A DNA stretch of 64,000 bases from the NCBI RefSeq assembly GCF_003403075.1, contig NZ_CP031557.1, forward strand, positions 806,001 to 870,000, in the 5' to 3' direction. This document shows, in pieces, positions 1 to 64,000 of this stretch. The DNA is from Flavobacterium psychrotrophum. Its GTDB lineage: Bacteria; Bacteroidota; Bacteroidia; Flavobacteriales; Flavobacteriaceae. The position numbers and the translations under genes were made by a program. Within the stretch, counting starts at the first letter, position 1, and the number at the start of each line of letters is the position of its first letter. Under the pieces are notes generated by a model that did no database searches, was not told the origin of the DNA, and worked only from the letters and a program-made list of their open reading frames with translations.

Positions 1-188
1 TCGCGGTATGCAAGGTAAAAGTAAGCTTCGGCATTTTCAAAGGCAGGGTTTTCGTTTTTATCAAAACCCGCCAACTCATCATTAATAAGTGGTGGTATCC
101 AGTTAGGGTTGTCTTTATATAGGGTAAAAGAAAATTTAATAAAATCTTTAAGTTCCTGCTTTGTAATGGCTTCCTTTATGGTAATCAT
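1..188 (-). CDS. GNAT-like conserved protein, C-terminus outside window
   Basis: Only the first 62 codons are inside the window; the gene runs off its left edge. The frame opens with ATG at 188 and reads MITIKEAITKQELKDF, followed by a segment containing YKDNPNWIPPL and ENAEAYFYLAYR. This beginning resembles a family of roughly 370-390 residue acetyltransferase-fold proteins of Bacteroidota, often mislabelled as GTP cyclohydrolase. The substrate of that family is not known to me. The start lies 3 bases after the stop codon of the outer-membrane gene upstream on the same strand, so the two are probably co-transcribed. The family assignment rests on the N-terminus only. Confidence 0.65.
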   Translation of the reverse strand, partial: MITIKEAITKQELKDFIKFSFTLYKDNPNWIPPLINDELAGFDKNENPAFENAEAYFYLAYR

Positions 189-191
189 GGC

Positions 192-1190
192 TTAGTTTCC
201 GTCTGGTTGCGGCCCTACAGGGGTTTCAAGTTCTTTTAGGCGCGCTTCCTTTTCTTTTTTACGTTTGTCTTTGTCTTTCTTTTGTTTGTCCTGGTCTTCT
301 TTCAGCAGGTCTTCGCGGTCGCCTTTACCGGGCATCATTACATCCTGGTAATTTGCAGTAAACCTCCATGAAAAGCCCACACCGCCATACAGTACAGATG
401 GTGTATCTTTAAAGTTGCCGCTTATGCTTGCATCAAACTGCATATTTTCGGTAAACATATAAGTAGCACCCACACGGCCTACGCCATCGGCATAAAAATC
501 GCTTTTATAAGCCTGAAATTCTAAAAAGCCTGCCCACTTGCCACTAAACCCACGTGTTATGGTGGTAATCCAGCCATAGCTTGGGTATTCTGTGCCTATT
601 TTGTCAGCAATAATATTGTTTGTCCAGGTCCAGCCTGCAAAGTTGTTTTGTAATATTAGCATTCCCTTCGGGCTGATTTTGTCTTCAGGAAAGGTATATG
701 GATTGTCGTTAAATAAATTTGCTCCGGCATATACCGCAATAGATGGTATTACAGAGTGCCATTTAAATTTGTGGTTAGCCTTCCAGCTTTTTACATTTAC
801 CTCGGGCGTGTAATATTTGTTAGGGTCGTAAATAAGATATTTTGCACCAAACGTAAAACGGCTAAAATCGTTTCGGTTATAGGTGTAAATGGCATCTTTA
901 TACTGGTCAAAGCGATACTGCATATCGGCAATAAACTCAAGCTCTTCAACAAAAGCACCATACCTTATAGCCAGGTCTAATCCTACGCCTGTAGACTTTG
1001 TACGCAGCAGGTCGTGTTCCTGTCTTATGCCGTTAATGCCGGTTTCTATTTGTGCTATGGTTTTACCCACTGCAAAGGCGCCCATGCTTTGTCCGGGGCG
1101 GTTAGTATTTATCTCTTCGGTATATTGTGCGGCAGCGCCCAGTGAAAATGCCAAAAAGGCAGTTATATAAAAATTGGTTTTAAACCTCAT
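192..1190 (-). CDS. Outer-membrane transporter-like protein (Phenol_MetA_deg type)
   Basis: The 332-residue protein starts with a typical signal peptide (about residues 1-21, ending GAAAQ). The mature part opens with EEINTNRPGQSMGAF, the hallmark start of Bacteroidota proteins placed in the Phenol_MetA_deg 'transporter' family. These are predicted outer-membrane beta-barrels, and the alternating aromatic strands here fit that. The last 40 or so residues form a Lys/Glu/Asp-rich tail that looks unstructured and periplasmic. The gene is followed at 3 bases by the GNAT-like gene. No substrate can be inferred, and the family name should not be read as phenol degradation. Confidence 0.7.
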   Translation of the reverse strand: MRFKTNFYITAFLAFSLGAAAQYTEEINTNRPGQSMGAFAVGKTIAQIETGINGIRQEHDLLRTKSTGVGLDLAIRYGAFVEELEFIADMQYRFDQYKDAIYTYNRNDFSRFTFGAKYLIYDPNKYYTPEVNVKSWKANHKFKWHSVIPSIAVYAGANLFNDNPYTFPEDKISPKGMLILQNNFAGWTWTNNIIADKIGTEYPSYGWITTITRGFSGKWAGFLEFQAYKSDFYADGVGRVGATYMFTENMQFDASISGNFKDTPSVLYGGVGFSWRFTANYQDVMMPGKGDREDLLKEDQDKQKKDKDKRKKEKEARLKELETPVGPQPDGN

Positions 1191-1308
1191 GTTTGGCGTA
1201 TTTATTGATTGAAGATAATTACGTTTTTCAAAAGTAGTACTTTTATTATTATTTTATGATGGGCGTTTTAATTTTAAACACAGCATTGCGTACTTTTACA
1301 AAAATTTT

Positions 1309-1581
1309 ATGATAATGGATACAGCATCACTTACAGGTTTGATCAAGGCAATAGTAACGATTGTATTGATATATTATATCGTTAAGTTTTTAATGAAAAT
1401 GCTTGCGCCGGTACTGGTGCAGCAAATGGTTAAAAAAGCAGGACAGACCATGCACGAACGCCAACAGGAATTTTATAATGCCCAAAACAATCAGCGCCAG
1501 CAACAGCAACAAGAGCCAGCCAAGCGCCCAGAGCAAAAACCTAAAGTGGGTGAATATATAGATTTTGAAGAAATAGACTAA
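1309..1581 (+). CDS. Small single-pass membrane protein, DUF4834-like
   Basis: This 90-residue protein has one hydrophobic segment (about residues 9-33), then a basic and Gln-rich linker, and ends with the acidic motif GEYIDFEEID. That layout matches the DUF4834 family of Bacteroidota, whose function is unknown. Two ATG codons (1309 and 1315) could serve as the start; the first is listed. It is divergent from the outer-membrane gene on the left, across 118 bases, and lies about 90 bases upstream of the glutathione peroxidase gene on the same strand. Confidence 0.7.
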   Translation: MIMDTASLTGLIKAIVTIVLIYYIVKFLMKMLAPVLVQQMVKKAGQTMHERQQEFYNAQNNQRQQQQQEPAKRPEQKPKVGEYIDFEEID

Positions 1582-1670
1582 ACATACCATACCCTGCCAG
1601 TGCAGGGTTTATTTTTGCCCAAAGGCTAAAAACTAGAGGATTTTCCGTAATTTTATATCAAATTTTAAGC

Positions 1671-2258
1671 ATGAAAAATATAGTAATAATGGCGTGCGGT
1701 CTACTGATGCTTTTTAGCATGGAAGGGCAGGCGCAAGCTAAAAATAAGGCTAAGGCCGATAAGACAAAACCTATGGCTACAGAAACAATTTACCAGTTTA
1801 AAGTAACAGACCTTTATGGAAAGCCTTTTGACTTTGCAGACCTTAAAGGTAAAAAGGTTATTGTGGTTAATACGGCATCTAAATGCGGACTTACACCGCA
1901 GTATAAAGACCTGGAGGCTATTTATGAAAAATATAAAGATAAAGGCCTTGTAATTGTAGGCTTTCCTGCTAATAATTTTGCCAGCCAGGAGCCGGGAACA
2001 AGCCAGGAAATAGCTTCTTTTTGTCAGCAAAACTATGGTGTTACTTTCCCTATGATGGATAAGATATCGGTTAAAGGAGAGGATATGGCGCCAATCTATA
2101 AATTTCTTACCCAAAAAAGTAAGAACGGACTTGAAGACAGTGAGGTACAATGGAACTTCCAGAAATACCTTATCAACGAAAAAGGACAACTGGTTAAAGT
2201 AGTTAGCCCTAAAACACTGCCTACCGACCCTGAAATTACAGACTGGTTAAAGTCTTAA
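1671..2258 (+). CDS. Exported glutathione peroxidase family protein (thiol peroxidase)
   Basis: The 195-residue protein has an N-terminal signal-like segment and then a thioredoxin-fold peroxidase domain. The catalytic tetrad of the family is visible: Cys72 in NTASKCGLTPQY, Gln106 in FASQEPG, and Trp161-Asn162 in WNFQKYL. A second cysteine, Cys118 in the IASFCQQ helix, sits where the resolving Cys lies in thioredoxin-dependent 2-Cys members. The usual FPCNQ motif reads FPANN. From family knowledge it should reduce hydroperoxides using thioredoxin rather than glutathione. The signal peptide suggests an extracytoplasmic location, which is inference. An inverted repeat follows the stop codon. 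Confidence 0.88.
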   Translation: MKNIVIMACGLLMLFSMEGQAQAKNKAKADKTKPMATETIYQFKVTDLYGKPFDFADLKGKKVIVVNTASKCGLTPQYKDLEAIYEKYKDKGLVIVGFPANNFASQEPGTSQEIASFCQQNYGVTFPMMDKISVKGEDMAPIYKFLTQKSKNGLEDSEVQWNFQKYLINEKGQLVKVVSPKTLPTDPEITDWLKS

Positions 2259-2272
2259 ATTGTTTATAGTTT

Positions 2273-2319
2273 GGGGTTTGTAGTTTATAGTTTTGGTAAC
2301 TGTAGAAACTACAAACCCC
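2273..2319. repeat. Perfect 14-bp inverted repeat (GGGGTTTGTAGTTT arms)
   Basis: The left arm (2273-2286) and right arm (2306-2319) are perfect inverted copies around a 19-base loop rich in 'gtttatag' words. The element sits between the peroxidase stop codon and menD. It could act as a weak terminator, but no clear T-run follows it. The TTTGTAGTTTATAG wording is typical of dispersed intergenic repeats in Flavobacterium-like chromosomes. Confidence 0.7.
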
Positions 2320-2344
2320 GAACAACAAACCCTGAACATTCAAA

Positions 2345-4003
2345 ATGATTTACCCAAAAATACCTTTGGCACAAAGCATTATACAAATATGCCTTGCCAA
2401 GGGAGTTACTGATATTGTTATATCGCCGGGATCGCGCAATGCGCCCCTTACCATTGGCTTTGCCAATAATCCTGAATTTACGTGCTACAGTATAGCCGAT
2501 GAACGCAGCGCAGCGTTCTTTGGTATGGGGCTTGCTCAGCAGCTTAAAAAGCCTGTGGCCGTGGTGTGTACATCAGGTTCGGCATTGCTTAACTATTACC
2601 CTGCGGTGGCTGAAGCTTTTTACAGCCAGATTCCGCTTATTGTTATATCTGCCGACAGGCCGCACGACAAGATAGACATTGGCGATGGGCAAACCATCCG
2701 TCAGGAAAATGTATATGCAAACCATATACTTTACAGTGCAAATTTAACAGGGGAGGCATCTCCTGAAAATGACCTGTTGATTAATAAGGCCATTGCCGAA
2801 GCCAAGATAGGGCTGGGGCCGGTGCATATAAACGCGCCTTTTGAAGAGCCGCTGTATGAAACGATTGATGCGCCTACCGTGCAGATAGATGTACAGTATG
2901 CCTCTATAATGCCTAAAGTAATTAATGAAGATTTACAGCATTATGCCAATATATGGAATAATGCTAAAAAGAAACTGGTGCTCGTTGGCGTAAACTATCC
3001 AAACAGTATTGATGCCGAGATCATCAACTACCTGGCAGCAGATCCGTCTGTGGTGGTGATGACCGAGACGACCAGCAACCTGCACCATCCTACATTTCTT
3101 AACAGTATAGATACTATAATCACGCCCTTTACGGCAGATGATTTTGAAGCCTGGAAGCCCGATGTGCTCCTTACCTTTGGTGGTATGGTGGTGAGCAAAA
3201 GGGTAAAGGCATGGCTGCGAAAGTATAAGCCTGCTAACCACTGGCATATTGATTGCCACAGGGCTTATGATACCTATAGTGCGCTTACAAGACATTTTGA
3301 GGCCACGCCAAATGAGTTCTTCCAGCACTTTTTACCATTGGTAAGCGAGGTAGAAAGTAGCTATAAGGCTACTGCAACAGCTTTAAAAGCATTTCGTAAA
3401 ATAAAGCACGATATTTACCAGGATGCAATACCATTTAGCGACCATAAGGCTTTTGGCATCTTGTTGCCTGAATTGCCACAAAATGTACAATTACAGATAA
3501 GCAACAGTTCTGCCATACGCTATGCGCAACTGTTTGATATAGATTCGTCTATAGAGGTGTTTTGCAATCGTGGCACGAGTGGTATTGACGGTAGCATAAG
3601 CACAGCGGTAGGTGCTGCCGTTGCAAGCGGCAAACCAACAATAGCCCTTACGGGAGATATTAGCTTTTTGTATGATAGCAACGCTTTGTGGAACAATTAT
3701 ATTCCCGCTGATTTTAAAATTATACTCATAAACAATGCAGGCGGCGGTATCTTCAGGATATTGCCCGGGCATAAGGAAACGCCGGTTTTTAATACCTATT
3801 TTGAAACGACCCACAACCTTACCGCAGAGCATCTGGCTAAAATGTATGGGTTTGATTACCTTACAGCGAATGATGAAGTGTCGTTAAAAGAGCAGCTTAC
3901 TACTTTTTTCAGCGAAAGCGGAAAACCTAAGATATTGGAGGTATTTACCCCAATGTATGAAAATGATAAAATACTACTTAACTACTTTAAAGAGTTAGTG
4001 TAG
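2345..4003 (+). CDS. menD: MenD, SEPHCHC synthase (menaquinone biosynthesis)
   Basis: The protein has 552 residues, the normal MenD length. It is a thiamine-diphosphate enzyme that joins isochorismate and 2-oxoglutarate to give SEPHCHC, the first committed step of menaquinone synthesis. The N-terminal substrate motif SPGSRNAPL is at residues 28-36. The glutamate that activates the cofactor is Glu53 in ADERSAAF. The C-terminal cofactor-binding motif GDISFLYDSNAL starts near 438, and NNAGGGIFR lies near 463. No other men gene is adjacent. A strong hairpin terminator follows the gene. Confidence 0.96.
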   Translation: MIYPKIPLAQSIIQICLAKGVTDIVISPGSRNAPLTIGFANNPEFTCYSIADERSAAFFGMGLAQQLKKPVAVVCTSGSALLNYYPAVAEAFYSQIPLIVISADRPHDKIDIGDGQTIRQENVYANHILYSANLTGEASPENDLLINKAIAEAKIGLGPVHINAPFEEPLYETIDAPTVQIDVQYASIMPKVINEDLQHYANIWNNAKKKLVLVGVNYPNSIDAEIINYLAADPSVVVMTETTSNLHHPTFLNSIDTIITPFTADDFEAWKPDVLLTFGGMVVSKRVKAWLRKYKPANHWHIDCHRAYDTYSALTRHFEATPNEFFQHFLPLVSEVESSYKATATALKAFRKIKHDIYQDAIPFSDHKAFGILLPELPQNVQLQISNSSAIRYAQLFDIDSSIEVFCNRGTSGIDGSISTAVGAAVASGKPTIALTGDISFLYDSNALWNNYIPADFKIILINNAGGGIFRILPGHKETPVFNTYFETTHNLTAEHLAKMYGFDYLTANDEVSLKEQLTTFFSESGKPKILEVFTPMYENDKILLNYFKELV

Positions 4004-4021
4004 TAGTGCCATTATAATTAT

Positions 4022-4052
4022 AAAGCCGTATAAAGTGATTTATACGGCTTTT
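4022..4052 (+). terminator. Intrinsic terminator after menD
   Basis: A perfect 13-bp stem (AAAGCCGTATAAA and its complement) with a 4-base GTGA loop ends in TTTT, 18 bases after the menD stop. The A-run on the left arm means it could also work for transcripts arriving on the minus strand from the small orphan gene at 4117. Confidence 0.85.
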
Positions 4053-4075
4053 ACCTTTATATAACGTGTTGTTAT

Positions 4076-4107
4076 GGGCACAAGCAAGATGCTTGCGCCA
4101 GCAGGGG
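4076..4107 (+). repeat. Short dispersed repeat, copy 1 (CACAAGCAAGATGCTTGCG)
   Basis: The core CACAAGCAAGATGCTTGCG is followed by CCAGCAGGGG. It contains the small dyad GCAAG/CTTGC. It lies 9 bases beyond the stop codon of the minus-strand orphan gene at 4117. Further copies are at 4788-4818 and 5049-5080, with a degraded inverted one at 4711-4740. Confidence 0.8.
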
Positions 4108-4116
4108 CTATATTAG

Positions 4117-4665
4117 TCAATTTTCAATATAGTATGTTTTTGTGTTTTGAGAACAACATTCAAAGCAACTAAATTTTCGTTTTAATCGTTGTTTTTTGTT
4201 CAGCTTAAAATAGTCATATAAGCGATCAATATTAATCTCTGCAATTTCATCACGATTGACCCAGTCTATAGTATTTGTTCCCTCTTGCAATTCTAAATCA
4301 TTAATGAAGTCATCTATATCCAGATTATCAAAACCTCCCAATTTATAAAATCTTTTTTTTATTATATTAAATGCCAAATAATATGAACAAGATCTGTTTA
4401 AGGTCAAACTTGAAATATCTGATGTTCTATAAGGTTGAGAAAATTCAATTTTCAAAAAAGAAAAGCTTTTATATTTTGTCTTTAAAAAAATAACTTTCTG
4501 ACTTTCAATATCTTTTAAAATATTTTCTTTACTTGCTATCCCATATTCGCTGGTAGTAAAAAGATTTGCCTTGAATATAACTGAGGTTGAGTCTATAGTT
4601 TCCATTTTTTGACAAAATGATTGGCTACAGTATATTAACAGCCATAATAATGTACAAATTTTCAT
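4117..4665 (-). CDS. Small exported protein of unknown function
   Basis: I do not recognise this protein. The ATG at 4665 gives 182 residues opening with a signal peptide (MKICTLLWLLIYCSQSFCQ). The reading frame extends upstream to an ATG at 4746, but that extra stretch (SQAKHSRQRAKRIRSG) is translated from a degraded copy of the local repeat and lacks membrane character, so it is rejected. The body is rich in Lys, Ile, Asn, Phe and Tyr, and its DNA is clearly more AT-rich than menD. A short Cys cluster (CFECC) is near the C-terminus. The composition, lack of recognisable domains and flanking repeats suggest horizontally acquired DNA. Confidence 0.6.
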   Translation of the reverse strand: MKICTLLWLLIYCSQSFCQKMETIDSTSVIFKANLFTTSEYGIASKENILKDIESQKVIFLKTKYKSFSFLKIEFSQPYRTSDISSLTLNRSCSYYLAFNIIKKRFYKLGGFDNLDIDDFINDLELQEGTNTIDWVNRDEIAEINIDRLYDYFKLNKKQRLKRKFSCFECCSQNTKTYYIEN

Positions 4666-4710
4666 AATTAATTTATTTAGATTATTCAGTTTTCCACTTC
4701 TTATCCTCTT

Positions 4711-4740
4711 TGCTCGCTGACGCGAGTGTTTTGCTTGTGA
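4711..4740 (-). repeat. Degraded inverted copy of the 4076 repeat
   Basis: Read on the minus strand it is CACAAGCAAAACACTCGCG followed by TCAGC, matching the CACAAGCA...GCG.CAGC frame of the other copies with several changes. It lies just upstream of the orphan gene at 4117-4665, so that gene is bracketed by repeat copies in opposite orientation. Confidence 0.55.
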
Positions 4741-4787
4741 ATACATAACAGCTATTAATATAGAAGCGTGTTTTATAATTCTTAAAA

Positions 4788-4818
4788 GCTACAAGCAAGA
4801 TGCTTGCGCCAGCGGGGG
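4788..4818 (+). repeat. Short dispersed repeat, copy 2
   Basis: The stretch from 4791 repeats the ACAAGCAAGATGCTTGCG core and continues CCAGCGGGGG. The first 18 bases of the core are identical to copy 1. No intact gene ends next to it, unlike copies 1 and 3. Confidence 0.8.
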
Positions 4819-5048
4819 TAAAAGGGCTGTGTGAAAAGTGTTATTCTGAATGTAGCGCAGCGGAATGAAGAAATTTCAAGGCTCAACTGATTTAATATCA
4901 ATTGTTTAACAGGAGGTTCTTCCTTCGTCAGGATGACAAAAATGCTTATATAAGAACTTTTGACACTGCTTCTTTTATTATTTTGAATTCGCGACAATCA
5001 GAAAGATGCTTTCCAGAAAGAAGGTTGTTATAGTGTTATTTTTGATAA

Positions 5049-5080
5049 GGGGCACAAGCAAGATGCTTGCGCTAGCAGGG
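5049..5080 (+). repeat. Short dispersed repeat, copy 3
   Basis: The core CACAAGCAAGATGCTTGCG is followed by CTAGCAGGG. It ends 5 bases beyond the stop codon of the minus-strand lipoprotein gene at 5086, the same placement as copy 1 relative to its gene. Confidence 0.8.
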
Positions 5081-5085
5081 TGATG

Positions 5086-5430
5086 TCATTTTAGAACTTC
5101 TAATTTTACTTTTTCATTACTTTCATCCCAATAAATTTTAGATTTATTTTTTTTATACCATTTCTTCCAACCCTTTATATTTTTTTCAGTAGGTATGTAA
5201 AACATATCTTTTTCTTCAGTATAATCACTTTTTATTTTAGTGAGCTCTTCTAAAAAGACAATTGAACAATATAAAGATGTAGCATCTTCAATGTAGCCTT
5301 TTTTTACAAAACTTTCAACAATATCAATATGATATAAAACAATCGAGCATGCTTTATCATTTTGCATTGGTAATGATTTACAGGATATTAAGGAAATTAT
5401 GCCAATAATAATTAATAATTTTCTTTTCAT
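5086..5430 (-). CDS. Small putative lipoprotein of unknown function
   Basis: I do not recognise the family. The 114-residue product starts with a lipoprotein signal (MKRKLLIIIGIISLISC), with Cys17 as the predicted lipidated residue. The mature part is rich in Lys, Glu, Tyr and Trp and contains the cluster GWKKWYKKNKSK. It begins 4 bases after the stop codon of the large secreted protein upstream on the same strand, so it may be co-transcribed with it. Like the gene at 4117 it is AT-rich and followed directly by a repeat copy. A partner or immunity-like role is only a guess. Confidence 0.6.
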   Translation of the reverse strand: MKRKLLIIIGIISLISCKSLPMQNDKACSIVLYHIDIVESFVKKGYIEDATSLYCSIVFLEELTKIKSDYTEEKDMFYIPTEKNIKGWKKWYKKNKSKIYWDESNEKVKLEVLK

Positions 5431-5434
5431 ACTT

Positions 5435-8400
5435 TTACTTCGTTACATATACCCATCCGGTAATAGGCTTAGGGAAATCAGGGTCGTTAAGCTCCAGCAC
5501 AAAGTAGTAGGTGCTGTTAGGTACAGTAGTTCCTTCAGTGCCCACTTTTTCTTCGTTTGATATGGCATCCCAGTCGGCCTGGCTGTGGTTCCCCGTCCAT
5601 ACCAGGTTGCCCCAGCGGTTATAAATGCTCATTTTAAAGTTGAGGAAAATGTTGCGTAATCCTTCAACAAAAAAGGTATCGTTATACCCATCGCCATTTG
5701 GCGTAACATAGTTATAGGTAACGGGAGCACACTTTTTAGTACGCAGCAGGAACGATGCCGTGGTGTGGCAGGTGCCGTTATCAAGACGTACATAAATGCG
5801 CTGCGGGTTCTCTGTTGTTTTAAACAACGAGGTGTTATAAATACGGTCAATGTCCTGGTCAGCGGTTTGCTGTGTGGTGTAGAAGGCAACTGTTTCGGTA
5901 GAGTAGTTTTTAAGTGATTCTGCATATGCAGAAAAATCGAATGTAGCATTGCCAAACCCCTGGTCGCAAAGTACAATGTCATCAGGTTGTGTAATTACAG
6001 GCGATAGTACCAGGAATGTAGTCAGGGTATTACTATTATTAGTTTCGTCTATTTCGACTACTGTGCCTGTGCCGTCTCCGGTATCATCTACTACAAAAGT
6101 CAGGTTAAAATCTAGTGGCACACCCACCGGTATGGTAAGGGTAATAAAGTTGCTTTCGCTTCCGCCAATAGCAATATCTTCTATCGTTTCGGTATAGTCA
6201 AGAAACTCACCATTTACATAAATACTTATAGGTGTACCGGCAGGCAATAAATCTGTAGCGTTAAAGTTGTTCACGTCATAATGTACGTGTATAATGCGCG
6301 AGTTACACTGCTTATATACATCTTCAATCACAACTGTTCCGTCAGGAAAGTAGCAGTCAATAATATTTAGTGTAAACACTTTAGTGTCATAACAGCCGTG
6401 CTCATCCTGCAGGCGTACAAATACCTGTGTGCCCGGAGCCACTACATAAGCTGCCGGAGTATCAATAGCGGCAGTGCCATTATCAGCATCGGCTTGGGTA
6501 CGGTGAAACGTAATGGTATCATTAGGATTGTTTTTTAACGATTGCAGGTAGGCCGAGAAGTTAAAACTACCCACGGCTGATCCGTTAAAGGTTTCACAGG
6601 CTTCTACATCGGCTGGCTGTCGCAATATGGGAGATACCCATAAATGCAGCAGGAAAATGTTACTGTTATTGTTTGTTTCTATAGTTTCCTGTACGCTGCC
6701 TACACCTGTGCCGTTATCATCTATAATAAATTCCAGCTGTACATCTAGGCCAAAGCTTAGTGGGATGCTAAGGCTAATGGTTTGCGTTACGCTTGCATTA
6801 ATTGCGATATCTGCAGAAGTTTGTGTAGTGGTAAGTAATGTTGCATTTGCATAAATAGCTATAGAAGTACCTGCCGGAAGTATGTCAAAACTATTTGGGT
6901 TGCTTACAGTATACTGCACTACAATATCGCGCGAGTCACACGATTGTACCAGTCCGTTAATGGCTATAACCCCATCCGGGAAAAGGCAGTCAATGGCTAT
7001 TAGCGAGAACGTACCAATGGTGTAACAACCATTTACATCTGTTAGGCGTACATATATTAGCTGAGGGTTAGTACCGTTTGACGTATAAGCTGCCGGGTCT
7101 TGTATATTATTAGTACCCCCGGTTTCGGCATCTTGTTGTGTGGTGTAGAATCTTACGGTATCTGTGGGTTCATCTTTTAGAGAGGTTTCGTATTGCGAGA
7201 AGTCAAAAATACCAATGTTAGTCCCATTACCTGTTTCGCATTCGGTAAGGTTTGGTATCACAGTAGGCAGGGCAGGGGCAACCCACAGGCTTACCGGTAG
7301 TGTAAAGCTGTTGTTTGTTTCTATAATTTCCTGTACTGTATTTCCATTGTCTACACGCAAGATCAACGTAAAATCTAACGGAACGCCTACAGGGATGTTC
7401 AAAGTAATGGTTGCAGTAGTACTTCCGTCTATGGGTAACTCTACGCCGGTTACCGCAGATCCAACCAGTACATTGTTAGCATAAAACCCTATGGGCGTAC
7501 CTGCGGGCAGTACATCGCGCCCATCCGGATTGCTAACGGTATAGGTAAGGGTTATGCTGCGGCCGCCACATGTTTGTGCTAAATTATCTGCCCTTATAAC
7601 AGCATCTGGATAAAGGCAGTCATCTACAATTAATTGAAACGAACCATAACCTATACAGCCATTTGAATCTTCTACACGTACATATATGGTGCTTACGGCA
7701 GGACCGGACGGATAAGCTGTAATATTACCAATGGCATTTTGAGGAACCTGTGCATCGGCCATTGAAGCGTAAAACGTAACCACATCTGTAGGGTCGTCTT
7801 TAAGCGATTCGGCATAAGCCGAAAAATCAAAAAGCCCTTGTTGCGATCCCGGCGCTGTTTCGCATGCGCTGATATTGCCCGGAGTTACATTAGCCTGAAA
7901 CCAAAGTGTTTCGTTAAGGTTATAGCTGTTGTTTGTTTCATCGGTTTCATTCTGGGCAAAGTTATAGTCTACCACAAACAAGAGTTCAAATTCCTCTCCA
8001 TAAGCGGCAGGAATGTTAAGCGTTATTATGCCACTGGTGCTGCCACCTATAGGAAGTGCAACAGTAGTAGAAAATGTGGTAAACAGGCGTCCGTTTATGT
8101 AAACACCTACCTGTACCCCGGCAGGCAATACATCGGTACTGTTAGTGTTGTGTACGGTATAATGTACAGCCATGCTGCGCGAGTTACACTGCTTGTCTAT
8201 GTTGTCTACTGTAATGGTAGCATCTGGCAACTGGCTGTTCAGTTTGGTCATTATTGCATTAACCATTACAAAGTCCTGCCCCGATGTTAATGATATATCT
8301 GCACTGTCATCGCCAATATCTATATAATTCTGAATATCGTAAATATCGAGATCCATGTTGTACAGCGTGTTGGACCTTGTTACACTATTAGTACCGTTAA

Positions 8401-9169
8401 AAGCATTGTTACTTGGGTTTAGCGGAGGGTTAGATAATGTGTTGTTGTTTATCTTAAGCGTCTCTTCAACCCAAATTCCCGCATCTCCCTCCCAGGCCAG
8501 GAAACCTATTTTAGCACCTTCATTATCAATAACATTAAGGCTGGGTAGTTCTATGTTTATTGAGCTGGGTACATATTGTAAACCGTCGTACAGGTTAAGC
8601 TGGTTAAGTGGCAGGTTCTCATTTTGAACTACTACTACGATAGCCCAGCCCCCAAAGTTTAACCCACGCCTGCAGTAATAATTTATTCCGGTACCGTTAG
8701 TATTAATTACATTGGTCAGGTCAAGGTCAGATATGGTATATGTACCTCTGCCCCGTGCCTGTACAAGGCTCGTGATATCAGCATAGGCACTAAAAAAGTC
8801 ATAATCGTGTGTGTATATAGGACAGCCTACACAGTCTTGCTCATTAGATGTATAAATTGCCGCAAAATTGCGTCCGGCTGTTACATCGGTGCCGTTTACT
8901 TTTATATTTAGATCTCCGGTACCAGATCCGGCCCAGTATAAATAGGCTTTTAAAACGGTGTCACCTTCATTAAGACTAAGGTTTGCAGATGATTGTGTAA
9001 GTATAGTGCACGGGCCGGTAACTCCGTTTTCTTCAGTATTTAATGTGTTTCCTACAAAAGTAAAATCATAGCGGCCATTAAACTGCTCATATAAGTTGAT
9101 GTTTACCTGTGCTTTACCTGCAAAGGAAAAACCCAGTAAAAATAAAACCAGGAGTAATGTTTTTTTCAC
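5435..9169 (-). CDS. Large secreted repeat protein with gliding/T9SS C-terminal domain
   Basis: The 1244-residue protein has a Sec signal peptide (residues 1-20, ending FAGKA). An N-terminal domain of about 290 residues follows, with the run YLYWAGSGTGDLNIKV. Then come four tandem units of about 205-215 residues, starting near 315, 516, 728 and 941. Each unit has a CARDB-like beta-sandwich beginning with a C..R motif (QCNSR, TCGGR, SCDSR, QCNSR) and a second module with FDFSAY...SLK and IYVR. From about 1147 it ends in a CHU_C-type gliding-motility-associated domain (TPNGDGYNDTF, IYNRWGNLVW, GWVYVTK). By family knowledge it is exported through the outer membrane by the type IX system and held at the surface or released. 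Its ligand is unknown; an adhesin role is inference. Confidence 0.88.
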   Translation of the reverse strand: MKKTLLLVLFLLGFSFAGKAQVNINLYEQFNGRYDFTFVGNTLNTEENGVTGPCTILTQSSANLSLNEGDTVLKAYLYWAGSGTGDLNIKVNGTDVTAGRNFAAIYTSNEQDCVGCPIYTHDYDFFSAYADITSLVQARGRGTYTISDLDLTNVINTNGTGINYYCRRGLNFGGWAIVVVVQNENLPLNQLNLYDGLQYVPSSINIELPSLNVIDNEGAKIGFLAWEGDAGIWVEETLKINNNTLSNPPLNPSNNAFNGTNSVTRSNTLYNMDLDIYDIQNYIDIGDDSADISLTSGQDFVMVNAIMTKLNSQLPDATITVDNIDKQCNSRSMAVHYTVHNTNSTDVLPAGVQVGVYINGRLFTTFSTTVALPIGGSTSGIITLNIPAAYGEEFELLFVVDYNFAQNETDETNNSYNLNETLWFQANVTPGNISACETAPGSQQGLFDFSAYAESLKDDPTDVVTFYASMADAQVPQNAIGNITAYPSGPAVSTIYVRVEDSNGCIGYGSFQLIVDDCLYPDAVIRADNLAQTCGGRSITLTYTVSNPDGRDVLPAGTPIGFYANNVLVGSAVTGVELPIDGSTTATITLNIPVGVPLDFTLILRVDNGNTVQEIIETNNSFTLPVSLWVAPALPTVIPNLTECETGNGTNIGIFDFSQYETSLKDEPTDTVRFYTTQQDAETGGTNNIQDPAAYTSNGTNPQLIYVRLTDVNGCYTIGTFSLIAIDCLFPDGVIAINGLVQSCDSRDIVVQYTVSNPNSFDILPAGTSIAIYANATLLTTTQTSADIAINASVTQTISLSIPLSFGLDVQLEFIIDDNGTGVGSVQETIETNNNSNIFLLHLWVSPILRQPADVEACETFNGSAVGSFNFSAYLQSLKNNPNDTITFHRTQADADNGTAAIDTPAAYVVAPGTQVFVRLQDEHGCYDTKVFTLNIIDCYFPDGTVVIEDVYKQCNSRIIHVHYDVNNFNATDLLPAGTPISIYVNGEFLDYTETIEDIAIGGSESNFITLTIPVGVPLDFNLTFVVDDTGDGTGTVVEIDETNNSNTLTTFLVLSPVITQPDDIVLCDQGFGNATFDFSAYAESLKNYSTETVAFYTTQQTADQDIDRIYNTSLFKTTENPQRIYVRLDNGTCHTTASFLLRTKKCAPVTYNYVTPNGDGYNDTFFVEGLRNIFLNFKMSIYNRWGNLVWTGNHSQADWDAISNEEKVGTEGTTVPNSTYYFVLELNDPDFPKPITGWVYVTK

Positions 9170-9309
9170 GGCAAAATAATTTTTCTAAAATTATAAAAAA
9201 TATGTTAATGCCAAAGTATGATTATACAATCAATTGCTAAAAGGTTGCGTTATATTAAATACCATGATTGTTTATAATTTGCTATTTTAGCGGATATTTT
9301 AAAAATAAG

Positions 9310-9501
9310 ATGAAGTTACCCTTTTTATATTTTGACCCAGGAACGGGAGCGCTTGTTGTACAGGCTATTGTGGCAGTAGGAGCATCTGTGGCTCTTTTTT
9401 ATAAAAGAGTTGCTATAGGCATAAAATCTGTTTTTGGAAAAAAGCAGCAGGATGATGACCTAATGGGCAATATAGATGATACGGATGACAGCAACAAATA
9501 G
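9310..9501 (+). CDS. Small single-pass membrane protein of glycan clusters
   Basis: The ATG at 9310 gives 63 residues: a short hydrophobic start, FDPGTGALVVQAIVAV, one membrane helix (about residues 12-31), and a Lys then Asp-rich tail. An upstream in-frame ATG at 9268 is possible, but its extra residues do not look conserved. Small proteins with this D-P-G-T-G start are often found beside polysaccharide biosynthesis genes, but their function is unknown. The gene overlaps the next one by 26 bases, which supports co-expression and makes it the first gene of the glycan operon. Confidence 0.62.
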   Translation: MKLPFLYFDPGTGALVVQAIVAVGASVALFYKRVAIGIKSVFGKKQQDDDLMGNIDDTDDSNK

Positions 9502-10873
9502 GCATAGTTCTTCGTTTAGGGATCCTTCCGGTTATGTTGAGGTTTCGGGAGGTAAGGTGTACAGGCATATTAACCCTGTGTATTTTGACCAGTACCAGGC
9601 GATTAAAAAAGCAGGCTTTTTTGAAAAGCTTTTTGAAAAAAAGCTACTCATACCGCATAAAGAAATTAGTGCAAATGCAAATGCTATTGTGCTGGAAGCA
9701 GAGCAGGTGCCTTTTGTAACATATCCTTATGAATGGAGTTTTGCGCAATATAAGCACGCTGCGCTGCATACCCTAAAGCTACAAAAGTACTGCCTGCAAA
9801 ATGGTTTCTCGCTTAAAGATGCTACAGCGTTTAATATAACGTTTCATAACGGTGCACCTGTATTTATAGATACACTCTCTATAGAAAATTACACCGATGG
9901 TGAGCCGTGGCGAGCGTATAAGCAATTTTTAATGCACTTTTTAGGTCCGCTTGTCCTGGCAAAATATTTTGGTAACGATATGCTAAAATTATTGCACCAG
10001 TATATTGATGGCTTATCGCTGCAAAAAGTGGTTGAGCTATTGCCGTTTAAAGCGCGTTTTAGTACAATTTTATATACCAGCCTATACCTTACGGCTAAAT
10101 ATGAAGGTAAGTACAGTGCCGATAAAAATAAGGCAAAGGGTGGAGGTAAGGCTGCAATTTCTAAAAATGCACAGCTTAAAATTATTGATGCCTTATATGA
10201 TTATATTAAAGGGCTCAACATAAATGAAAAGACCGAATGGAACAATTACTATGCGGTTACAAATTATGACAAAGCGGCCTTTGACCATAAAAAAGAACTG
10301 GTAAAAAGCTGGGTTGATAAAATTAAGGCAGATAAAATAATAGACCATGGTGGTAATGACGGTACATTTTCGCGTGTACTGACAGCAAAAGCAAGCCTTA
10401 TCTTAACAACAGATATTGATGCTAATGCGATAAACCAAAACTATACTCAGGTACTTAAAAATAAAGAACAAAACATTATTCCGGTAGTGTGCGATCTTAT
10501 GAACCCGCCGGCTGGCATAGGGTTTAATAATAAAGAAAGGCAGTCGTTAAAGGATCGTCTTATTAGCTCGCAGTTTGATGTGTCGCTTGCGCTTGCACTA
10601 ATCCATCACATATCGCTTACCGGTAATGTGCCGTTTTTAATGTCGGCCGAATATTTTGCACAGCTTTCTAAGTACCTTATCATCGAATTTCCGGATAGGG
10701 ATGACTCATGGGTAAGTTTTTTGCTGGATAGTAAGCGTGAGTTTAGGGGGCATTTTGATTATTATAACCTCGAAAACTTTGAGAAAGATTATAAAGAATA
10801 TTTTAGTATAGTAGAAAAAACGGTAATTCAAGGTACAAGCCGTACTCTTTATTTATTTGAAAGAAACCAATGA
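9476..10873 (+). CDS. NoeA-like class I SAM-dependent methyltransferase
   Basis: This 465-residue protein has an N-terminal half with the motifs FRDPSGYV, VPFVTYPYEWSF, DATAFNI and PVFIDTLSIE. They match a family related to the nodulation protein NoeA. The C-terminal half has a SAM-binding motif (KIIDHGGNDGTFS, near residue 290) followed by an acidic strand end (LTTDID). Family members are thought to methylate surface or signal glycans; the acceptor here is unknown. The start could be the ATG at 9476 or 9485, both inside the end of the preceding small gene. The stop overlaps the next start (ATGA). Confidence 0.75.
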   Translation: MIRMTATNRHSSSFRDPSGYVEVSGGKVYRHINPVYFDQYQAIKKAGFFEKLFEKKLLIPHKEISANANAIVLEAEQVPFVTYPYEWSFAQYKHAALHTLKLQKYCLQNGFSLKDATAFNITFHNGAPVFIDTLSIENYTDGEPWRAYKQFLMHFLGPLVLAKYFGNDMLKLLHQYIDGLSLQKVVELLPFKARFSTILYTSLYLTAKYEGKYSADKNKAKGGGKAAISKNAQLKIIDALYDYIKGLNINEKTEWNNYYAVTNYDKAAFDHKKELVKSWVDKIKADKIIDHGGNDGTFSRVLTAKASLILTTDIDANAINQNYTQVLKNKEQNIIPVVCDLMNPPAGIGFNNKERQSLKDRLISSQFDVSLALALIHHISLTGNVPFLMSAEYFAQLSKYLIIEFPDRDDSWVSFLLDSKREFRGHFDYYNLENFEKDYKEYFSIVEKTVIQGTSRTLYLFERNQ

Positions 10874-12324
10874 TAGAAAAACTAAGGTTAAAAATAGTAA
10901 ACTTTATTACAAGCCCTAAAGATGTGCCATTGCTTGCAGGCATTGCAATAGGTTTGTACATGATAATTTATTATTATTCAAAAAACCTGGCTCTGGCTGC
11001 CTCCTGGAGCCAGTTTCTTTTTTTTGTAGGCTATTATTTGGCGCTACCTGTAGTAGTTTTATTTACAGGCTACAAAATTGCTAAGCTTACAAAATACAAA
11101 AAGCATTTTTTGTTTATTGTAATAGCTATGTTTATAGCTTATTACTTATTAGAGCTGAGTTTTCTAGGAGATCTAAAGCGCTATATTTTCGGGGGGGTAA
11201 TTTTACTATCAATTGTATTATCATTGCGTTTTTCGGGGTACTATAAGCTGTTTGTCGTGCTGCTTTTATTCCTTTCGTTATTTAACCTTGCTCCTCTGGT
11301 AACAGATGCCTATGCTTATGCTACATCATCAGATGCCTGGACAGTCCAGCCCGACGGTATACTAACAGCTGACTTTAAGCAAAAGCCTAATATTTATTAC
11401 ATACAGCCAGATGGCTATGCAAGTAAAGAGAATCTTGATGGGGTCATATATCATTTTGATAATGCTGAATTTGAGACATATTTAAAGCAAACAGGCTTTA
11501 CAACTTATACTAATTACAGGTCTAATTATTATTCTACATTACTGTCTAATTCATCAATGTTTAGTATGAAGCACCATTACTTACAAGGGGATGTAGAAAA
11601 ATACAATGCACGTAACATTATTATGGGCAATAATGCCGTACTGCAAACCCTAAAACATAACGGTTACAAGACACACTTCATAACAGAAAGGCCTTACTTA
11701 TTAATGAGTCGCCCGGATTTAGGCTATGACACTGCTAACTTTAGCTATACTGATTTGCCTTATTTAAAAGATGCCTGGGATCTTACCCGAGATGTTGTTG
11801 AAGATTTTAAAAATATGAAGCCGGCACCCGGATCCCATTTCTACTTCTTTGAGCGCATGGTACCCGGCCATATTTCTGTTTTTAACTCTAAAGGAAAAGA
11901 AGAAGAGCGCAGGTTGTATCTTGAGGGCGTTAAGCAGGCAAACATTTGGTTAAAGCAACTTATATCTGAAATTGAAAAGAAAGATCCTGATGGGATTATT
12001 GTGATAGCTGCAGACCATGGCGGGTTTGTAGGGTTCGAGACGAGCCTGCAAAGCCAAACGAAAACTGATAACCCATTATTAGTTAAAAGTATGTATGGCG
12101 CATTGTGTACTATAAAATGGGGAGATAAAAATCATACTGATTATGATGCAAACCTTAAAACATCGGTAAACTTATTCAGGGTAGTATTTGCAAACCTTTC
12201 AGAAGATAAAGCCCTGCTTAAAAATCTTCAGGAGGATGACAGTTATATAGATGCTGAAAAGCCCAAAGGTATTTACCGCTACATTGATGCTGGCGGAAAT
12301 GTAGTATTTCAAAAGAAGGAATAG
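10870..12324 (+). CDS. Membrane-anchored sulfatase/phosphoethanolamine-transferase-like enzyme
   Basis: The 484-residue protein starts with about five membrane helices (to roughly residue 150), followed by a periplasmic domain of the alkaline phosphatase superfamily. The metal-site motifs NIYYIQPDGYAS (near 175) and IIVIAADHGG (near 377-386) are visible. A Ser/Thr-rich stretch (LLSNSSMFSM) is a candidate nucleophile region. Related enzymes add or remove phospho-substituents or sulfate on envelope glycans. In this operon a glycan-modifying role is likely, but the reaction cannot be told. Translation is coupled to the methyltransferase through an ATGA overlap, and its stop directly abuts the next ATG. 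Confidence 0.7.
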   Translation: MIEKLRLKIVNFITSPKDVPLLAGIAIGLYMIIYYYSKNLALAASWSQFLFFVGYYLALPVVVLFTGYKIAKLTKYKKHFLFIVIAMFIAYYLLELSFLGDLKRYIFGGVILLSIVLSLRFSGYYKLFVVLLLFLSLFNLAPLVTDAYAYATSSDAWTVQPDGILTADFKQKPNIYYIQPDGYASKENLDGVIYHFDNAEFETYLKQTGFTTYTNYRSNYYSTLLSNSSMFSMKHHYLQGDVEKYNARNIIMGNNAVLQTLKHNGYKTHFITERPYLLMSRPDLGYDTANFSYTDLPYLKDAWDLTRDVVEDFKNMKPAPGSHFYFFERMVPGHISVFNSKGKEEERRLYLEGVKQANIWLKQLISEIEKKDPDGIIVIAADHGGFVGFETSLQSQTKTDNPLLVKSMYGALCTIKWGDKNHTDYDANLKTSVNLFRVVFANLSEDKALLKNLQEDDSYIDAEKPKGIYRYIDAGGNVVFQKKE

Positions 12325-13293
12325 ATGTATAGCATAGAACGTTATAACAAAAGCCATGAGGCGAAATGGAATAGCTTTGTAAAAGCTTCTAAAAACGGTA
12401 CATTTTTGTTTGACCGGAGCTTTATGGATTACCATGCTGACCGGTTTGAAGATTACTCGCTTCTTGTTTTTGAAGACAATAAACTTAAGGCGCTTTTGCC
12501 GGCACATATAACGGATGGTAATATATACTCACATTGGGGACTTACTTATGGAGGGCTTGTGCTTGGTTTTAAGATCCACCTTTCTGAGGTTATATTGATT
12601 ATTAAAAGCATTCTGGAGTATCTCAATGTACAAGGCCTACAGAAACTTTTTATAAAAAGCATACCTGCTATATACCATAAAATACCCTCACAGGAGCTGG
12701 AGTACACAATGTTTCTGGCTAATGCAAAACTTATAAGAAGGGACAGTCTCTCTGTAATAGAAAATTCTTCTGCCCCTGGTTTTTCTAAAACCAGAAAGGA
12801 AGCTATAAGACGTGGTTATGGCAATGGCCTGGAAATTATAGAGGATAATAATTTAGAGCTGTTCTGGGATAAAATATTAATTCCAAACCTTTATAGAAAG
12901 CACAAAGCAGCACCGGTACATACCCTTAAAGAAATGCAGTTGCTTAAGCAACACTTTCCTGAATATATAAGGCACTTTAACGTATACCATAACGGTAAAA
13001 TAGTGGCGGGTACTACGATTTTTTTGACAGATACTGTAGCACATCCGCAATACATTAGCGGTACAGAAAATAATAATGCGCTTGGCAGCCTTGATTATCT
13101 TTATGCCTTTCTGATTGATCTTTTTAAAGATAAAAAATATTTTGATTTTGGTATATCTAATGAGGCTCAGGGAAGAAGGCTCAACGGAGGTCTGATTTTT
13201 TGGAAAGAGAGCTATGGTGCCAGTACCCTGATTCAGAATTTTTATGAGGTTGATACGGCTAATTTTTATTTTTTAGATAATATTACAATATGA
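12325..13293 (+). CDS. FemAB/GNAT-like acyltransferase
   Basis: The 322-residue protein has the two-lobed GNAT pattern of FemAB/CelD-type proteins. The N-terminal part (KNGTFLFDRSFMDYH, then LLPAHI and SHWGLTYGGL) is typical of proteins in polysaccharide clusters. A second lobe carries RKEAIRRGYGNGLEI and, near the C-terminus, DFGISNEAQGRRLNGGL. Such proteins transfer acyl or aminoacyl groups onto glycan or peptidoglycan precursors; the substrate is not evident. The ATG directly follows the previous stop codon, and its own stop overlaps the next start (ATGA). Confidence 0.72.
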   Translation: MYSIERYNKSHEAKWNSFVKASKNGTFLFDRSFMDYHADRFEDYSLLVFEDNKLKALLPAHITDGNIYSHWGLTYGGLVLGFKIHLSEVILIIKSILEYLNVQGLQKLFIKSIPAIYHKIPSQELEYTMFLANAKLIRRDSLSVIENSSAPGFSKTRKEAIRRGYGNGLEIIEDNNLELFWDKILIPNLYRKHKAAPVHTLKEMQLLKQHFPEYIRHFNVYHNGKIVAGTTIFLTDTVAHPQYISGTENNNALGSLDYLYAFLIDLFKDKKYFDFGISNEAQGRRLNGGLIFWKESYGASTLIQNFYEVDTANFYFLDNITI

Positions 13294-13856
13294 AGCTACC
13301 TGGAAGATTGAATTACTTTTTATTTGTTACTTTGAGGATATGGAAATTTAAATCTCTGTCAACCTGCAAAAATGTAAAAGGATATCCAGATGTGTATCAC
13401 CCTTTGCTTCTTAGTGGTAAAGGGAATATCTCTTTTGGGCAACGTGTTCAGGCAGGAGTAGTAACATCTTCCAATTTTTACTCTCATTATATATATTTGG
13501 AAGCCAGATTTAGTGATAGTTTTATAGTTATTGGTTCAGATACTTCCATAAACAATGGCTTTTCGGCTGTCGCCATGAAAAGTATAACAATAGGGAACCA
13601 TGTACTTATAGGTATAAATTGTTCTATAATGGATTCTGATGGGCATGACACAAATCCTCAAAATAGGACTAATGACTCTACTGCAAATCCTGTAGAAATT
13701 GGCAATAATGTATTTATAGGCTCAAACGTGACTATTCTAAAGGGAGTGAAAATAGGATGCAACGCAGTTATTGGTAACGGTAGTGTAGTGACCAAAGATG
13801 TCTCTAAGAATACAATAGTAGCGGGTAATCCAGCTAAAATAATTAAAAATATCTAG
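13290..13856 (+). CDS. Left-handed beta-helix O-acetyltransferase
   Basis: The 188-residue protein has hexapeptide repeats in its second half, such as ITIGNHVLIGINCSI, VEIGNNVFIGSNVTI and VKIGCNAVIGNGSVV. A catalytic-type His lies in DSDGHD, between the repeat blocks, as in the CatB/maltose acetyltransferase family. It ends with the usual VVAGNPAKII. It probably O-acetylates a sugar of the surface glycan using acetyl-CoA. The gene overlaps the upstream one by 4 bases (ATGA), and its stop abuts the GTG of the flippase. The DNA becomes more AT-rich from here through the flippase. Confidence 0.85.
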   Translation: MKLPGRLNYFLFVTLRIWKFKSLSTCKNVKGYPDVYHPLLLSGKGNISFGQRVQAGVVTSSNFYSHYIYLEARFSDSFIVIGSDTSINNGFSAVAMKSITIGNHVLIGINCSIMDSDGHDTNPQNRTNDSTANPVEIGNNVFIGSNVTILKGVKIGCNAVIGNGSVVTKDVSKNTIVAGNPAKIIKNI

Positions 13857-15143
13857 GTGGGCTTTAATAAATTCAGATACTCAAGATTACTACACGTTTC
13901 CGGATTAAATTTAATTAATATTTCCGTAAGAGTAATAGGAGGGATTGTATCTTCTAAAATTGTTGCTACTTTTCTTGGTGCTCAGGGTATGGCAATAACA
14001 GGAAGCTTTAGAAATGTTCTAACCTCATTAGAAACTTTCTCAATGTTAGGGCTTCAAAATGGGATAATAAAAACTACTGCAGAGTTTCAAAACGACGAGA
14101 TAAGGCTTAAGGAAGTAATTGTTACTTCGGCAGCATTAATTAGTATGGCTGTGTTAATTAGTATTGTTTTGCTTTTTTGTTTTTCGGGCGAAATAAGTTC
14201 TTTAGTATTTAATGGAAACGTAGAGTTTTATTTTATGTTTCGTATACTTGCAGTCTTTTTGCCCATTTATACGGCAAGTATTTTCTTTATATCATTGCTA
14301 AATGGTTTAGGCAAGTATAAAAATATTATACTCATAAATATATTTAGTAATATTTTTGGGGTTATCTTCTCAGCATTTTTAATTTGGCAAAAAGGAATAG
14401 ATGGTGCCATATTAGGACTTATTTTGACTCCTGTACTGACATTTATTTTTTCAGTTGGTCCCATAATTAAATCATTTAAAGATAGTTATTCATTTAGTGT
14501 TACACAGTTTAATATAGGTTTATTAAAATATTTCTTTTCTTATAGTGCCATGATGTTTGTTACGGCATTCATTGCCCCAGTCCTTTTCATTTTTATCAGA
14601 GATTTTATAATGACTTATGCAGGTGAGGAACAGGCGGGTTATTGGGATGCCATTAATAGGTTTTCATCATTTTATATGATGTTTCCTCTTACTCTAATAA
14701 ATTTTTACTTTTTACCAGAACTATCAAAAAAATCAGATAACAACTCAAAGGCTAAATTATTGTTGAGCTATTATAAATATATTATGCCTTTTTTTGCAAC
14801 AGGCTTGATTTTAATTTTTTCCCTAAGGGTTGCTATTATCAAAATGTTATTAAGTGATGGCTTTATGGCTATGGACGGTTTATTCAAATGGCAACTGGCA
14901 GGAGACTTATTTAAAGCTTGCGGATTTATACTTGCTCAACAATTTTTTGTTAAAAGATTGACTAAAGATTATATAATAACCGAAATTATATCTTCGCTGA
15001 TTCTTTTTGTATTGTCATTTATATTAATAAAACAATACGGAGCCGAAGGAGCCACGATTGCATATGCTTTTGAAAATCTCATATTAGCTATAGCATTATT
15101 TTTTTATTTTAGAAAGGATTTCTATTCCTCCCCACACCTCTAA
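13857..15143 (+). CDS. Wzx-type polysaccharide flippase
   Basis: The 428-residue protein is hydrophobic throughout, with about 12 membrane helices, and starts like O-antigen translocases (LINISVRVIGGIVSSKIVA, GAQGMAITGSFRN). It should flip lipid-linked glycan repeat units across the inner membrane. The start codon is GTG, immediately after the acetyltransferase stop. Its last residues (KDFYSSPHL) are encoded by DNA that also encodes the end of the convergent glycosyltransferase, a 35-base tail-to-tail overlap. The natural C-terminus may therefore have been replaced. No wzy-like polymerase is obvious next to it. Confidence 0.83.
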   Translation: MGFNKFRYSRLLHVSGLNLINISVRVIGGIVSSKIVATFLGAQGMAITGSFRNVLTSLETFSMLGLQNGIIKTTAEFQNDEIRLKEVIVTSAALISMAVLISIVLLFCFSGEISSLVFNGNVEFYFMFRILAVFLPIYTASIFFISLLNGLGKYKNIILINIFSNIFGVIFSAFLIWQKGIDGAILGLILTPVLTFIFSVGPIIKSFKDSYSFSVTQFNIGLLKYFFSYSAMMFVTAFIAPVLFIFIRDFIMTYAGEEQAGYWDAINRFSSFYMMFPLTLINFYFLPELSKKSDNNSKAKLLLSYYKYIMPFFATGLILIFSLRVAIIKMLLSDGFMAMDGLFKWQLAGDLFKACGFILAQQFFVKRLTKDYIITEIISSLILFVLSFILIKQYGAEGATIAYAFENLILAIALFFYFRKDFYSSPHL

Positions 15144-16269
15144 ATACCTCTAAATACCTCCCCGCTATCCTTTTATAATCATGCTCCTTTTCTATAAATG
15201 CACGTGCACGTTTACCCGTAGCAATAATTTCGTCAGGGTTTTCTATAAGGTAGCTTAACGAATCTGCTATAGCTTTAGCATCCGGTAGTGCATTATAATT
15301 TACAGGTTCGGTTAGGTTGTAGTGTGCCATAAATTCGCTTTCAGCACCTGTAAAAACTACTTTACCCTTAGCCATAGCCTCTAAGGCATTATACCCCTGA
15401 TCGTAAGCATATACCTGGTCGAGCAGTATATGGGCACGGTCATAAATCTTAATATATTCGGCATACGGAATGTTCTCTGTAATGATGATCTCAGCCTTGT
15501 CAGTATATTTTTCGGCAATGATTTCCAGCGCTTTTTCAAAAAAAACAATACCTTTTTTAATGTAACTAAGCCGGTTAATTCCTAAAAAGATAACAACTTT
15601 ATCTTTTACCTCCAGAGGCAAAAAGTGTATTTTATTAGTATTTATAGGGTTTGCAATAAAATGGGTTTTGTAACCCATTGCCTGCATAGGAATTTCGTAA
15701 TCAAGGTCAGATGTAATGATGCTTTGTGCCTTTACCGCTAAGAAATTAAATACATTACGATAATTACTCTGGCCATATTTTAAAGTGTACTGATACATTT
15801 TTGCAAGCCCATTGTTATCTAAGTAAGGGGTAAGTATAGAATACCTTAGTTTTTCAGAAAGTGCATAATCAATCACCGGTGTTTCATCTCCGCATACTAA
15901 CAGGGATATAGGTGCGTTTAGAGCTGCCAGTTTTTTATAAATAATTTTTGACAACCAGGGGTGTGTACCTATGGCATCGCTGTTGATAAGTTGTATATAG
16001 TTAAAATCCTTTAGCTGGGGCAGGAGCATTAAAAAGCGCAAGCCTCTCTCGGTCTTTTCAAAGTCGGTACCTGTAAGTTTGTAAATGCCTTTTCTTATCT
16101 TGTTTAAAAAAGGATGGACAAAATATCGTGAACGAACAGAATACTGCGAACCATAGTTTTTAAAGCTGTCGCCATCGCTTACAATTACTGCCTGATGGCC
16201 CAGGCTTTCCAGACCTTCTTTAAGAGAATTGTGCAGCCTGCTGTATTCGCCCACTAAAAGTATTTTCAT
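15109..16269 (-). CDS. Glycosyltransferase, GT-B fold (GT4-like)
   Basis: The 386-residue protein begins MKILLVGEYSRLHNSLKEGL, the pattern of GT-B enzymes, and its second half carries a family-1-like donor site (VFLGINRLSYIKKG, then YDQGYNALEAMAKGKVVF). It is predicted to transfer a sugar from a nucleotide donor to a growing surface glycan in the cytoplasm. Its 3' end overlaps the flippase gene by 35 bases and includes a duplicated 10-mer (TAAATACCTC, 15141-15160). It is divergent from the TTG-started glycosyltransferase at 16312, with only 42 bases between them. Confidence 0.83.
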   Translation of the reverse strand: MKILLVGEYSRLHNSLKEGLESLGHQAVIVSDGDSFKNYGSQYSVRSRYFVHPFLNKIRKGIYKLTGTDFEKTERGLRFLMLLPQLKDFNYIQLINSDAIGTHPWLSKIIYKKLAALNAPISLLVCGDETPVIDYALSEKLRYSILTPYLDNNGLAKMYQYTLKYGQSNYRNVFNFLAVKAQSIITSDLDYEIPMQAMGYKTHFIANPINTNKIHFLPLEVKDKVVIFLGINRLSYIKKGIVFFEKALEIIAEKYTDKAEIIITENIPYAEYIKIYDRAHILLDQVYAYDQGYNALEAMAKGKVVFTGAESEFMAHYNLTEPVNYNALPDAKAIADSLSYLIENPDEIIATGKRARAFIEKEHDYKRIAGRYLEVFRGVGRNRNPF

Positions 16270-16311
16270 GTACAGCCTTTAATTTTTATATTTGTTGTAA
16301 ATATAAAACAA

Positions 16312-17145
16312 TTGGCAGGAGCTTTAAAAAAATCAGATATCGAAATTTTGTTGTCGACCATGAACAGGACGAACCTTGATTTTTTAGTGCCAATGTTCCC
16401 CTTTGCGCATTTTTCAGATTTTAACATCCTGATCGTTAACCAAACTACCGAAGAGAATACACTTACATCGGCCTACCCAAGCGTACGTGTTATAAACTCG
16501 TTTGAACGCGGGCTTAGCCGTAGCCGTAACCTATTGGTTAAAAATGCATCAAAAAAGATAGGTTATATTACTGATGATGACCTTGTTTTTTTAGAAGGTT
16601 TTGACCAAAAAATAGTAAAAGGCTGTAACCATTACCCCAAAAGCGCTGCGGTAAAGTTTGTAACAGTTAACTTTGAGGGTATACCTTTCAGAAAATATCC
16701 CAATACACCTGTGCAGAATCTAAATGCTTTATGGCGCTTAAACAGTACATCGTGGGAAATAGCATTAAACATAGATATTGTAAGGCACTCTAACGTGCAA
16801 TTTGACACGCGTTTTGGACTTGGCAGTACTTTTCCGTTAGGAGAGGAGCCTGTGCTTTTAAACAAACTGCATGATGCAGGCCATACTATAAGCCATTATC
16901 CTGAAACGATAGTTTCGCATAAAACCATTAAAGACAGCGATCTTATTACCCTTCAGGAAAACTATCGCATACGCGGGGCATACCTGGCACAGATATTTAA
17001 ACACAAATTTCTCATTTGGCTTGGGGTACAGCTGGCATACGATTTAAAGTCGGGCAAGGTAAAACCATGGCGGGTATTTAGCTGCATACAATATGCCTTT
17101 AAAGGCAAAAATCAACTAAAAATAACACATGAAGACAACGCTTAG
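16312..17145 (+). CDS. Family 2-like glycosyltransferase with TTG start
   Basis: The 277-residue protein carries a GT-A-type core: EILLSTMNRTN at the N-terminus, then GLSRSRNLLVKNA and the donor-metal motif ITDDDLVF (near residue 87), with GEEPVLLNKL later. Starting at the first ATG (16360) would remove the first beta-strand of the domain. The TTG at 16312 is therefore the better start and is used here. The predicted role is sugar transfer in surface-glycan assembly. It overlaps the downstream FdtA-like gene by 17 bases, so the two form a small plus-strand operon between minus-strand glycan genes. Confidence 0.78.
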   Translation: MAGALKKSDIEILLSTMNRTNLDFLVPMFPFAHFSDFNILIVNQTTEENTLTSAYPSVRVINSFERGLSRSRNLLVKNASKKIGYITDDDLVFLEGFDQKIVKGCNHYPKSAAVKFVTVNFEGIPFRKYPNTPVQNLNALWRLNSTSWEIALNIDIVRHSNVQFDTRFGLGSTFPLGEEPVLLNKLHDAGHTISHYPETIVSHKTIKDSDLITLQENYRIRGAYLAQIFKHKFLIWLGVQLAYDLKSGKVKPWRVFSCIQYAFKGKNQLKITHEDNA

Positions 17146-17542
17146 CGATATACAATACATAAACTTTCCGGTAGTTAAAGATTCAAGGGGTAATCTTTCT
17201 TTCATAGAGGAGGGTATAATACCTTACGCTTTTAAAAGGATTTATTATTTGTTTGACGTTCCCGGAGGTGCAGAAAGGGGAGGGCACTCTCATATTGCCC
17301 AACATGAAATACTTATAGCCCTAAGCGGTAGCTTTGATGTGATTCTTGATGATGGAACCAATAAAGAAGCATACACGCTTAATCATCCTGCAAAAGGGCT
17401 GCATATAGTAGACGGTATATGGCGCGAACTAAAAAACTTTTCATCGGGGGCTGTATGCCTGGTTATTGCACAGGATGTGTTTGATGAAGCAGATTACATA
17501 CGCGAATATGATGAGTTTGTTGCGCTTAAAAAAGAAAACTAA
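17129..17542 (+). CDS. FdtA/WxcM-like cupin (dTDP-sugar 3,4-ketoisomerase type)
   Basis: The 137-residue single cupin domain shows PVVKDSRGNLSFIE near the start, the metal/active-site type motif GGHSHIAQHE, and SGSFDVILDDG. The DSRG and SGSFD signatures define the WxcM/FdtA group. Known members isomerise dTDP-4-keto-6-deoxyglucose to the 3-keto sugar for amino-deoxy sugar synthesis. In place of the common HAH the motif here reads HSH. No rmlA or rmlB homologue and no partner aminotransferase is in the window, so the substrate must be made elsewhere. It ends tail to tail with the glycosyltransferase on the minus strand (4-base overlap). Confidence 0.8.
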   Translation: MKTTLSDIQYINFPVVKDSRGNLSFIEEGIIPYAFKRIYYLFDVPGGAERGGHSHIAQHEILIALSGSFDVILDDGTNKEAYTLNHPAKGLHIVDGIWRELKNFSSGAVCLVIAQDVFDEADYIREYDEFVALKKEN

Positions 17543-18474
17543 TTATATACAGAAAAAGCAATACCCTTGCGGTGTAGCCAGTGCTTTACAAATAACATAC
17601 TGCGCAGTACAAATGGGGGAAGCATAAAAAGAAACTTTGTTTTATAATGTATGGCAGAAGCATCTGAGGCTCTATAGAGTTTGCCTGCATTTATAAGATC
17701 TCCCTCTATCCTGTATTTTAACGCATATTCTATACGGTAAATGTCAATAAAAGCCTTAAGGCTCTTGTTATTTTTTTCCTCTTCAGTAAATTGGGTAAAG
17801 TCCATTATTTTACGGTACTTCATTTTTTCTCTTGACAAGCTTTCGGGTATGTCAAAATTATAGACCATAGTATACTGGTTAGTAATTGCTACAGGATAGT
17901 TATTCGTTATTTTAATCCACAGTTCTGTGTCTTCAAAATGCGTCACATTTTCATTAAACATTCCTGTTTTAGAAAAAACGTGTTTTGGTACAGCCACATC
18001 CGAAGTTACCGCCACACGGTTGATGAGGCTGGAATAAAAGGCATCTTTTATTATGCCGGAATAGTTATCGTCAATTCCCTGAAAAAAAGGCTTTTTAAGC
18101 ATGCCTTTTCCTATGCGTATCATGTATCTGGCAGTAAGCATACCCACGGCTGGGTTATCTATGTATAATTTATAGAGCGTTTCAAGGTGTTGAGGTTCCC
18201 AGTAGTCATCTGCGTCCAGAAACGCGATTATTTCGCCGCGGGCTATTTCAATACCGGTGTTGCGTGCAACAGAAACACCGCTGTTATTTATGCGCTTATA
18301 AACAATGCGGGGGTCAGTATGGCTTTTAACAATTGCCGGGCCGTTATCTGTAGATCCGTCATCTGTTACAATAATTTCAAAATCTGTAAATGTTTGAGAT
18401 AGCGCACTGTTTAAGGTATCAGCAATAAACGCTTCCTTATTGTATAAAGGAATTATAATTGAAAATATAGGCAT
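17539..18474 (-). CDS. Family 2 glycosyltransferase
   Basis: The 311-residue GT-A enzyme starts with PIFSIIIPLYNKEAFI. It carries the nucleotide-binding DDGSTDN (about residues 38-44) and the metal motif FLDADDYW (near residue 88), plus VSVARNTGI. These are textbook GT2 motifs, and a role in surface-glycan assembly is inferred from context. It is the last gene of a minus-strand run (ftsE, GT-C-like protein, GT2, methyltransferase, this gene), beginning one base after the stop of the methyltransferase gene. Confidence 0.88.
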   Translation of the reverse strand: MPIFSIIIPLYNKEAFIADTLNSALSQTFTDFEIIVTDDGSTDNGPAIVKSHTDPRIVYKRINNSGVSVARNTGIEIARGEIIAFLDADDYWEPQHLETLYKLYIDNPAVGMLTARYMIRIGKGMLKKPFFQGIDDNYSGIIKDAFYSSLINRVAVTSDVAVPKHVFSKTGMFNENVTHFEDTELWIKITNNYPVAITNQYTMVYNFDIPESLSREKMKYRKIMDFTQFTEEEKNNKSLKAFIDIYRIEYALKYRIEGDLINAGKLYRASDASAIHYKTKFLFMLPPFVLRSMLFVKHWLHRKGIAFSVYN

Positions 18475-18475
18475 G

Positions 18476-19207
18476 CTATTGCTTGCTAAGTATCAATACG
18501 GTTTCATCTGCGCTTAGCCCAGCGTATAAATCTTCTTTAAACGTATTTACTGCTACCGTAAACCCCGCGTTCTCAAGCCTTTGTTTAAGTCCTTCAACAG
18601 AATATATCCTTACATGGTCATCCTGCCCAAAATGTATTTCACGTTCTGCAGGCTCAGTAATAGTAAAATCTTCATAAATGTCGCCTTTCTTGTAGGGCGT
18701 TTGTATGAGTGCTGTGCCACCCGGCTTTAAAACCCGGTATAGTTCTGCCATAGCTTTGCTATCTTGTTCTATATGTTCTAATATATGGTAACAGGTTATA
18801 AAGTCTACGCTACTGTCGGCAAGGTTTATATTAGTTATATCAAAACGATGCCTGGCAATAAAATTATCAGAAAGATCTGTACTCAGGTAGTTAATGTCAT
18901 TTCTTTTCAGGAGCCTTCTTGCAAGGCAGCGCGAAGGAGAGAAATCAAGCATCGATATTCCTGGCTTCAGGTATTGCTGTTCCAGCTGCCACAGCCTCCT
19001 GTCTCGCGAAAGGCTGCCACAATTGGGACATAACAAATCATTGCCGGGTAATGATATAAAGGTGCTGAGCTTTTTATTGCAAACGGTACACTGATGCTTA
19101 TTACCTTTATAAATAACAGAATAAATGCCCCTAAAGACTTCTTCATTTTTTATAAGCCAGTTACGGCTTACTATTTTAGATAATAACTTTTTACCAGTGC
19201 TGTACAT
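18476..19207 (-). CDS. SAM-dependent methyltransferase with N-terminal zinc ribbon
   Basis: The 243-residue protein has four cysteines in a CxxC-16-CxxC arrangement (residues 40, 43, 60, 63), a likely zinc ribbon. A class I methyltransferase domain of the Methyltransf_11 type follows. The SAM-fold motifs are MLDFSPSRCL, then NLADSSVDFITCYHILEHIEQD and ELYRVLKPGG. Proteins of this shape are common in capsule and LPS loci, but the substrate is unknown. The gap to the upstream GT2 is 5 bases and to the downstream GT2 one base, so it is a co-expressed member of the minus-strand glycan operon. Confidence 0.8.
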   Translation of the reverse strand: MYSTGKKLLSKIVSRNWLIKNEEVFRGIYSVIYKGNKHQCTVCNKKLSTFISLPGNDLLCPNCGSLSRDRRLWQLEQQYLKPGISMLDFSPSRCLARRLLKRNDINYLSTDLSDNFIARHRFDITNINLADSSVDFITCYHILEHIEQDSKAMAELYRVLKPGGTALIQTPYKKGDIYEDFTITEPAEREIHFGQDDHVRIYSVEGLKQRLENAGFTVAVNTFKEDLYAGLSADETVLILSKQ

Positions 19208-19212
19208 TTATG

Positions 19213-20100
19213 TTATTTTAATGAACAAAGATATCCTAATCTGTATAAATCAAAAATAAAAAGAGACGGATTAGGTCTTAAAAAATAGTTACGCAGTGCT
19301 TTTGCCGTTACTTTATGCCAAACACGGGCTAACGGAAGCAATCCTGTTTTTTTGATGGTGTTATAATAACCTGAAATTTTTAAATACTCCGGGCTTATTA
19401 GATTATTGTTAATGAGGTATTGCAGGCCAATTACGGCTTCTTCAGATTTTTGAAGAAAAATCTCACTGCTTTCCAGCCCCAAATGATACACCGGATTACC
19501 TATATGTTCTATTGTAATATTATGTTGCTTGAGGTTATATGAAAATAAAGTGTCTTCATGCCTCAAGTTAGGTATGGTTTCATTAAACCGTACTGTTTCA
19601 AATATTTGTTTATGGATGCAGAAGTTAAGGGTAAGAAGGCTCAGGTAAGGATTTTCCTTTCGGCTGTCTACCTGTAAAGCTTCACGTGCATTACCATAAT
19701 GCCACCTTAAAATCTGGCTTTGGGCAGGTTTTTCCGGCTGGTAGCGTATGCCGCCATAAACTACTTTAATGTTGTTGGTAAGAAATGGCAGATATTTTTG
19801 TATCAGCATACCGTCTACCGGCAGCACGTCGGCATCCAGAAAAAGCATCCAGTTGTATTGTGCTTTCTGCCCTAGTAAATTGCGTATGGCACTACGGCCA
19901 ATGTTTGCCGGCAATACCTCATAGTGGCAATAATCAAGGTCGTTTATCGGGTCGTTTTGTGTTATAAATGCTGTGTTTTTTGACGCATCGTCTAAAACAA
20001 TAATTTCATAAATAATGCCACAAGCATCGCATTGTGCCTTTACATTTTCTACTAATGGCAGTACATTGTAGTTATATACAGGTATTAGTACAGAGATCAT
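19213..20100 (-). CDS. Family 2 glycosyltransferase
   Basis: The 295-residue GT-A enzyme shows ISVLIPVYNYN, the acidic pair LDDASKN (near residue 36) and the donor-metal motif MLFLDADVLPV (near residue 95). The later HEDTLFSYNLK fits the catalytic-base region of GT2 enzymes. Its start overlaps the end of the GT-C-like membrane gene by 4 bases (ATGA). The acceptor is unknown, and its role in the glycan locus is inferred from context. Confidence 0.86.
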   Translation of the reverse strand: MISVLIPVYNYNVLPLVENVKAQCDACGIIYEIIVLDDASKNTAFITQNDPINDLDYCHYEVLPANIGRSAIRNLLGQKAQYNWMLFLDADVLPVDGMLIQKYLPFLTNNIKVVYGGIRYQPEKPAQSQILRWHYGNAREALQVDSRKENPYLSLLTLNFCIHKQIFETVRFNETIPNLRHEDTLFSYNLKQHNITIEHIGNPVYHLGLESSEIFLQKSEEAVIGLQYLINNNLISPEYLKISGYYNTIKKTGLLPLARVWHKVTAKALRNYFLRPNPSLFIFDLYRLGYLCSLK

Positions 20101-21437
20101 GGCTGAGGTGTGTTTAGAAGGTTTTTTCCGGGAAAATATTTTCTCAGGTATTTATCTGCGGTAATAAGCACAGATATAACTATCGTTACCTCAAAAGGAA
20201 AAGAATAGCGTGCATTAGTACCAAACGCCACTAACGCCTGTGCTATTGATGCTGCCCATACAATGGCATAAATAACAACCTGAGCGCTAACAACTCGTGT
20301 TCTAAAAAACCGAAAAAGGTAAACGGGAGTAAAAAGAATGAATATTATTTTACTAAAAATAATAACGCCTCCCTTTGTAAGAAACCAGAGTGCAAGCAGT
20401 GGTTTCCTGGCTATGGGTATTGCAAAATCTTCGTAGTTCCAGTAAATGTCAGACCCCCAAAAGCTCAGCCAGGATATTGCAACTTGTTTTAAATAACCTG
20501 TAGTATTCTGGCTTATGGCTGCTTTACCATATTTTCCTAAAAGTGTATAGAGTTCAATATCGTTTAACCCTGTTGCTTTTTTTAAGTCGGCTTTAGCAAA
20601 CCATATTGTCATGGCAACATCCTGGTTGTTTTTTATTGCCAGTTCTCTATGGTGGGCATAAATATTGCCTATAGTGCGGTACTCATCCGGAACGTTTTCT
20701 GCAAAACTTACGCATATCTGCGCTATGTTAAGGCCGTAATATGTGGTAGAGGTAAACTGCCCCGTATTAACGTTATTTACATAACACCAGCCAAAGAATG
20801 AGATACACGGAAGGATAAGTATAATTATTACAGGGCTGATAATACGTTTAAAAGATGCCGATTGTAGAAAGTAAAGCCCGTAAATTATAAAAGGGATATA
20901 AAAATAAAATGGCTTTATAAAAGTAAGGTAACCCAGCAGAAAGCTAATTAAAAATACCAGTCCAAAACCTTTATAACCATTTATAAAAAGGGCCAAAATT
21001 TTATATAGTGCCACGGTAATAAAAAACAGCGTAAGAGATTCTGTCAATATATTAATTTCATAGAAAATAATATTTAGCAGGTTACCTAAAGCTATGGAAA
21101 TATAAACCGCAGTGTTTTTTCTAAAGCCGGTAATTAGCAGTGTTTTGTAAATGTAAATACACGTAATAAGCCCCAGTATAATTTGTAAAAATACAGCGAT
21201 AGAAAGATTATTGTCGCAAAGGCTTAGTAACAAAGGATAGCCCGGAGTACGTTCGCCGGTATATCCGCTAATGTTACCGCCCGATATAAGTGTTGCAAGT
21301 TCTATGTATCCCCCGGAATCCGGGAATATTGTAACGTGTTGATATATAATAACTATCAAGAGCCTAAAGAACAACCCCGTAATAAGTAAAGCAGTAATGG
21401 GCTTAGATATAATTGCGTCGTGTAATTTTTTAAGCAT
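20097..21437 (-). CDS. Polytopic membrane protein, GT-C glycosyltransferase-like
   Basis: The 446-residue protein has about 11-12 membrane helices. An acidic motif, FPDSGGY (about residues 38-44), lies in the first external loop, followed by GERTPGYPLLLSL. This arrangement is the signature of ArnT/PMT-type GT-C enzymes, which use polyprenyl-linked sugars on the periplasmic side. I cannot name the sugar or acceptor. It lies 28 bases downstream of ftsE and overlaps the next GT2 gene by 4 bases. Confidence 0.7.
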   Translation of the reverse strand: MLKKLHDAIISKPITALLITGLFFRLLIVIIYQHVTIFPDSGGYIELATLISGGNISGYTGERTPGYPLLLSLCDNNLSIAVFLQIILGLITCIYIYKTLLITGFRKNTAVYISIALGNLLNIIFYEINILTESLTLFFITVALYKILALFINGYKGFGLVFLISFLLGYLTFIKPFYFYIPFIIYGLYFLQSASFKRIISPVIIILILPCISFFGWCYVNNVNTGQFTSTTYYGLNIAQICVSFAENVPDEYRTIGNIYAHHRELAIKNNQDVAMTIWFAKADLKKATGLNDIELYTLLGKYGKAAISQNTTGYLKQVAISWLSFWGSDIYWNYEDFAIPIARKPLLALWFLTKGGVIIFSKIIFILFTPVYLFRFFRTRVVSAQVVIYAIVWAASIAQALVAFGTNARYSFPFEVTIVISVLITADKYLRKYFPGKNLLNTPQP

Positions 21438-21465
21438 TTAAGAGGAGGTTAGTAGTTGAGAAGTG

Positions 21466-22149
21466 TTACACCGTTTTTTGTACTACTTCAAACAGGGTAC
21501 CTTCATCACACTTAAGTGTTTTTGCCGGGAATTTCATTATAAGGGCATAATCATGCGTAGCCATAATAATGGTCTTACCATTTTGGTTAATCTCCCTTAA
21601 TAACTGCATAACCTCTACACTCGTCTGCGGATCAAGGTTACCTGTAGGCTCATCGGCAAGGATAACTTCCGGGTCGTTTAGCAAAGCACGGGCCACGGCT
21701 ATACGCTGTTGCTCACCGCCTGATAACTGGTGAGGCATTTTTGTAAGCGCGCTTTTCATGCCTACTTTGTCCAGTACTTCGTTAATCTTAATGTTCATTT
21801 CTGTCTTTTCCTTCCAGCCTGTGGCTTTCAGTACAAACAACAGGTTTTCGTGCACATTACGATCGGGTAGCAGTTTAAAATCCTGAAAAACAATGCCTAT
21901 TTTTCTCCTAAGGTAAGGGATGTCGCGGTCGCGAAGCCTTGCCAGGTCATAATCTACAAAAGTGCCTTCGCCCCTGCGTAGCTTAAGGTCGCCATAAAGG
22001 GTTTTCATCAGGCTGCTCTTACCAGATCCTGTTTTGCCAATAATGTAAATAAACTCTCCATGATTTACATCAAGGTCAATATCAGTAAGTACAGTATTGT
22101 TTTCCTGGTATACAGTTATGTTTTTAAGCGATAGTATGGGCTGCGACAT
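21466..22149 (-). CDS. ftsE: FtsE, cell-division ABC transporter ATPase
   Basis: From the ATG at 22149 the protein has 227 residues. An upstream ATG at 22197 adds 16 residues not typical of the family. The Walker A motif GKTGSGKS is at 38-45, the signature LSGGEQQR at 142-149, and Walker B with Glu167 in ILADEPTG. The segment [13 protein letters not shown] is characteristic of FtsE. FtsE works with the membrane protein FtsX to control cell-wall hydrolysis at the division site. No ftsX is adjacent. Instead the gene heads the minus-strand glycan operon, which is an unusual arrangement. Confidence 0.88.
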
Positions 22150-22420
22150 AGTGTTAGCAAAGTTTTGATGTGTAAAAGTAATAATAAACCGTGGCAATCA
22201 AAATTTATTTGCCAAATCGGGTAGGGTGTATTGGTTAATTTTGGGTTAAAATTTGCTTTAAAAGCATAACGTAAAACCATTGTAATCTATTGCTATAGCT
22301 TGATTTTAGCATATTGCGGCAGGGTGTTGAATATAAAAAACCACTATACTAAAAAGTAATGCCCTTCCGTTAGTTTATGTAAGAATTGGTATATTTGGCT
22401 TACCTAAAACAAAAACACAC

Positions 22421-25400
22421 ATGCGCAGACTAAACAGGCTAATGCTGCTTTCCGTACCTTTTGCGGGATTAAGCCTTTCGGCACAGCAATCTACAATTTA
22501 TACCCACCAGCTAAAAGATTATGATAAGGCCGTGACGCTTTATAACGATAAGCAATACCAGGCCGCACAAATTCTTTTTGAAAAGACCAAAACGGATAAT
22601 ACTGATATGGATGTGCAGGCAGACTGCGCTTTTTACATAGCTGAGTGCGCCGTAAAGCTTAACCAGAAGAATGCCGATGTGCTGATGGAAGACTTTGTAG
22701 CAGACTATCCGGTAAGTCCGCGCCAAAACCAGGCGTATGTAGATATGGCCGGGGTATATTTTGCACGTGGCAGCTACAAACAGGCGCTTGAATATTATGA
22801 TAAGGTAGACGAAAGCAACCTGGGCGAGACCGACAGGGAGCGTTACAACTTTCAGAAAGGATACAGCTATTTTACAAACGGCGATAAAAAAGAAGCCGAC
22901 AAGTACCTGCAAAAAGTAAAGGATTCTAAAAAATATGGCTCGCAGGCCAAATATTATCTTGGCTTTTTGGCTTATGAAGGTGATGACTATAAAAAAGCCA
23001 ATGCTTATTTTGAACAGGTAGAAGACAAACAGAAGTACAGCGAAAAGATGTCGTACTTTCAGGCAGATATGGCTTTTAAAGAAGGCAACTTCCAGAAGGC
23101 AATAGACCTGGGTGTGCCGCAGCTGCCTAAAAGCGATGCTAACGAAAAAAGTGAACTTTCTAAGATAATAGGGGAGAGCTACTTTAACCTCAAGCAGTAT
23201 GATAAGGCAATTCCGCATCTTAAAAACTATAGGGGCAATAAAGGCAAGTGGAACAATACCGACTTTTATCAGTTGGGCTATGCTTACTACAAGCAGGGTG
23301 ATTATGCCAATGCCATTACCGAGTTTAACAAAATTGTAGGCGGTAACGATGCCATCGCGCAAAATGCTTATTACCATCTGGGCGAAAGCTACCTTAAAAG
23401 CGGGCAGAAGCAGCAGGCGCTTAATGCGTTTAAGAATGCCAGTGAAATGACGTTTGAGCCAAAAATACAAGAGGATGCCAGCCTTAACTATGCCAAGCTA
23501 AGCTATGAGATAGGCAACCCGTACCAGAGCGTACCTCAGGTACTGAGCGATTTTATTACAGAGTATCCTTCATCGCCATTTAAGGCTGAGATACAGGGGT
23601 TGTTGATCGACTCATACATTACATCTAAAAACTATACCGAAGCACTTACGCTTTTAGAAAAAAATAAAACGCCGGAGAACCGTGTGGCCTACCAAAAGGT
23701 AACTTTTTACCGTGGTATGGAACTTTATACCGATGGTAAATATCAGGAGGCACTTGCTTTGTTTAAAAAGTCGATAGCTGAGCAGCGCGACCCGCGCATT
23801 ACGGCCCGTGCTACTTTTTGGCAGGGAGAAACCCAGTATGGCTTAGATTCGTTTAACGAGGCACTTATCAGCTTTAAGCAGTTCATTGGCTTTAGCCAGG
23901 CCAAGACCACACCGGAGTATAAGAACATCAATTATAATCTGGCGTATACATACTTCAAATTAAAGGAGTATGACCAGGCGGCTAAATACTTTGGCGATTT
24001 TGTAGCAGGTCCTAAAGATGATAAGGTGCGCATTAATGATGCTTACCTGCGCCTGGGCGACAGCCAGTTTGTATCGGGCAAGTACTGGCCTGCAATGGAA
24101 GCCTATAACAAGGCTATCGAAATGAACGGCATCGACGGCGATTATGCCTTATTCCAAAAAGCGCTGAGCTATGGTTTTGTAGCGCGTAACGAAAAAAAGA
24201 TAGAAGACCTTACCAGCTTTGTGGCTAAATACCCTAAGTCGAAATATGCAGATGATGCTTTGTATGAACTGGGTAATACCTATGTTACAGAAAAGCAGAC
24301 TGCAAATGCTATAAAAGCCTATGACAGGCTGATTGCTGAATATAAAACCAGCAGTTATGTAAGCAAAGCCCTGATGCGTGAAGCGCTGATTTATTACAAC
24401 GCTGAGCAGGATGATAAAGCATTAGCTAAGTTTAAAGAGGTAGTTGCAAAATTCCCTAATACGCCCGAAAGTGTAGAGGCAGTGCAAACAGCGCGAAGTA
24501 TTTATGTAGACAACGGCCGTACAGATGAGTATGCTGCATGGGTTAAAACACTCGACTTTGTAGATATTAGTGATGCCGACCTTGATAATACCGCTTTTGA
24601 GGCTGCCGAAAAGCAATACCTTCAGAATAATACCAAGCAGGCTATTACTGCGTTAAGTGGCTATGTGGCTAAATTCCCCAATGGTATTTCGGCACTAAAG
24701 GCTAACTTTTACCTGGCGCAATCCTATTATGCTGATGGGCTTGAGAGCAATGCCATACCACATTATGAATTTGTAATTGCCAAATCGCGCAGTGAGTTTA
24801 CAGAGCAGGCGCTGGCAAGGCTTTCGCAGATACACTTAAAGGCAAACAATTGTGCCAAGGCCACACCGGTGCTTAAGAGACTGGAAGCAGAGGCAGATTT
24901 CCCTCAAAACGTAACCTTTGCGCAAAGCAACCTGATGAAGTGTTATTATGATACTGCAGATTATGCAAATGCAGTAGTATATGCCGATAAGGTACTGGCA
25001 AACACTAAGACAGAAGACCGTGTAAAAAGCGATGCACAGATAATCGTTGCCCGTTCTGCCATTAAGTCGAATGACGAGGCTAAAGCCCGTACGGCTTATG
25101 CAAAACTGCTTACCATAGCAAACGGCGAACTTGCAGCAGAAGCATTATACTATGATGCCTACTTTAAAAACAAAGACGGCAAGTTTGAAGACAGTAATAA
25201 GGTAGTCCAGAAACTTAGTAAGGATTACAGCGGCTATAAATATTTTGGGGCAAAAGGCCTTATTGTAATGGCTAAGAATTTTTATGGGCTAAAAGACAGC
25301 TTCCAGGCTACATACATACTGGAAAGCGTTATCAAGAATTTTACCGCCTATCCGGATGTGGTGCAGGAAGCACAAACCGAGCTTAACACGATCAAAGGGC

Positions 25401-25435
25401 AGGAAGCCCAGCGCAATTCATCCATCCAGAACTAA
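22421..25435 (+). CDS. Large exported tetratricopeptide-repeat protein
   Basis: The 1004-residue protein has a Sec signal peptide (to about residue 22, ending SLSAQ). The rest is built from TPR-type helical repeats, such as AQNAYYHLGESYLKSGQK and YADDALYELGNTYVTEKQ, with proline-ended turns (FVADYPVSPR, FITEYPSSPF, FVAKYPKSK). It is probably a periplasmic or outer-membrane-associated scaffold. The next gene, 11 bases downstream, encodes a beta-barrel, so the two probably form one complex. A TATATTTG word (22390-22397), 23 bases before the ATG, resembles a Bacteroidota -7 element, but no good -33 partner is visible. Function is not known to me. Confidence 0.8.
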   Translation: MRRLNRLMLLSVPFAGLSLSAQQSTIYTHQLKDYDKAVTLYNDKQYQAAQILFEKTKTDNTDMDVQADCAFYIAECAVKLNQKNADVLMEDFVADYPVSPRQNQAYVDMAGVYFARGSYKQALEYYDKVDESNLGETDRERYNFQKGYSYFTNGDKKEADKYLQKVKDSKKYGSQAKYYLGFLAYEGDDYKKANAYFEQVEDKQKYSEKMSYFQADMAFKEGNFQKAIDLGVPQLPKSDANEKSELSKIIGESYFNLKQYDKAIPHLKNYRGNKGKWNNTDFYQLGYAYYKQGDYANAITEFNKIVGGNDAIAQNAYYHLGESYLKSGQKQQALNAFKNASEMTFEPKIQEDASLNYAKLSYEIGNPYQSVPQVLSDFITEYPSSPFKAEIQGLLIDSYITSKNYTEALTLLEKNKTPENRVAYQKVTFYRGMELYTDGKYQEALALFKKSIAEQRDPRITARATFWQGETQYGLDSFNEALISFKQFIGFSQAKTTPEYKNINYNLAYTYFKLKEYDQAAKYFGDFVAGPKDDKVRINDAYLRLGDSQFVSGKYWPAMEAYNKAIEMNGIDGDYALFQKALSYGFVARNEKKIEDLTSFVAKYPKSKYADDALYELGNTYVTEKQTANAIKAYDRLIAEYKTSSYVSKALMREALIYYNAEQDDKALAKFKEVVAKFPNTPESVEAVQTARSIYVDNGRTDEYAAWVKTLDFVDISDADLDNTAFEAAEKQYLQNNTKQAITALSGYVAKFPNGISALKANFYLAQSYYADGLESNAIPHYEFVIAKSRSEFTEQALARLSQIHLKANNCAKATPVLKRLEAEADFPQNVTFAQSNLMKCYYDTADYANAVVYADKVLANTKTEDRVKSDAQIIVARSAIKSNDEAKARTAYAKLLTIANGELAAEALYYDAYFKNKDGKFEDSNKVVQKLSKDYSGYKYFGAKGLIVMAKNFYGLKDSFQATYILESVIKNFTAYPDVVQEAQTELNTIKGQEAQRNSSIQN

Positions 25436-25446
25436 TACAGCACGCC

Positions 25447-27195
25447 ATGAAGACAACATATAAGATAGCCCTGTTAATAGCATTTGCCGGCATACAGCAG
25501 GCAGTTGCCCAAAAGAAAGACGAAAACATAGGTACTGAGGTGGTAAACGTGGTAAAACCATATACGCCAACGATATCTGATGCTTTTAAAGTAAAAGAAA
25601 CCCCGGTAATAGAGGAGGAACAGGATACAAAAAAAGAAGAGATAAAATATAACATCTTTTCCTATCCGGTGGCTTCTACGTTTTCTCCCGCTAAGGGAAA
25701 AGCCGCCACGGTAGATAAAGAAGCCCGCGAAAAATATTTTGCCAACTATGCTACACTTGGCCTTGGCAACTATGGTACGGTTAATGCCGAGGTGTTTGTT
25801 ACCCATAACCTTGATGATACACAGTATGTGGGTGCTTTGCTAAAACACCTTTCATCTCAGGGAGGAATTAAAGACGTAAAACTGGATGACTTTTACAGTA
25901 CTACCGGCCTTGACCTTACTTATGGCAATCGCCAAAAGGAGTACACCTGGAGTACTGACCTGGGCTACCAGCGCCAGGCGTATAACTGGTATGGGATGGA
26001 TTACCCATCGTTTGACGAAAGTGTACTTGCGGGTATTGATGAAAAGCAAACGTATAATACGCTTTATGTAGGTGGAAAGTTCTCTACAAGAGATAGTTTT
26101 TTTCATGAAGTAGAGGCGCAGTACAAGCGTTTTTGGGATGGATTTGATTCGGCTGAGAACCGCTTTTTCATAACACCATCTTTTGATGTGGATATTTCTG
26201 ATACTAAAGTAAAAGTAGGTGTTGTGGCAGATTATGTAGGCGGAGATTTTAACCGTAACTATTTTACTACAGATGCCTTAAGCTATAGCAACTTTAACCT
26301 GGGTATACAGCCTAGTATTGTGTTTCAGGGAAAAGAAGCATCGGTGCAGTTTGGTGCAGGTTTGTTCTACAGTATGGGCAAACAGAATAACAACAGCGAT
26401 AACAAGCTCTACATCTATCCACAAATAAAGGCATCTTACAAACTGGTAGCCGACCTTATGGTGGCTTATGCCGGTGCAGAAGGTACACTGAAGCAAAACT
26501 CGTATGCTGATTTTGTAAGCCAAAACCCATTTGTATCGCCTACGCTGGGTGTAACTCCTACCAGCCAGCAATATGATATTTATGTTGGTTTAAAGGGCAA
26601 ACTGGCAAGCGCGGTAAGTTATAACCTGCGTGGCTCTTACATGGCAGAAGATGACAAAGCATTTTTTGCGGCAAATAATATGGAAGGTATTGCAACAGAT
26701 GCTACAGAGAGACAGGGGTACCAATATGGTAACTCATTTGGTACTGTTTACGACAACCTGAAAACAATAAGCTTCTTTGGTGAATTAAAGGCCGATTTTT
26801 CTAACACCGTGCGTTTTGGTATCAACGGTACATACTTTAATTACAGTACAGACCAGTCTGAAGCATGGAACCTTCCGTCTATAAAAGTAGGTGCTAACCT
26901 TGATGTAGATATTACCGAGAAATGGTTTGCAGGAACAAACATCTTCTTTACCGGCGACAGGAAAGACAGGATATTTACAGTAAATCCTGTAGACCAGGCA
27001 TTTTACGACCAGCAAATTGTTACGCTTAAAAGTTACTTTGACGTAAATGCAAATGTAGGCTACCACTATAACGAACGCCTTACAGCTTTTGCTAAGTTCA
27101 ATAACATAACGGGGCAGAACTACCAGAAATGGCTGTATTACCCGGTACAGGGTTTCCAGTTTATGCTTGGAGCAACGTATAAGTTTAATTTTTAA
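25447..27195 (+). CDS. Outer-membrane beta-barrel protein paired with the TPR protein
   Basis: The 582-residue protein has a signal peptide (ending QAVAQ). A periplasmic N-terminus follows with the conserved-looking motif EVVNVVKPYTPTISDAFK. From about residue 95 to the end there are many alternating beta-strands, closing with the barrel-type terminus LGATYKFNF. It resembles the barrel half of TonB-dependent receptors, but no plug domain or carboxypeptidase-regulatory domain can be seen. It may thus be a plugless porin or a structural barrel. Tight linkage to the TPR gene suggests they act together. Confidence 0.75.
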   Translation: MKTTYKIALLIAFAGIQQAVAQKKDENIGTEVVNVVKPYTPTISDAFKVKETPVIEEEQDTKKEEIKYNIFSYPVASTFSPAKGKAATVDKEAREKYFANYATLGLGNYGTVNAEVFVTHNLDDTQYVGALLKHLSSQGGIKDVKLDDFYSTTGLDLTYGNRQKEYTWSTDLGYQRQAYNWYGMDYPSFDESVLAGIDEKQTYNTLYVGGKFSTRDSFFHEVEAQYKRFWDGFDSAENRFFITPSFDVDISDTKVKVGVVADYVGGDFNRNYFTTDALSYSNFNLGIQPSIVFQGKEASVQFGAGLFYSMGKQNNNSDNKLYIYPQIKASYKLVADLMVAYAGAEGTLKQNSYADFVSQNPFVSPTLGVTPTSQQYDIYVGLKGKLASAVSYNLRGSYMAEDDKAFFAANNMEGIATDATERQGYQYGNSFGTVYDNLKTISFFGELKADFSNTVRFGINGTYFNYSTDQSEAWNLPSIKVGANLDVDITEKWFAGTNIFFTGDRKDRIFTVNPVDQAFYDQQIVTLKSYFDVNANVGYHYNERLTAFAKFNNITGQNYQKWLYYPVQGFQFMLGATYKFNF

Positions 27196-27218
27196 AAGCT
27201 ATACCACAAAGTTTCACA

Positions 27219-27274
27219 AAGGAGGCACAAAGATGCGCAAAGAGTAAAACCTTTGTGTAGCTTTGTGCCTCCTT
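27219..27274. repeat. Inverted repeat with AAGGAGGCACAAAG arms
   Basis: The arms at 27219-27232 and 27261-27274 are perfect 14-bp inverted copies. They are flanked by further 'cacaaag' and 'ctttgcg' words, so the full hairpin is longer but imperfect. The element lies between the barrel gene and the GreA/GreB-like gene. It belongs to the 'cgcaaag / ctttgtg' type of dispersed intergenic repeat; a related copy is inside the trp operon (43977-44108). Confidence 0.75.
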
Positions 27275-27300
27275 CGCGTTTCTTTGCGAAATAAAACAAT

Positions 27301-27750
27301 ATGGATTTAAAACATAAAGTACTCAATTACTACAAACAGCAGGTAGACGATAAGCTTGATGCCTTTCGGGATATGGTTGCTGAACTAACAGATGGCGCAG
27401 CTAATGATGCCAAAGGGTCTGCCGGCGACAAGCACGAAACAGCGTTATCAATGATGCACCTTGAGCAGGAAAAACTAAACCATAAGATTGCCGAGTTTCT
27501 GGAGCAAAAAGGCATCCTCGATAAAATTAACCCTGATACCGGTACCGACAGGGTAGTGCTGGGCAGTCTCGTAAAGGCAAACGCCTTTCACTTGTTTGTA
27601 AGCGCTGCACTACCTAAAATAACGGTAGAGGGTATAAGTATCATTGCACTTTCGCCACAGTCGCCACTGGGGGGTATAATGCTGGGCAAAGCTGTAGGAG
27701 ATACTTTCGAGGTGAATGGTACTACCTACACAATTTACGATATATCGTAA
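27301..27750 (+). CDS. GreA/GreB-like transcription factor family protein
   Basis: The 149-residue protein has a helical N-terminal half, like the coiled coil of Gre factors. Its C-terminal half contains SPQSPLGGIMLGKAVGDTFEV, which corresponds to the FKBP-like Gre domain motif around SP(I/L)...GK.VGD. Gre factors rescue backtracked RNA polymerase. The acidic residues at the coiled-coil tip of true GreA are not clearly present here, so this may be a divergent, RNA-polymerase-binding relative. It starts immediately after an inverted repeat. Confidence 0.65.
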   Translation: MDLKHKVLNYYKQQVDDKLDAFRDMVAELTDGAANDAKGSAGDKHETALSMMHLEQEKLNHKIAEFLEQKGILDKINPDTGTDRVVLGSLVKANAFHLFVSAALPKITVEGISIIALSPQSPLGGIMLGKAVGDTFEVNGTTYTIYDIS

Positions 27751-28238
27751 AAAGCTGTCAGGGTGCTTTTTGGCGTCAATAATTTTTTCAATTATACCAT
27801 CCGCTTTTTCAGAGAAATGTATAAAAACTTTTTTATACCGCAGAGATTCCCAAAGATACCCTGAGTTTCCCAGAGAGAAAGAGCATCACCTTCGGTGTGA
27901 GAACACAAAGTTTTAGACGTACTGATTCCACATCACTCTGAGTACTCGCGTGCTGCAAGCGCAATCTCAATTAAGTTAAAATCTTTGGGCAACTCAGGGT
28001 ATCTTTGGGGATCTCTGCGGTATGACTCAATGAAATTATATCTTTTTTACAATTATAACATAAACCTCTCACAAATCCACAGTTTACTTATAAATTTATA
28101 TAATCCATCCTTTTTAAGTTTTAAATTGTAATCACAATAAACTTTTTTGTTTTATAATTTAAACTAAAAACACAACTTTGTCTTGTTGAAATAAACCAAA
28201 TAACGGTTTTTAACATTGAACTTAAACAGACAAGACGT
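27751..28238. other. Intergenic region without a gene, carrying a long inverted repeat
   Basis: No convincing reading frame is present on either strand. The region is dominated by the 189-base inverted repeat at 27835-28023. The last 200 bases are AT-rich and must hold the asnB promoter. I could not pick out a clear TTTG / TAnnTTTG pair there. Confidence 0.6.
27835..28023. repeat. Long inverted repeat with 37-bp arms
   Basis: The left arm (27835-27871) and right arm (27987-28023) match at 35 of 37 positions when one is inverted; one mismatch would still pair as G-U in RNA. The arms start ATACCGCAGAGATTCCCAAA. The 115-base loop holds a smaller dyad around CATCACCTTCGGTGTGA. The wording 'gcagagattcccaaagat' marks a dispersed Bacteroidota intergenic repeat type. 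As RNA it would form a very stable long hairpin. Confidence 0.8.
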
Positions 28239-29849
28239 ATGTGCGGAATATTAGCAATTATAGGAAAAGGAAAAGACGAAGCATTAGTAAAACAATTATC
28301 TAAAAGGATGTCGCACCGCGGGCCGGATGAAAGCGATTTGCATGTAACAGAAAAAGGCCACATCCTGAGCCATGAGCGTTTATCTATCATCGACCTTAAT
28401 ACCGGCAAGCAGCCTATTCAGGGTTCTGCGGCTGCGTGGATGGTGCACAATGGTGAGATATACAACCATAGGCAGCTTCGCGAAACCGTTCTTAAAAGCC
28501 ACACGTTCCGCACTACGTCAGACTCTGAAGTTATTGTACACCTGTATGAAGAGTTTGGTTATGACTTTTGCCATATGCTCGATGGTATTTTTGGGTTTGT
28601 AGTAATTGATGGCGACGATTTTATTGCCGGCCGCGACCCGCTGGGCGTTAAGCCATTATATTATGGCATAGATGAAAGGGGCAGGATGTATTTTTCGAGC
28701 GAAATGAAGTCGATTACAGACCAGTGCCAGTCGTTCTCTACATTCCCTCCGGGGCACTACTACACGCCTAAAACTGGATTTGTAAAATACTACAAGCCGG
28801 AATGGGAAGATGCCGCTAAAGCAGTAGAAGCGGTAGACTACGCTGCCATTCGCGAAACGCTTACCCAGGCGGTAGAAAAAAGGCTGATGAGCGATGTGCC
28901 TATCGGGGTGCTGCTATCTGGCGGACTTGATTCTTCGCTTACATCATCTATCGCTGCAAGGCTTATGGCAGGTGGCAGCAAGAAACTGCACTCGTTCTCT
29001 ATTGGTCTTGATGCTATGGCTCCTGATGCTGTTGCAGCACGCAAAGTAGCTGAATTTTTAGGAACAGAGCACCACGAAATACACTTTACCATAGAGCAGG
29101 GCATCGAGATACTGGATAAGCTTATCTGGCATTTAGAAACGTATGACGTTACATCTATCCGTGCCAGTACACCTATGTACTTTTTAAGCAACGCAATTAC
29201 CGATATGGGCATTAAAGTTGTATTGAGTGGCGAAGGTGCCGATGAGATATTTGGTGGTTACCTGTATTTCCGCAACGCACCATCTGCAGAAGATTTCCAA
29301 AAGGAAACCATTGAGAGGGTTCAGAAACTTTTCACTGCAGATTTACTAAGGGCAGATAAAAGCACTATGGCACACGGCCTTGAGGCTCGCGTACCATTTC
29401 TTGATAAAAAGTTTCTGGAGCTGGCTATTAAAATCAAGCCGGAACAAAAGCAGCCTAAAACATATAACAATATAGAAAAATACATATTGCGCAAAGCCTT
29501 TGATACCCCGGAGCAACCGTATCTTCCGGATGAGGTGCTTTGGAGGCAAAAAGAACAGTTTAGCGACGGGGTGGGGTACAACTGGATAGATACCCTGATA
29601 GAGTACTGCTCATCTCAGGTTACAGATGAAGAACTGGAAAGTGCAGCGTCTCTTTTTCCTTACAACACTCCGGCTACTAAAGAAGCCTATTTTTACAGAA
29701 GGGCGTTCCATAAGCATTTTCCGCAGGTAAGCGCTGCGCAAACCGTAAGGAAATGGATACCAAAATGGCAGGCAAATACCGATCCGAGCGGGCGTGCCAA
29801 TGCTGCCCACGTTAATGCCGACACGGCTATAGCCCAGGCAAAAGTATAA
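28239..29849 (+). CDS. asnB: Glutamine-hydrolysing asparagine synthetase B
   Basis: The 536-residue protein starts MCGILAIIGKG, with Cys2 as the glutaminase nucleophile after Met removal, and SHRGPDES follows. The synthetase half has the ATP/pyrophosphate loop LLSGGLDSS (near residue 226) and SGEGADEIFGGY (near residue 330). It makes asparagine from aspartate, glutamine and ATP. Its length is close to that of E. coli AsnB (554). It has its own terminator and does not appear to be in an operon. Confidence 0.96.
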   Translation: MCGILAIIGKGKDEALVKQLSKRMSHRGPDESDLHVTEKGHILSHERLSIIDLNTGKQPIQGSAAAWMVHNGEIYNHRQLRETVLKSHTFRTTSDSEVIVHLYEEFGYDFCHMLDGIFGFVVIDGDDFIAGRDPLGVKPLYYGIDERGRMYFSSEMKSITDQCQSFSTFPPGHYYTPKTGFVKYYKPEWEDAAKAVEAVDYAAIRETLTQAVEKRLMSDVPIGVLLSGGLDSSLTSSIAARLMAGGSKKLHSFSIGLDAMAPDAVAARKVAEFLGTEHHEIHFTIEQGIEILDKLIWHLETYDVTSIRASTPMYFLSNAITDMGIKVVLSGEGADEIFGGYLYFRNAPSAEDFQKETIERVQKLFTADLLRADKSTMAHGLEARVPFLDKKFLELAIKIKPEQKQPKTYNNIEKYILRKAFDTPEQPYLPDEVLWRQKEQFSDGVGYNWIDTLIEYCSSQVTDEELESAASLFPYNTPATKEAYFYRRAFHKHFPQVSAAQTVRKWIPKWQANTDPSGRANAAHVNADTAIAQAKV

Positions 29850-29916
29850 GGATTTAATAGTTTGTAATATTAGTTTAATTTCAGGTTTTTGGAATTTAGT
29901 TTGTTTGTTTGTGGAG

Positions 29917-29946
29917 ACGCCCCCGTTGCATGCGGGGCGTTTTTTT
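29917..29946 (+). terminator. Intrinsic terminator after asnB
   Basis: A 7-bp GC-rich stem (ACGCCCC / GGGGCGT) with a 10-base loop is followed by a run of six or seven T, about 70 bases after the asnB stop codon. Confidence 0.88.
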
Positions 29947-30113
29947 GTTTAATTTCGGGCAGGATTTATTAGCTTATCTAAAATATTAGAAAATAATTAG
30001 TGTATTGAAAGTTTTAATAAATTGTTAATAACTAAGGTGCTAAAAGAAGCTTTAAATTAGCATTATCCCTTGCGTTTACTTATATTTGTTCGTTAAACTT
30101 AAAAAGTTCTTAA

Positions 30114-33078
<2,965 letters not shown>

Positions 33079-33100
33079 AAACTAATAACCGTTAACCATT

Positions 33101-34033
33101 ATGAAAGTAACAATTGTTGGTGCAGGCAATGTAGGAGCTACCTGTGCAGATGTAATTTCTTATAGGGGAATTGCAAGTGAAGTAGTGCTTCTTGATATAA
33201 AAGAAGGTTTTGCAGAAGGCAAAGCCATGGATATTATGCAATGTGCCCCTAATACGGGTTTTAATACAAAAGTGGTAGGTGTTACCGGCGACTATAGCCG
33301 TACTGCAAACAGTAATGTGGTGGTTATAACCAGCGGTGTGCCGCGTAAGCCGGGCATGACACGCGAAGAGCTTATAGGGATAAATGCAGGTATTGTAAAA
33401 GGTGTTGCAGAGAATGTGCTTAAATACTCTCCTGATGCTATAATTGTGGTAGTGTCTAACCCTATGGATACCATGACATACCTTACTCTTAAGGCTACCG
33501 GGCTGCCAAAGAACCGAATTATAGGTATGGGCGGCGCGCTTGATAGTTCTCGTTTTAAATATTACCTTTCTAAAGCGCTTGATAAGCCTATTAATGACAT
33601 ACAGGGTATGGTAATAGGCGGGCATGGTGATACTACTATGATACCGCTCACACGCCTTGCTTCTTATAACGGTGGGCCGGTGTCAAACTTTTTAAGTGCA
33701 GATGTGCTTGATAAAGTTGCCGCAGATACTATGGTGGGCGGTGCTACGCTTACCGGTTTGTTAGGAACATCGGCATGGTATGCCCCTGGAGCTTCTGTAG
33801 CATATCTTGTAGATAGTATTGTAAATGATCAAAAGAAAATAATAGCCTGCTCTGTTTACCTTGAAGGGGAGTATGGGCAAAATGATATATGTATAGGTGT
33901 GCCGTGCATTATAGGTGCTAATGGATGGGAAGAAATTATAGACATACAACTTAACGATGAAGAAAAGGCAAAATTTGCCAAAAGTGCCGATGCGGTGCGT
34001 AATATGAACGCCGACCTGCAGCAGGTACTCTAA
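33101..34033 (+). CDS. mdh: Malate dehydrogenase
   Basis: The 310-residue NAD-dependent enzyme interconverts malate and oxaloacetate in the citric acid cycle. The Rossmann motif GAGNVGAT is at residues 7-14 and Asp32 ends the second strand, fitting NAD over NADP. The substrate-binding arginine motif is RKPGMTREEL (near residue 81), and the catalytic histidine is in GGHGDTTM (near residue 175). This sequence and length fit the LDH-like malate dehydrogenase group. It lies 22 bases after the barrel gene and is closed by a strong terminator. Confidence 0.96.
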   Translation: MKVTIVGAGNVGATCADVISYRGIASEVVLLDIKEGFAEGKAMDIMQCAPNTGFNTKVVGVTGDYSRTANSNVVVITSGVPRKPGMTREELIGINAGIVKGVAENVLKYSPDAIIVVVSNPMDTMTYLTLKATGLPKNRIIGMGGALDSSRFKYYLSKALDKPINDIQGMVIGGHGDTTMIPLTRLASYNGGPVSNFLSADVLDKVAADTMVGGATLTGLLGTSAWYAPGASVAYLVDSIVNDQKKIIACSVYLEGEYGQNDICIGVPCIIGANGWEEIIDIQLNDEEKAKFAKSADAVRNMNADLQQVL

Positions 34034-34055
34034 CGGTTTAGTAAATAAATACAGG

Positions 34056-34081
34056 AGACTGCCTATGGCAGTCTTTTTTTT
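34056..34081 (+). terminator. Intrinsic terminator after mdh
   Basis: A perfect 8-bp stem (AGACTGCC / GGCAGTCT) with a 3-base loop is followed by a run of eight T, 23 bases after the mdh stop. Confidence 0.92.
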
Positions 34082-34102
34082 ATGATATAATTTAGAAATA
34101 AA

Positions 34103-34133
34103 TTGGTTAGTCTGAGTCTAAATTATATATTTG
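34103..34133 (+). promoter_or_regulatory. Candidate secDF promoter
   Basis: TTGG (34103-34106) and TATATTTG (34126-34133) are separated by 19 bases. This fits the Bacteroidota sigma-ABfr pattern of TTTG, 17-23 bases, TAnnTTTG, apart from one shift in the -33 box. The secDF ATG lies 40 bases further on. Confidence 0.55.
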
Positions 34134-34173
34134 CTCGTTTTTAAAAAAATGGAATAATTAATTTTTAGTAATA

Positions 34174-37137
34174 ATGCAGAATAAGGGACTCGTAAAATTT
34201 TTCGCAATCCTATTTGGGTTGGTATGTATCTACCAGCTTTCCTTCACATTTGTGTCCGGAAGAATAGAGGATGATGCCAAGGTTATTGCCAAAGGCGATT
34301 CAGATAAGGAGATTACTTATCTTAACTCTCTTAAGGATTCAGTTGTGTATCTTGGATATACATATGATGAAGTAAGAAACAAACAAATCAATAAGGGGCT
34401 TGACCTTGAAGGCGGTATCAACGTAATGCTTGAGATCTCTGTAAAGGACATCCTTAAAAGCCTTGCTAACAATAGCCAGAACATTGTTTTTAACAAAGCA
34501 TTAGACAGGGCTACTAAAGAGAGGCAGGGTAACCAGAGTTACCTTGATGCGTTTTTTGTTGCTTTTAAAGAAGAGTCTAACGGCACCCTTAAGCTTGCTT
34601 CGCCTGAAGTGTTTACCAATAAGATAAATGGTAACGACATCAACACTACAATGACTGATGACCAGGTACAAAAAGTTATTACAGGTAAAGTTAGTAAATC
34701 TATTGATAGTGCATTTGGCGTACTTGCTGAGCGTATCGATAAATTTGGTGTAGTACAGCCAAACATTCAGAGACTGGGTGAGTCTGGCCGTATCATGGTA
34801 GAATTACCGGGCGCTAAAGATATCGACCGTGTAAAAAAACTACTTCAGAGTACTGCACAGCTTGAGTTCTGGGAAGCTTTTAAAGCTACAGACCTTCAAA
34901 ACTTCCTGATGGCTGCTAACGAAACCATCAAGAAAACAGATAAGCCTGTTGCAGAAACTGCTGTTGCAAGCAAAGACTCTATTGATAATCTTCTTGGAGG
35001 CAAAGATTCTGCTTCTCCGGTAAAAGGTAATAACCCGCTACTTGATAAAATCCAGATCAGCCAGGGTGGTCCAATCATCGGTGTGGTGTCTACAAAAGAT
35101 ACTGCTGCTGTAAGAGGATACCTTAACAGGCCGGACGTTCGCAGCCTGCTACCTGCAGAAGCGCGTTTTGCAAACTTTGTATTTGGTAAAGAAGATACTA
35201 AAAAAGCTAAAGGCCAGTTAGACCTTTATGCCCTTAAAGGAAATAAAGAAAACGTAGCACGCCTTAGCGGTAACGTTATTACAGGTGCCAGCGATACATT
35301 TGACCAGTTTGGTAAGCCAGCTGTTTCTATGACCATGAACACATCTGGTGCTCAGAAATGGGAAGAGATTACAGGTAAGGCATACCGCGAGCAGGGCTTT
35401 ATTGCCATTGTTCTTGATGATGTTGTATACTCTGCACCGGGTGTTACTACAGGGGCTATCTCTGGTGGTAACTCTCAGATATCAGGTACTTTTGATGTAA
35501 CTGAAACAAAAGATTTAGCTAACATTCTTAGGGCGGGTCAGCTTCCTGCTGCTGCCGAGATTGTTCAGTCAGAAATTGTAGGTCCGTCACTGGGTCAGGA
35601 GGCTATCGATAACGGTATTAACTCATCTATTGCAGGTCTATTACTTGTATCACTTTGGATGGTTGTATACTACGGCCGTGCAGGTTGGTTTGCTAACGCA
35701 GCACTTCTTGTAAACATTCTATTCTTGTTTGGTTTCCTTGCAAGCCTTGGTGCTGTACTTACACTTCCTGGTATTGCAGGTATTGTACTTACAATAGGTA
35801 CTGCGGTAGATAGTAACATTATCATTTATGAGCGTGCTAAAGAAGAACTTCGCCACGGCAGGTCGCTTGATGAGGCCGTAAGGATATCATACAGCTGGAG
35901 AGGTGCAATGTCATCTATTACAGATGCTAACGTTACACACGTACTTACAGGTCTAGTACTGCTTATCTTTGGTACAGGTCCAGTAAAAGGATTTGCAACT
36001 ACACTACTAATAGGTATATTTACATCACTGTTTACATCTATCTTCATAACAAGGATGTTCCTTGACCATTATGTAAAGAAAGGTAAAGAGCTTTCGTTTG
36101 TAACACCACTTTCTAAAAACTGGTTTACTAACTTCCATTTCAATTTCCTTGGTGCTAAGAAATTTACATATATCTTCTCATCTGCAGTAGTTGTTATCAG
36201 CTGTGTGTCTTTCTATGTTAATGGCCTTGATGAAGGTATTGACTTTGCAGGTGGACGTACGTTCCAGGTGAAGTTTGAAAAAGCGGTTCCTACAGAGGAA
36301 ATTAAAAATACACTTAGCGCGGAGTCAGTATTTAACGACAACGTAGACGTTAAGGTGTTTGGTAATGAAAGCCAGCTTCGTATAACTACTAAATATAAAG
36401 TAGACGAAAATACAGAAGCAGCAGATAGGGACGTAAACGAAAAACTTTATAACAGCCTTAAAAAATACTACAGTAAAGATCCTGGTTATGATGCGTTTGT
36501 AAACACAGCCGAAGGTAAGACTGTAGGTGTGCTTCAGGCTTCTAAAGTAGGTGCTACTGTAGCAGACGATATTAAGACTAACTCTTACTGGGCGGTATTA
36601 GGTTCTATGGCTATCGTGTTTATTTACCTTATGGTAAGTTTCCGCAAGTGGCAGTATAGCCTTGGTGCTATCGCCGCTGTAGCGCATGACGTTATATTTG
36701 TACTGGGTCTTTACTCGCTACTTTACAAGTATATGCCATTCCATATGGAAATGGACCAGCACTTTATCGCTGCGATCCTTACCGTAATTGGTTACTCAAT
36801 GAACGATACCGTAATTGTATTTGACAGGGTAAGGGAATACCTTGCCGGCGAAACTAAAGGTAGCTTTAAAGATATCGTTAACACGTCTATCAATACAACA
36901 ATGTCGCGTACTATCAACACATCATTAACAATGGTATTGGTATTAGGCCTTATGTTTATCTTTGGTGGCGACTCTATCCGCGGATTTATTTTCGCAATGC
37001 TTGTGGGTATTGTAGTGGGTACATATTCTTCACTATTTATTGCTACACCGGTACTGGTAGATACTGTATCTAAGGAAGATAAAGAAGCTATTGTAAAAAG
37101 ACACAACGAAACTGTTGAAGTTGCTGTAAAGGAATAG
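34174..37137 (+). CDS. secDF: Fused SecDF protein translocase subunit
   Basis: The 987-residue protein joins SecD and SecF, a fusion usual in Bacteroidota. Helix 1 (about residues 9-28) is followed by a large periplasmic domain to about 480. The SecD membrane block has GTAVDSNIIIYERAKEEL near 541. The SecF half starts near 655, with GLDEGIDFAGG near 684 and the conserved YSMNDTVIVFDRVREY near 873. SecDF uses the proton gradient to pull proteins across the inner membrane after SecA. Compared with E. coli SecD the first periplasmic domain carries an insert rich in Lys and Ser around residues 255-290. Confidence 0.97.
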   Translation: MQNKGLVKFFAILFGLVCIYQLSFTFVSGRIEDDAKVIAKGDSDKEITYLNSLKDSVVYLGYTYDEVRNKQINKGLDLEGGINVMLEISVKDILKSLANNSQNIVFNKALDRATKERQGNQSYLDAFFVAFKEESNGTLKLASPEVFTNKINGNDINTTMTDDQVQKVITGKVSKSIDSAFGVLAERIDKFGVVQPNIQRLGESGRIMVELPGAKDIDRVKKLLQSTAQLEFWEAFKATDLQNFLMAANETIKKTDKPVAETAVASKDSIDNLLGGKDSASPVKGNNPLLDKIQISQGGPIIGVVSTKDTAAVRGYLNRPDVRSLLPAEARFANFVFGKEDTKKAKGQLDLYALKGNKENVARLSGNVITGASDTFDQFGKPAVSMTMNTSGAQKWEEITGKAYREQGFIAIVLDDVVYSAPGVTTGAISGGNSQISGTFDVTETKDLANILRAGQLPAAAEIVQSEIVGPSLGQEAIDNGINSSIAGLLLVSLWMVVYYGRAGWFANAALLVNILFLFGFLASLGAVLTLPGIAGIVLTIGTAVDSNIIIYERAKEELRHGRSLDEAVRISYSWRGAMSSITDANVTHVLTGLVLLIFGTGPVKGFATTLLIGIFTSLFTSIFITRMFLDHYVKKGKELSFVTPLSKNWFTNFHFNFLGAKKFTYIFSSAVVVISCVSFYVNGLDEGIDFAGGRTFQVKFEKAVPTEEIKNTLSAESVFNDNVDVKVFGNESQLRITTKYKVDENTEAADRDVNEKLYNSLKKYYSKDPGYDAFVNTAEGKTVGVLQASKVGATVADDIKTNSYWAVLGSMAIVFIYLMVSFRKWQYSLGAIAAVAHDVIFVLGLYSLLYKYMPFHMEMDQHFIAAILTVIGYSMNDTVIVFDRVREYLAGETKGSFKDIVNTSINTTMSRTINTSLTMVLVLGLMFIFGGDSIRGFIFAMLVGIVVGTYSSLFIATPVLVDTVSKEDKEAIVKRHNETVEVAVKE

Positions 37138-37160
37138 TACTTTATTTGTTAAAAATATTT

Positions 37161-37191
37161 AAACCTGCTTATTAACTTAAGCAGGTTTTTT
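37161..37191 (+). terminator. Intrinsic terminator after secDF
   Basis: A perfect 11-bp stem (AAACCTGCTTA and its complement) with a 6-base loop continues into TTTTTT, 23 bases after the secDF stop. Confidence 0.9.
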
Positions 37192-37284
37192 ATTTATTTG
37201 CATACGCAAAGATGCATATATTCGTTATTAATTATAAAAAAGGCATAGTTTTAGAGGAGACTCACACAAAAACGCACAAGTAAC

Positions 37285-37986
37285 ATGATGAACCTAATTT
37301 TTTTATTTCAGGATACAATTCCTGCCGCTGTTGTTGATAGTACAGCTGCTGCACCGGCAGCCGCAGTAGAATCTGTAAATTACTTTTCGCTGCTTTTAAA
37401 AGGCGGTGTAATGGTTGTACCCATCCTGTTGCTTTTGTTTTTTACGCTATATGTAATTATAGAAAGGGCGCTTTATTATGGTAAGGTTACAAAGCAAAAT
37501 GATGCACTGATAAATGAAGTGCGTTACCAGCTTACTTCCGGTAAAATTGAAGCAGCACAGATATCAGCCAGTAAAGATGGCACCGCTACGGGTAACATCC
37601 TTGAGAGTGGTATATCGCTTATAGGCCGTCCGCTTAGCGAAATAGAAGGGATGATGGAAAAGCAAACCAACGTAGAGATAGGCATGATGGAAAAAAAACT
37701 GGGATGGCTGGGTCTTGTGGCCGGTATAGCACCTATCCTTGGGTTCATTGGTACCATCTCGGGGGTTATCAAGATATTTTATACCATTTCGGTTACAGAG
37801 AACATCAGTATCGGTAGTATCTCGGGTGGTCTTTACGAAAAAATGATCAGTTCGGGATTAGGGCTTATCGTGGGTGTTGTGGCCTATTCAGGCTACCACT
37901 ATTTTAACATGGTTATCGACGGCTTTTCCCTTAGGATACAGCGTGTGATAATACAATTTGTAAACATAATAACCGTAGGGAAATAA
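37285..37986 (+). CDS. exbB: ExbB/TolQ-type proton channel protein
   Basis: The 233-residue MotA/TolQ/ExbB family protein has three membrane helices (about residues 38-58, 137-160 and 180-205). The family signature is GLVAGIAPILGFIGTISGVI. With ExbD and TonB it converts the proton gradient into movement that powers outer-membrane receptors such as SusC. The N-terminus has an Ala/Pro-rich periplasmic segment. Its stop overlaps the next start (TAATG). Whether it serves TonB or a Tol-type system is not settled by sequence; the neighbour argues for TonB. Confidence 0.88.
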   Translation: MMNLIFLFQDTIPAAVVDSTAAAPAAAVESVNYFSLLLKGGVMVVPILLLLFFTLYVIIERALYYGKVTKQNDALINEVRYQLTSGKIEAAQISASKDGTATGNILESGISLIGRPLSEIEGMMEKQTNVEIGMMEKKLGWLGLVAGIAPILGFIGTISGVIKIFYTISVTENISIGSISGGLYEKMISSGLGLIVGVVAYSGYHYFNMVIDGFSLRIQRVIIQFVNIITVGK

Positions 37987-38378
37987 TGAGGGTAAGAAGA
38001 AATAAACGCTTTCATGCAGAGATCGCCGCCAGTGCGCTGAGCGATATCATGTTCTTTTTGCTGTTGTTCTTCCTTATCATATCTACGCTGGCTAATCCTA
38101 ACGTTATCGACCTGAACCTGCCTAAGGCAGATTCTACTAAAACTACAGATAAAGCGCACATAACGGTATCTGTAACGGCCGATAAAAAGTATTTTATAGA
38201 CAAGCAGCAGGTAGCGCTGGAAGAACTCGAAGGGCAACTGATGGCTAAACTGGGTACCACTAAAGATAATGTGGTAATCGTGAGGCTGCCAAAAGAACTA
38301 CAGGTACAGGACATGGTAGATATATTACAGATAGGGCAAAGGAACAAGCTTAAGTTCTCTATTGCCACAACAAAATAA
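37986..38378 (+). CDS. exbD: ExbD/TolR family protein
   Basis: The 130-residue protein has one membrane helix, in which Asp20 (SALSDIMFFLLLFF) is the family's essential proton-binding residue. A periplasmic domain follows with VDLNLPKADS-like wording (NVIDLNLPKADS) and PKELQVQDMVDIL. It works with the ExbB-type protein in the same ion-driven motor. The ATG overlaps the upstream stop by one base. Confidence 0.9.
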   Translation: MRVRRNKRFHAEIAASALSDIMFFLLLFFLIISTLANPNVIDLNLPKADSTKTTDKAHITVSVTADKKYFIDKQQVALEELEGQLMAKLGTTKDNVVIVRLPKELQVQDMVDILQIGQRNKLKFSIATTK

Positions 38379-38382
38379 GTAT

Positions 38383-39288
38383 ATGGCGCCATTAACGGAA
38401 GAAGAAAAAAAGTCAATGATCAGTACCCTAACCGCATTTATTTTGCTGTTAGGCGTATTGTTCTTTGCTAAATATACCTCAAAAAATGAGCTTGTTGACC
38501 TTGAAGGCGGCGGCGGGGGTGGCGGTGTAACCGTTAACTTTGGCGACAGTGATGTAGGCTCAGGGTCCGACTTTACAAGCCAGGTACTTAACGTGCAGGA
38601 ACAAAAAGCTGTAAGGAAGCCTGCGGCGGCAGCACAGGAAGACGAGATAGTGTCCAGCGACCTTGATGATGCACCTGCTGTTGTAAATACCAAGCCTGTG
38701 GTAAAAAAAGAACCTAAAAAGGAAGATGTTAAGCCAAAGCCGGAACCTGTAAAAACACCTAGACCATCTAAATCTACTGATGATGCACTTGCTAACATGA
38801 TAAACGGCAACAGCAAAGGTGGCGATGGCGATGATGGCGTGGCAGGAAACAAAGGTAAAAGCAACGGAAGCATAAGTTCAGGCAGCTATAATGGCGACGG
38901 AGGTAGCGGCGGTGGTACCGGTGGCGGAAACGGCAGTGGTAATGGTACCGGTACAGGCCCGGGCAGCGGTAGCGGATCTGGAGGCGGAAGCGGCTCAGGT
39001 AATGGTACGGGTGTAGGTAATTATAAACTTGCCGGCCGTAAGGTAGTTACAAAGCCTGCCCCGAAATATACGTGTAATGAAGAGGGCATAGTCGTAGTTG
39101 CAATATCGGTAGATCAGTCCGGTAAAGTTATATCAGCAGCAGCAGGTGCCCGTGGTACTACAAACCCGGCGCGATGCCTGGCAGACCAGGCTGAAGCAGC
39201 AGCACGAAATACTAAGTTTGACAGTAACCCCAGTGCTGCAGAAAAGCAGTCCGGTACTATTGTATATAACTTTAAGTTGACGGATTAG
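38383..39288 (+). CDS. TonB-like energy transducer with Gly-rich linker
   Basis: The ATG at 38383, 4 bases after the exbD stop, gives 301 residues; an ATG at 38362 inside exbD would add seven. One membrane anchor (about residues 12-32) is followed by a seven-Gly run and a Pro/Lys-rich periplasmic stretch (KKEPKKEDVKPKPEPVKTP). A Gly/Ser/Asn low-complexity linker spans about residues 148-213. A folded C-terminal domain has PAPKYTCNEEGIVVVAISVD and ends IVYNFKLTD, as in TonB/TolA. The Pro-rich spacer and the exbB-exbD neighbours support a transducer role. Its partner receptors cannot be told. Confidence 0.82.
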   Translation: MAPLTEEEKKSMISTLTAFILLLGVLFFAKYTSKNELVDLEGGGGGGGVTVNFGDSDVGSGSDFTSQVLNVQEQKAVRKPAAAAQEDEIVSSDLDDAPAVVNTKPVVKKEPKKEDVKPKPEPVKTPRPSKSTDDALANMINGNSKGGDGDDGVAGNKGKSNGSISSGSYNGDGGSGGGTGGGNGSGNGTGTGPGSGSGSGGGSGSGNGTGVGNYKLAGRKVVTKPAPKYTCNEEGIVVVAISVDQSGKVISAAAGARGTTNPARCLADQAEAAARNTKFDSNPSAAEKQSGTIVYNFKLTD

Positions 39289-39315
39289 TGTTGTTGCCCA
39301 TCAACATATCAATAT

Positions 39316-39356
39316 AAAAACAGTCGCCCTGAATTTGTCTCAGGGCGACTGTTTTT
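39316..39356. terminator. Bidirectional terminator between tonB-like gene and trpA
   Basis: A perfect 17-bp stem (AAAAACAGTCGCCCTGA and its complement) with a 7-base loop has A-runs on one side and T-runs on the other. It can therefore stop transcription from both sides. It lies 27 bases after the tonB-like stop and well downstream of trpA. Confidence 0.9.
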
Positions 39357-39692
39357 GTTTTTATCGTTTCTTTCTTCACATTTTGTCAGTGGGTGAGGAA
39401 CGACCGCGGCAATCTAATTTATACTGAAAGATAGCTTCATTCCCTGAAATAAGGATGTCGCTTGAGACGCTTTTACCACGTGCTGTCATCGCGAGGAACG
39501 AAGCGATCTATCCTTAATGATTCAGGTACTATGTTATTAAAATGATTTCTTCATGCATTGTCATTGCGAACGCAGCGCAGCGGAGTGTAGCAATCTATTA
39601 ACCCCAACATAATTGTTTAGATCGCTTCGTACCTCGCGATGACGATGCGTGAAGAGAGTCATCTGCCAAATCCGTGTTACCAGCATTTCATA
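39357..39692. other. Gene-free stretch between tonB-like gene and trpA
   Basis: No gene is visible. It holds the inverted repeat at 39485-39643 and related words such as CATTGCGAACGCAGCGCAGC (39560-39579). The convergent genes on both sides need no promoter here. Confidence 0.6.
39485..39643. repeat. Inverted repeat with 25-bp arms (GTCATCGCGAGG type)
   Basis: The left arm (39485-39509, starting GTCATCGCGAGGAACGAAGC) and right arm (39619-39643) match at 24 of 25 positions when inverted. The sequence belongs to the widespread 'GTCATTGCGAGGAACGAAGCAATCT' class of dispersed intergenic repeats. Degenerate words of the same class lie inside the loop. Confidence 0.8.
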
Positions 39693-40439
39693 TTACATCA
39701 CCCCCCTCAAAAACTCCTTTTCTCCACCAACCTTTACAGCCTTTAAATAAGCTGTGCCTACAATAACACCATCTACACTCTCAAAAGCAGTTTCCTTTTT
39801 GGCTTTACTGTCAATGCCAAAGCCGATAAATAATGGTGTATCTCCGCAAAGCTGCTTTAGTTCGGCGTAACGGGTACTCAGAGCGCCGCTAATGGCATAT
39901 CCCTGCCCGGTAATGCTGTTTTGCCCTACCAGGTACACAAAGCTGTTAGCGCACGCCTTTGCGGTTTGCTCTACGCAGGCATCAGTAGTGAGGGGTGTAA
40001 TAAGGAACGTAACCGGAACACTATACTTTTCAAATGCTGCCTTATACTTAGTTTGGTATAGCTCCAGCGAAAGGTCAGGAAGTATCAGCGAGGCAATACC
40101 CAGATTTTGGCAACGGCTTAAAAAGGCATCAAGGCCAAATTGCAATACAGGGTTAAGGTAACCCATTAATACTAACGGAATGTGTATTTCATCTTTTGCG
40201 GCTTCAAGCTGTTGCAGCAGAAGTTCTAATTTCATGCCGTTTTGCAGGGCAATGGTACTGGTTTCCTGTATCACAGGGCCATCTGCCATTGGGTCACTAA
40301 AGGGGATGCCTACCTCGGCAAAGTCTACGCCCAGTTCCTGTAGTTGCAGCAATTGTGGTACAAGGCTGTCAATTTCCGGGTAACCGGCAGTTACAAAAAT
40401 ACTGACCTGCTTTTTATCTTTTTTAAACGGATTGTTCAT
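39693..40439 (-). CDS. trpA: Tryptophan synthase alpha chain
   Basis: The 248-residue TIM-barrel subunit cleaves indole-3-glycerol phosphate to indole and glyceraldehyde-3-phosphate. The catalytic residues are Glu42 ([11 protein letters not shown]) and Asp53 (MADGP). It is the last gene of the trp operon, and its start overlaps the trpB stop by 4 bases (ATGA), matching the need for equal amounts of the two subunits. The barrel is slightly shorter than the E. coli enzyme (268). Confidence 0.97.
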
Positions 40440-41626
40440 AGGTTGGGGAATTTTTCCATGTAGGTGTTCATGTCTTTATCGCCGCGTCCACTAAGGTTTA
40501 CCACGATTACATCATTTTTTTTAAGTTCAATTTTAGCCAGAGCCGAAAGCGCGTGCGCACTTTCTAAAGCCGGTATTATGCCTTCAAGCTGCGAAAGTTC
40601 GAGCGCACTTTGTAGGGCTTCGTCATCGGTAATAGGTATGGCTTTTGCCCGCCCGGTTGCAATGGTATGCGCGTGTAACGGCCCAATGCCCGGATAATCA
40701 AGCCCCGCCGAAATAGAGTGCGGCTCGGTTACCTGCCCGTCGGCATCCTGCATTAACAATGTTAGGCTGCCGTGCAAAACGCCCGGCGTACCCAATACAC
40801 TCGTTGCCGCCGACTTGCCTGAATCTATACCGTGACCGGCGGCCTCTACAGCGATAAGTTCAACATCGGGATTATCGTAAAACTGGTAAAAAGCCCCGGC
40901 GGCATTGCTGCCCCCGCCCACACAGGCCACTACCTTATCTGGTGCAGACTTGCCTGTTTTCTCAAACAGTTGTTTCTCAATTTCCTTAGAAATAACCGAC
41001 TGGAAATAGGCCACGATCTTAGGGTAAGGAGCAGGCCCCACCACGCTGCCTATCAGGTAGTACGAATCGGGGTGGTTTATCCAGTGCCGAATGGCCTCGT
41101 TAGTAGCATCCTTAAGTGTCTTGCTACCCGATGTTGCAGGGCGCACTTCTGCGCCAAGCATCTTCATGCGCTGTACGTTAGGTGCTTGGCGTTCAATGTC
41201 TTTTTCGCCCATGTACACTATGCAGTTCAGCCCCATGAGGGCGCAAACGGTAGCTGTTGCTACGCCATGCTGCCCTGCACCGGTTTCGGCAATAATATCG
41301 GTTTTACCCATGTGCTTGGCAAGCAGTATCTGGCCTACAGTATTATTCACTTTATGCGCGCCGGTATGGCACAGGTCTTCGCGTTTCAGGTAAATGTGGG
41401 CAGCATATTTATCAGATAATCTACCTGCATAATACAGCGGAGTAGGTCGCCCTACAAAGTCGCGCAGCAGGTTGGCATATTCGGTTTCAAAGGCTTCGGT
41501 AAAGCAGTAGCTGTTAAAGGCAGCGTCGAGTTCCTCAACATTTGGGCGCAACAATTCCGGTACATACGCACCACCAAATTCACCGTAAAAGCCCAAGCTA
41601 TCTGTATCTAAATAAGATGTGTTCAT
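40436..41626 (-). CDS. trpB: Tryptophan synthase beta chain
   Basis: The 396-residue PLP enzyme joins indole and serine to give tryptophan. The PLP-binding lysine is Lys92 in [10 protein letters not shown]. The phosphate loop is [10 protein letters not shown] (near residue 236), and GRGDKD lies near the end. Indole arrives from TrpA through an internal tunnel. ATGA overlaps join it to trpF upstream and trpA downstream. Confidence 0.98.
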
Positions 41627-42222
41627 AATTCAATATTTTTTAAGAAGTTGGCAAGTTTTGCCACATCTTTTATTTTGGGTTCAATTTCAAAACGGCTGTT
41701 AAGGTCATAACCCGCTAATTTTGGATGCGGAAAATTTTTCAATGCTTCAGCGGAATCAGGCCCTATGCCGCCACTCAAAATAAACGGAGTATCTCCATTA
41801 TAATCTTGCAAAACCTGCCAGTTAAAAGCCGTGCCTGTGCCGCCGTGCTGCTCGCTTTTGGTATCGAATAAAAAGTAATCGGCCAGGGTTTCATAGGTTT
41901 CGGTTGCTTCTAAATCTTTTGCATCGGCTATCCCAAAAACCTTAATAATTTCGATCCCTTTCGGCAATTGCCTTATATATTCAGGCGATTCACTGCCGTG
42001 AAGTTGTACCGTATCAAGGCTATGTTTTTCAATCTGCTCATTCACATAATCCAGCGGTGCATTTACAAAAACACCTACCTTTTTTTTGGATGTAAGAAAA
42101 GTAGTATCGGTAAACCGTTTAGAGCCTTGGAAAAAGATAAAACCTACATGGCTTACCTCTGGCAATGCCGCTACAAGTTGGCTGCTTTCGTTTGCTGTCA
42201 AACCGCAGACCTTAATTATCAT
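41623..42222 (-). CDS. trpF: Phosphoribosylanthranilate isomerase
   Basis: The 199-residue TIM-barrel enzyme converts phosphoribosylanthranilate to CdRP. The catalytic pair is Cys6 (MIIKVCGLT) and Asp120 (YFLFDTK). It is encoded separately, not fused to trpC as in E. coli. ATGA overlaps connect it with trpC and trpB. Confidence 0.95.
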
Positions 42223-42989
42223 GATTTTGTGCTTTTAACCAATGCGGCCAGATGCCCCTCGCGTAAAATGCTTTCGCCAATGAGTGTTCCGCCATAACCT
42301 GCTGCCATAACCGCTGCAATATCTTCTGGCGTTTTAATTCCCGATGCCGAAATAAGCGGTACGTTTTTCGGTAAAATTTTCACTAAGTCAAACGAATGCT
42401 GCAAACTGGTTTGTTGTGCCTTTAAGTCGCGGTTGTTTACGGCGATCAGGTCTACCTCGGCAGGAATAAAGCCGACTTCCTCAGCCGTGTGAACTTCATA
42501 CAAAACCTCTAAGCCTAAGTTACGGGCAACATTGGTAAGATAGGTCGCTTCCTCAGGCTGAAGAACCGCACCAATAAGCAGTACAGCATCGGCACCTATA
42601 GCTCTGGCTTCATACAATTGTATTTCGTTAATAATAAATTCCTTGCGAAGGAGTGGTAACGTAACGGCTTTTCGGGCTTCGATAATATCGTCAATGCTTC
42701 CTCCAAAATAGTCTTTATCTGTAAGAATAGAAATACCTGAAGCGCCGTTTTGTTCGTAGAATGTAGCCTGTTCCACTATATTCACATCGGTTTTAATTTT
42801 CCCCCCACTTGGCGATTTACGCTTTATTTCGGCTATGATACCAAAGCCCGCATCAAGAATATGCTGCTTTAGCGAAATGGTTTCACGACTAAAATTTTCG
42901 CTTTCGCGGAAGCTGCCAATACTGTGAGATTGCTGTAACAGTGCTACTTCCTTGCGCTTGTTTGCTATGATTTCGTCTAATACATTCAT
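42219..42989 (-). CDS. trpC: Indole-3-glycerol phosphate synthase
   Basis: The 256-residue TIM-barrel enzyme closes the indole ring. The signature IIAEIKRKSPSGG (about residues 51-63) holds the catalytic Glu and Lys. Later motifs are LLRKEFIINE and ASGIKTPEDI. ATGA overlaps connect it with trpD and trpF. Confidence 0.97.
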   Translation of the reverse strand: MNVLDEIIANKRKEVALLQQSHSIGSFRESENFSRETISLKQHILDAGFGIIAEIKRKSPSGGKIKTDVNIVEQATFYEQNGASGISILTDKDYFGGSIDDIIEARKAVTLPLLRKEFIINEIQLYEARAIGADAVLLIGAVLQPEEATYLTNVARNLGLEVLYEVHTAEEVGFIPAEVDLIAVNNRDLKAQQTSLQHSFDLVKILPKNVPLISASGIKTPEDIAAVMAAGYGGTLIGESILREGHLAALVKSTKS

Positions 42990-43969
42990 ACGGTTATCTT
43001 TTTAAGATGAGAGATTGCCTTGCCTGAAAGTACTGCTTCGTAGCCTTCGGCGAATGCCTGCTCAAAAGTTTTTTCGGGGCTGAAAGTCTGCAATGCCAAT
43101 GCTACGTTGCCCGCCAATACAATATTCTGTTGTTGTGTGCCTTTTCCTGAAAGTAGGTCAGTCAATATTTTAGCCGAAGCCTCCACGGTATCGCCACCTG
43201 ATATTTCGCTTAGCGTGATGCTTTGCTGTAACGGGTTACCGCCCAAAAGTTCGTCACGTTGCTGGCCTAAAATGCGGGTTACCCCAATAAAGGTCAGTTC
43301 GTCAAAGCCATCCATGCCGTGAAGTATCGTGAATTCTTTTCGCTCGTCTTTCAGAGCGTGCTGGTATTGCTTGGCAAGTTCGAGGGAGTACGTTCCCGTC
43401 AACTGATGCGTGGGGTGGGCAGGGTTAACCAGTGGCCCCATGCTATTAAAAAATGTGGCGATGCCCAAAGCCTTGCGCAATGGTGCCACAGCCTTAAGCG
43501 CAGGGTGAAAGAGTGGCGCGTGCATAAAGCAGATGTTGGCATCGTCAAGCTGTTGTTTCAGGCTGTCGCGGTTGTTTGTAAAGGTATAGCCAAGCGATTC
43601 CAACACGTTGCTTGACCCGCACAGCGAACTCACGCCATAATTACCGTGTTTCACCACCTTGTAACCCAAGCTCGCCAGTACAAAAGCGGTACAGGTAGAA
43701 ATGTTAAACGTGTTCTTGCCATCGCCACCGGTACCACATACATCAATGCTGTTGCCCACATCAAACTTCATGGGCAGGGCAAGCTCCAGTAATGCTTCCC
43801 GAAAGCCCATAAGCTCGTCGAGTTGCAGTCCGCGCATTTGTATGGCAGTCATAATCGCAACGGTTTGCGAATCATTGCTCTCGCCATTGCCTATGCTTAG
43901 CATGCACTGGCGCGCCTCGGCTTTACTAAGGGGTGCACGGGATATTATTTTTTCGAGTATTTGTTTCAT
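42986..43969 (-). CDS. trpD: Anthranilate phosphoribosyltransferase
   Basis: From the ATG at 43969 the enzyme has 327 residues; an ATG at 43984 would add five. It transfers phosphoribose from PRPP to anthranilate. The family motifs VCGTGGDGKNTFN and KHGNYGVSS bind PRPP and anthranilate. It is encoded apart from trpG, with 147 bases holding a repeat between them. Its end overlaps the trpC start by 4 bases. Confidence 0.96.
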   Translation of the reverse strand: MKQILEKIISRAPLSKAEARQCMLSIGNGESNDSQTVAIMTAIQMRGLQLDELMGFREALLELALPMKFDVGNSIDVCGTGGDGKNTFNISTCTAFVLASLGYKVVKHGNYGVSSLCGSSNVLESLGYTFTNNRDSLKQQLDDANICFMHAPLFHPALKAVAPLRKALGIATFFNSMGPLVNPAHPTHQLTGTYSLELAKQYQHALKDERKEFTILHGMDGFDELTFIGVTRILGQQRDELLGGNPLQQSITLSEISGGDTVEASAKILTDLLSGKGTQQQNIVLAGNVALALQTFSPEKTFEQAFAEGYEAVLSGKAISHLKKITV

Positions 43970-43976
43970 TTTTGTG

Positions 43977-44108
43977 TATCGCAAAGTTTCAGAAAGTAGG
44001 CACTAAGTTTCACAAAGCTTTTATTTCTTATTTATCTTAATCAGCAAAGTTTCACAAAGGGAAATTCTTAGCGTTTCTTAGTGCGCTCTTAGTGGTCCTT
44101 TGCGAAAT
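43977..44108. repeat. Imperfect inverted repeat inside the trp operon
   Basis: The left half begins ATCGCAAAGTTTC and contains GGCACTAAG. The right half contains CTTAGTGCGC and ends CCTTTGCGAAAT. Inverted, they match in blocks (CGCAAAG, GCACTAAG) with gaps. It is the same 'cgcaaag...cactaag' repeat type as at 27219. Here it is transcribed between trpG and trpD and would form a long RNA hairpin. Confidence 0.65.
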
Positions 44109-44116
44109 AGCCTAAT

Positions 44117-44707
44117 TTAAAATGTGTCGTTTAAAACGACAAAAGGCTCTCGTATCCAGTTCTCTATCATCGTCCTTCCCTGTGGTGTCAATACCGATTC
44201 GGGGTGAAATTGCACGCCGCTTGTAGGATGACTCGTGTGGCGCAATGCCATTACGATACCGTCTTCGGTTTGGGCGGTTATTTTCAGAAACGGACTGCCG
44301 TTTGGCGTAATCTTCCAGCTGTGGTAGCGGCCTACGGGCAATGTTTGGGGCAGGCCTTCAAATAAAGGGTCATCGGTTAATATGATCATATCGGTAGCTT
44401 TACCATGTACGGGGGCAGGGCACTGCTCCAGGGTTCCGCCAAAAACCTCGGCTATGGCCTGGTGCCCAAGGCATACGCCCAGCATCTTTTTTTGTCCGGA
44501 ATAGCGGCGTATTACTTCCAGCAGTTCGCCTGCCTCACTGGGTATACCCGGGCCGGGAGAGAGCAGTATGGCATCGCAGGTGTCAAGCTCATCATAATCT
44601 ATTTCATTATTGCGTTGCACTATTACCTCTACATTATCTGTTTCTCGCACATAGCGCACCAGGTTGTATACAAAGGAGTCGAAATTATCTATTATACCTA
44701 TTTTCAT
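44117..44707 (-). CDS. trpG: Anthranilate synthase glutaminase subunit
   Basis: The 196-residue class I glutamine amidotransferase supplies ammonia to TrpE. The nucleophile is Cys79 in MLGVCLGHQ, and the His/Glu pair lies in VQFHPESVLTPQG. The LSPGPGIP oxyanion motif is near residue 49. It lies 29 bases after trpE and is followed by a transcribed repeat before trpD. A p-aminobenzoate role is possible for such proteins, but the operon points to tryptophan. Confidence 0.95.
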   Translation of the reverse strand: MKIGIIDNFDSFVYNLVRYVRETDNVEVIVQRNNEIDYDELDTCDAILLSPGPGIPSEAGELLEVIRRYSGQKKMLGVCLGHQAIAEVFGGTLEQCPAPVHGKATDMIILTDDPLFEGLPQTLPVGRYHSWKITPNGSPFLKITAQTEDGIVMALRHTSHPTSGVQFHPESVLTPQGRTMIENWIREPFVVLNDTF

Positions 44708-44736
44708 TTTAGTTGTAAAGTCTTAAAGTTGTAATG

Positions 44737-46122
44737 TTATAAAGTTTGGGCAGCAGCGGCAGATACAGCACGGCGCACGGCTCCGAGTTTGTTATTTACT
44801 TCCTGCAATTCATTTTCGGGTACAGAATCCAGTACTATACCGGCGCCGGCACGGTAATGCAACTCGTTATTTTTACTGAAAATACTGCGGATAACGATGG
44901 CAAGGTTCATGTTTCCATCTGTACTTAGAAAGCCTATGGCACCGCCGTAATATCCGCGCGGTGTGCTTTCATACCTGCTTATCAGTTCCAGCGCATTGGG
45001 CTTGGGAGTACCTGAAAGCGTTCCTGCCGGGAAGGTTCCTGAGAACAATGGCAGCGCGTTATTATCTTTCTGTACCTGACCGATTACCTTACTTACTAAG
45101 TGAATGACATGCGAAAAATGCTGCACTTCTTTGTAACTGGCTATCTGTACATCAGTACAAAAACGGCTCAGGTCGTTACGGGCAAGGTCAACCAGCATGG
45201 TATGTTCGGCATTCTCTTTTTCGTCGTTTATCAGGGCTTCGGTATTGCGCATGTCTTGCGCGGCATTACCGGTTTTACGTACGGTTCCTGCAATGGGGTG
45301 TATACTGGCCGTGCCATTACTAAGGCTTATCTGGGTTTCGGGGCTGCTGCCCATAATGCGGTAACTTTCCATATCGGCATAAAACAGGTAAGGGGAGGGG
45401 TTTAGCCTTCGCAGTTGTCTGTACACCTGAAAGTCATCGCCAAAAAATGGCTGCATAAATGGCCGTGATACCACAAGCTGAAATACATCGCCCCTGTAAA
45501 TATGTTTTTTCGCATTACCTACTAAATCAAGAAAATCATCATTGGTTAGGGGAGAGGTTTCTGCACCTTTTACCTCAAAAGGCAACAAGGTAAAAGTCTG
45601 CCTGCGTAGTAGTGCTTCAAAGTCGGTATCGGGCAGCGTTTCTTCAGTTAAAGAATTGCGTAAAATCAGTCCGGTATCATGAAAATGATCGAGTACTATG
45701 AGGTATTCAAACAGTATGAACTGTGCCAACGGGAGTCCGGTCAAGTCTTCTTTAGCAGCCGTTACCGGTTCTTCAAAATGAGCATATTCAAAACTAAAAT
45801 AGCTTAAAAAAGCATTATGGTTTTGCGGGTTTTCAAAGTTGTATTCCGCAATAATTTGCTGTATCTGGTTGGTAACTTTCTTGCGGTTTATTACAGGCCG
45901 AGTGCTGCGTGTACCTGCAACTTCAATGACAATATTATCTGCATATACGCTAATCTCTATCAATGGATTAAGACCAATGTATGAGGTGCTGTCAGCACGG
46001 GAGTGGTAGTCATTACCCTCTAGCAGGCAGGGCTTTCGGTAGTGGTGACGCAGGCCAAGATACAGTCCAACAGGAGTGTAAAGGTCGGCGTTAAAATTAT
46101 ATGTTTGGGTGTATATTTTCAT
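44737..46122 (-). CDS. trpE: Anthranilate synthase component I
   Basis: From the ATG at 46122 the protein has 461 residues; an ATG at 46164 lies inside the attenuator hairpin and is rejected. It makes anthranilate from chorismate using ammonia from TrpG. Chorismate-binding motifs are clear: PSPYLFYADM, PIAGTVRKTG, DLARNDLSRFC and GTLSGTPKPNALELI. At the position of the Trp feedback motif LLES it reads LLEGND, with Gly36 in place of Ser. Expression is predicted to be controlled by the leader peptide and terminator just upstream. Confidence 0.96.
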   Translation of the reverse strand: MKIYTQTYNFNADLYTPVGLYLGLRHHYRKPCLLEGNDYHSRADSTSYIGLNPLIEISVYADNIVIEVAGTRSTRPVINRKKVTNQIQQIIAEYNFENPQNHNAFLSYFSFEYAHFEEPVTAAKEDLTGLPLAQFILFEYLIVLDHFHDTGLILRNSLTEETLPDTDFEALLRRQTFTLLPFEVKGAETSPLTNDDFLDLVGNAKKHIYRGDVFQLVVSRPFMQPFFGDDFQVYRQLRRLNPSPYLFYADMESYRIMGSSPETQISLSNGTASIHPIAGTVRKTGNAAQDMRNTEALINDEKENAEHTMLVDLARNDLSRFCTDVQIASYKEVQHFSHVIHLVSKVIGQVQKDNNALPLFSGTFPAGTLSGTPKPNALELISRYESTPRGYYGGAIGFLSTDGNMNLAIVIRSIFSKNNELHYRAGAGIVLDSVPENELQEVNNKLGAVRRAVSAAAAQTL

Positions 46123-46137
46123 TTCAAATTTGGGTAT

Positions 46138-46169
46138 AAAAAAACGGCTTGCCAAATGTGACAAGCCGT
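46138..46169 (-). terminator. Attenuator terminator upstream of trpE
   Basis: On the minus strand an 8-bp stem (ACGGCTTG / CAAGCCGT) with a 10-base loop is followed by seven T, ending 15 bases before the trpE ATG. A terminator at this place, downstream of a Trp-rich leader ORF and before the first structural gene, is the classic attenuator position. The segment ACGGTTGCC at the end of the leader ORF (46201-46209) can pair with the 3' arm instead (one bulge), which would block the terminator. Confidence 0.88.
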
Positions 46170-46197
46170 GTATACGTTATATAGAGTATATGCGTGT

Positions 46198-46266
46198 TTA
46201 GGCAACCGTCACTGAAGTGTGAAAGTGCCACCACCAAAATTTGTTTGCTGTAGTTGAAGTAATCAT
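46198..46266 (-). CDS. trpL: trp operon leader peptide with three consecutive Trp codons
   Basis: This 22-codon ORF begins ATG at 46266 and ends TAA at 46198. Its peptide starts MITSTTANK, has the core FWWWHFH with three consecutive TGG codons (46228-46236), and ends TSVTVA. Three Trp codons in a row in a 22-residue ORF just upstream of trpE are very unlikely by chance. When charged tRNA-Trp is scarce the ribosome should stall at 46228-46236, leaving 46201-46209 free to pair with the 3' arm of the terminator. When Trp is plentiful the ribosome reaches the stop codon, covers that segment, and the terminator forms. This mechanism is inferred from geometry; the ORF itself is seen directly. Confidence 0.9.
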   Translation of the reverse strand: MITSTTANKFWWWHFHTSVTVA

Positions 46267-46270
46267 AACT

Positions 46271-46302
46271 CAAATGTATGAAAGTGTTTTTTAATGGGCA
46301 AA
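46271..46302 (-). promoter_or_regulatory. trp operon promoter (Bacteroidota type)
   Basis: On the minus strand TTTG (46302-46299) and TACATTTG (46278-46271) are separated by exactly 20 bases, an exact match to the TTTG / TAnnTTTG consensus. The -7 box ends only 4 bases before the leader ATG at 46266. Transcription should therefore begin at or within a few bases of that ATG, giving a leaderless or nearly leaderless leader peptide. Confidence 0.82.
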
Positions 46303-46328
46303 CTTTTTTGCATTTGTTTATTTGGAGA

Positions 46329-46560
46329 GAATGGAACGCGGATAACGCGGATGCTACGCAATCGCGGATGACGGCAGATTTGTTACCGCCGGAAAATTCA
46401 TTGGGCGATGCGCAATGTTCAAAATATAACCGACTACTAAATCCTATAATTCCATTTTATATTTGATTTTGAGTCGTTGAGTCCTTGATCCAAGAGTGGA
46501 ATAGTATACCCTGAAAAAATCCGCGGTCATCCGCTCAATCCGTGTCATCCGTGTTCCATT
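46329..46560. repeat. Imperfect inverted repeat (AATGGAACGCGGAT type)
   Basis: The left half begins AATGGAACGCGGATAACGCG. The right half, read inverted from 46560, begins AATGGAACACGGATGACACG, and both continue into CGGATGAC...GC.GATT. This belongs to the widespread 'acgcggattaaacggatt' class of intergenic repeats. It lies upstream of the trp promoter and of the divergent orphan gene at 46603. No gene is visible between the arms. Confidence 0.7.
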
Positions 46561-46602
46561 AAAATTATAGAAAACCTTATCTTTGGTTTTTATTTTTACC
46601 CT

Positions 46603-46905
46603 ATGAAAAAAGTAACCGAAGCCATTGTACGCAAAGATGCTGCTGTACATAAAATGCAGTTTGATAAAGAATGGTTTTATAATGTAGAAGACCTGGAAGA
46701 TTACCTTAACGAAGACCTTACCGGGATAGAGTCGGTTAACCTGCCTATGGAAATATTTGGGGAAGTTATGACTGTAAAGGCTGCCACGTGGGAAGACGTT
46801 GAACGTTTTTTACAAAAGGAGCCACTGGAAAATTTTAGGGGAAGCGTATTTAAGAACAAGCCTGCAGAAATAAAAAAGCCTATCCCAAAGAGCAGAAAAA
46901 AATAA
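46603..46905 (+). CDS. Small conserved-looking protein of unknown function
   Basis: I do not recognise this 100-residue protein. It is soluble and charged, with a compact first part (QFDKEWFYNVEDLEDYL, then IESVNLPM and ATWEDVERFLQ) and a basic tail (KKPIPKSRKK). The first part is faintly like the BRO-N/antirepressor fold, where a W-[FY]-x-V-x-D stretch precedes a helix, but this is weak. A TATCTTTG word at 46578-46585 is a plausible -7 box. A terminator follows, so it appears to be a stand-alone gene between the trp and KDG operons. Confidence 0.65.
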   Translation: MKKVTEAIVRKDAAVHKMQFDKEWFYNVEDLEDYLNEDLTGIESVNLPMEIFGEVMTVKAATWEDVERFLQKEPLENFRGSVFKNKPAEIKKPIPKSRKK

Positions 46906-46941
46906 GCATAGCTGTTATTAGCCATAAAAATATGTTTGAAG

Positions 46942-46971
46942 GCCGCGACATTTTTTGTTACGGCTTTTTTT
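46942..46971 (+). terminator. Intrinsic terminator after the small gene at 46603
   Basis: GCCGCGACA and TGTTACGGC pair with a two-base internal mismatch around a T-rich loop, followed by seven T. It lies 36 bases after the stop codon. Confidence 0.65.
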
Positions 46972-46982
46972 ATTAGATATTT

Positions 46983-46998
46983 ACTACAACGTATTAGT
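46983..46998 (+). promoter_or_regulatory. Candidate operator upstream of kdgK
   Basis: ACTACAACGTATT (46983-46995) is identical to 48818-48830 upstream of susC, and AGT follows. The shared core AACGTATT is the same as at 62225. It lies 68 bases before the kdgK ATG. Confidence 0.5.
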
Positions 46999-47065
46999 GT
47001 TTTTGAAAACAATAATTACTTTCGCTGTGGCACATCTGTTATTTTTACGCTACTAAAAATCTGTT

Positions 47066-48058
47066 ATGAAGAATGTCCTTACGTTTGGCGAGTTATTAAT
47101 AAGGCTGCATGCGGCTTCAGGCAATTTTATTGCTGAAGAAGAAAACCCCGTGGTAAATGTTTTCCCGGGAGGGTCTGAGGCTAATGTAGCTGTGGCACTT
47201 TCGCAATTGCAGATTCCGGTATCTTACTACACCGCGATTCCAGATAACGCCATTACGCAAAGCATTGTAGCGGTATTAGAACGAAACAACATTGATACCT
47301 CAAAGATATTATTTAAAGATGGCCGCCTTGGTGCTTACTACCTGCTCTCTGCAAACGGGCTTACCAGTGGCGATGTTATTTATGACCGTGCTTATTCTTC
47401 GTTTAGTAGTGTAACTGTTGCAGATATCGACTGGGATACTCTTTTTACAGGTTGTTCCTGGTTTCACTGGACGGCACTTACCCCAGCCTTGTCTGAACCT
47501 ATGGCACAATTGATGAAAGAAGCACTATTGCAGGCTGAAAAACGAGACCTGGTTATTTCGGTCGACCTTAATTACCGCAGCCGCCTATGGCAATATGGCA
47601 AAGCGCCCCTTGAGGTAATGCCGGAGCTGATAAAATGCTGCGATGTAATAATGGGTAACATATGGGCAGCAAACAAAATGCTGGGCACATCAATAGATGA
47701 AAGCCTGAACAGGCAAACATCTAAAGAAGATTATGTAGCATTTGCTAACAATGTTGCCAAAGAAATTTTCTCGTTATTCCCTAAATGCAGGCATATAGCC
47801 AATACCTTTAGGTTTATGGATAGCCCGCAGCATAATTTGCTGTATGGTACGTATCACACTCCCTACGGTAACCACGTTTCTGAAACGCTGGAAACAGATA
47901 TACTTATTGACAGGATAGGCAGCGGCGATGCTTTTATGGCAGGCCTGATATCGGGAATTTATAAGGGCGATGAGCCACAGAAAATAATTGATACCGCAAC
48001 CGCAACCGGATTTAAAAAACTTTTTATTAAAGGCGACTTTTTAAACATAAAACAATAA
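47066..48058 (+). CDS. kdgK: 2-keto-3-deoxygluconate kinase
   Basis: The 330-residue PfkB-family sugar kinase phosphorylates 2-keto-3-deoxygluconate (KDG) to KDPG. The family starts with TFGELLIRL and has FPGGSEANVAVALSQL, the first PfkB signature. The catalytic Asp288 lies in IGSGDAFMAGLISG. Substrate choice is inferred mainly from the next gene, 2 bases downstream, which encodes the KDPG aldolase, and from the uronate genes nearby. It receives KDG from the UxuA reaction. Confidence 0.9.
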   Translation: MKNVLTFGELLIRLHAASGNFIAEEENPVVNVFPGGSEANVAVALSQLQIPVSYYTAIPDNAITQSIVAVLERNNIDTSKILFKDGRLGAYYLLSANGLTSGDVIYDRAYSSFSSVTVADIDWDTLFTGCSWFHWTALTPALSEPMAQLMKEALLQAEKRDLVISVDLNYRSRLWQYGKAPLEVMPELIKCCDVIMGNIWAANKMLGTSIDESLNRQTSKEDYVAFANNVAKEIFSLFPKCRHIANTFRFMDSPQHNLLYGTYHTPYGNHVSETLETDILIDRIGSGDAFMAGLISGIYKGDEPQKIIDTATATGFKKLFIKGDFLNIKQ

Positions 48059-48060
48059 CC

Positions 48061-48690
48061 ATGAACCCACTTTTTGATACCATTGCAGCTTACCCTTTAG
48101 TACCTATATATTATAATGACAATATTGCTGACTGTATTGATAAAATAGACAGCTGCTATAAAGGCGGGGTACGGGTATTTGAATTTGTAAATCGTGGCCC
48201 TTTGGCTTTAGCCAATTTTGAGGCATTACAGGTTTACAGGGATGCAAACTGGCCTGAACTAAAATTTGGGATTGGTACAATTAAGACTAAAGAGCATGCA
48301 CAGGATTTTGCAGCACTAAAGCCGGATTTTATGGTGAGCCCTGTTGTAGATAAAAAAGTTGCTAAAGTTGCCCGAAAAAATAATATACCCTGGATACCCG
48401 GTGCCATGACACCTACCGAAGTAGCATGGGCATCATCATTAGGTGCTGAACTTGTTAAATTATTTCCAGGCGATACATTAAGCCCTGACTTTGTAAAAGC
48501 TATAAAACCGGTATTTCCTGAAGTCAGGTTTATGGTAACGGGTGGCGTAATACCAGAGGAGAAAAATATTAAAACATGGTTTGCTGCGGGAGTAACTGCT
48601 GTAGGTTTGGGCTCTAAACTATTTCAGGATGCTGATGCTGACGAAATACAGACCCGTATTTGTAACACCTTTAAATGGTTAAGCCTATAG
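48061..48690 (+). CDS. kdgA: KDPG aldolase
   Basis: The 209-residue class I aldolase cleaves KDPG to pyruvate and glyceraldehyde-3-phosphate. The Schiff-base lysine is in ELVKLFPGDTL (near residue 139). The catalytic Glu lies in GGVRVFEFVNRG, in the place of the E. coli Eda motif EVTLRT. The phosphate loop is VTGGVIPEE. It starts 2 bases after kdgK, so the two enzymes are made together and complete the uronate pathway. Confidence 0.9.
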   Translation: MNPLFDTIAAYPLVPIYYNDNIADCIDKIDSCYKGGVRVFEFVNRGPLALANFEALQVYRDANWPELKFGIGTIKTKEHAQDFAALKPDFMVSPVVDKKVAKVARKNNIPWIPGAMTPTEVAWASSLGAELVKLFPGDTLSPDFVKAIKPVFPEVRFMVTGGVIPEEKNIKTWFAAGVTAVGLGSKLFQDADADEIQTRICNTFKWLSL

Positions 48691-48757
48691 ATTGCTTCTT
48701 AAAAAAGCACCTTATAGTTAATAAGACTATAACGAATATTGATTTTACCTGCTAAAT

Positions 48758-48788
48758 AAATACGTATTTCTTTTATTAATACGTATTA
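48758..48788. promoter_or_regulatory. Two 12-bp palindromes centred on TACGTA
   Basis: AAATACGTATTT (48758-48769) and TAATACGTATTA (48777-48788) are both perfect palindromes. Their centres are 19 bases apart, nearly two helical turns. A dimer bound at each site would sit on about the same DNA face. Both share the ACGTATT word with the 13-mer operator candidate 35 bases further on. Confidence 0.5.
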
Positions 48789-48817
48789 TTTGCGAAATAT
48801 TAAATTTTATTCAATTC

Positions 48818-48836
48818 ACTACAACGTATTCGTAAC
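48818..48836 (+). promoter_or_regulatory. Candidate operator upstream of susC
   Basis: ACTACAACGTATTCGTAAC contains AACGTATTCGTAA (48823-48835), identical to 62225-62237 before the uxuB-like gene. Its first 13 bases equal 46983-46995 before kdgK. ACG....CGT forms a half-dyad. It ends 14 bases before the -33 box. Confidence 0.55.
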
Positions 48837-48850
48837 TTTTAAAAGGATTG

Positions 48851-48883
48851 TTGCGTAGTATTTTAACTTAAATTTTACTTTTG
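48851..48883 (+). promoter_or_regulatory. Candidate susC promoter
   Basis: TTG (48851-48853) and TACTTTTG (48876-48883) are separated by 22 bases. The -7 box matches TAnnTTTG exactly; the -33 box is GTTG instead of TTTG. The susC ATG is about 157 bases downstream, leaving a long 5' leader. Confidence 0.5.
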
Positions 48884-49040
48884 GTCTACTGCACTATAAG
48901 GTGTGGTTGCTTGAAAATCGAAATCGTTATAGTTTATATTGGCCAGATTAAATAATAACTAACACCAAACTTAATACCATGCTTACAACCAAACTTAGAA
49001 CAACACAATTATCAGTAATCAATAATTAACAAACTAATTT

Positions 49041-52000
49041 ATGGAGAACCTCTACCGTGTATCAGCAATATTAAAGCGTTTGATACCATTATTTACGTTT
49101 TTTATTGCCACAAATCTTATCTCTGCACAAGAGAATATAAATGTATCGGGTACCGTAACTTCATCAGAAGATAATTTAGGTATACCGGGAGTTAATGTAG
49201 TTATTAAAGGAACCGCAAATGCAGCCGTTACCGATATTAATGGTGCTTACACTATATCAGCACCTAAAAATGCGGTATTAATATTTACCTCAGTAGGGTT
49301 TAAAGCCCAAGAAGCAACAGTAACAGGCAATGCACTTAGCATTGTACTTCAGGGGGCTACAAAAGAGCTTGAAGAAGTAGTAGTAATAGGGTACGGTAAC
49401 CAGCGCAAAGAAGCAGTAACAGGATCTGTAGCTTCTATAAAGGGCGACCAGTTGCGCGAAATGCCGGTGCCTAACATCAGCCAGGCATTACAGGGCCGGG
49501 TAGCGGGTGTAGAAATTTCGCAAACATCATCACAACCGGGTGCAGCCATGCAAATACGCATTAGGGGTACACGCTCGCTTACAGGCCTTAATGACCCGCT
49601 TGTTGTATTAGATGGTATTCCATTTTCAGGATCAATATCAGATCTTAGTACAGATGATATTAAGAGTATCGATATTCTTAAAGATGCTTCTGCTACTGCA
49701 ATTTATGGCTCCAGGGGTGCTAACGGTGTGGTACTTGTTACCACTAAAAAGGGCACAAAAGGGCAGGCTGCAAAATTTAGCTACGACTCTTATTATGGCG
49801 TTAGAAACGCTATAGAATATCCTATGATGAACGGTGCTAAATATGTTGCACTTCGCAAAGCGGCTAATCTTTATACAAATGGTCTTGATGAAGCGGATGA
49901 TGTAAATACCGACTGGCAGGATTTATTCTACAGGACAGGAACCGTACAAAACCACCACTTAGGTTTATCTGGTGGTACAGAAAAAGGAAATTATGCTTTT
50001 AGTGCTACTTATTTTAAAGATGAAGCAGTAATACCATCGCAAAATTTTGAGCGTATTTCACTTTTTTCTTCTTTAGACCAGGAGATAGGCAGTTATGTTA
50101 AGGTTGGTTTTAGCTCTACAAGTAATTACTCTGTTACAAACGGAAGTAACTTAAATATGTATGGTGTGTTATCTCAATCTCCCATTGCAGACCCGTATAA
50201 CGAAGATGGTACATTTAAAAGAACAGTAAGAATGCCTGCCGATGAGCAATGGGTATATACCAGAAGTACACTTGAAGGGCTGGGTGATAAATATATAAAC
50301 CAGACCAGGGCATTTTCTTCTTACAACAGCGTTTATGGCGAGGTAAAAGTACCTGGTGTAGAAGGATTGAAATTCAGGTTAAACCTGGGCGGAAACATCC
50401 GTATGGCTTTTGGTGGTAGTTATACCGGCGAAGGTGTGTTTGCAACCACAGCAGATACTCCGTCTACCGCTAACGTAAGTAACTCTATCAATACAAACTG
50501 GACGGCAGAGAACATCCTTTCTTACGACCGTACCTTTGGCGGCAAGCACAATATAAGTGCGCTTGCTTTGTACTCTGCGCAGGATAATAAATATAACAGC
50601 TCTTCTGTTTCAGCAAGAGATATCCCGTCAGATGCTTTTCAGTTTTATAACCTTGGCCGCGCCGATGGAGAAATTACAATTAACCCGGCTAATCAGGCAT
50701 ATGAAAAAACAGGCTTAATGTCGTATATGGGGCGTGTTATGTATGCTTATGATAACCGTTACATGTTTAGTGCTACTTACCGTTCTGACGGATCTTCAAG
50801 GCTTGCACCGGGAAACAAGTGGCATTCTTATCCTGCTGTATCTGCAGGATGGAACATTACTAACGAAGCATTTATGAAAGAGGTAAAAACCATAAGTCAG
50901 TTAAAACTAAGAGCAGGTTATGGCGAAACATCTAATCAGGCTGTAAATCCATATAAAACACTTGGTGTTTTAGCCTCAAGGCCATACAACTTTGGCGATC
51001 AGTATGCAACAGGGTTTTATGTGTCAGAACTTCCAAGCCCTTCATTAGGGTGGGAGTACACAAAATCAACAAACTATGGTTTAGATTTTGGCTTATTCAA
51101 TGGCCGCTTAAACGGTACTTTAGAATACTATGTACAAAAAACAAGCGATGTATTGATGCAGGTAGGGCTTCCGGCTACATCTGGCGCAAATGCTTATACT
51201 GATAACGTTGCAAACACACAAAACAAGGGTCTTGAGTTTTCACTTAATGGTATTATTATAGACAATCCTGATGGTTTTAGCCTTGATGCAGGATTTAACA
51301 TCTATGGTAACCGTAATAAAATTACCTCACTTTCCAGCGGACAACAAGAAGATAGAAATAACTGGTGGTTTGTAGGCAAGCCCATAAACGTTATTTATGA
51401 TTATAAAAACCAGGGGCTTTGGCAGGAAGGCGATTTATACCAGGGCATTTTAGAGCCGGGTGGTGGCCCGGGCATGATAAAGGTACAGTACACAGGCGAT
51501 TATAATGCAGATGGTACACCTGTAAGAGCAGTAGGCCAGGATGACCGCCAGGTTATAGATGTTAATCCTGATTTTCAGGGAGGTTTTAATACACACATGA
51601 GTTATAAAAACTTTGACCTGGGTATTGTAGGTGGTTTCCAGAGTGGTGGTGTACTAATCAGTACATTATATGGCTCATCTGGTTACCTGAATATGCTTAA
51701 CGGACGCCGTGGACAGGTAGATGTAGACTACTGGACACCTCAAAATACGGATGCAAGATATCCTAATCCGGCTGGCTTAAGAAGCGGGGATAATCCTAAA
51801 TATGCTAGTACATTGGGCTATTTTGACGGATCATATGTTAAAATACGCACCATTACTGTAGGTTATAACTTTACACAGGATTTTCTTAAAAATGCAGGTA
51901 TAGATAAGCTAAGGTTATATGCTACACTACAAAATCCGTTTATTATTTATTCTCCGTACCACAAAAAGACGGGATTGGATCCTGAACCAAACTCTTACGC

Positions 52001-52109
52001 TAATCAAAACGCAGCTGTAACAGATACGTATCAACCCAGACTTTTAACTGTAGGAACAAATACGCCTGCAACACGCAGTTTTATGTTTGGTTTAAATGTG
52101 TCATTCTAA
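49041..52109 (+). CDS. susC: SusC-type TonB-dependent outer-membrane glycan receptor
   Basis: The 1022-residue protein has a signal peptide (ending NLISAQ). A carboxypeptidase-regulatory-like domain (about residues 33-108) contains VSGTVTSSEDNLGIPGVNV. The box EEVVVIGYG (near residue 113) precedes the plug domain (LQGRVAGVEISQ, DPLVVLDGIPF, SIDILKDASATAIYGSRGANG). A long C-terminal barrel ends RSFMFGLNVSF. SusC proteins import oligosaccharides using energy from TonB-ExbB-ExbD, with SusD as lid. Linkage to glucuronate genes suggests a glucuronic-acid-bearing oligosaccharide. Confidence 0.96.
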   Translation: MENLYRVSAILKRLIPLFTFFIATNLISAQENINVSGTVTSSEDNLGIPGVNVVIKGTANAAVTDINGAYTISAPKNAVLIFTSVGFKAQEATVTGNALSIVLQGATKELEEVVVIGYGNQRKEAVTGSVASIKGDQLREMPVPNISQALQGRVAGVEISQTSSQPGAAMQIRIRGTRSLTGLNDPLVVLDGIPFSGSISDLSTDDIKSIDILKDASATAIYGSRGANGVVLVTTKKGTKGQAAKFSYDSYYGVRNAIEYPMMNGAKYVALRKAANLYTNGLDEADDVNTDWQDLFYRTGTVQNHHLGLSGGTEKGNYAFSATYFKDEAVIPSQNFERISLFSSLDQEIGSYVKVGFSSTSNYSVTNGSNLNMYGVLSQSPIADPYNEDGTFKRTVRMPADEQWVYTRSTLEGLGDKYINQTRAFSSYNSVYGEVKVPGVEGLKFRLNLGGNIRMAFGGSYTGEGVFATTADTPSTANVSNSINTNWTAENILSYDRTFGGKHNISALALYSAQDNKYNSSSVSARDIPSDAFQFYNLGRADGEITINPANQAYEKTGLMSYMGRVMYAYDNRYMFSATYRSDGSSRLAPGNKWHSYPAVSAGWNITNEAFMKEVKTISQLKLRAGYGETSNQAVNPYKTLGVLASRPYNFGDQYATGFYVSELPSPSLGWEYTKSTNYGLDFGLFNGRLNGTLEYYVQKTSDVLMQVGLPATSGANAYTDNVANTQNKGLEFSLNGIIIDNPDGFSLDAGFNIYGNRNKITSLSSGQQEDRNNWWFVGKPINVIYDYKNQGLWQEGDLYQGILEPGGGPGMIKVQYTGDYNADGTPVRAVGQDDRQVIDVNPDFQGGFNTHMSYKNFDLGIVGGFQSGGVLISTLYGSSGYLNMLNGRRGQVDVDYWTPQNTDARYPNPAGLRSGDNPKYASTLGYFDGSYVKIRTITVGYNFTQDFLKNAGIDKLRLYATLQNPFIIYSPYHKKTGLDPEPNSYANQNAAVTDTYQPRLLTVGTNTPATRSFMFGLNVSF

Positions 52110-52122
52110 AAAAAGAAACGTA

Positions 52123-54066
52123 ATGAAAAGAATAAATTTTAAAACATTAATGCTGGCATCTGTAACAACCTTATTGCTTACAGGGTGTAATGATGAGATT
52201 TTAGATGAAACGCCTCGCGCTACATATACGCCAGAATATTTTAAAACAGAAGCCGGTATATATGGCGGTTTAACAGGTATGTATGCCCATCTTCGCTATA
52301 TTTATGGGCAGGGCTATTATTATAACTCTTGCCTTACAGGTACAGATGAGGTAACCTATGCACAAAGTGCCGATGGTAACTTTAAAGACATGGATATGTC
52401 TGGCGTGGGGCAAATTACCGGTACAACAAGCCGTACAGATGTACTTTGGGGTGCTGCATGGACTAATATAAATAGTGCCAGTGGTATTATACAATACGGC
52501 TCTGAGGCAGGAATATCTGAGGCATTATTATCTGAAGCCCGTTTTTTCCGTGCATTTGATTACTTCCTGCTTGTACAAACATTTGGTGGTGTGCCGCTGG
52601 ATATGGGGTCTGGGGAGCTTAAATTTAATATAACCCCTACCAGGACTTCTGTAAGAAATACGGTTCCTGAAGTGTATACAAAAGCCGTTTTCCCTGATCT
52701 TTTAACAGCCATAGAAAACTTGCCCGATGCAGCCCGTGTAAAGGGAGGTGTTACTAAAACGGTAGCCCGCCTTTATCTTGCTAAAGCATACTTAACATTT
52801 GCCTGGTGGCTGGATAACCCTAACGGAATAGCTACCTATCCTGATGCGCCAAGAACAGACCCTGACGGGCATAATTCGCAATGGTACTATCAGCAGGCTT
52901 ATGATGTAGCTGTTGCAGGTATTAATAACCCTGGCGCATATGCATTACAACCTACATACTACGATGTTAACGTAGCAAGTAATGATCGTAACAGCGAAAT
53001 TTTATTATATGCAGACCATACACAAGGCAGTGAGTTTTATAACGGCGGAAGCCTTACTTATGGTAATGGTGGCGCGCCGGATAACTTTGCAAGCTGGTTA
53101 ATGACCTGGAACTATACAGAAATGCGTAGCGCATCTAACACGTCACAATCTACTCTTATAAGTTCTGTACAGCGTGAAGCCTCACAACCGTTAGGACGCC
53201 CGTGGACACGTATGTGCCCTACTATTAATGTTGTAACAGGTACGTTTGCAGATAAAACAAACGACTCACGCTATGATGGTACTTTTACAACGGTATACCG
53301 TGGTAACTGGAACAAGGCCGGAGTAGCTAACGCCACGCTTTACAATGCAAATAATCTTACGGTAGCTCCCGGAGATGCGATATTAACCTTCCTTGACGAA
53401 GAACCATCGCAATCAATTGATTATTCTAATGGTACTTACAAAAGCAATATTGGAGCCGGTGTGCTGCCGGGCAGAGCAGATTATGTAGTTTCGCCACAGG
53501 GAATAAGCCGCAGGGTATATCCTGGATTATGGAAAATAGGACCGTACCGTACCGATAGTGGTACAGGCCTTGGCCAGCCAAATGCTGCAAGTACACGACC
53601 GTTTAATATTGCAAAATTCTCAGAACTTTATTTTGTAGCTGCAGAGGCTGCTGTAAAAGGAGCCGTAACTCAAGGTGGCAGGAGTGCAAGAGATCTTGTA
53701 AATGTTATACGTGCACGTGCAGGTAAATGGCGTTGGGATAATGGTGCTAATGCTGCCAGGGTAGAAGATAACAGTGCAGCAATTACTGCAGCTACTCCGG
53801 CTACTATAGATGTTAATTATATACTTGCTGAGCGATCTCGCGAATACTATGGTGAAGGCTACCGTTGGTTTGACCTTGTAAGGACACAAAAATGGAACGA
53901 ATTAGCTTCAAGCTATAGCATTTGTGGCCCTAATGTTGGCGACCATACGCCACAAACCTTTACCCGTACTATAGAACCACATATGTACCTTAGGCCTATA
54001 CCGCAGGGACAGTTAGATGCTATGACAGGAGATGTTTTAAGCTATCAAAATCCGGGATACAATTAA
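52123..54066 (+). CDS. susD: SusD-like glycan-binding lipoprotein
   Basis: From the ATG at 52123, 13 bases after the susC stop, the protein has 647 residues and a lipoprotein signal (LLLTGC, Cys22). An ATG at 52096 inside susC would add nine residues and spoil the signal. SusD/RagB features include TPRATYTPEYFKTEAGIYG near the start, SEARFFRAFDYFLLVQTFGG, KTVARLYLAKAYLTF and the C-terminal EYYGEGYRWFDLVRTQKW. It covers the SusC barrel at the cell surface and binds incoming glycan. Confidence 0.96.
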   Translation: MKRINFKTLMLASVTTLLLTGCNDEILDETPRATYTPEYFKTEAGIYGGLTGMYAHLRYIYGQGYYYNSCLTGTDEVTYAQSADGNFKDMDMSGVGQITGTTSRTDVLWGAAWTNINSASGIIQYGSEAGISEALLSEARFFRAFDYFLLVQTFGGVPLDMGSGELKFNITPTRTSVRNTVPEVYTKAVFPDLLTAIENLPDAARVKGGVTKTVARLYLAKAYLTFAWWLDNPNGIATYPDAPRTDPDGHNSQWYYQQAYDVAVAGINNPGAYALQPTYYDVNVASNDRNSEILLYADHTQGSEFYNGGSLTYGNGGAPDNFASWLMTWNYTEMRSASNTSQSTLISSVQREASQPLGRPWTRMCPTINVVTGTFADKTNDSRYDGTFTTVYRGNWNKAGVANATLYNANNLTVAPGDAILTFLDEEPSQSIDYSNGTYKSNIGAGVLPGRADYVVSPQGISRRVYPGLWKIGPYRTDSGTGLGQPNAASTRPFNIAKFSELYFVAAEAAVKGAVTQGGRSARDLVNVIRARAGKWRWDNGANAARVEDNSAAITAATPATIDVNYILAERSREYYGEGYRWFDLVRTQKWNELASSYSICGPNVGDHTPQTFTRTIEPHMYLRPIPQGQLDAMTGDVLSYQNPGYN

Positions 54067-54105
54067 TTTTGGGTTAGTTAATTGAATTTATTTTTAAAAA
54101 GTGTG

Positions 54106-54129
54106 TAACGGGTGGTCATTCACCCGTTA
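54106..54129 (+). other. Hairpin between susD and the acetylesterase gene
   Basis: A perfect 9-bp stem (TAACGGGTG / CACCCGTTA) encloses a 6-base loop, 40 bases after the susD stop. It lacks a T-run, so it is more likely an mRNA-stabilising or partial-termination structure than a full terminator. It may help keep susCD transcript above that of the downstream gene. Confidence 0.6.
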
Positions 54130-54168
54130 TGCTGTTTATAGAGGTGCCAATTTTTATATATTTAAACT

Positions 54169-56106
54169 ATGATGAAAAGCAATTTCATAAAACACATTTT
54201 ACTTTTTACAGTTTTACTGTTTCAGTTTACTGTCTTAGCTCAAATAAGGTTGCCAAAGCTTATTAGCAATGGCATGGTGCTGCAACATTCAGAAAAATTA
54301 AAAATATGGGGCTGGGCAGCACCGGGCGAAACCGTAATGCTGGCCTTTGAAGCTAAAACCTATAAGGCAACGGCTAATGCTACAGGAGAGTGGGTAATAG
54401 CCTTGCCACCTCATAAACCCGGAGGCCCATACAGTATGGTGTTTAGGGCGAGTAATGCCGTAACGGTAACTAACATCCTTTTTGGCGATGTATGGTTGTG
54501 CAGTGGGCAGTCGAATATGGAACTGGGTATGAACCGCCTTATGGATACCTATCCGGAAGAAGCTACTGCGGCTAACGATAACATAAGACAGTTTTTAGTA
54601 CCCGATGTACCGGTGTTTAAGGGCAGGCAGGCAGACCTTGAAGCTGGTAAGTGGGATGCCGTGAGCAGCGCTACAATAGCTGATTTTTCGGGTGTAGCTT
54701 ACTTTTTTGCGAAAGCGCTTTATAAAAAATATCATATTCCAGTGGGTATAATCAATTCTGCACTGGGTGGGTCTCCTGCACAGGCCTGGATAAGTGAAGA
54801 CGGATTAAAAAAATTTCCTGGCTATTACAGCGAACTCCAGGAGTTTAAAGGCGATAACCTTATTGCTAAGATTAAAGAAGAAGATAAAAACAACTCTGCC
54901 TCATGGCATAAGGAACTTAATGCAAAAGATATCGGCCTAAAAAATGACTGGAAGAAAGCAGATTTTGATGATAGCAAGTGGGATGATTTTACACTTCCCG
55001 GTTACTGGGCAGATGGCGCAGCGGGTAATGTAAACGGTGCTTTTTGGTTCAGAAAAACGATAGATGTTCCGCCCGGTATGGCAGGCAAAGCAGCCAGGCT
55101 GGAACTGGGCAGGATTGTAGATGCCGATTCAGTTTTTGTTAACAATGTGTTTGTAGGCAATACCACCTACCAGTATCCGCCAAGAAAGTATAAAATAGAT
55201 GCCGGCATTTTAAAGCCTGGTAAAAATACCATTGTGGTGCGGGTAATAAATAGTGGCGGTAAAGGAGGCTTTGTGTTAGACAAGCCTTACAAACTTTATG
55301 CAGGTAGTGATACCATAAACCTTGCAGGTGCCTGGAAGTACAAACAGGGGTGTACTATGCAGCCTGCTAAATCGCAGACATTTTTTACAACTAAAGCGGG
55401 CGGATTGTACAATGCCATGATTGCACCATTACAAAATTACACCATAAAAGGAGCACTGTGGTACCAGGGTGAATCGAACACCGCTAAACCGGACGAGTAC
55501 TTCGAGCTGATGAAGACCCTTATTGCCGACTGGCGTTCAGGTTGGGGTAAAGAATTTCCGTTCTTGTATGTACAGTTACCTGGATTTATGGATGAGAAGA
55601 AGGAACCGGGCAATAGCAACTGGGCTACGCTGCGCGACGGGCAGGCAAAATTACTTTCAGTTAAGAATACTGCGATGGCAGTAACCCTGGATCTTGGAGA
55701 ATGGAATGACATTCATCCGCTTAACAAGAAAGACGTAGGCGAAAGGCTGGCACTTAATGCAGAAAAACTGCTATATGGAGATAAGAGTATTGTGGCAAGC
55801 GGCCCTACTTTAAAAACCATAAAACGGGAAGGCAGTAAGCTCATACTTACTTATGAAAATGTAGGTACAGGGCTTACCATTAAAAATGGTGGTGCACTTA
55901 AATACTTTGCCATAGCCGGTAAAGATGGAAAATATGTTTGGGCAAAAGCTGAAATTAAAGGCGAAAATCAGGTAGTGGTATGGAGCGATGCAGTTATAGA
56001 TCCTGTGTCTGTTTCGTATGCGTGGGCAGATAATCCTGCTACAGCAAATTTGTACAATAAGGAGGGTTTGCCTGCTGCGCCGTTCAGGAAAAGTGCTAAA
56101 CAATAA
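54169..56106 (+). CDS. SASA-family carbohydrate O-acetylesterase
   Basis: The 645-residue protein has a signal peptide (ending VLAQ). Its SGNH/SASA esterase core has the nucleophile Ser115 in CSGQSNMELG, a second block ALWYQGESNTAKPDEY, and the catalytic His region DIHPLNKKDVGERLAL. Between the two halves lies a beta-sandwich of the glycoside-hydrolase-2 type (KADFDDSKWDDF, then GAFWFRKTIDVP). Families like this are annotated as sialate O-acetylesterase. In a glucuronate/GH3 locus, removing acetyl groups from xylan-type chains is more likely. The location is probably periplasmic. An alternative ATG is at 54172. Confidence 0.86.
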   Translation: MMKSNFIKHILLFTVLLFQFTVLAQIRLPKLISNGMVLQHSEKLKIWGWAAPGETVMLAFEAKTYKATANATGEWVIALPPHKPGGPYSMVFRASNAVTVTNILFGDVWLCSGQSNMELGMNRLMDTYPEEATAANDNIRQFLVPDVPVFKGRQADLEAGKWDAVSSATIADFSGVAYFFAKALYKKYHIPVGIINSALGGSPAQAWISEDGLKKFPGYYSELQEFKGDNLIAKIKEEDKNNSASWHKELNAKDIGLKNDWKKADFDDSKWDDFTLPGYWADGAAGNVNGAFWFRKTIDVPPGMAGKAARLELGRIVDADSVFVNNVFVGNTTYQYPPRKYKIDAGILKPGKNTIVVRVINSGGKGGFVLDKPYKLYAGSDTINLAGAWKYKQGCTMQPAKSQTFFTTKAGGLYNAMIAPLQNYTIKGALWYQGESNTAKPDEYFELMKTLIADWRSGWGKEFPFLYVQLPGFMDEKKEPGNSNWATLRDGQAKLLSVKNTAMAVTLDLGEWNDIHPLNKKDVGERLALNAEKLLYGDKSIVASGPTLKTIKREGSKLILTYENVGTGLTIKNGGALKYFAIAGKDGKYVWAKAEIKGENQVVVWSDAVIDPVSVSYAWADNPATANLYNKEGLPAAPFRKSAKQ

Positions 56107-56187
56107 ACGAATAATTTTGGATGGTTTTGAAATGAAGAAAACCTAAAATTTGGCGAATATAATTTCTGATAAAATAAAAAAAATTGT

Positions 56188-56216
56188 AACATTGTTGTAA
56201 GTTGCTAAACATTGTT
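56188..56216 (+). repeat. Two direct AACATTGTT repeats spaced 20 bases
   Basis: Identical 9-mers at 56188-56196 and 56208-56216 start exactly 20 bases apart, about two helical turns, in the region upstream of the LacI gene. The spacing suggests a regulator site rather than chance, but there is no further support. Confidence 0.4.
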
Positions 56217-56227
56217 ATGTTTTGCAT

Positions 56228-56246
56228 AAAATCATGAGATGATTTT
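56228..56246. promoter_or_regulatory. 19-bp perfect dyad AAAATCAT-GAG-ATGATTTT
   Basis: Two 8-bp arms surround GAG and are followed by ATTTTTT. It could be the terminator of the acetylesterase transcript or an operator before the LacI gene, whose ATG is 59 bases on. The A+T-rich stem is weak for a terminator. Confidence 0.5.
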
Positions 56247-56305
56247 ATTTTTTCAGGAAAACGTTATAACCAAATCAGGTTTTTTAAACGAAACCACAAG
56301 TATTT

Positions 56306-57337
56306 ATGAGTAGCATTACGATAAAGGATATTGCAAAGGCTTTAAATTTTTCTGTTTCTACAATTTCCAAAGCGTTAAACAACAGCTACGAAATAAGTCC
56401 GGAAACCAAGAAGATAATAAATGATTATGCCAAAGCCAATAATTACAGAATTAACAGGCTGGCAAAAAGCTTAAAAGTAGGGCACACAAATTCCATTGGG
56501 GTTATTGTGTGCTCTTATTTTAGCAGTACTTTCCTTGCGCAGATACTCGATGGCATACAAAAAGCATCTCAGGAATCTGGCCATGATATCATTATAATGC
56601 AAAGCTTTGAGAATGTAGATACCGAGAAAGCCTGCCTTGAGTCACTTATTTCTAAAGGTGTAGACGGCATACTTATGGCTCCTGTAAGCGAAACCTCAAA
56701 CTCTGATTTACTTAAAGATATCAATCAAAATCATTGCCCTATTGTATTATTCGACAGGATTAACTCGGGCATCCAGACAACAAAAATAGGCGTTAACGAA
56801 TATGAAGGTTCGCTAAAAGCCACACAGCACCTTATAAACATCAACAGAAAGAGGATCGTGTTTATAACGGGCGATAAGTTTGGCGAAAATAACCCAAGGA
56901 TACTGGGGTATAAAAAGGCGCTGAAAAATCTTGATATCCCGTTCAACCAGCGGTATATGATACACTGCAATCTTGAAAATACCGAAGAGATGGATGCCAG
57001 GATAAGTAGCTCTATTAAGGAACTTATGGAGCTAAGCATCCGCCCGAATGCGATATTTGGCGCTACCGATGTTATTACAACACGCACACTGGGCATCTTA
57101 GCCGGCCTCAACATCAAAGTGCCGGAAGAACTGGCCGTTATTGGCTTTGCCAATACAGATATTGCTTTTTCACTAAATCCATCTTTATCTACCATCAGGC
57201 AGCCCGCCCGGGAAATGGGTTATCTGGCTCTTACAAAGCTTGTAGAGATTATAGATGCGCCTAATAAAAGACAGCACAAGTTTGAAACGGTACTATTAGA
57301 AACCTCGATCCAGTTAAGAAAATCGACCGGAATGTAG
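56306..57337 (+). CDS. LacI-family transcriptional regulator
   Basis: The 343-residue protein has the LacI helix-turn-helix at its start (ITIKDIAKALNFSVSTISKALNN). The hinge region (NYRINRLAKSLKVG) follows, then a periplasmic-binding-protein-like sensor domain (SIGVIVCSYFS, DGILMAP, AVIGFANTDIA, and ending STIRQPAREMGYLA). It most likely senses an intermediate of uronate breakdown and controls this locus. The candidate operator AACGTATTCGTAA upstream of three transcription units is its best target candidate, which is inference. It ends exactly where the convergent transporter gene ends. Confidence 0.92.
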   Translation: MSSITIKDIAKALNFSVSTISKALNNSYEISPETKKIINDYAKANNYRINRLAKSLKVGHTNSIGVIVCSYFSSTFLAQILDGIQKASQESGHDIIIMQSFENVDTEKACLESLISKGVDGILMAPVSETSNSDLLKDINQNHCPIVLFDRINSGIQTTKIGVNEYEGSLKATQHLININRKRIVFITGDKFGENNPRILGYKKALKNLDIPFNQRYMIHCNLENTEEMDARISSSIKELMELSIRPNAIFGATDVITTRTLGILAGLNIKVPEELAVIGFANTDIAFSLNPSLSTIRQPAREMGYLALTKLVEIIDAPNKRQHKFETVLLETSIQLRKSTGM

Positions 57338-58696
57338 TTACAGGCGTACAATCTTCATCTTAGGTACAAGTAGTTTCATTACCATCCAGGCAAAAAGATA
57401 AGAAAAGGCACATATTGTAAATACAATGGTGTAACCGGTGCTTATGCTTCCAACAGATTTATAGTAGTCAAAAATTCGTCCCACAAAAAAGGACATCAGG
57501 GCACCGCTAAGGCCGCCCGCCATGCCACCAATACCCGTAACACTTGCCACAGCCGCCTTAGGAAACATATCTGATACCGTGCTGTATACATTTGCAGACC
57601 ATGCCTGGTGTGCCGATGCACCCACACCTATAAGTAGTGCAGGAACCCAGTATGACAAATGACCAAAAGGCTGTATGAGCAAAATCAACAATGGGAAAAA
57701 AGCGATGATCAGCATAGCTTTCATGCGTCCGTCATAAGATGCATAGCCTTTATTTATAAAATACATAGGGAACCATCCGCCACTTATGCTGCCCACCATA
57801 GTTAATGTATAAAGCACAGCAAGAGGCAGGGTTATCTCGGTAGGGGTTAGGTTAAACTGCGTGGTAAGGTAAGAGGGCAGCCAAAACAGAAAAAACCACC
57901 ACACACCGTCGGTAAGGAATTTACCTGCTGTATAGGCCCACGTTTGCCTGTAGGTAAGCAGTTTTAGCCAGTTTACTTTTATTTCGGGTTCAGGTTCAGA
58001 TATTTTATCAAAAACAGTATCGCTGGCTATGTATTCGAGTTCTTCTTTAGAGAGCCTTTTTTGTTTTAACGGGGTATCATAATAGTACAGCCAGAAAATA
58101 AGCCATACAAAGCCCAGTGCCCCAATAATAATAAACGAGCTTTGCCACCCAAACGTATAGGCCAGCCAGGGCACGGTAAGCGGTGCAAGGATGGCACCAA
58201 TGTTAGAGCCCGAATTAAAGATGCCTGTGGCAAGGGCACGTTCCTTTTTAGGAAAGTATTCTGCGGTGGCCTTGATGGCTGCCGGAAAATTAGCCGATTC
58301 TCCCATTCCCAGCACCAGGCGCGACACGATAAAGCCCAGTACCGAAACAGATATTGCTGAAATACCAATGAGTCCTAAAACGTTTGCGGAAAAAGATCCG
58401 ATTTCTAAAGCAAAAGCGTGCATCATAGCGCCCAAAGACCATACTATTAGTGCAATAGTATAGCCTTTTTTAACGCCCAGTTTATCTACAAAACGACCTG
58501 CCAGCAGCATAAAAAATGCGTATGCCAACTGAAATACCGCTGTTATGGTTCCGTAATCAGAGTTAGACCAGCCAAATTCTTTTTCCAGTACAGGATGCAG
58601 CAGGCTTAGTACCTGCCTGTCTAGATAGTTAATGGTAGTGCCAAAAAACAGCAGTGCGCAAATGGTCCACCTGTATTTTCCTGTAGTATTTTTCAT
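57338..58696 (-). CDS. MFS hexuronate transporter (ExuT-like)
   Basis: The 452-residue major facilitator has 12 predicted helices. The beginning RWTICALLFFGTTINYLDRQ and the loop motif GRFVDKLGVKKGY are typical of the anion:cation symporter group that holds the hexuronate transporter ExuT. GMGESANFPAAIKATAEYFP is the group's helix-4/5 signature. It should carry glucuronate or a related uronate across the inner membrane. It is the last gene of the minus-strand uronate operon, 24 bases after uxaC. Confidence 0.86.
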   Translation of the reverse strand: MKNTTGKYRWTICALLFFGTTINYLDRQVLSLLHPVLEKEFGWSNSDYGTITAVFQLAYAFFMLLAGRFVDKLGVKKGYTIALIVWSLGAMMHAFALEIGSFSANVLGLIGISAISVSVLGFIVSRLVLGMGESANFPAAIKATAEYFPKKERALATGIFNSGSNIGAILAPLTVPWLAYTFGWQSSFIIIGALGFVWLIFWLYYYDTPLKQKRLSKEELEYIASDTVFDKISEPEPEIKVNWLKLLTYRQTWAYTAGKFLTDGVWWFFLFWLPSYLTTQFNLTPTEITLPLAVLYTLTMVGSISGGWFPMYFINKGYASYDGRMKAMLIIAFFPLLILLIQPFGHLSYWVPALLIGVGASAHQAWSANVYSTVSDMFPKAAVASVTGIGGMAGGLSGALMSFFVGRIFDYYKSVGSISTGYTIVFTICAFSYLFAWMVMKLLVPKMKIVRL

Positions 58697-58720
58697 TGGT
58701 TGTCTGGTTCCGTTTCCGGA

Positions 58721-60127
58721 TTATAAATTAAAGTAATTTTTGGCATTATTGTAGCATATATCTGATATAATGCTGCCTATCCAGTTAATGTCATTTGGCA
58801 GGTAACCCTTACGGATGTCTTCTGCAAAAAGGTTGCACAGCAGCCTCCTGAAATACTCGTGACGTGAGTACGACAGGAACGAGCGCGAATCTGTAAGCAT
58901 ACCAATAAATGTGCTTATCAATCCCTGGTTAGAGAGCGCATTTAGCTGTTTTGTCATGCCGTCCAGCTGGTCTAAAAACCACCACCCAGACCCAAACTGA
59001 ATTTTGCCACGTATTCCTTCACCCTGAAAGTTGCCTGTCATGGTTGCAAAAAGCGTGTTATCTGCGGGGTTGAGGTTGTAAAGTACAGTCTTCGCCAGTT
59101 TTCCTTCCTGTTCTAAATGGTTAAGAAAGGCAGCCAGCGTCTCGCCCTGTTTGTAGTCGCCTACGGTATCATATCCGGTATCGGCACCCAGTACCAAAAC
59201 CTTGTGTGCATTAGCATTGCGCAACGCCCCTAAATGGAATTGCTGTACCCAGCCTTTGTAAAAATATAATTTAGACAATTCAGACATTACATAAAAAGTA
59301 AAAGCATCTTTAATATCAATGTTTTTTATGCTATCTCCTTGTAAAACAGATTTTAATATGCTGTTTAAGTCACTTACAGAATAGCTGCCTTTTGGTGGAA
59401 TACGGACAAGCCCGTGATCTGACGTTACACAACCTGCCGCATCAAAATAATCTATACGGATGCGGTAGGCTTCCATTAGAGATCCGAGGTCGTTAATTAT
59501 AATACCCGAAACTTCACTAAGCTTTTGAACATACGTTCTGAACTCTTCTGCCTGGTGGATGTTAAATATCTTATCAGGACGAAAAGAGGGTAGCACCTTA
59601 GTTTTTAACGAGCTTTCTTTCAATGCAAGATGATGTTCTAAAGTATCTGTAGGATCATCTGTGGTACCTACCATTGCTACATTAAAATGTTGCAGCAGTC
59701 CCTGTGTAGAAAAACCGTCAGATTGTAACAGCTCTCCTGTAATATCATAAATGCGGTCTGCGCTATTACCATTTAAAAGCTCCTGGATACCAAATGGGTT
59801 TTTAAGCTCCATGTGCGTCCAGTGAAACAGCGGGTTGCGCAATGTATGCGGTACAGTCTCAGCCCATTTCCGGAACTTTTCCCTGTCCATAGCATCTCCA
59901 GTTATATAGCGTTCTTCAATACCAAGCGCACGCATGGCACGCCATTTATAATGGTCGCCCTTAAGCCAGATATCAGTTATATTCTCAAACTTTTTATCGG
60001 CGCTAATTGCGTCCGGTGGAAGGTGTGAGTGGTAGTCTACTATTGGCTGGTTTTTGGCAAAGCCGTGGTATAACCGCTCTGCGATATCAGACTGAAGGAT
60101 AAAATTCTCAGTTAAAAAATATGACAT
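58721..60127 (-). CDS. uxaC: Uronate isomerase (glucuronate isomerase)
   Basis: From the ATG at 60127 the enzyme has 468 residues, close to E. coli UxaC (470), and the N-termini align (SYFLTENF against TPFMTEDF). In-frame ATGs at 60133 and 60166 are alternatives; the latter lies inside uxuA. It converts glucuronate to fructuronate. Metal-type histidines are in VDYHSHLPP (His33, His35), and GWVQQFHLGALRN is the family's central motif. It begins 13 bases after the uxuA stop. Confidence 0.95.
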   Translation of the reverse strand: MSYFLTENFILQSDIAERLYHGFAKNQPIVDYHSHLPPDAISADKKFENITDIWLKGDHYKWRAMRALGIEERYITGDAMDREKFRKWAETVPHTLRNPLFHWTHMELKNPFGIQELLNGNSADRIYDITGELLQSDGFSTQGLLQHFNVAMVGTTDDPTDTLEHHLALKESSLKTKVLPSFRPDKIFNIHQAEEFRTYVQKLSEVSGIIINDLGSLMEAYRIRIDYFDAAGCVTSDHGLVRIPPKGSYSVSDLNSILKSVLQGDSIKNIDIKDAFTFYVMSELSKLYFYKGWVQQFHLGALRNANAHKVLVLGADTGYDTVGDYKQGETLAAFLNHLEQEGKLAKTVLYNLNPADNTLFATMTGNFQGEGIRGKIQFGSGWWFLDQLDGMTKQLNALSNQGLISTFIGMLTDSRSFLSYSRHEYFRRLLCNLFAEDIRKGYLPNDINWIGSIISDICYNNAKNYFNL

Positions 60128-60140
60128 ATCCATTAGAGTA

Positions 60141-61307
60141 TTATTGGCCCATAATGCCAAGTTCAAGCCCCCTTAATTCGGCAAGCCCCCGCAATCTACC
60201 AATAGCAGAATAGCCCGGATGTGTAACCTTGTTAAGGTCGTCCAGCATTTGGTGGCCATGATCTGGCCTGAAAGGGATAGGGGTGCTTCGTTTACTGTTT
60301 TCGGCTACTATAGCTTTCATTACAGCATACATATTTACATCACCGTCAAGGTGGTCTGCTTCATAAAAATTGCCCTGTGCATCCCTCTTTACGTTACGCA
60401 GGTGTATAAAATGTACACGGTGTTTTACGGCATCAAATAGGGCAGGGATATCATTATGTGCACCTGCACCTAACGAACCCGTGCAGAAACAGATACCATT
60501 ATACTGTTCGTTAACACCATTGATGATAAATTCAAGATCTTCTTTATTGCTGGCTATCCTGGGCAGCCCTAAAATAGGGTAAGGCGGGTCGTCAGGGTGG
60601 ATGGTCATTATAATACCTTCTTCTCTACAAACATTACCTATAGCATTAAGGAAAAACAGCAAATTTTGGCGCAGGCCGTCAAACCCTATTTTTTGGTAGG
60701 TATCAATACTTTCTTGCAAGCTGGCTAAGGTTATGCTGTCTTCGCCTGGAACACCCATTAGTATCACTTCGGTAAGCGTTGCTTTTTCTTCAGCAGAAAT
60801 TGTTGCATTGCGCTCTGCGGCTAATTCTAAAATAGCCTCAGGATATTCTGTAGCGGCATTTTCCCTTTTAAGGATATAAATATCAAAATAAGCCAGGTCT
60901 GACCAGTTAAAGTACAATGCCTTAGAGCCGTCTGCCATTTCAAGGTCAAGCTTGGTACGGGTCCAGTCCAGCACCGGCATAAAGTTGTAGCATACGGTCT
61001 TTAGGCCGCAGGTACTCAGGTTTTTTAGCGACTGCCTGTAGTTGTCCAGGTATTTTTCGGCATCCTGTGTTCGGGTTTTTATTGCCTCGTGCACAGGTAC
61101 ACTCTCTACTACAGACCATACAAGGCCGGCATCTTCTATTTGTTTTTTTCTTTTTAAAATTTCTTCCACAGTCCATACAGCGCCGTGGGCTACATGGTGC
61201 AGTGCAGATACTATGCCGGTGGCTCCTGCCTGTTTTACATCTTGCAGGCTCACAGTATCATCCGGGCCATACCATCTCCATGTTTGTTCTAATTTATTTG
61301 CTCCCAT
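60141..61307 (-). CDS. uxuA: Mannonate dehydratase
   Basis: The 388-residue enzyme dehydrates mannonate to 2-keto-3-deoxygluconate, the substrate of KdgK. The family start is QTWRWYGPDDTVSLQDVKQA with GIVSALHHVAHG. Later motifs are MTIHPDDPPYPILGLPRI, CTGSLGAGAHNDIPAL and FIHLRNVKR, which carry metal-binding and catalytic residues. The E. coli enzyme has 394 residues. It lies 8 bases after the SDR gene. Confidence 0.96.
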   Translation of the reverse strand: MGANKLEQTWRWYGPDDTVSLQDVKQAGATGIVSALHHVAHGAVWTVEEILKRKKQIEDAGLVWSVVESVPVHEAIKTRTQDAEKYLDNYRQSLKNLSTCGLKTVCYNFMPVLDWTRTKLDLEMADGSKALYFNWSDLAYFDIYILKRENAATEYPEAILELAAERNATISAEEKATLTEVILMGVPGEDSITLASLQESIDTYQKIGFDGLRQNLLFFLNAIGNVCREEGIIMTIHPDDPPYPILGLPRIASNKEDLEFIINGVNEQYNGICFCTGSLGAGAHNDIPALFDAVKHRVHFIHLRNVKRDAQGNFYEADHLDGDVNMYAVMKAIVAENSKRSTPIPFRPDHGHQMLDDLNKVTHPGYSAIGRLRGLAELRGLELGIMGQ

Positions 61308-61315
61308 AATTAAAA

Positions 61316-62137
61316 TTATACGCCGCTCCAGGCATTAAAACCACCATCTACAAAAATTCTTTCGCCGTTAACAAAACCAGATGCATCGCTCAGCAGATAT
61401 ACTAACGTACCTGCTAATTCCTGCGGGTCACCCAGGCGTGAAAACGGTGTACCGCTTACAAACTTCTGTGCTCTTTCGGTAAAGCTGCCATCAGGGTTGG
61501 TAAGCAGGGTACGGTTTTGCTCAGTAAGGAATACCCCCGGGGCAATACAGTTAACACGCACCTTATCGCCATAACGAAGCGACATTTCAGAAGCCATCCA
61601 TTTTGTGTAGCCGTCTACGCCGTGTTTGGCAACATTATAGCCCAGTCCGCGTGTAATGGCCTGGCTCGCGGCAAGCGATGATATGTTTACGATAGATCCT
61701 TTACCTTTTTCGGCAATTACACGGCCAAAAATATGGGTAGGGATAATGGTACCGTACAGGTTAAGCTCTATGGCTTTTATGGTATCTGTTATATCCGAAT
61801 CAAACAGGTTCTGGTCCGGGCCAATGGTTGCACCGGGAATATTGCCCCCTGCTGCATTTACAAGGCCATCAATCGTACCAAAACGTGCAAGTATCTCTTC
61901 CCGTGCACGGATAACCTCATTTTCATCCAGTACATTAGCTGTTACAGCAATGGCTTCGGCGCCCAGTGCCTCTGCCTGTGCCACACGCTCTTTTGCCCTT
62001 TCTTCATTTCGGCCTAAAATGGCTATTTTTCCTCCGGCTTCTGCAATGGCTTTTATGAACGATTCGCCCAAAACGCCCGTGCCGCCCGTTACCACAATCA
62101 CTTTTCCGCGAAGGGAAAATGTATCTATAACACTCAT
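61316..62137 (-). CDS. SDR-type fructuronate reductase (mannonate oxidoreductase)
   Basis: From the ATG at 62137 the protein has 273 residues; an ATG at 62173 adds 12 atypical ones. The NAD(P) motif TGGTGVLG is at 17-24, NAAGG lies in the middle, and the catalytic Tyr-Lys pair is in GYNVAKHG (near residues 166-170). The long-chain UxuB of E. coli is missing here. In Bacteroidota a short-chain reductase like this one usually takes its place before uxuA, making mannonate from fructuronate. The assignment rests on gene order and family resemblance. Confidence 0.85.
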   Translation of the reverse strand: MSVIDTFSLRGKVIVVTGGTGVLGESFIKAIAEAGGKIAILGRNEERAKERVAQAEALGAEAIAVTANVLDENEVIRAREEILARFGTIDGLVNAAGGNIPGATIGPDQNLFDSDITDTIKAIELNLYGTIIPTHIFGRVIAEKGKGSIVNISSLAASQAITRGLGYNVAKHGVDGYTKWMASEMSLRYGDKVRVNCIAPGVFLTEQNRTLLTNPDGSFTERAQKFVSGTPFSRLGDPQELAGTLVYLLSDASGFVNGERIFVDGGFNAWSGV

Positions 62138-62224
62138 TAAAAAGGTTGTATTTCTAGTTATTTGATGGTTCAATATTACTCTGATATTTTTGTAAACATC
62201 AGGTTTTTCAGGATTATCCGCGAT

Positions 62225-62237
62225 AACGTATTCGTAA
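62225..62237 (-). promoter_or_regulatory. Candidate operator upstream of the uxuB-like gene
   Basis: AACGTATTCGTAA is identical to 48823-48835 upstream of susC, and CGTAA..TTTT follows in both. It lies 88 bases before the SDR gene's ATG, in the gap after the GH3 gene, so the uronate enzymes probably have their own promoter here. Confidence 0.55.
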
Positions 62238-62302
62238 TTTTGCTATGCTCTTAATATCCGGATGCTATCGCGTTTTTCAGTCTTTAAATCGCATAGGCCT
62301 GG

Positions 62303-64000
62303 TTATTTTATTGCAATGGTTTTAGAAACAATATTGCTTTGCGATTTGTTTGGCTCATCAGGCTGGTGACCGCCTACAGCAATTTCAATATTGCCTTTAA
62401 ATTGGGCTGCTGTGCCGTTTTCTTTAATATATGAGAGGTCATCCGGAGTAAGGATAAACTGCACAGTTTTGCTTTCGCCGGGTTTCAGGTTCAGCCTTTC
62501 AAAACCTTTCAGTGCTTTAAGTGCCGTTTTTATACCGTTGTCTTTATTGATTAGGTATAATTGAGCCACCTCGTCGCCGGCACGTTTTCCTGTATTGGTA
62601 ACCTTTACAGATACGGTAGCGTCTTTACCCTTTTGAGCCTTTGATATCTTAAGGTCATCATACTTAAAAGTGGTGTAGCTAAGGCCAAAGCCAAAGCCGT
62701 AAAGCGGTGTGCCTTTAAAGTAACGGTAAGTGCGGTTTTCCATGCTGTAATCAGTAAACGAAGCTAAGTCGGCATCGCCTTTATAAAATGTAACCGGCAA
62801 ACGCCCTGACGGATTATAATCGCCAAACAGGATATCTGCTACAGCAGTGCCCGCAGCCTGTCCGCCATACCATGCATTTAAAATAGCAGGTATATGCTCT
62901 GACTCCCATGGTGTGGCAATGGCACTTCCTGTCATCATTACAAAAACTACGGGTTTTCCGGTGGCATTGCAGGCTTTCATTAATTCGGTTTGTATTGCGG
63001 GCAGGAGTATAGAGGTACGGTCGCCCCCCTCAAAACCGGGGTCATCTACCTTCATTTCCTCACCTTCAAGCTGTGGAGAAATACCTCCTATAACAATAAA
63101 AGTATCGGCATCTTTGTGTTTATTGACTAATGCAGTAAGATCATTTTTAAAGTAGTTACCTGCCCCCAGTTTTACATTGGCCTTGCCATCGCCCTGCCAG
63201 TATTCTACCACAATGCGGTAGGTTGTGGTTTTCTCAGCCTTTAGTTCATAGGTTTGTGCACCCCAGCGGTTACGCGCCCAGGCATCTATTACTGTTTTTC
63301 CGTTAATAATAAGGCGATACCCATCGTCTGCATCCATCTCAAAAGTAATGGCGCCATTGGCAGCAGGCTTAAAATCGGTACTATAACGTGCAGAAAAATC
63401 ACGCGCCTTAATGTTACCGGCCACCACTTGGCCTTCCTGCCAAAAGTGGTCTATGTTACTTTCCTGCCTTGTGGTTTCGGGTGTGCCGCTAAGTTTAGTG
63501 TTGTTAAAATACTCTGCCTTAAAGCCCTGCTTGCCATCATGCGAATATTGGTTGGATAAATCGGTATATTTTAGCAGGTTGCTATTCGTAAAGTTTACAG
63601 CCTTTTCATATACCACTTCGGTACCGCTGCCCACTTTGTCTTTTATACCCTGTAGCACTGTGGTAAGTTTAGACGGGATGCCATTGTAATTGCCCAGTAT
63701 GGCTATTGGGTTATCGGCATTTGGCCCAAGCACTACAATCTTTTTAAGCTTTTTGCTTAATGGTAGTGTGTTGTTCTTATTCTTTAGCAATACCATAGAC
63801 TGATGTGCCATACTAAGCGCGTGTGCTTTATGCGGTTCACTTTCTAATACAGAATCCGGTGTTTGCGCATATTTAACCATAGATGCGGGGTCGAACATTC
63901 CCAGCTGAAAACGCACCATAAACAGGCGTTTTACCGAAATGTCGATTTGGGCTTCGCTGATCTTTTTGTCTTTTACTGCCTGTACCAGTGCTTTATAAGC
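62303..64000 (-). CDS. Glycoside hydrolase family 3 enzyme with PA14 insert (N-terminus outside window)
   Basis: The reading frame stays open to the right edge of the window, so an apparent start at 63919 is not the real one. The 565 residues present cover the end of the GH3 barrel (AQIDISVKRLFMVRFQLGMF) and the second GH3 domain (MVLLKNKNNTLPL, VVLGPNADNP). A PA14 domain is inserted (about 63560-63150; KAEYFNNTKLSG, DADDGYRLIINGK). The second domain then resumes (GGISPQLEGEEM) and a fibronectin-III-like end follows. The catalytic Asp lies outside the window. Such enzymes release glucose or xylose from oligosaccharides; a xylosidase or glucosidase role fits the locus. Confidence 0.93.
   Translation of the reverse strand, partial: AYKALVQAVKDKKISEAQIDISVKRLFMVRFQLGMFDPASMVKYAQTPDSVLESEPHKAHALSMAHQSMVLLKNKNNTLPLSKKLKKIVVLGPNADNPIAILGNYNGIPSKLTTVLQGIKDKVGSGTEVVYEKAVNFTNSNLLKYTDLSNQYSHDGKQGFKAEYFNNTKLSGTPETTRQESNIDHFWQEGQVVAGNIKARDFSARYSTDFKPAANGAITFEMDADDGYRLIINGKTVIDAWARNRWGAQTYELKAEKTTTYRIVVEYWQGDGKANVKLGAGNYFKNDLTALVNKHKDADTFIVIGGISPQLEGEEMKVDDPGFEGGDRTSILLPAIQTELMKACNATGKPVVFVMMTGSAIATPWESEHIPAILNAWYGGQAAGTAVADILFGDYNPSGRLPVTFYKGDADLASFTDYSMENRTYRYFKGTPLYGFGFGLSYTTFKYDDLKISKAQKGKDATVSVKVTNTGKRAGDEVAQLYLINKDNGIKTALKALKGFERLNLKPGESKTVQFILTPDDLSYIKENGTAAQFKGNIEIAVGGHQPDEPNKSQSNIVSKTIAIK

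Follow-up and report, generated by a model that had tools for sequence, protein, structure and literature searches.

On its minus strand, the window, by which we mean the whole stretch of 64,000 nucleotides of Flavobacterium psychrotrophum DNA that was analysed, carries seven genes that by family matches follow a hairpin in the order trpE, G, D, C, F, B and A. These are trpE for anthranilate synthase component I (44737..46122), trpG for a glutamine amidotransferase (44117..44707), trpD (42986..43984), trpC (42219..42989), trpF (41623..42222), trpB (40436..41626) and trpA (39693..40439). With regard to the NCBIfam functional cut-offs, G, D, B and A scored above (TIGR00566, TIGR01245, TIGR00263 and TIGR00262, respectively) and E, C and F below: trpE is divergent, with 384 bits against a TIGR00564 cut-off of 517.7, trpC with 258.4 bits came slightly below its cut-off of 260, and trpF reached 135.7 bits at best, below a cut-off of 215.

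Upstream of these trp genes, on the same strand, lies the kind of short ORF with consecutive Trp codons that is looked for in an attenuator. This putative leader peptide ORF, MITSTTANKFWWWHFHTSVTVA (46198..46266), has 22 codons, with the ATG at 46266 and the stop codon at 46200–46198, and is predicted to be leaderless; that it holds three consecutive Trp codons, as stated in a preliminary description of this DNA, was confirmed in the sequence. These presumed regulatory codons (46228..46236), which appear as WW or WWW in relatives, are followed 15 nt past the last of them by the start of a candidate antiterminator segment, GUGACGGUUGCC (46201..46212). Next comes the hairpin ACGGCUUGUCA/CAUU/UGGCAAGCCGU (46144..46169, −16.6 kcal/mol), in which 11 pairs, eight of them continuous Watson–Crick pairs topped by U-G, C-G and A-U, enclose the loop CATT of the DNA, and then a tract of seven U residues (46138..46144), the first of which doubles as the final stem base. 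A gap of 15 nt separates this tract from the trpE ATG (46122). Both the seven U residues and the 15 nt had been given before, together with a hairpin length of 8 bp that we score as 11 bp instead. By sequence and fold, the hairpin qualifies as an intrinsic terminator separating the leader from trpE: folding of 46190–46135 gave a z-score of −5.95, equalled by none of 200 shuffles. Terminator-like sites over 12 kb were no more frequent than in shuffled sequence (13, with a shuffle mean of 12.9), and the weight therefore rests on the strength, position and conservation of the hairpin. Taken as a whole, the arrangement very probably allows a leader with Trp codons to switch the operon off by an early stop of transcription when tryptophan is plentiful.

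The promoter was also considered. The sequence TACATTTG (46271..46278, minus strand), 4 nt before the leader ATG, fits the −7 box of Bacteroidota sigma-A, TAnnTTTG, without a mismatch, and TTTG, a candidate −33 element (46299..46302, minus strand), lies 20 nt before that box. Because the flavobacterial −7 box sits at −12 to −5 (PMC9723704) and is here 4 nt from the ATG, transcription is predicted to start at the A of the leader ATG (46266) or within 1–2 bases of it. According to the same source, Flavobacteria initiate translation without a Shine–Dalgarno sequence, their primary sigma factor is an unusual one, and in F. psychrophilum 5.5% of the mapped mRNAs are leaderless, with a median 5′ UTR of 24; the ilvB leader of C. 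diphtheriae offers a leaderless precedent outside the phylum (PMC5784534).

The antiterminator segment can pair with either side of the terminator. GUGACGG (46212–46206) pairs with UUGUCAC (46164–46158), and GCC (46203–46201) with GGC (46167–46165), thereby using the 5′ arm and loop. As the preliminary description had it, 46201–46209 is also complementary to the 3′ arm (ACGG:CCGU plus UUGCC:GGCAA, with one bulged G). For the window alone, RNAduplex gave −13.0 kcal/mol for 5′ arm plus loop and for loop plus 3′ arm alike, and 22% of non-cognate terminator apices paired as well with the window leader, its own helix thus not being above chance. The relatives decided the matter. For each of the ten distinct clade members (L111 being excluded from this count as a repeat of L034), the duplex of leader and 5′ arm plus loop had −9.4 to −15.1 kcal/mol, whereas that of leader and loop plus 3′ arm, at −13.0 kcal/mol in the window, reached only −3.2 to −7.8 kcal/mol in the nine other members, with −5.3 kcal/mol in the nearest relatives, L031 and L032. 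The pair GUGAC:GUCAC recurs in L031–L036 and L108, with compensatory changes to AUGAC:GUCAU in L037 and to GUGAU:AUCAC in L038, the latter taken from the raw sequence since MAFFT misaligned the leader segment of that locus. In L034 and L036, an earlier stop codon places the antiterminator segment behind the stop and the pairing is still kept, so that the RNA itself seems to be under selection. Alignment of relatives, proposed in the preliminary description as a check, found the WW or WWW codons and the hairpin to be conserved and revealed compensatory changes in the clade.

These data support the view, drawn from the sequences of the relatives, that the antiterminator of the window clade uses the 5′ arm and loop of the terminator, which is the classical side. 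An otherwise identical attenuator, in which ACGG and UUGCC of 46209–46201 would pair with the 3′ arm (46144–46153), could appeal to the equal duplex energy in the window and to the phylum at large, where 3′ arm plus loop helices are the best in 63 of 120 loci (helix score at least 12, see below), but we regard it as improbable: it has the weak energies of the nine other clade members against it, and it depends on the 3′ arm, the last part to be transcribed. It was consequently set aside for the window clade in view of these energies and of the covariation on the 5′ arm. The earlier proposal of a 3′-arm antiterminator is hence not upheld for the clade, nor is the departure from the E. coli layout that was attached to it. 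That a stalled ribosome would expose an alternative antiterminator helix is in agreement with the clade covariation, the energies and a permutation test across the phylum described below.

We also determined how widely the leader is kept. A TrpE search of 100 related genomes, including the genome studied here, gave 60 TrpE-type matches (E < 1e-90), all of which were examined; the remaining genomes had weaker PabB-like matches or none. A WW leader with a terminator, as defined by the script, was found directly upstream of trpE at 56 of the 60 loci, the window's own counted, and at 68 of 81 further loci, which comprised the best 80 of 447 from a named-genome scan and L111. The leader region of L111 is identical to that of L034, and that of G157, from the same genus, to that of Flavobacterium sp. 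Sd200. The four loci lacking the unit among the 60 were L002, having a WWW leader but a weak hairpin, L011, L136 and L139. Among the 13 of the second set, L062 and L109 are truncated by a contig end, L106 has a WW leader with a hairpin outside the script filter, L041, L078 and L092 carry the unit before a trpB-like gene, and L045, L047, L049, L058, L068, L093 and L101 have, by eye, single-Trp-codon leaders (in L049 two Trp codons, non-adjacent). In L011, as in L041, L078 and L092, the trpB-like gene preceded by the WW leader and terminator itself precedes trpE (gene order by eye).

Could the Trp codons be incidental, the hairpin acting as a terminator or mRNA-processing signal without any sensing of Trp? 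Genome-wide there are 64 occurrences of the pattern TGGTGGTGG, fewer than the 104 of a reversed control pattern, and such strings are therefore not rare in themselves. Against this, the short WW or WWW ORF recurs at those 56 of 60 trpE loci despite diverged sequences, and the WW unit stands before the trpB-like gene at loci with that gene ahead of trpE, so we hold this explanation to be very unlikely. Much the same low probability is given to the idea that the hairpin controls the start of trpE translation rather than transcription. Its distance of only 15 nt from the trpE AUG in the window would suit such a role, but the hairpin is followed by a run of U, its stem does not include the trpE start, and relatives differ widely in the spacing between hairpin and gene, on which grounds translational control was set aside. 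Control by TrpR, TRAP or a T-box was rejected, as none of these had a match in the genome at E 0.001 (150 of 183 first-look T-box candidates having been scored), while the searches were positive in control genomes (n=14; TrpR found in 2, TRAP in 1 and T-box in 5).

With the unit conserved in relatives and TrpR, TRAP and T-box without a match in the genome, ribosome-mediated trp attenuation, the central proposal of the preliminary description, is supported. There is accordingly high probability, as far as sequence can tell, that the region, sensing charged tRNA-Trp by way of the ribosome, acts as a transcription attenuator for the predicted operon trpEGDCFBA. Transcription would start at or beside the leader AUG, as promoter spacing suggests, and a ribosome could then load as soon as RNA emerges. 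When Trp is scarce, the ribosome would stall on the three UGG codons and leave 46212–46201 free to pair with the terminator loop and 5′ arm (46158–46167) before the 3′ arm is made, whereupon RNA polymerase should read through. With ample Trp, it would instead reach the stop codon (46200–46198) and the ribosome would cover the antiterminator segment, so that the 11-bp terminator could form and transcription would presumably end before trpE.

Folding of the two states, also suggested in the preliminary description, agreed with this in one respect and qualified it in another. On the assumption that a ribosome covers 13 nt counted from the first base of its A-site codon onwards, stalling at any one of the three Trp codons left RNA that, before the 3′ arm is made, folded into the 5′-arm helix with −11.0 kcal/mol. 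At equilibrium, the terminator (−16.6 kcal/mol) beats either antiterminator and the full-length RNA prefers the terminator, and the switch must therefore be kinetic and work by timing. A widely kept flavobacterial control of trp seems to hinge on the relative timing of ribosome and RNA polymerase, and a leader that begins at its AUG together with an antiterminator aimed at the terminator apex would be a simple and testable answer to that timing problem.

To analyse the wiring throughout the phylum, the best helix between leader and terminator apex, defined as the loop and 7 bp of each arm, was scored for 128 units found by script; loci without a unit have no place in this scoring. A helix score of at least 13 was obtained for 111 of the 128 units, and the helix started 11–20 nt past the last Trp codon in 100 of these 111 (in 94 at 12–20 nt). 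For comparison, among non-cognate pairs of representatives scoring at least 13, the start fell at 12–20 nt in 375 of 837. Cognate helices had a mean score of 15.5 vs 11.0 (sd 0.39) for permuted leader–apex combinations, with none of 20000 permutations equalling the cognate value (50 dissimilar representatives), and the result was again 0 of 20000 with 28, 15 and 10 more strictly chosen representatives, by helix score as well as by RNAduplex energy. In Bacteroidota, as read from these sequences, a leader segment about 11–20 nt past the Trp codons matches the apex of its own terminator, on either arm.

Regarding the arm used, the 120 loci with a score of at least 12 included, apart from the 63 with a 3′-arm helix, 56 with a 5′-arm helix and 1 with a helix to the loop only. 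The 3′ arm plus loop gave the best helix in other Bacteroidota, including the other loci tested from the same genus. On a quick TrpE tree, the 45 rows with an assigned side, many of them near kin, need at least six changes of side; helices of only 4–5 bp make the side weak evidence for several loci, above all in Chitinophagaceae. Such changes of arm show how an attenuation switch can be rewired in evolution. We would give about even chances to the broader proposition that the trp attenuators of Bacteroidota have an architecture of their own, in which a leaderless or nearly leaderless leader ORF is combined with a short antiterminator, about 11–20 nt past the Trp codons, that nucleates on the terminator loop and invades either arm, the plan being kept through the arm changes on the TrpE tree and serving his, and perhaps phe, in the genome of the window as well.

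Promoter spacing was then compared among relatives. The exact box at 4 nt is shared by the window, L034–L038 and L108, and L031–L033 have a box with one mismatch at 4 or 5 nt. Among 94 first units, the box was exact in 63, had one mismatch in 27 and was absent in 4, and the exact boxes (n=63, distances measured from all in-frame ATGs) lay at 4 nt in 19 cases, at 5 nt in 4, at 7–10 nt in 27 and at 15–23 nt in 13. With control ORFs collected mechanically from 400 kb of the same genome, the box alone, among sequences with an exact one, occurred at 4 nt in 23 of 87 trp leaders vs 6 of 92 control ORFs (p 4e-4), and within 10 nt in 56 of 87 vs 13 of 92 (p 3e-12), both p-values being uncorrected for kinship among the leaders. 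The strict promoter, with TTTG or TTG at 19–21 nt, was present at 8 of 359 own-genome ORFs, and with this small control Fisher's test gave p 0.67 for 4 nt and p 0.21 for up to 10 nt; another strict-promoter control, of 3 ORFs only, gave p 0.56 and p 0.023, respectively.

The attenuator is of a kind already known, with wiring that follows the rule seen in relatives. It most likely belongs to the Bacteroid-trp kind, in the catalogue since 2010 as RF01692, but its 23 bits fall short of the Rfam cut-off of 49; the best Rfam match of the region by E-value is RF00513, Trp_leader (E 0.0069), also below its cut-off with 25.4 bits against 41. Like the window, RF01692 comes from Bacteroidota, being described in Rfam as a cis-regulatory Bacteroidete tryptophan peptide leader RNA. 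Because its consensus ends within the 5′ arm of the terminator, a helix of the leader with loop plus 3′ arm is beyond what it can describe. Its cut-off was reached by 3 of 16 chosen relative loci with the unit (L010, L023 and L102), and many members may therefore go unnoticed. The motif appears in a table row in Weinberg et al. 2010 (PMC2864571), and a 2019 paper mentions Bacteroid-Trp as resembling the E. coli leader and conserved upstream of the trp operon of F. psychrophilum (PMC6414381). A 2021 transcriptome of that species (PMC9723704) describes strong signs of attenuation by leader peptides in front of amino-acid operons, and cites pheA and hisG as having conserved 5′ elements; in its main text, neither trp nor tryptophan occurs. 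A 2010 survey of attenuators was aware of no leader peptide system demonstrated beyond Proteobacteria and Actinobacteria, apart from the Firmicutes example that it added itself (PMC2965389).

Proteobacterial trp leaders of the E. coli trpL type (RF00513; PMC1183508) have in common with the window the Trp codons, the alternative antiterminator and terminator hairpins and the U-tract, as well as an antiterminator on the 5′ arm, and differ from it in that the window has a short helix as antiterminator, a leader predicted to be leaderless and no TrpR match. For trpL of Sinorhizobium meliloti, the transcript likewise starts at the leader ATG and trp genes are controlled by attenuation (PMC7298713), but that system is from another phylum and its start is established, whereas the start in the window is predicted. 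Predicted leaderless leader mRNAs, apex-directed antiterminators and tandem attenuators appear little described in the open-access literature searched, in which the term 'tandem attenuators' was met in the title of the Salmonella mgtCBR work and in stray mentions elsewhere.

Tandem WW-leader and terminator units stood upstream of trpE at five of the 60 loci (L003, L004, L021, L024 and L127), four of them counted by script and L024 by eye, its second unit lying outside the script filter; L141 was excluded, as both of its WW pairs lie in one ORF. In L021, each of the two units has a loop pairing of its own, GGGTT:AACCC and GGATTC:GAATCC. Some of the variant leaders were inspected further. Before the trpB-like gene, the leader motif TCGTGAG of L041, L078 and L092 has by eye a matching CTCACGA on the loop and 3′ arm of the terminator, which is not the case in L011. 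The Chitinophagaceae L045, L047, L058, L068, L093 and L101 have seemingly one Trp codon (GWHT, YWHHN) before a GCCCCG terminator, and in these leaders the Trp run seems to have eroded although the plan persists. L136 and L139, whose genomes measure about 0.6 Mb, have a hairpin with a U-run before trpE but no WW leader, as if the sensor had been lost.

The relationships of TrpE suggest an unusual origin of the operon. The protein of the window is 71–77% identical to those of a small Flavobacterium group and 60–63% to those of Fluviicola, but only 40–46% to other TrpE of the same genus found in the related-genome search, and 2 of 398 genomes of the genus, its own included, matched it at 1e-140. 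The TrpE proteins of the window clade (L001, L031, L032, L034–L036) formed one side of a branch together with Fluviicola L037 and L038, at an SH-aLRT of 100. A tree joining the TrpE of the window clade with other Flavobacterium was rejected, its log-likelihood being 219.5 lower, and still 218.6 lower upon removal of the long-branched L021, L051 and L065. These were quick trees with a midpoint root or none, made without L014, which has an in-frame stop, and without L033, L039, L064, L095 and L108, whose translations were too short, and the separating branch is long (1.11), the tool warning of long branches meeting. Horizontal replacement, in which the trp operon was transferred together with its attenuator, is a likely and the simplest reading of these sequences; the operon thus seems to have moved between families along with its own control.

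Other amino-acid loci of the same genome were also inspected. A quick look at the ilvD and homoserine dehydrogenase loci revealed no clear leader. Upstream of hisG (L162, G000:C1 near 623843), we observed a His leader, MFINQLHHHHFSTGSNAR, with a terminator and no relevant Rfam match, in which the leader segment GCTCAAACG has its pairing partner, CGTTTGAGT, in the terminator's 5′ arm and loop, on the same plan as for trp. Upstream of pheA (L163, G000:C1 near 102822), a Phe/Tyr-rich leader, MYTTSFYNTYFYFFWKEDGGCMAV, is likewise followed by a terminator, with a possible short helix CGGGG:TCCCG.
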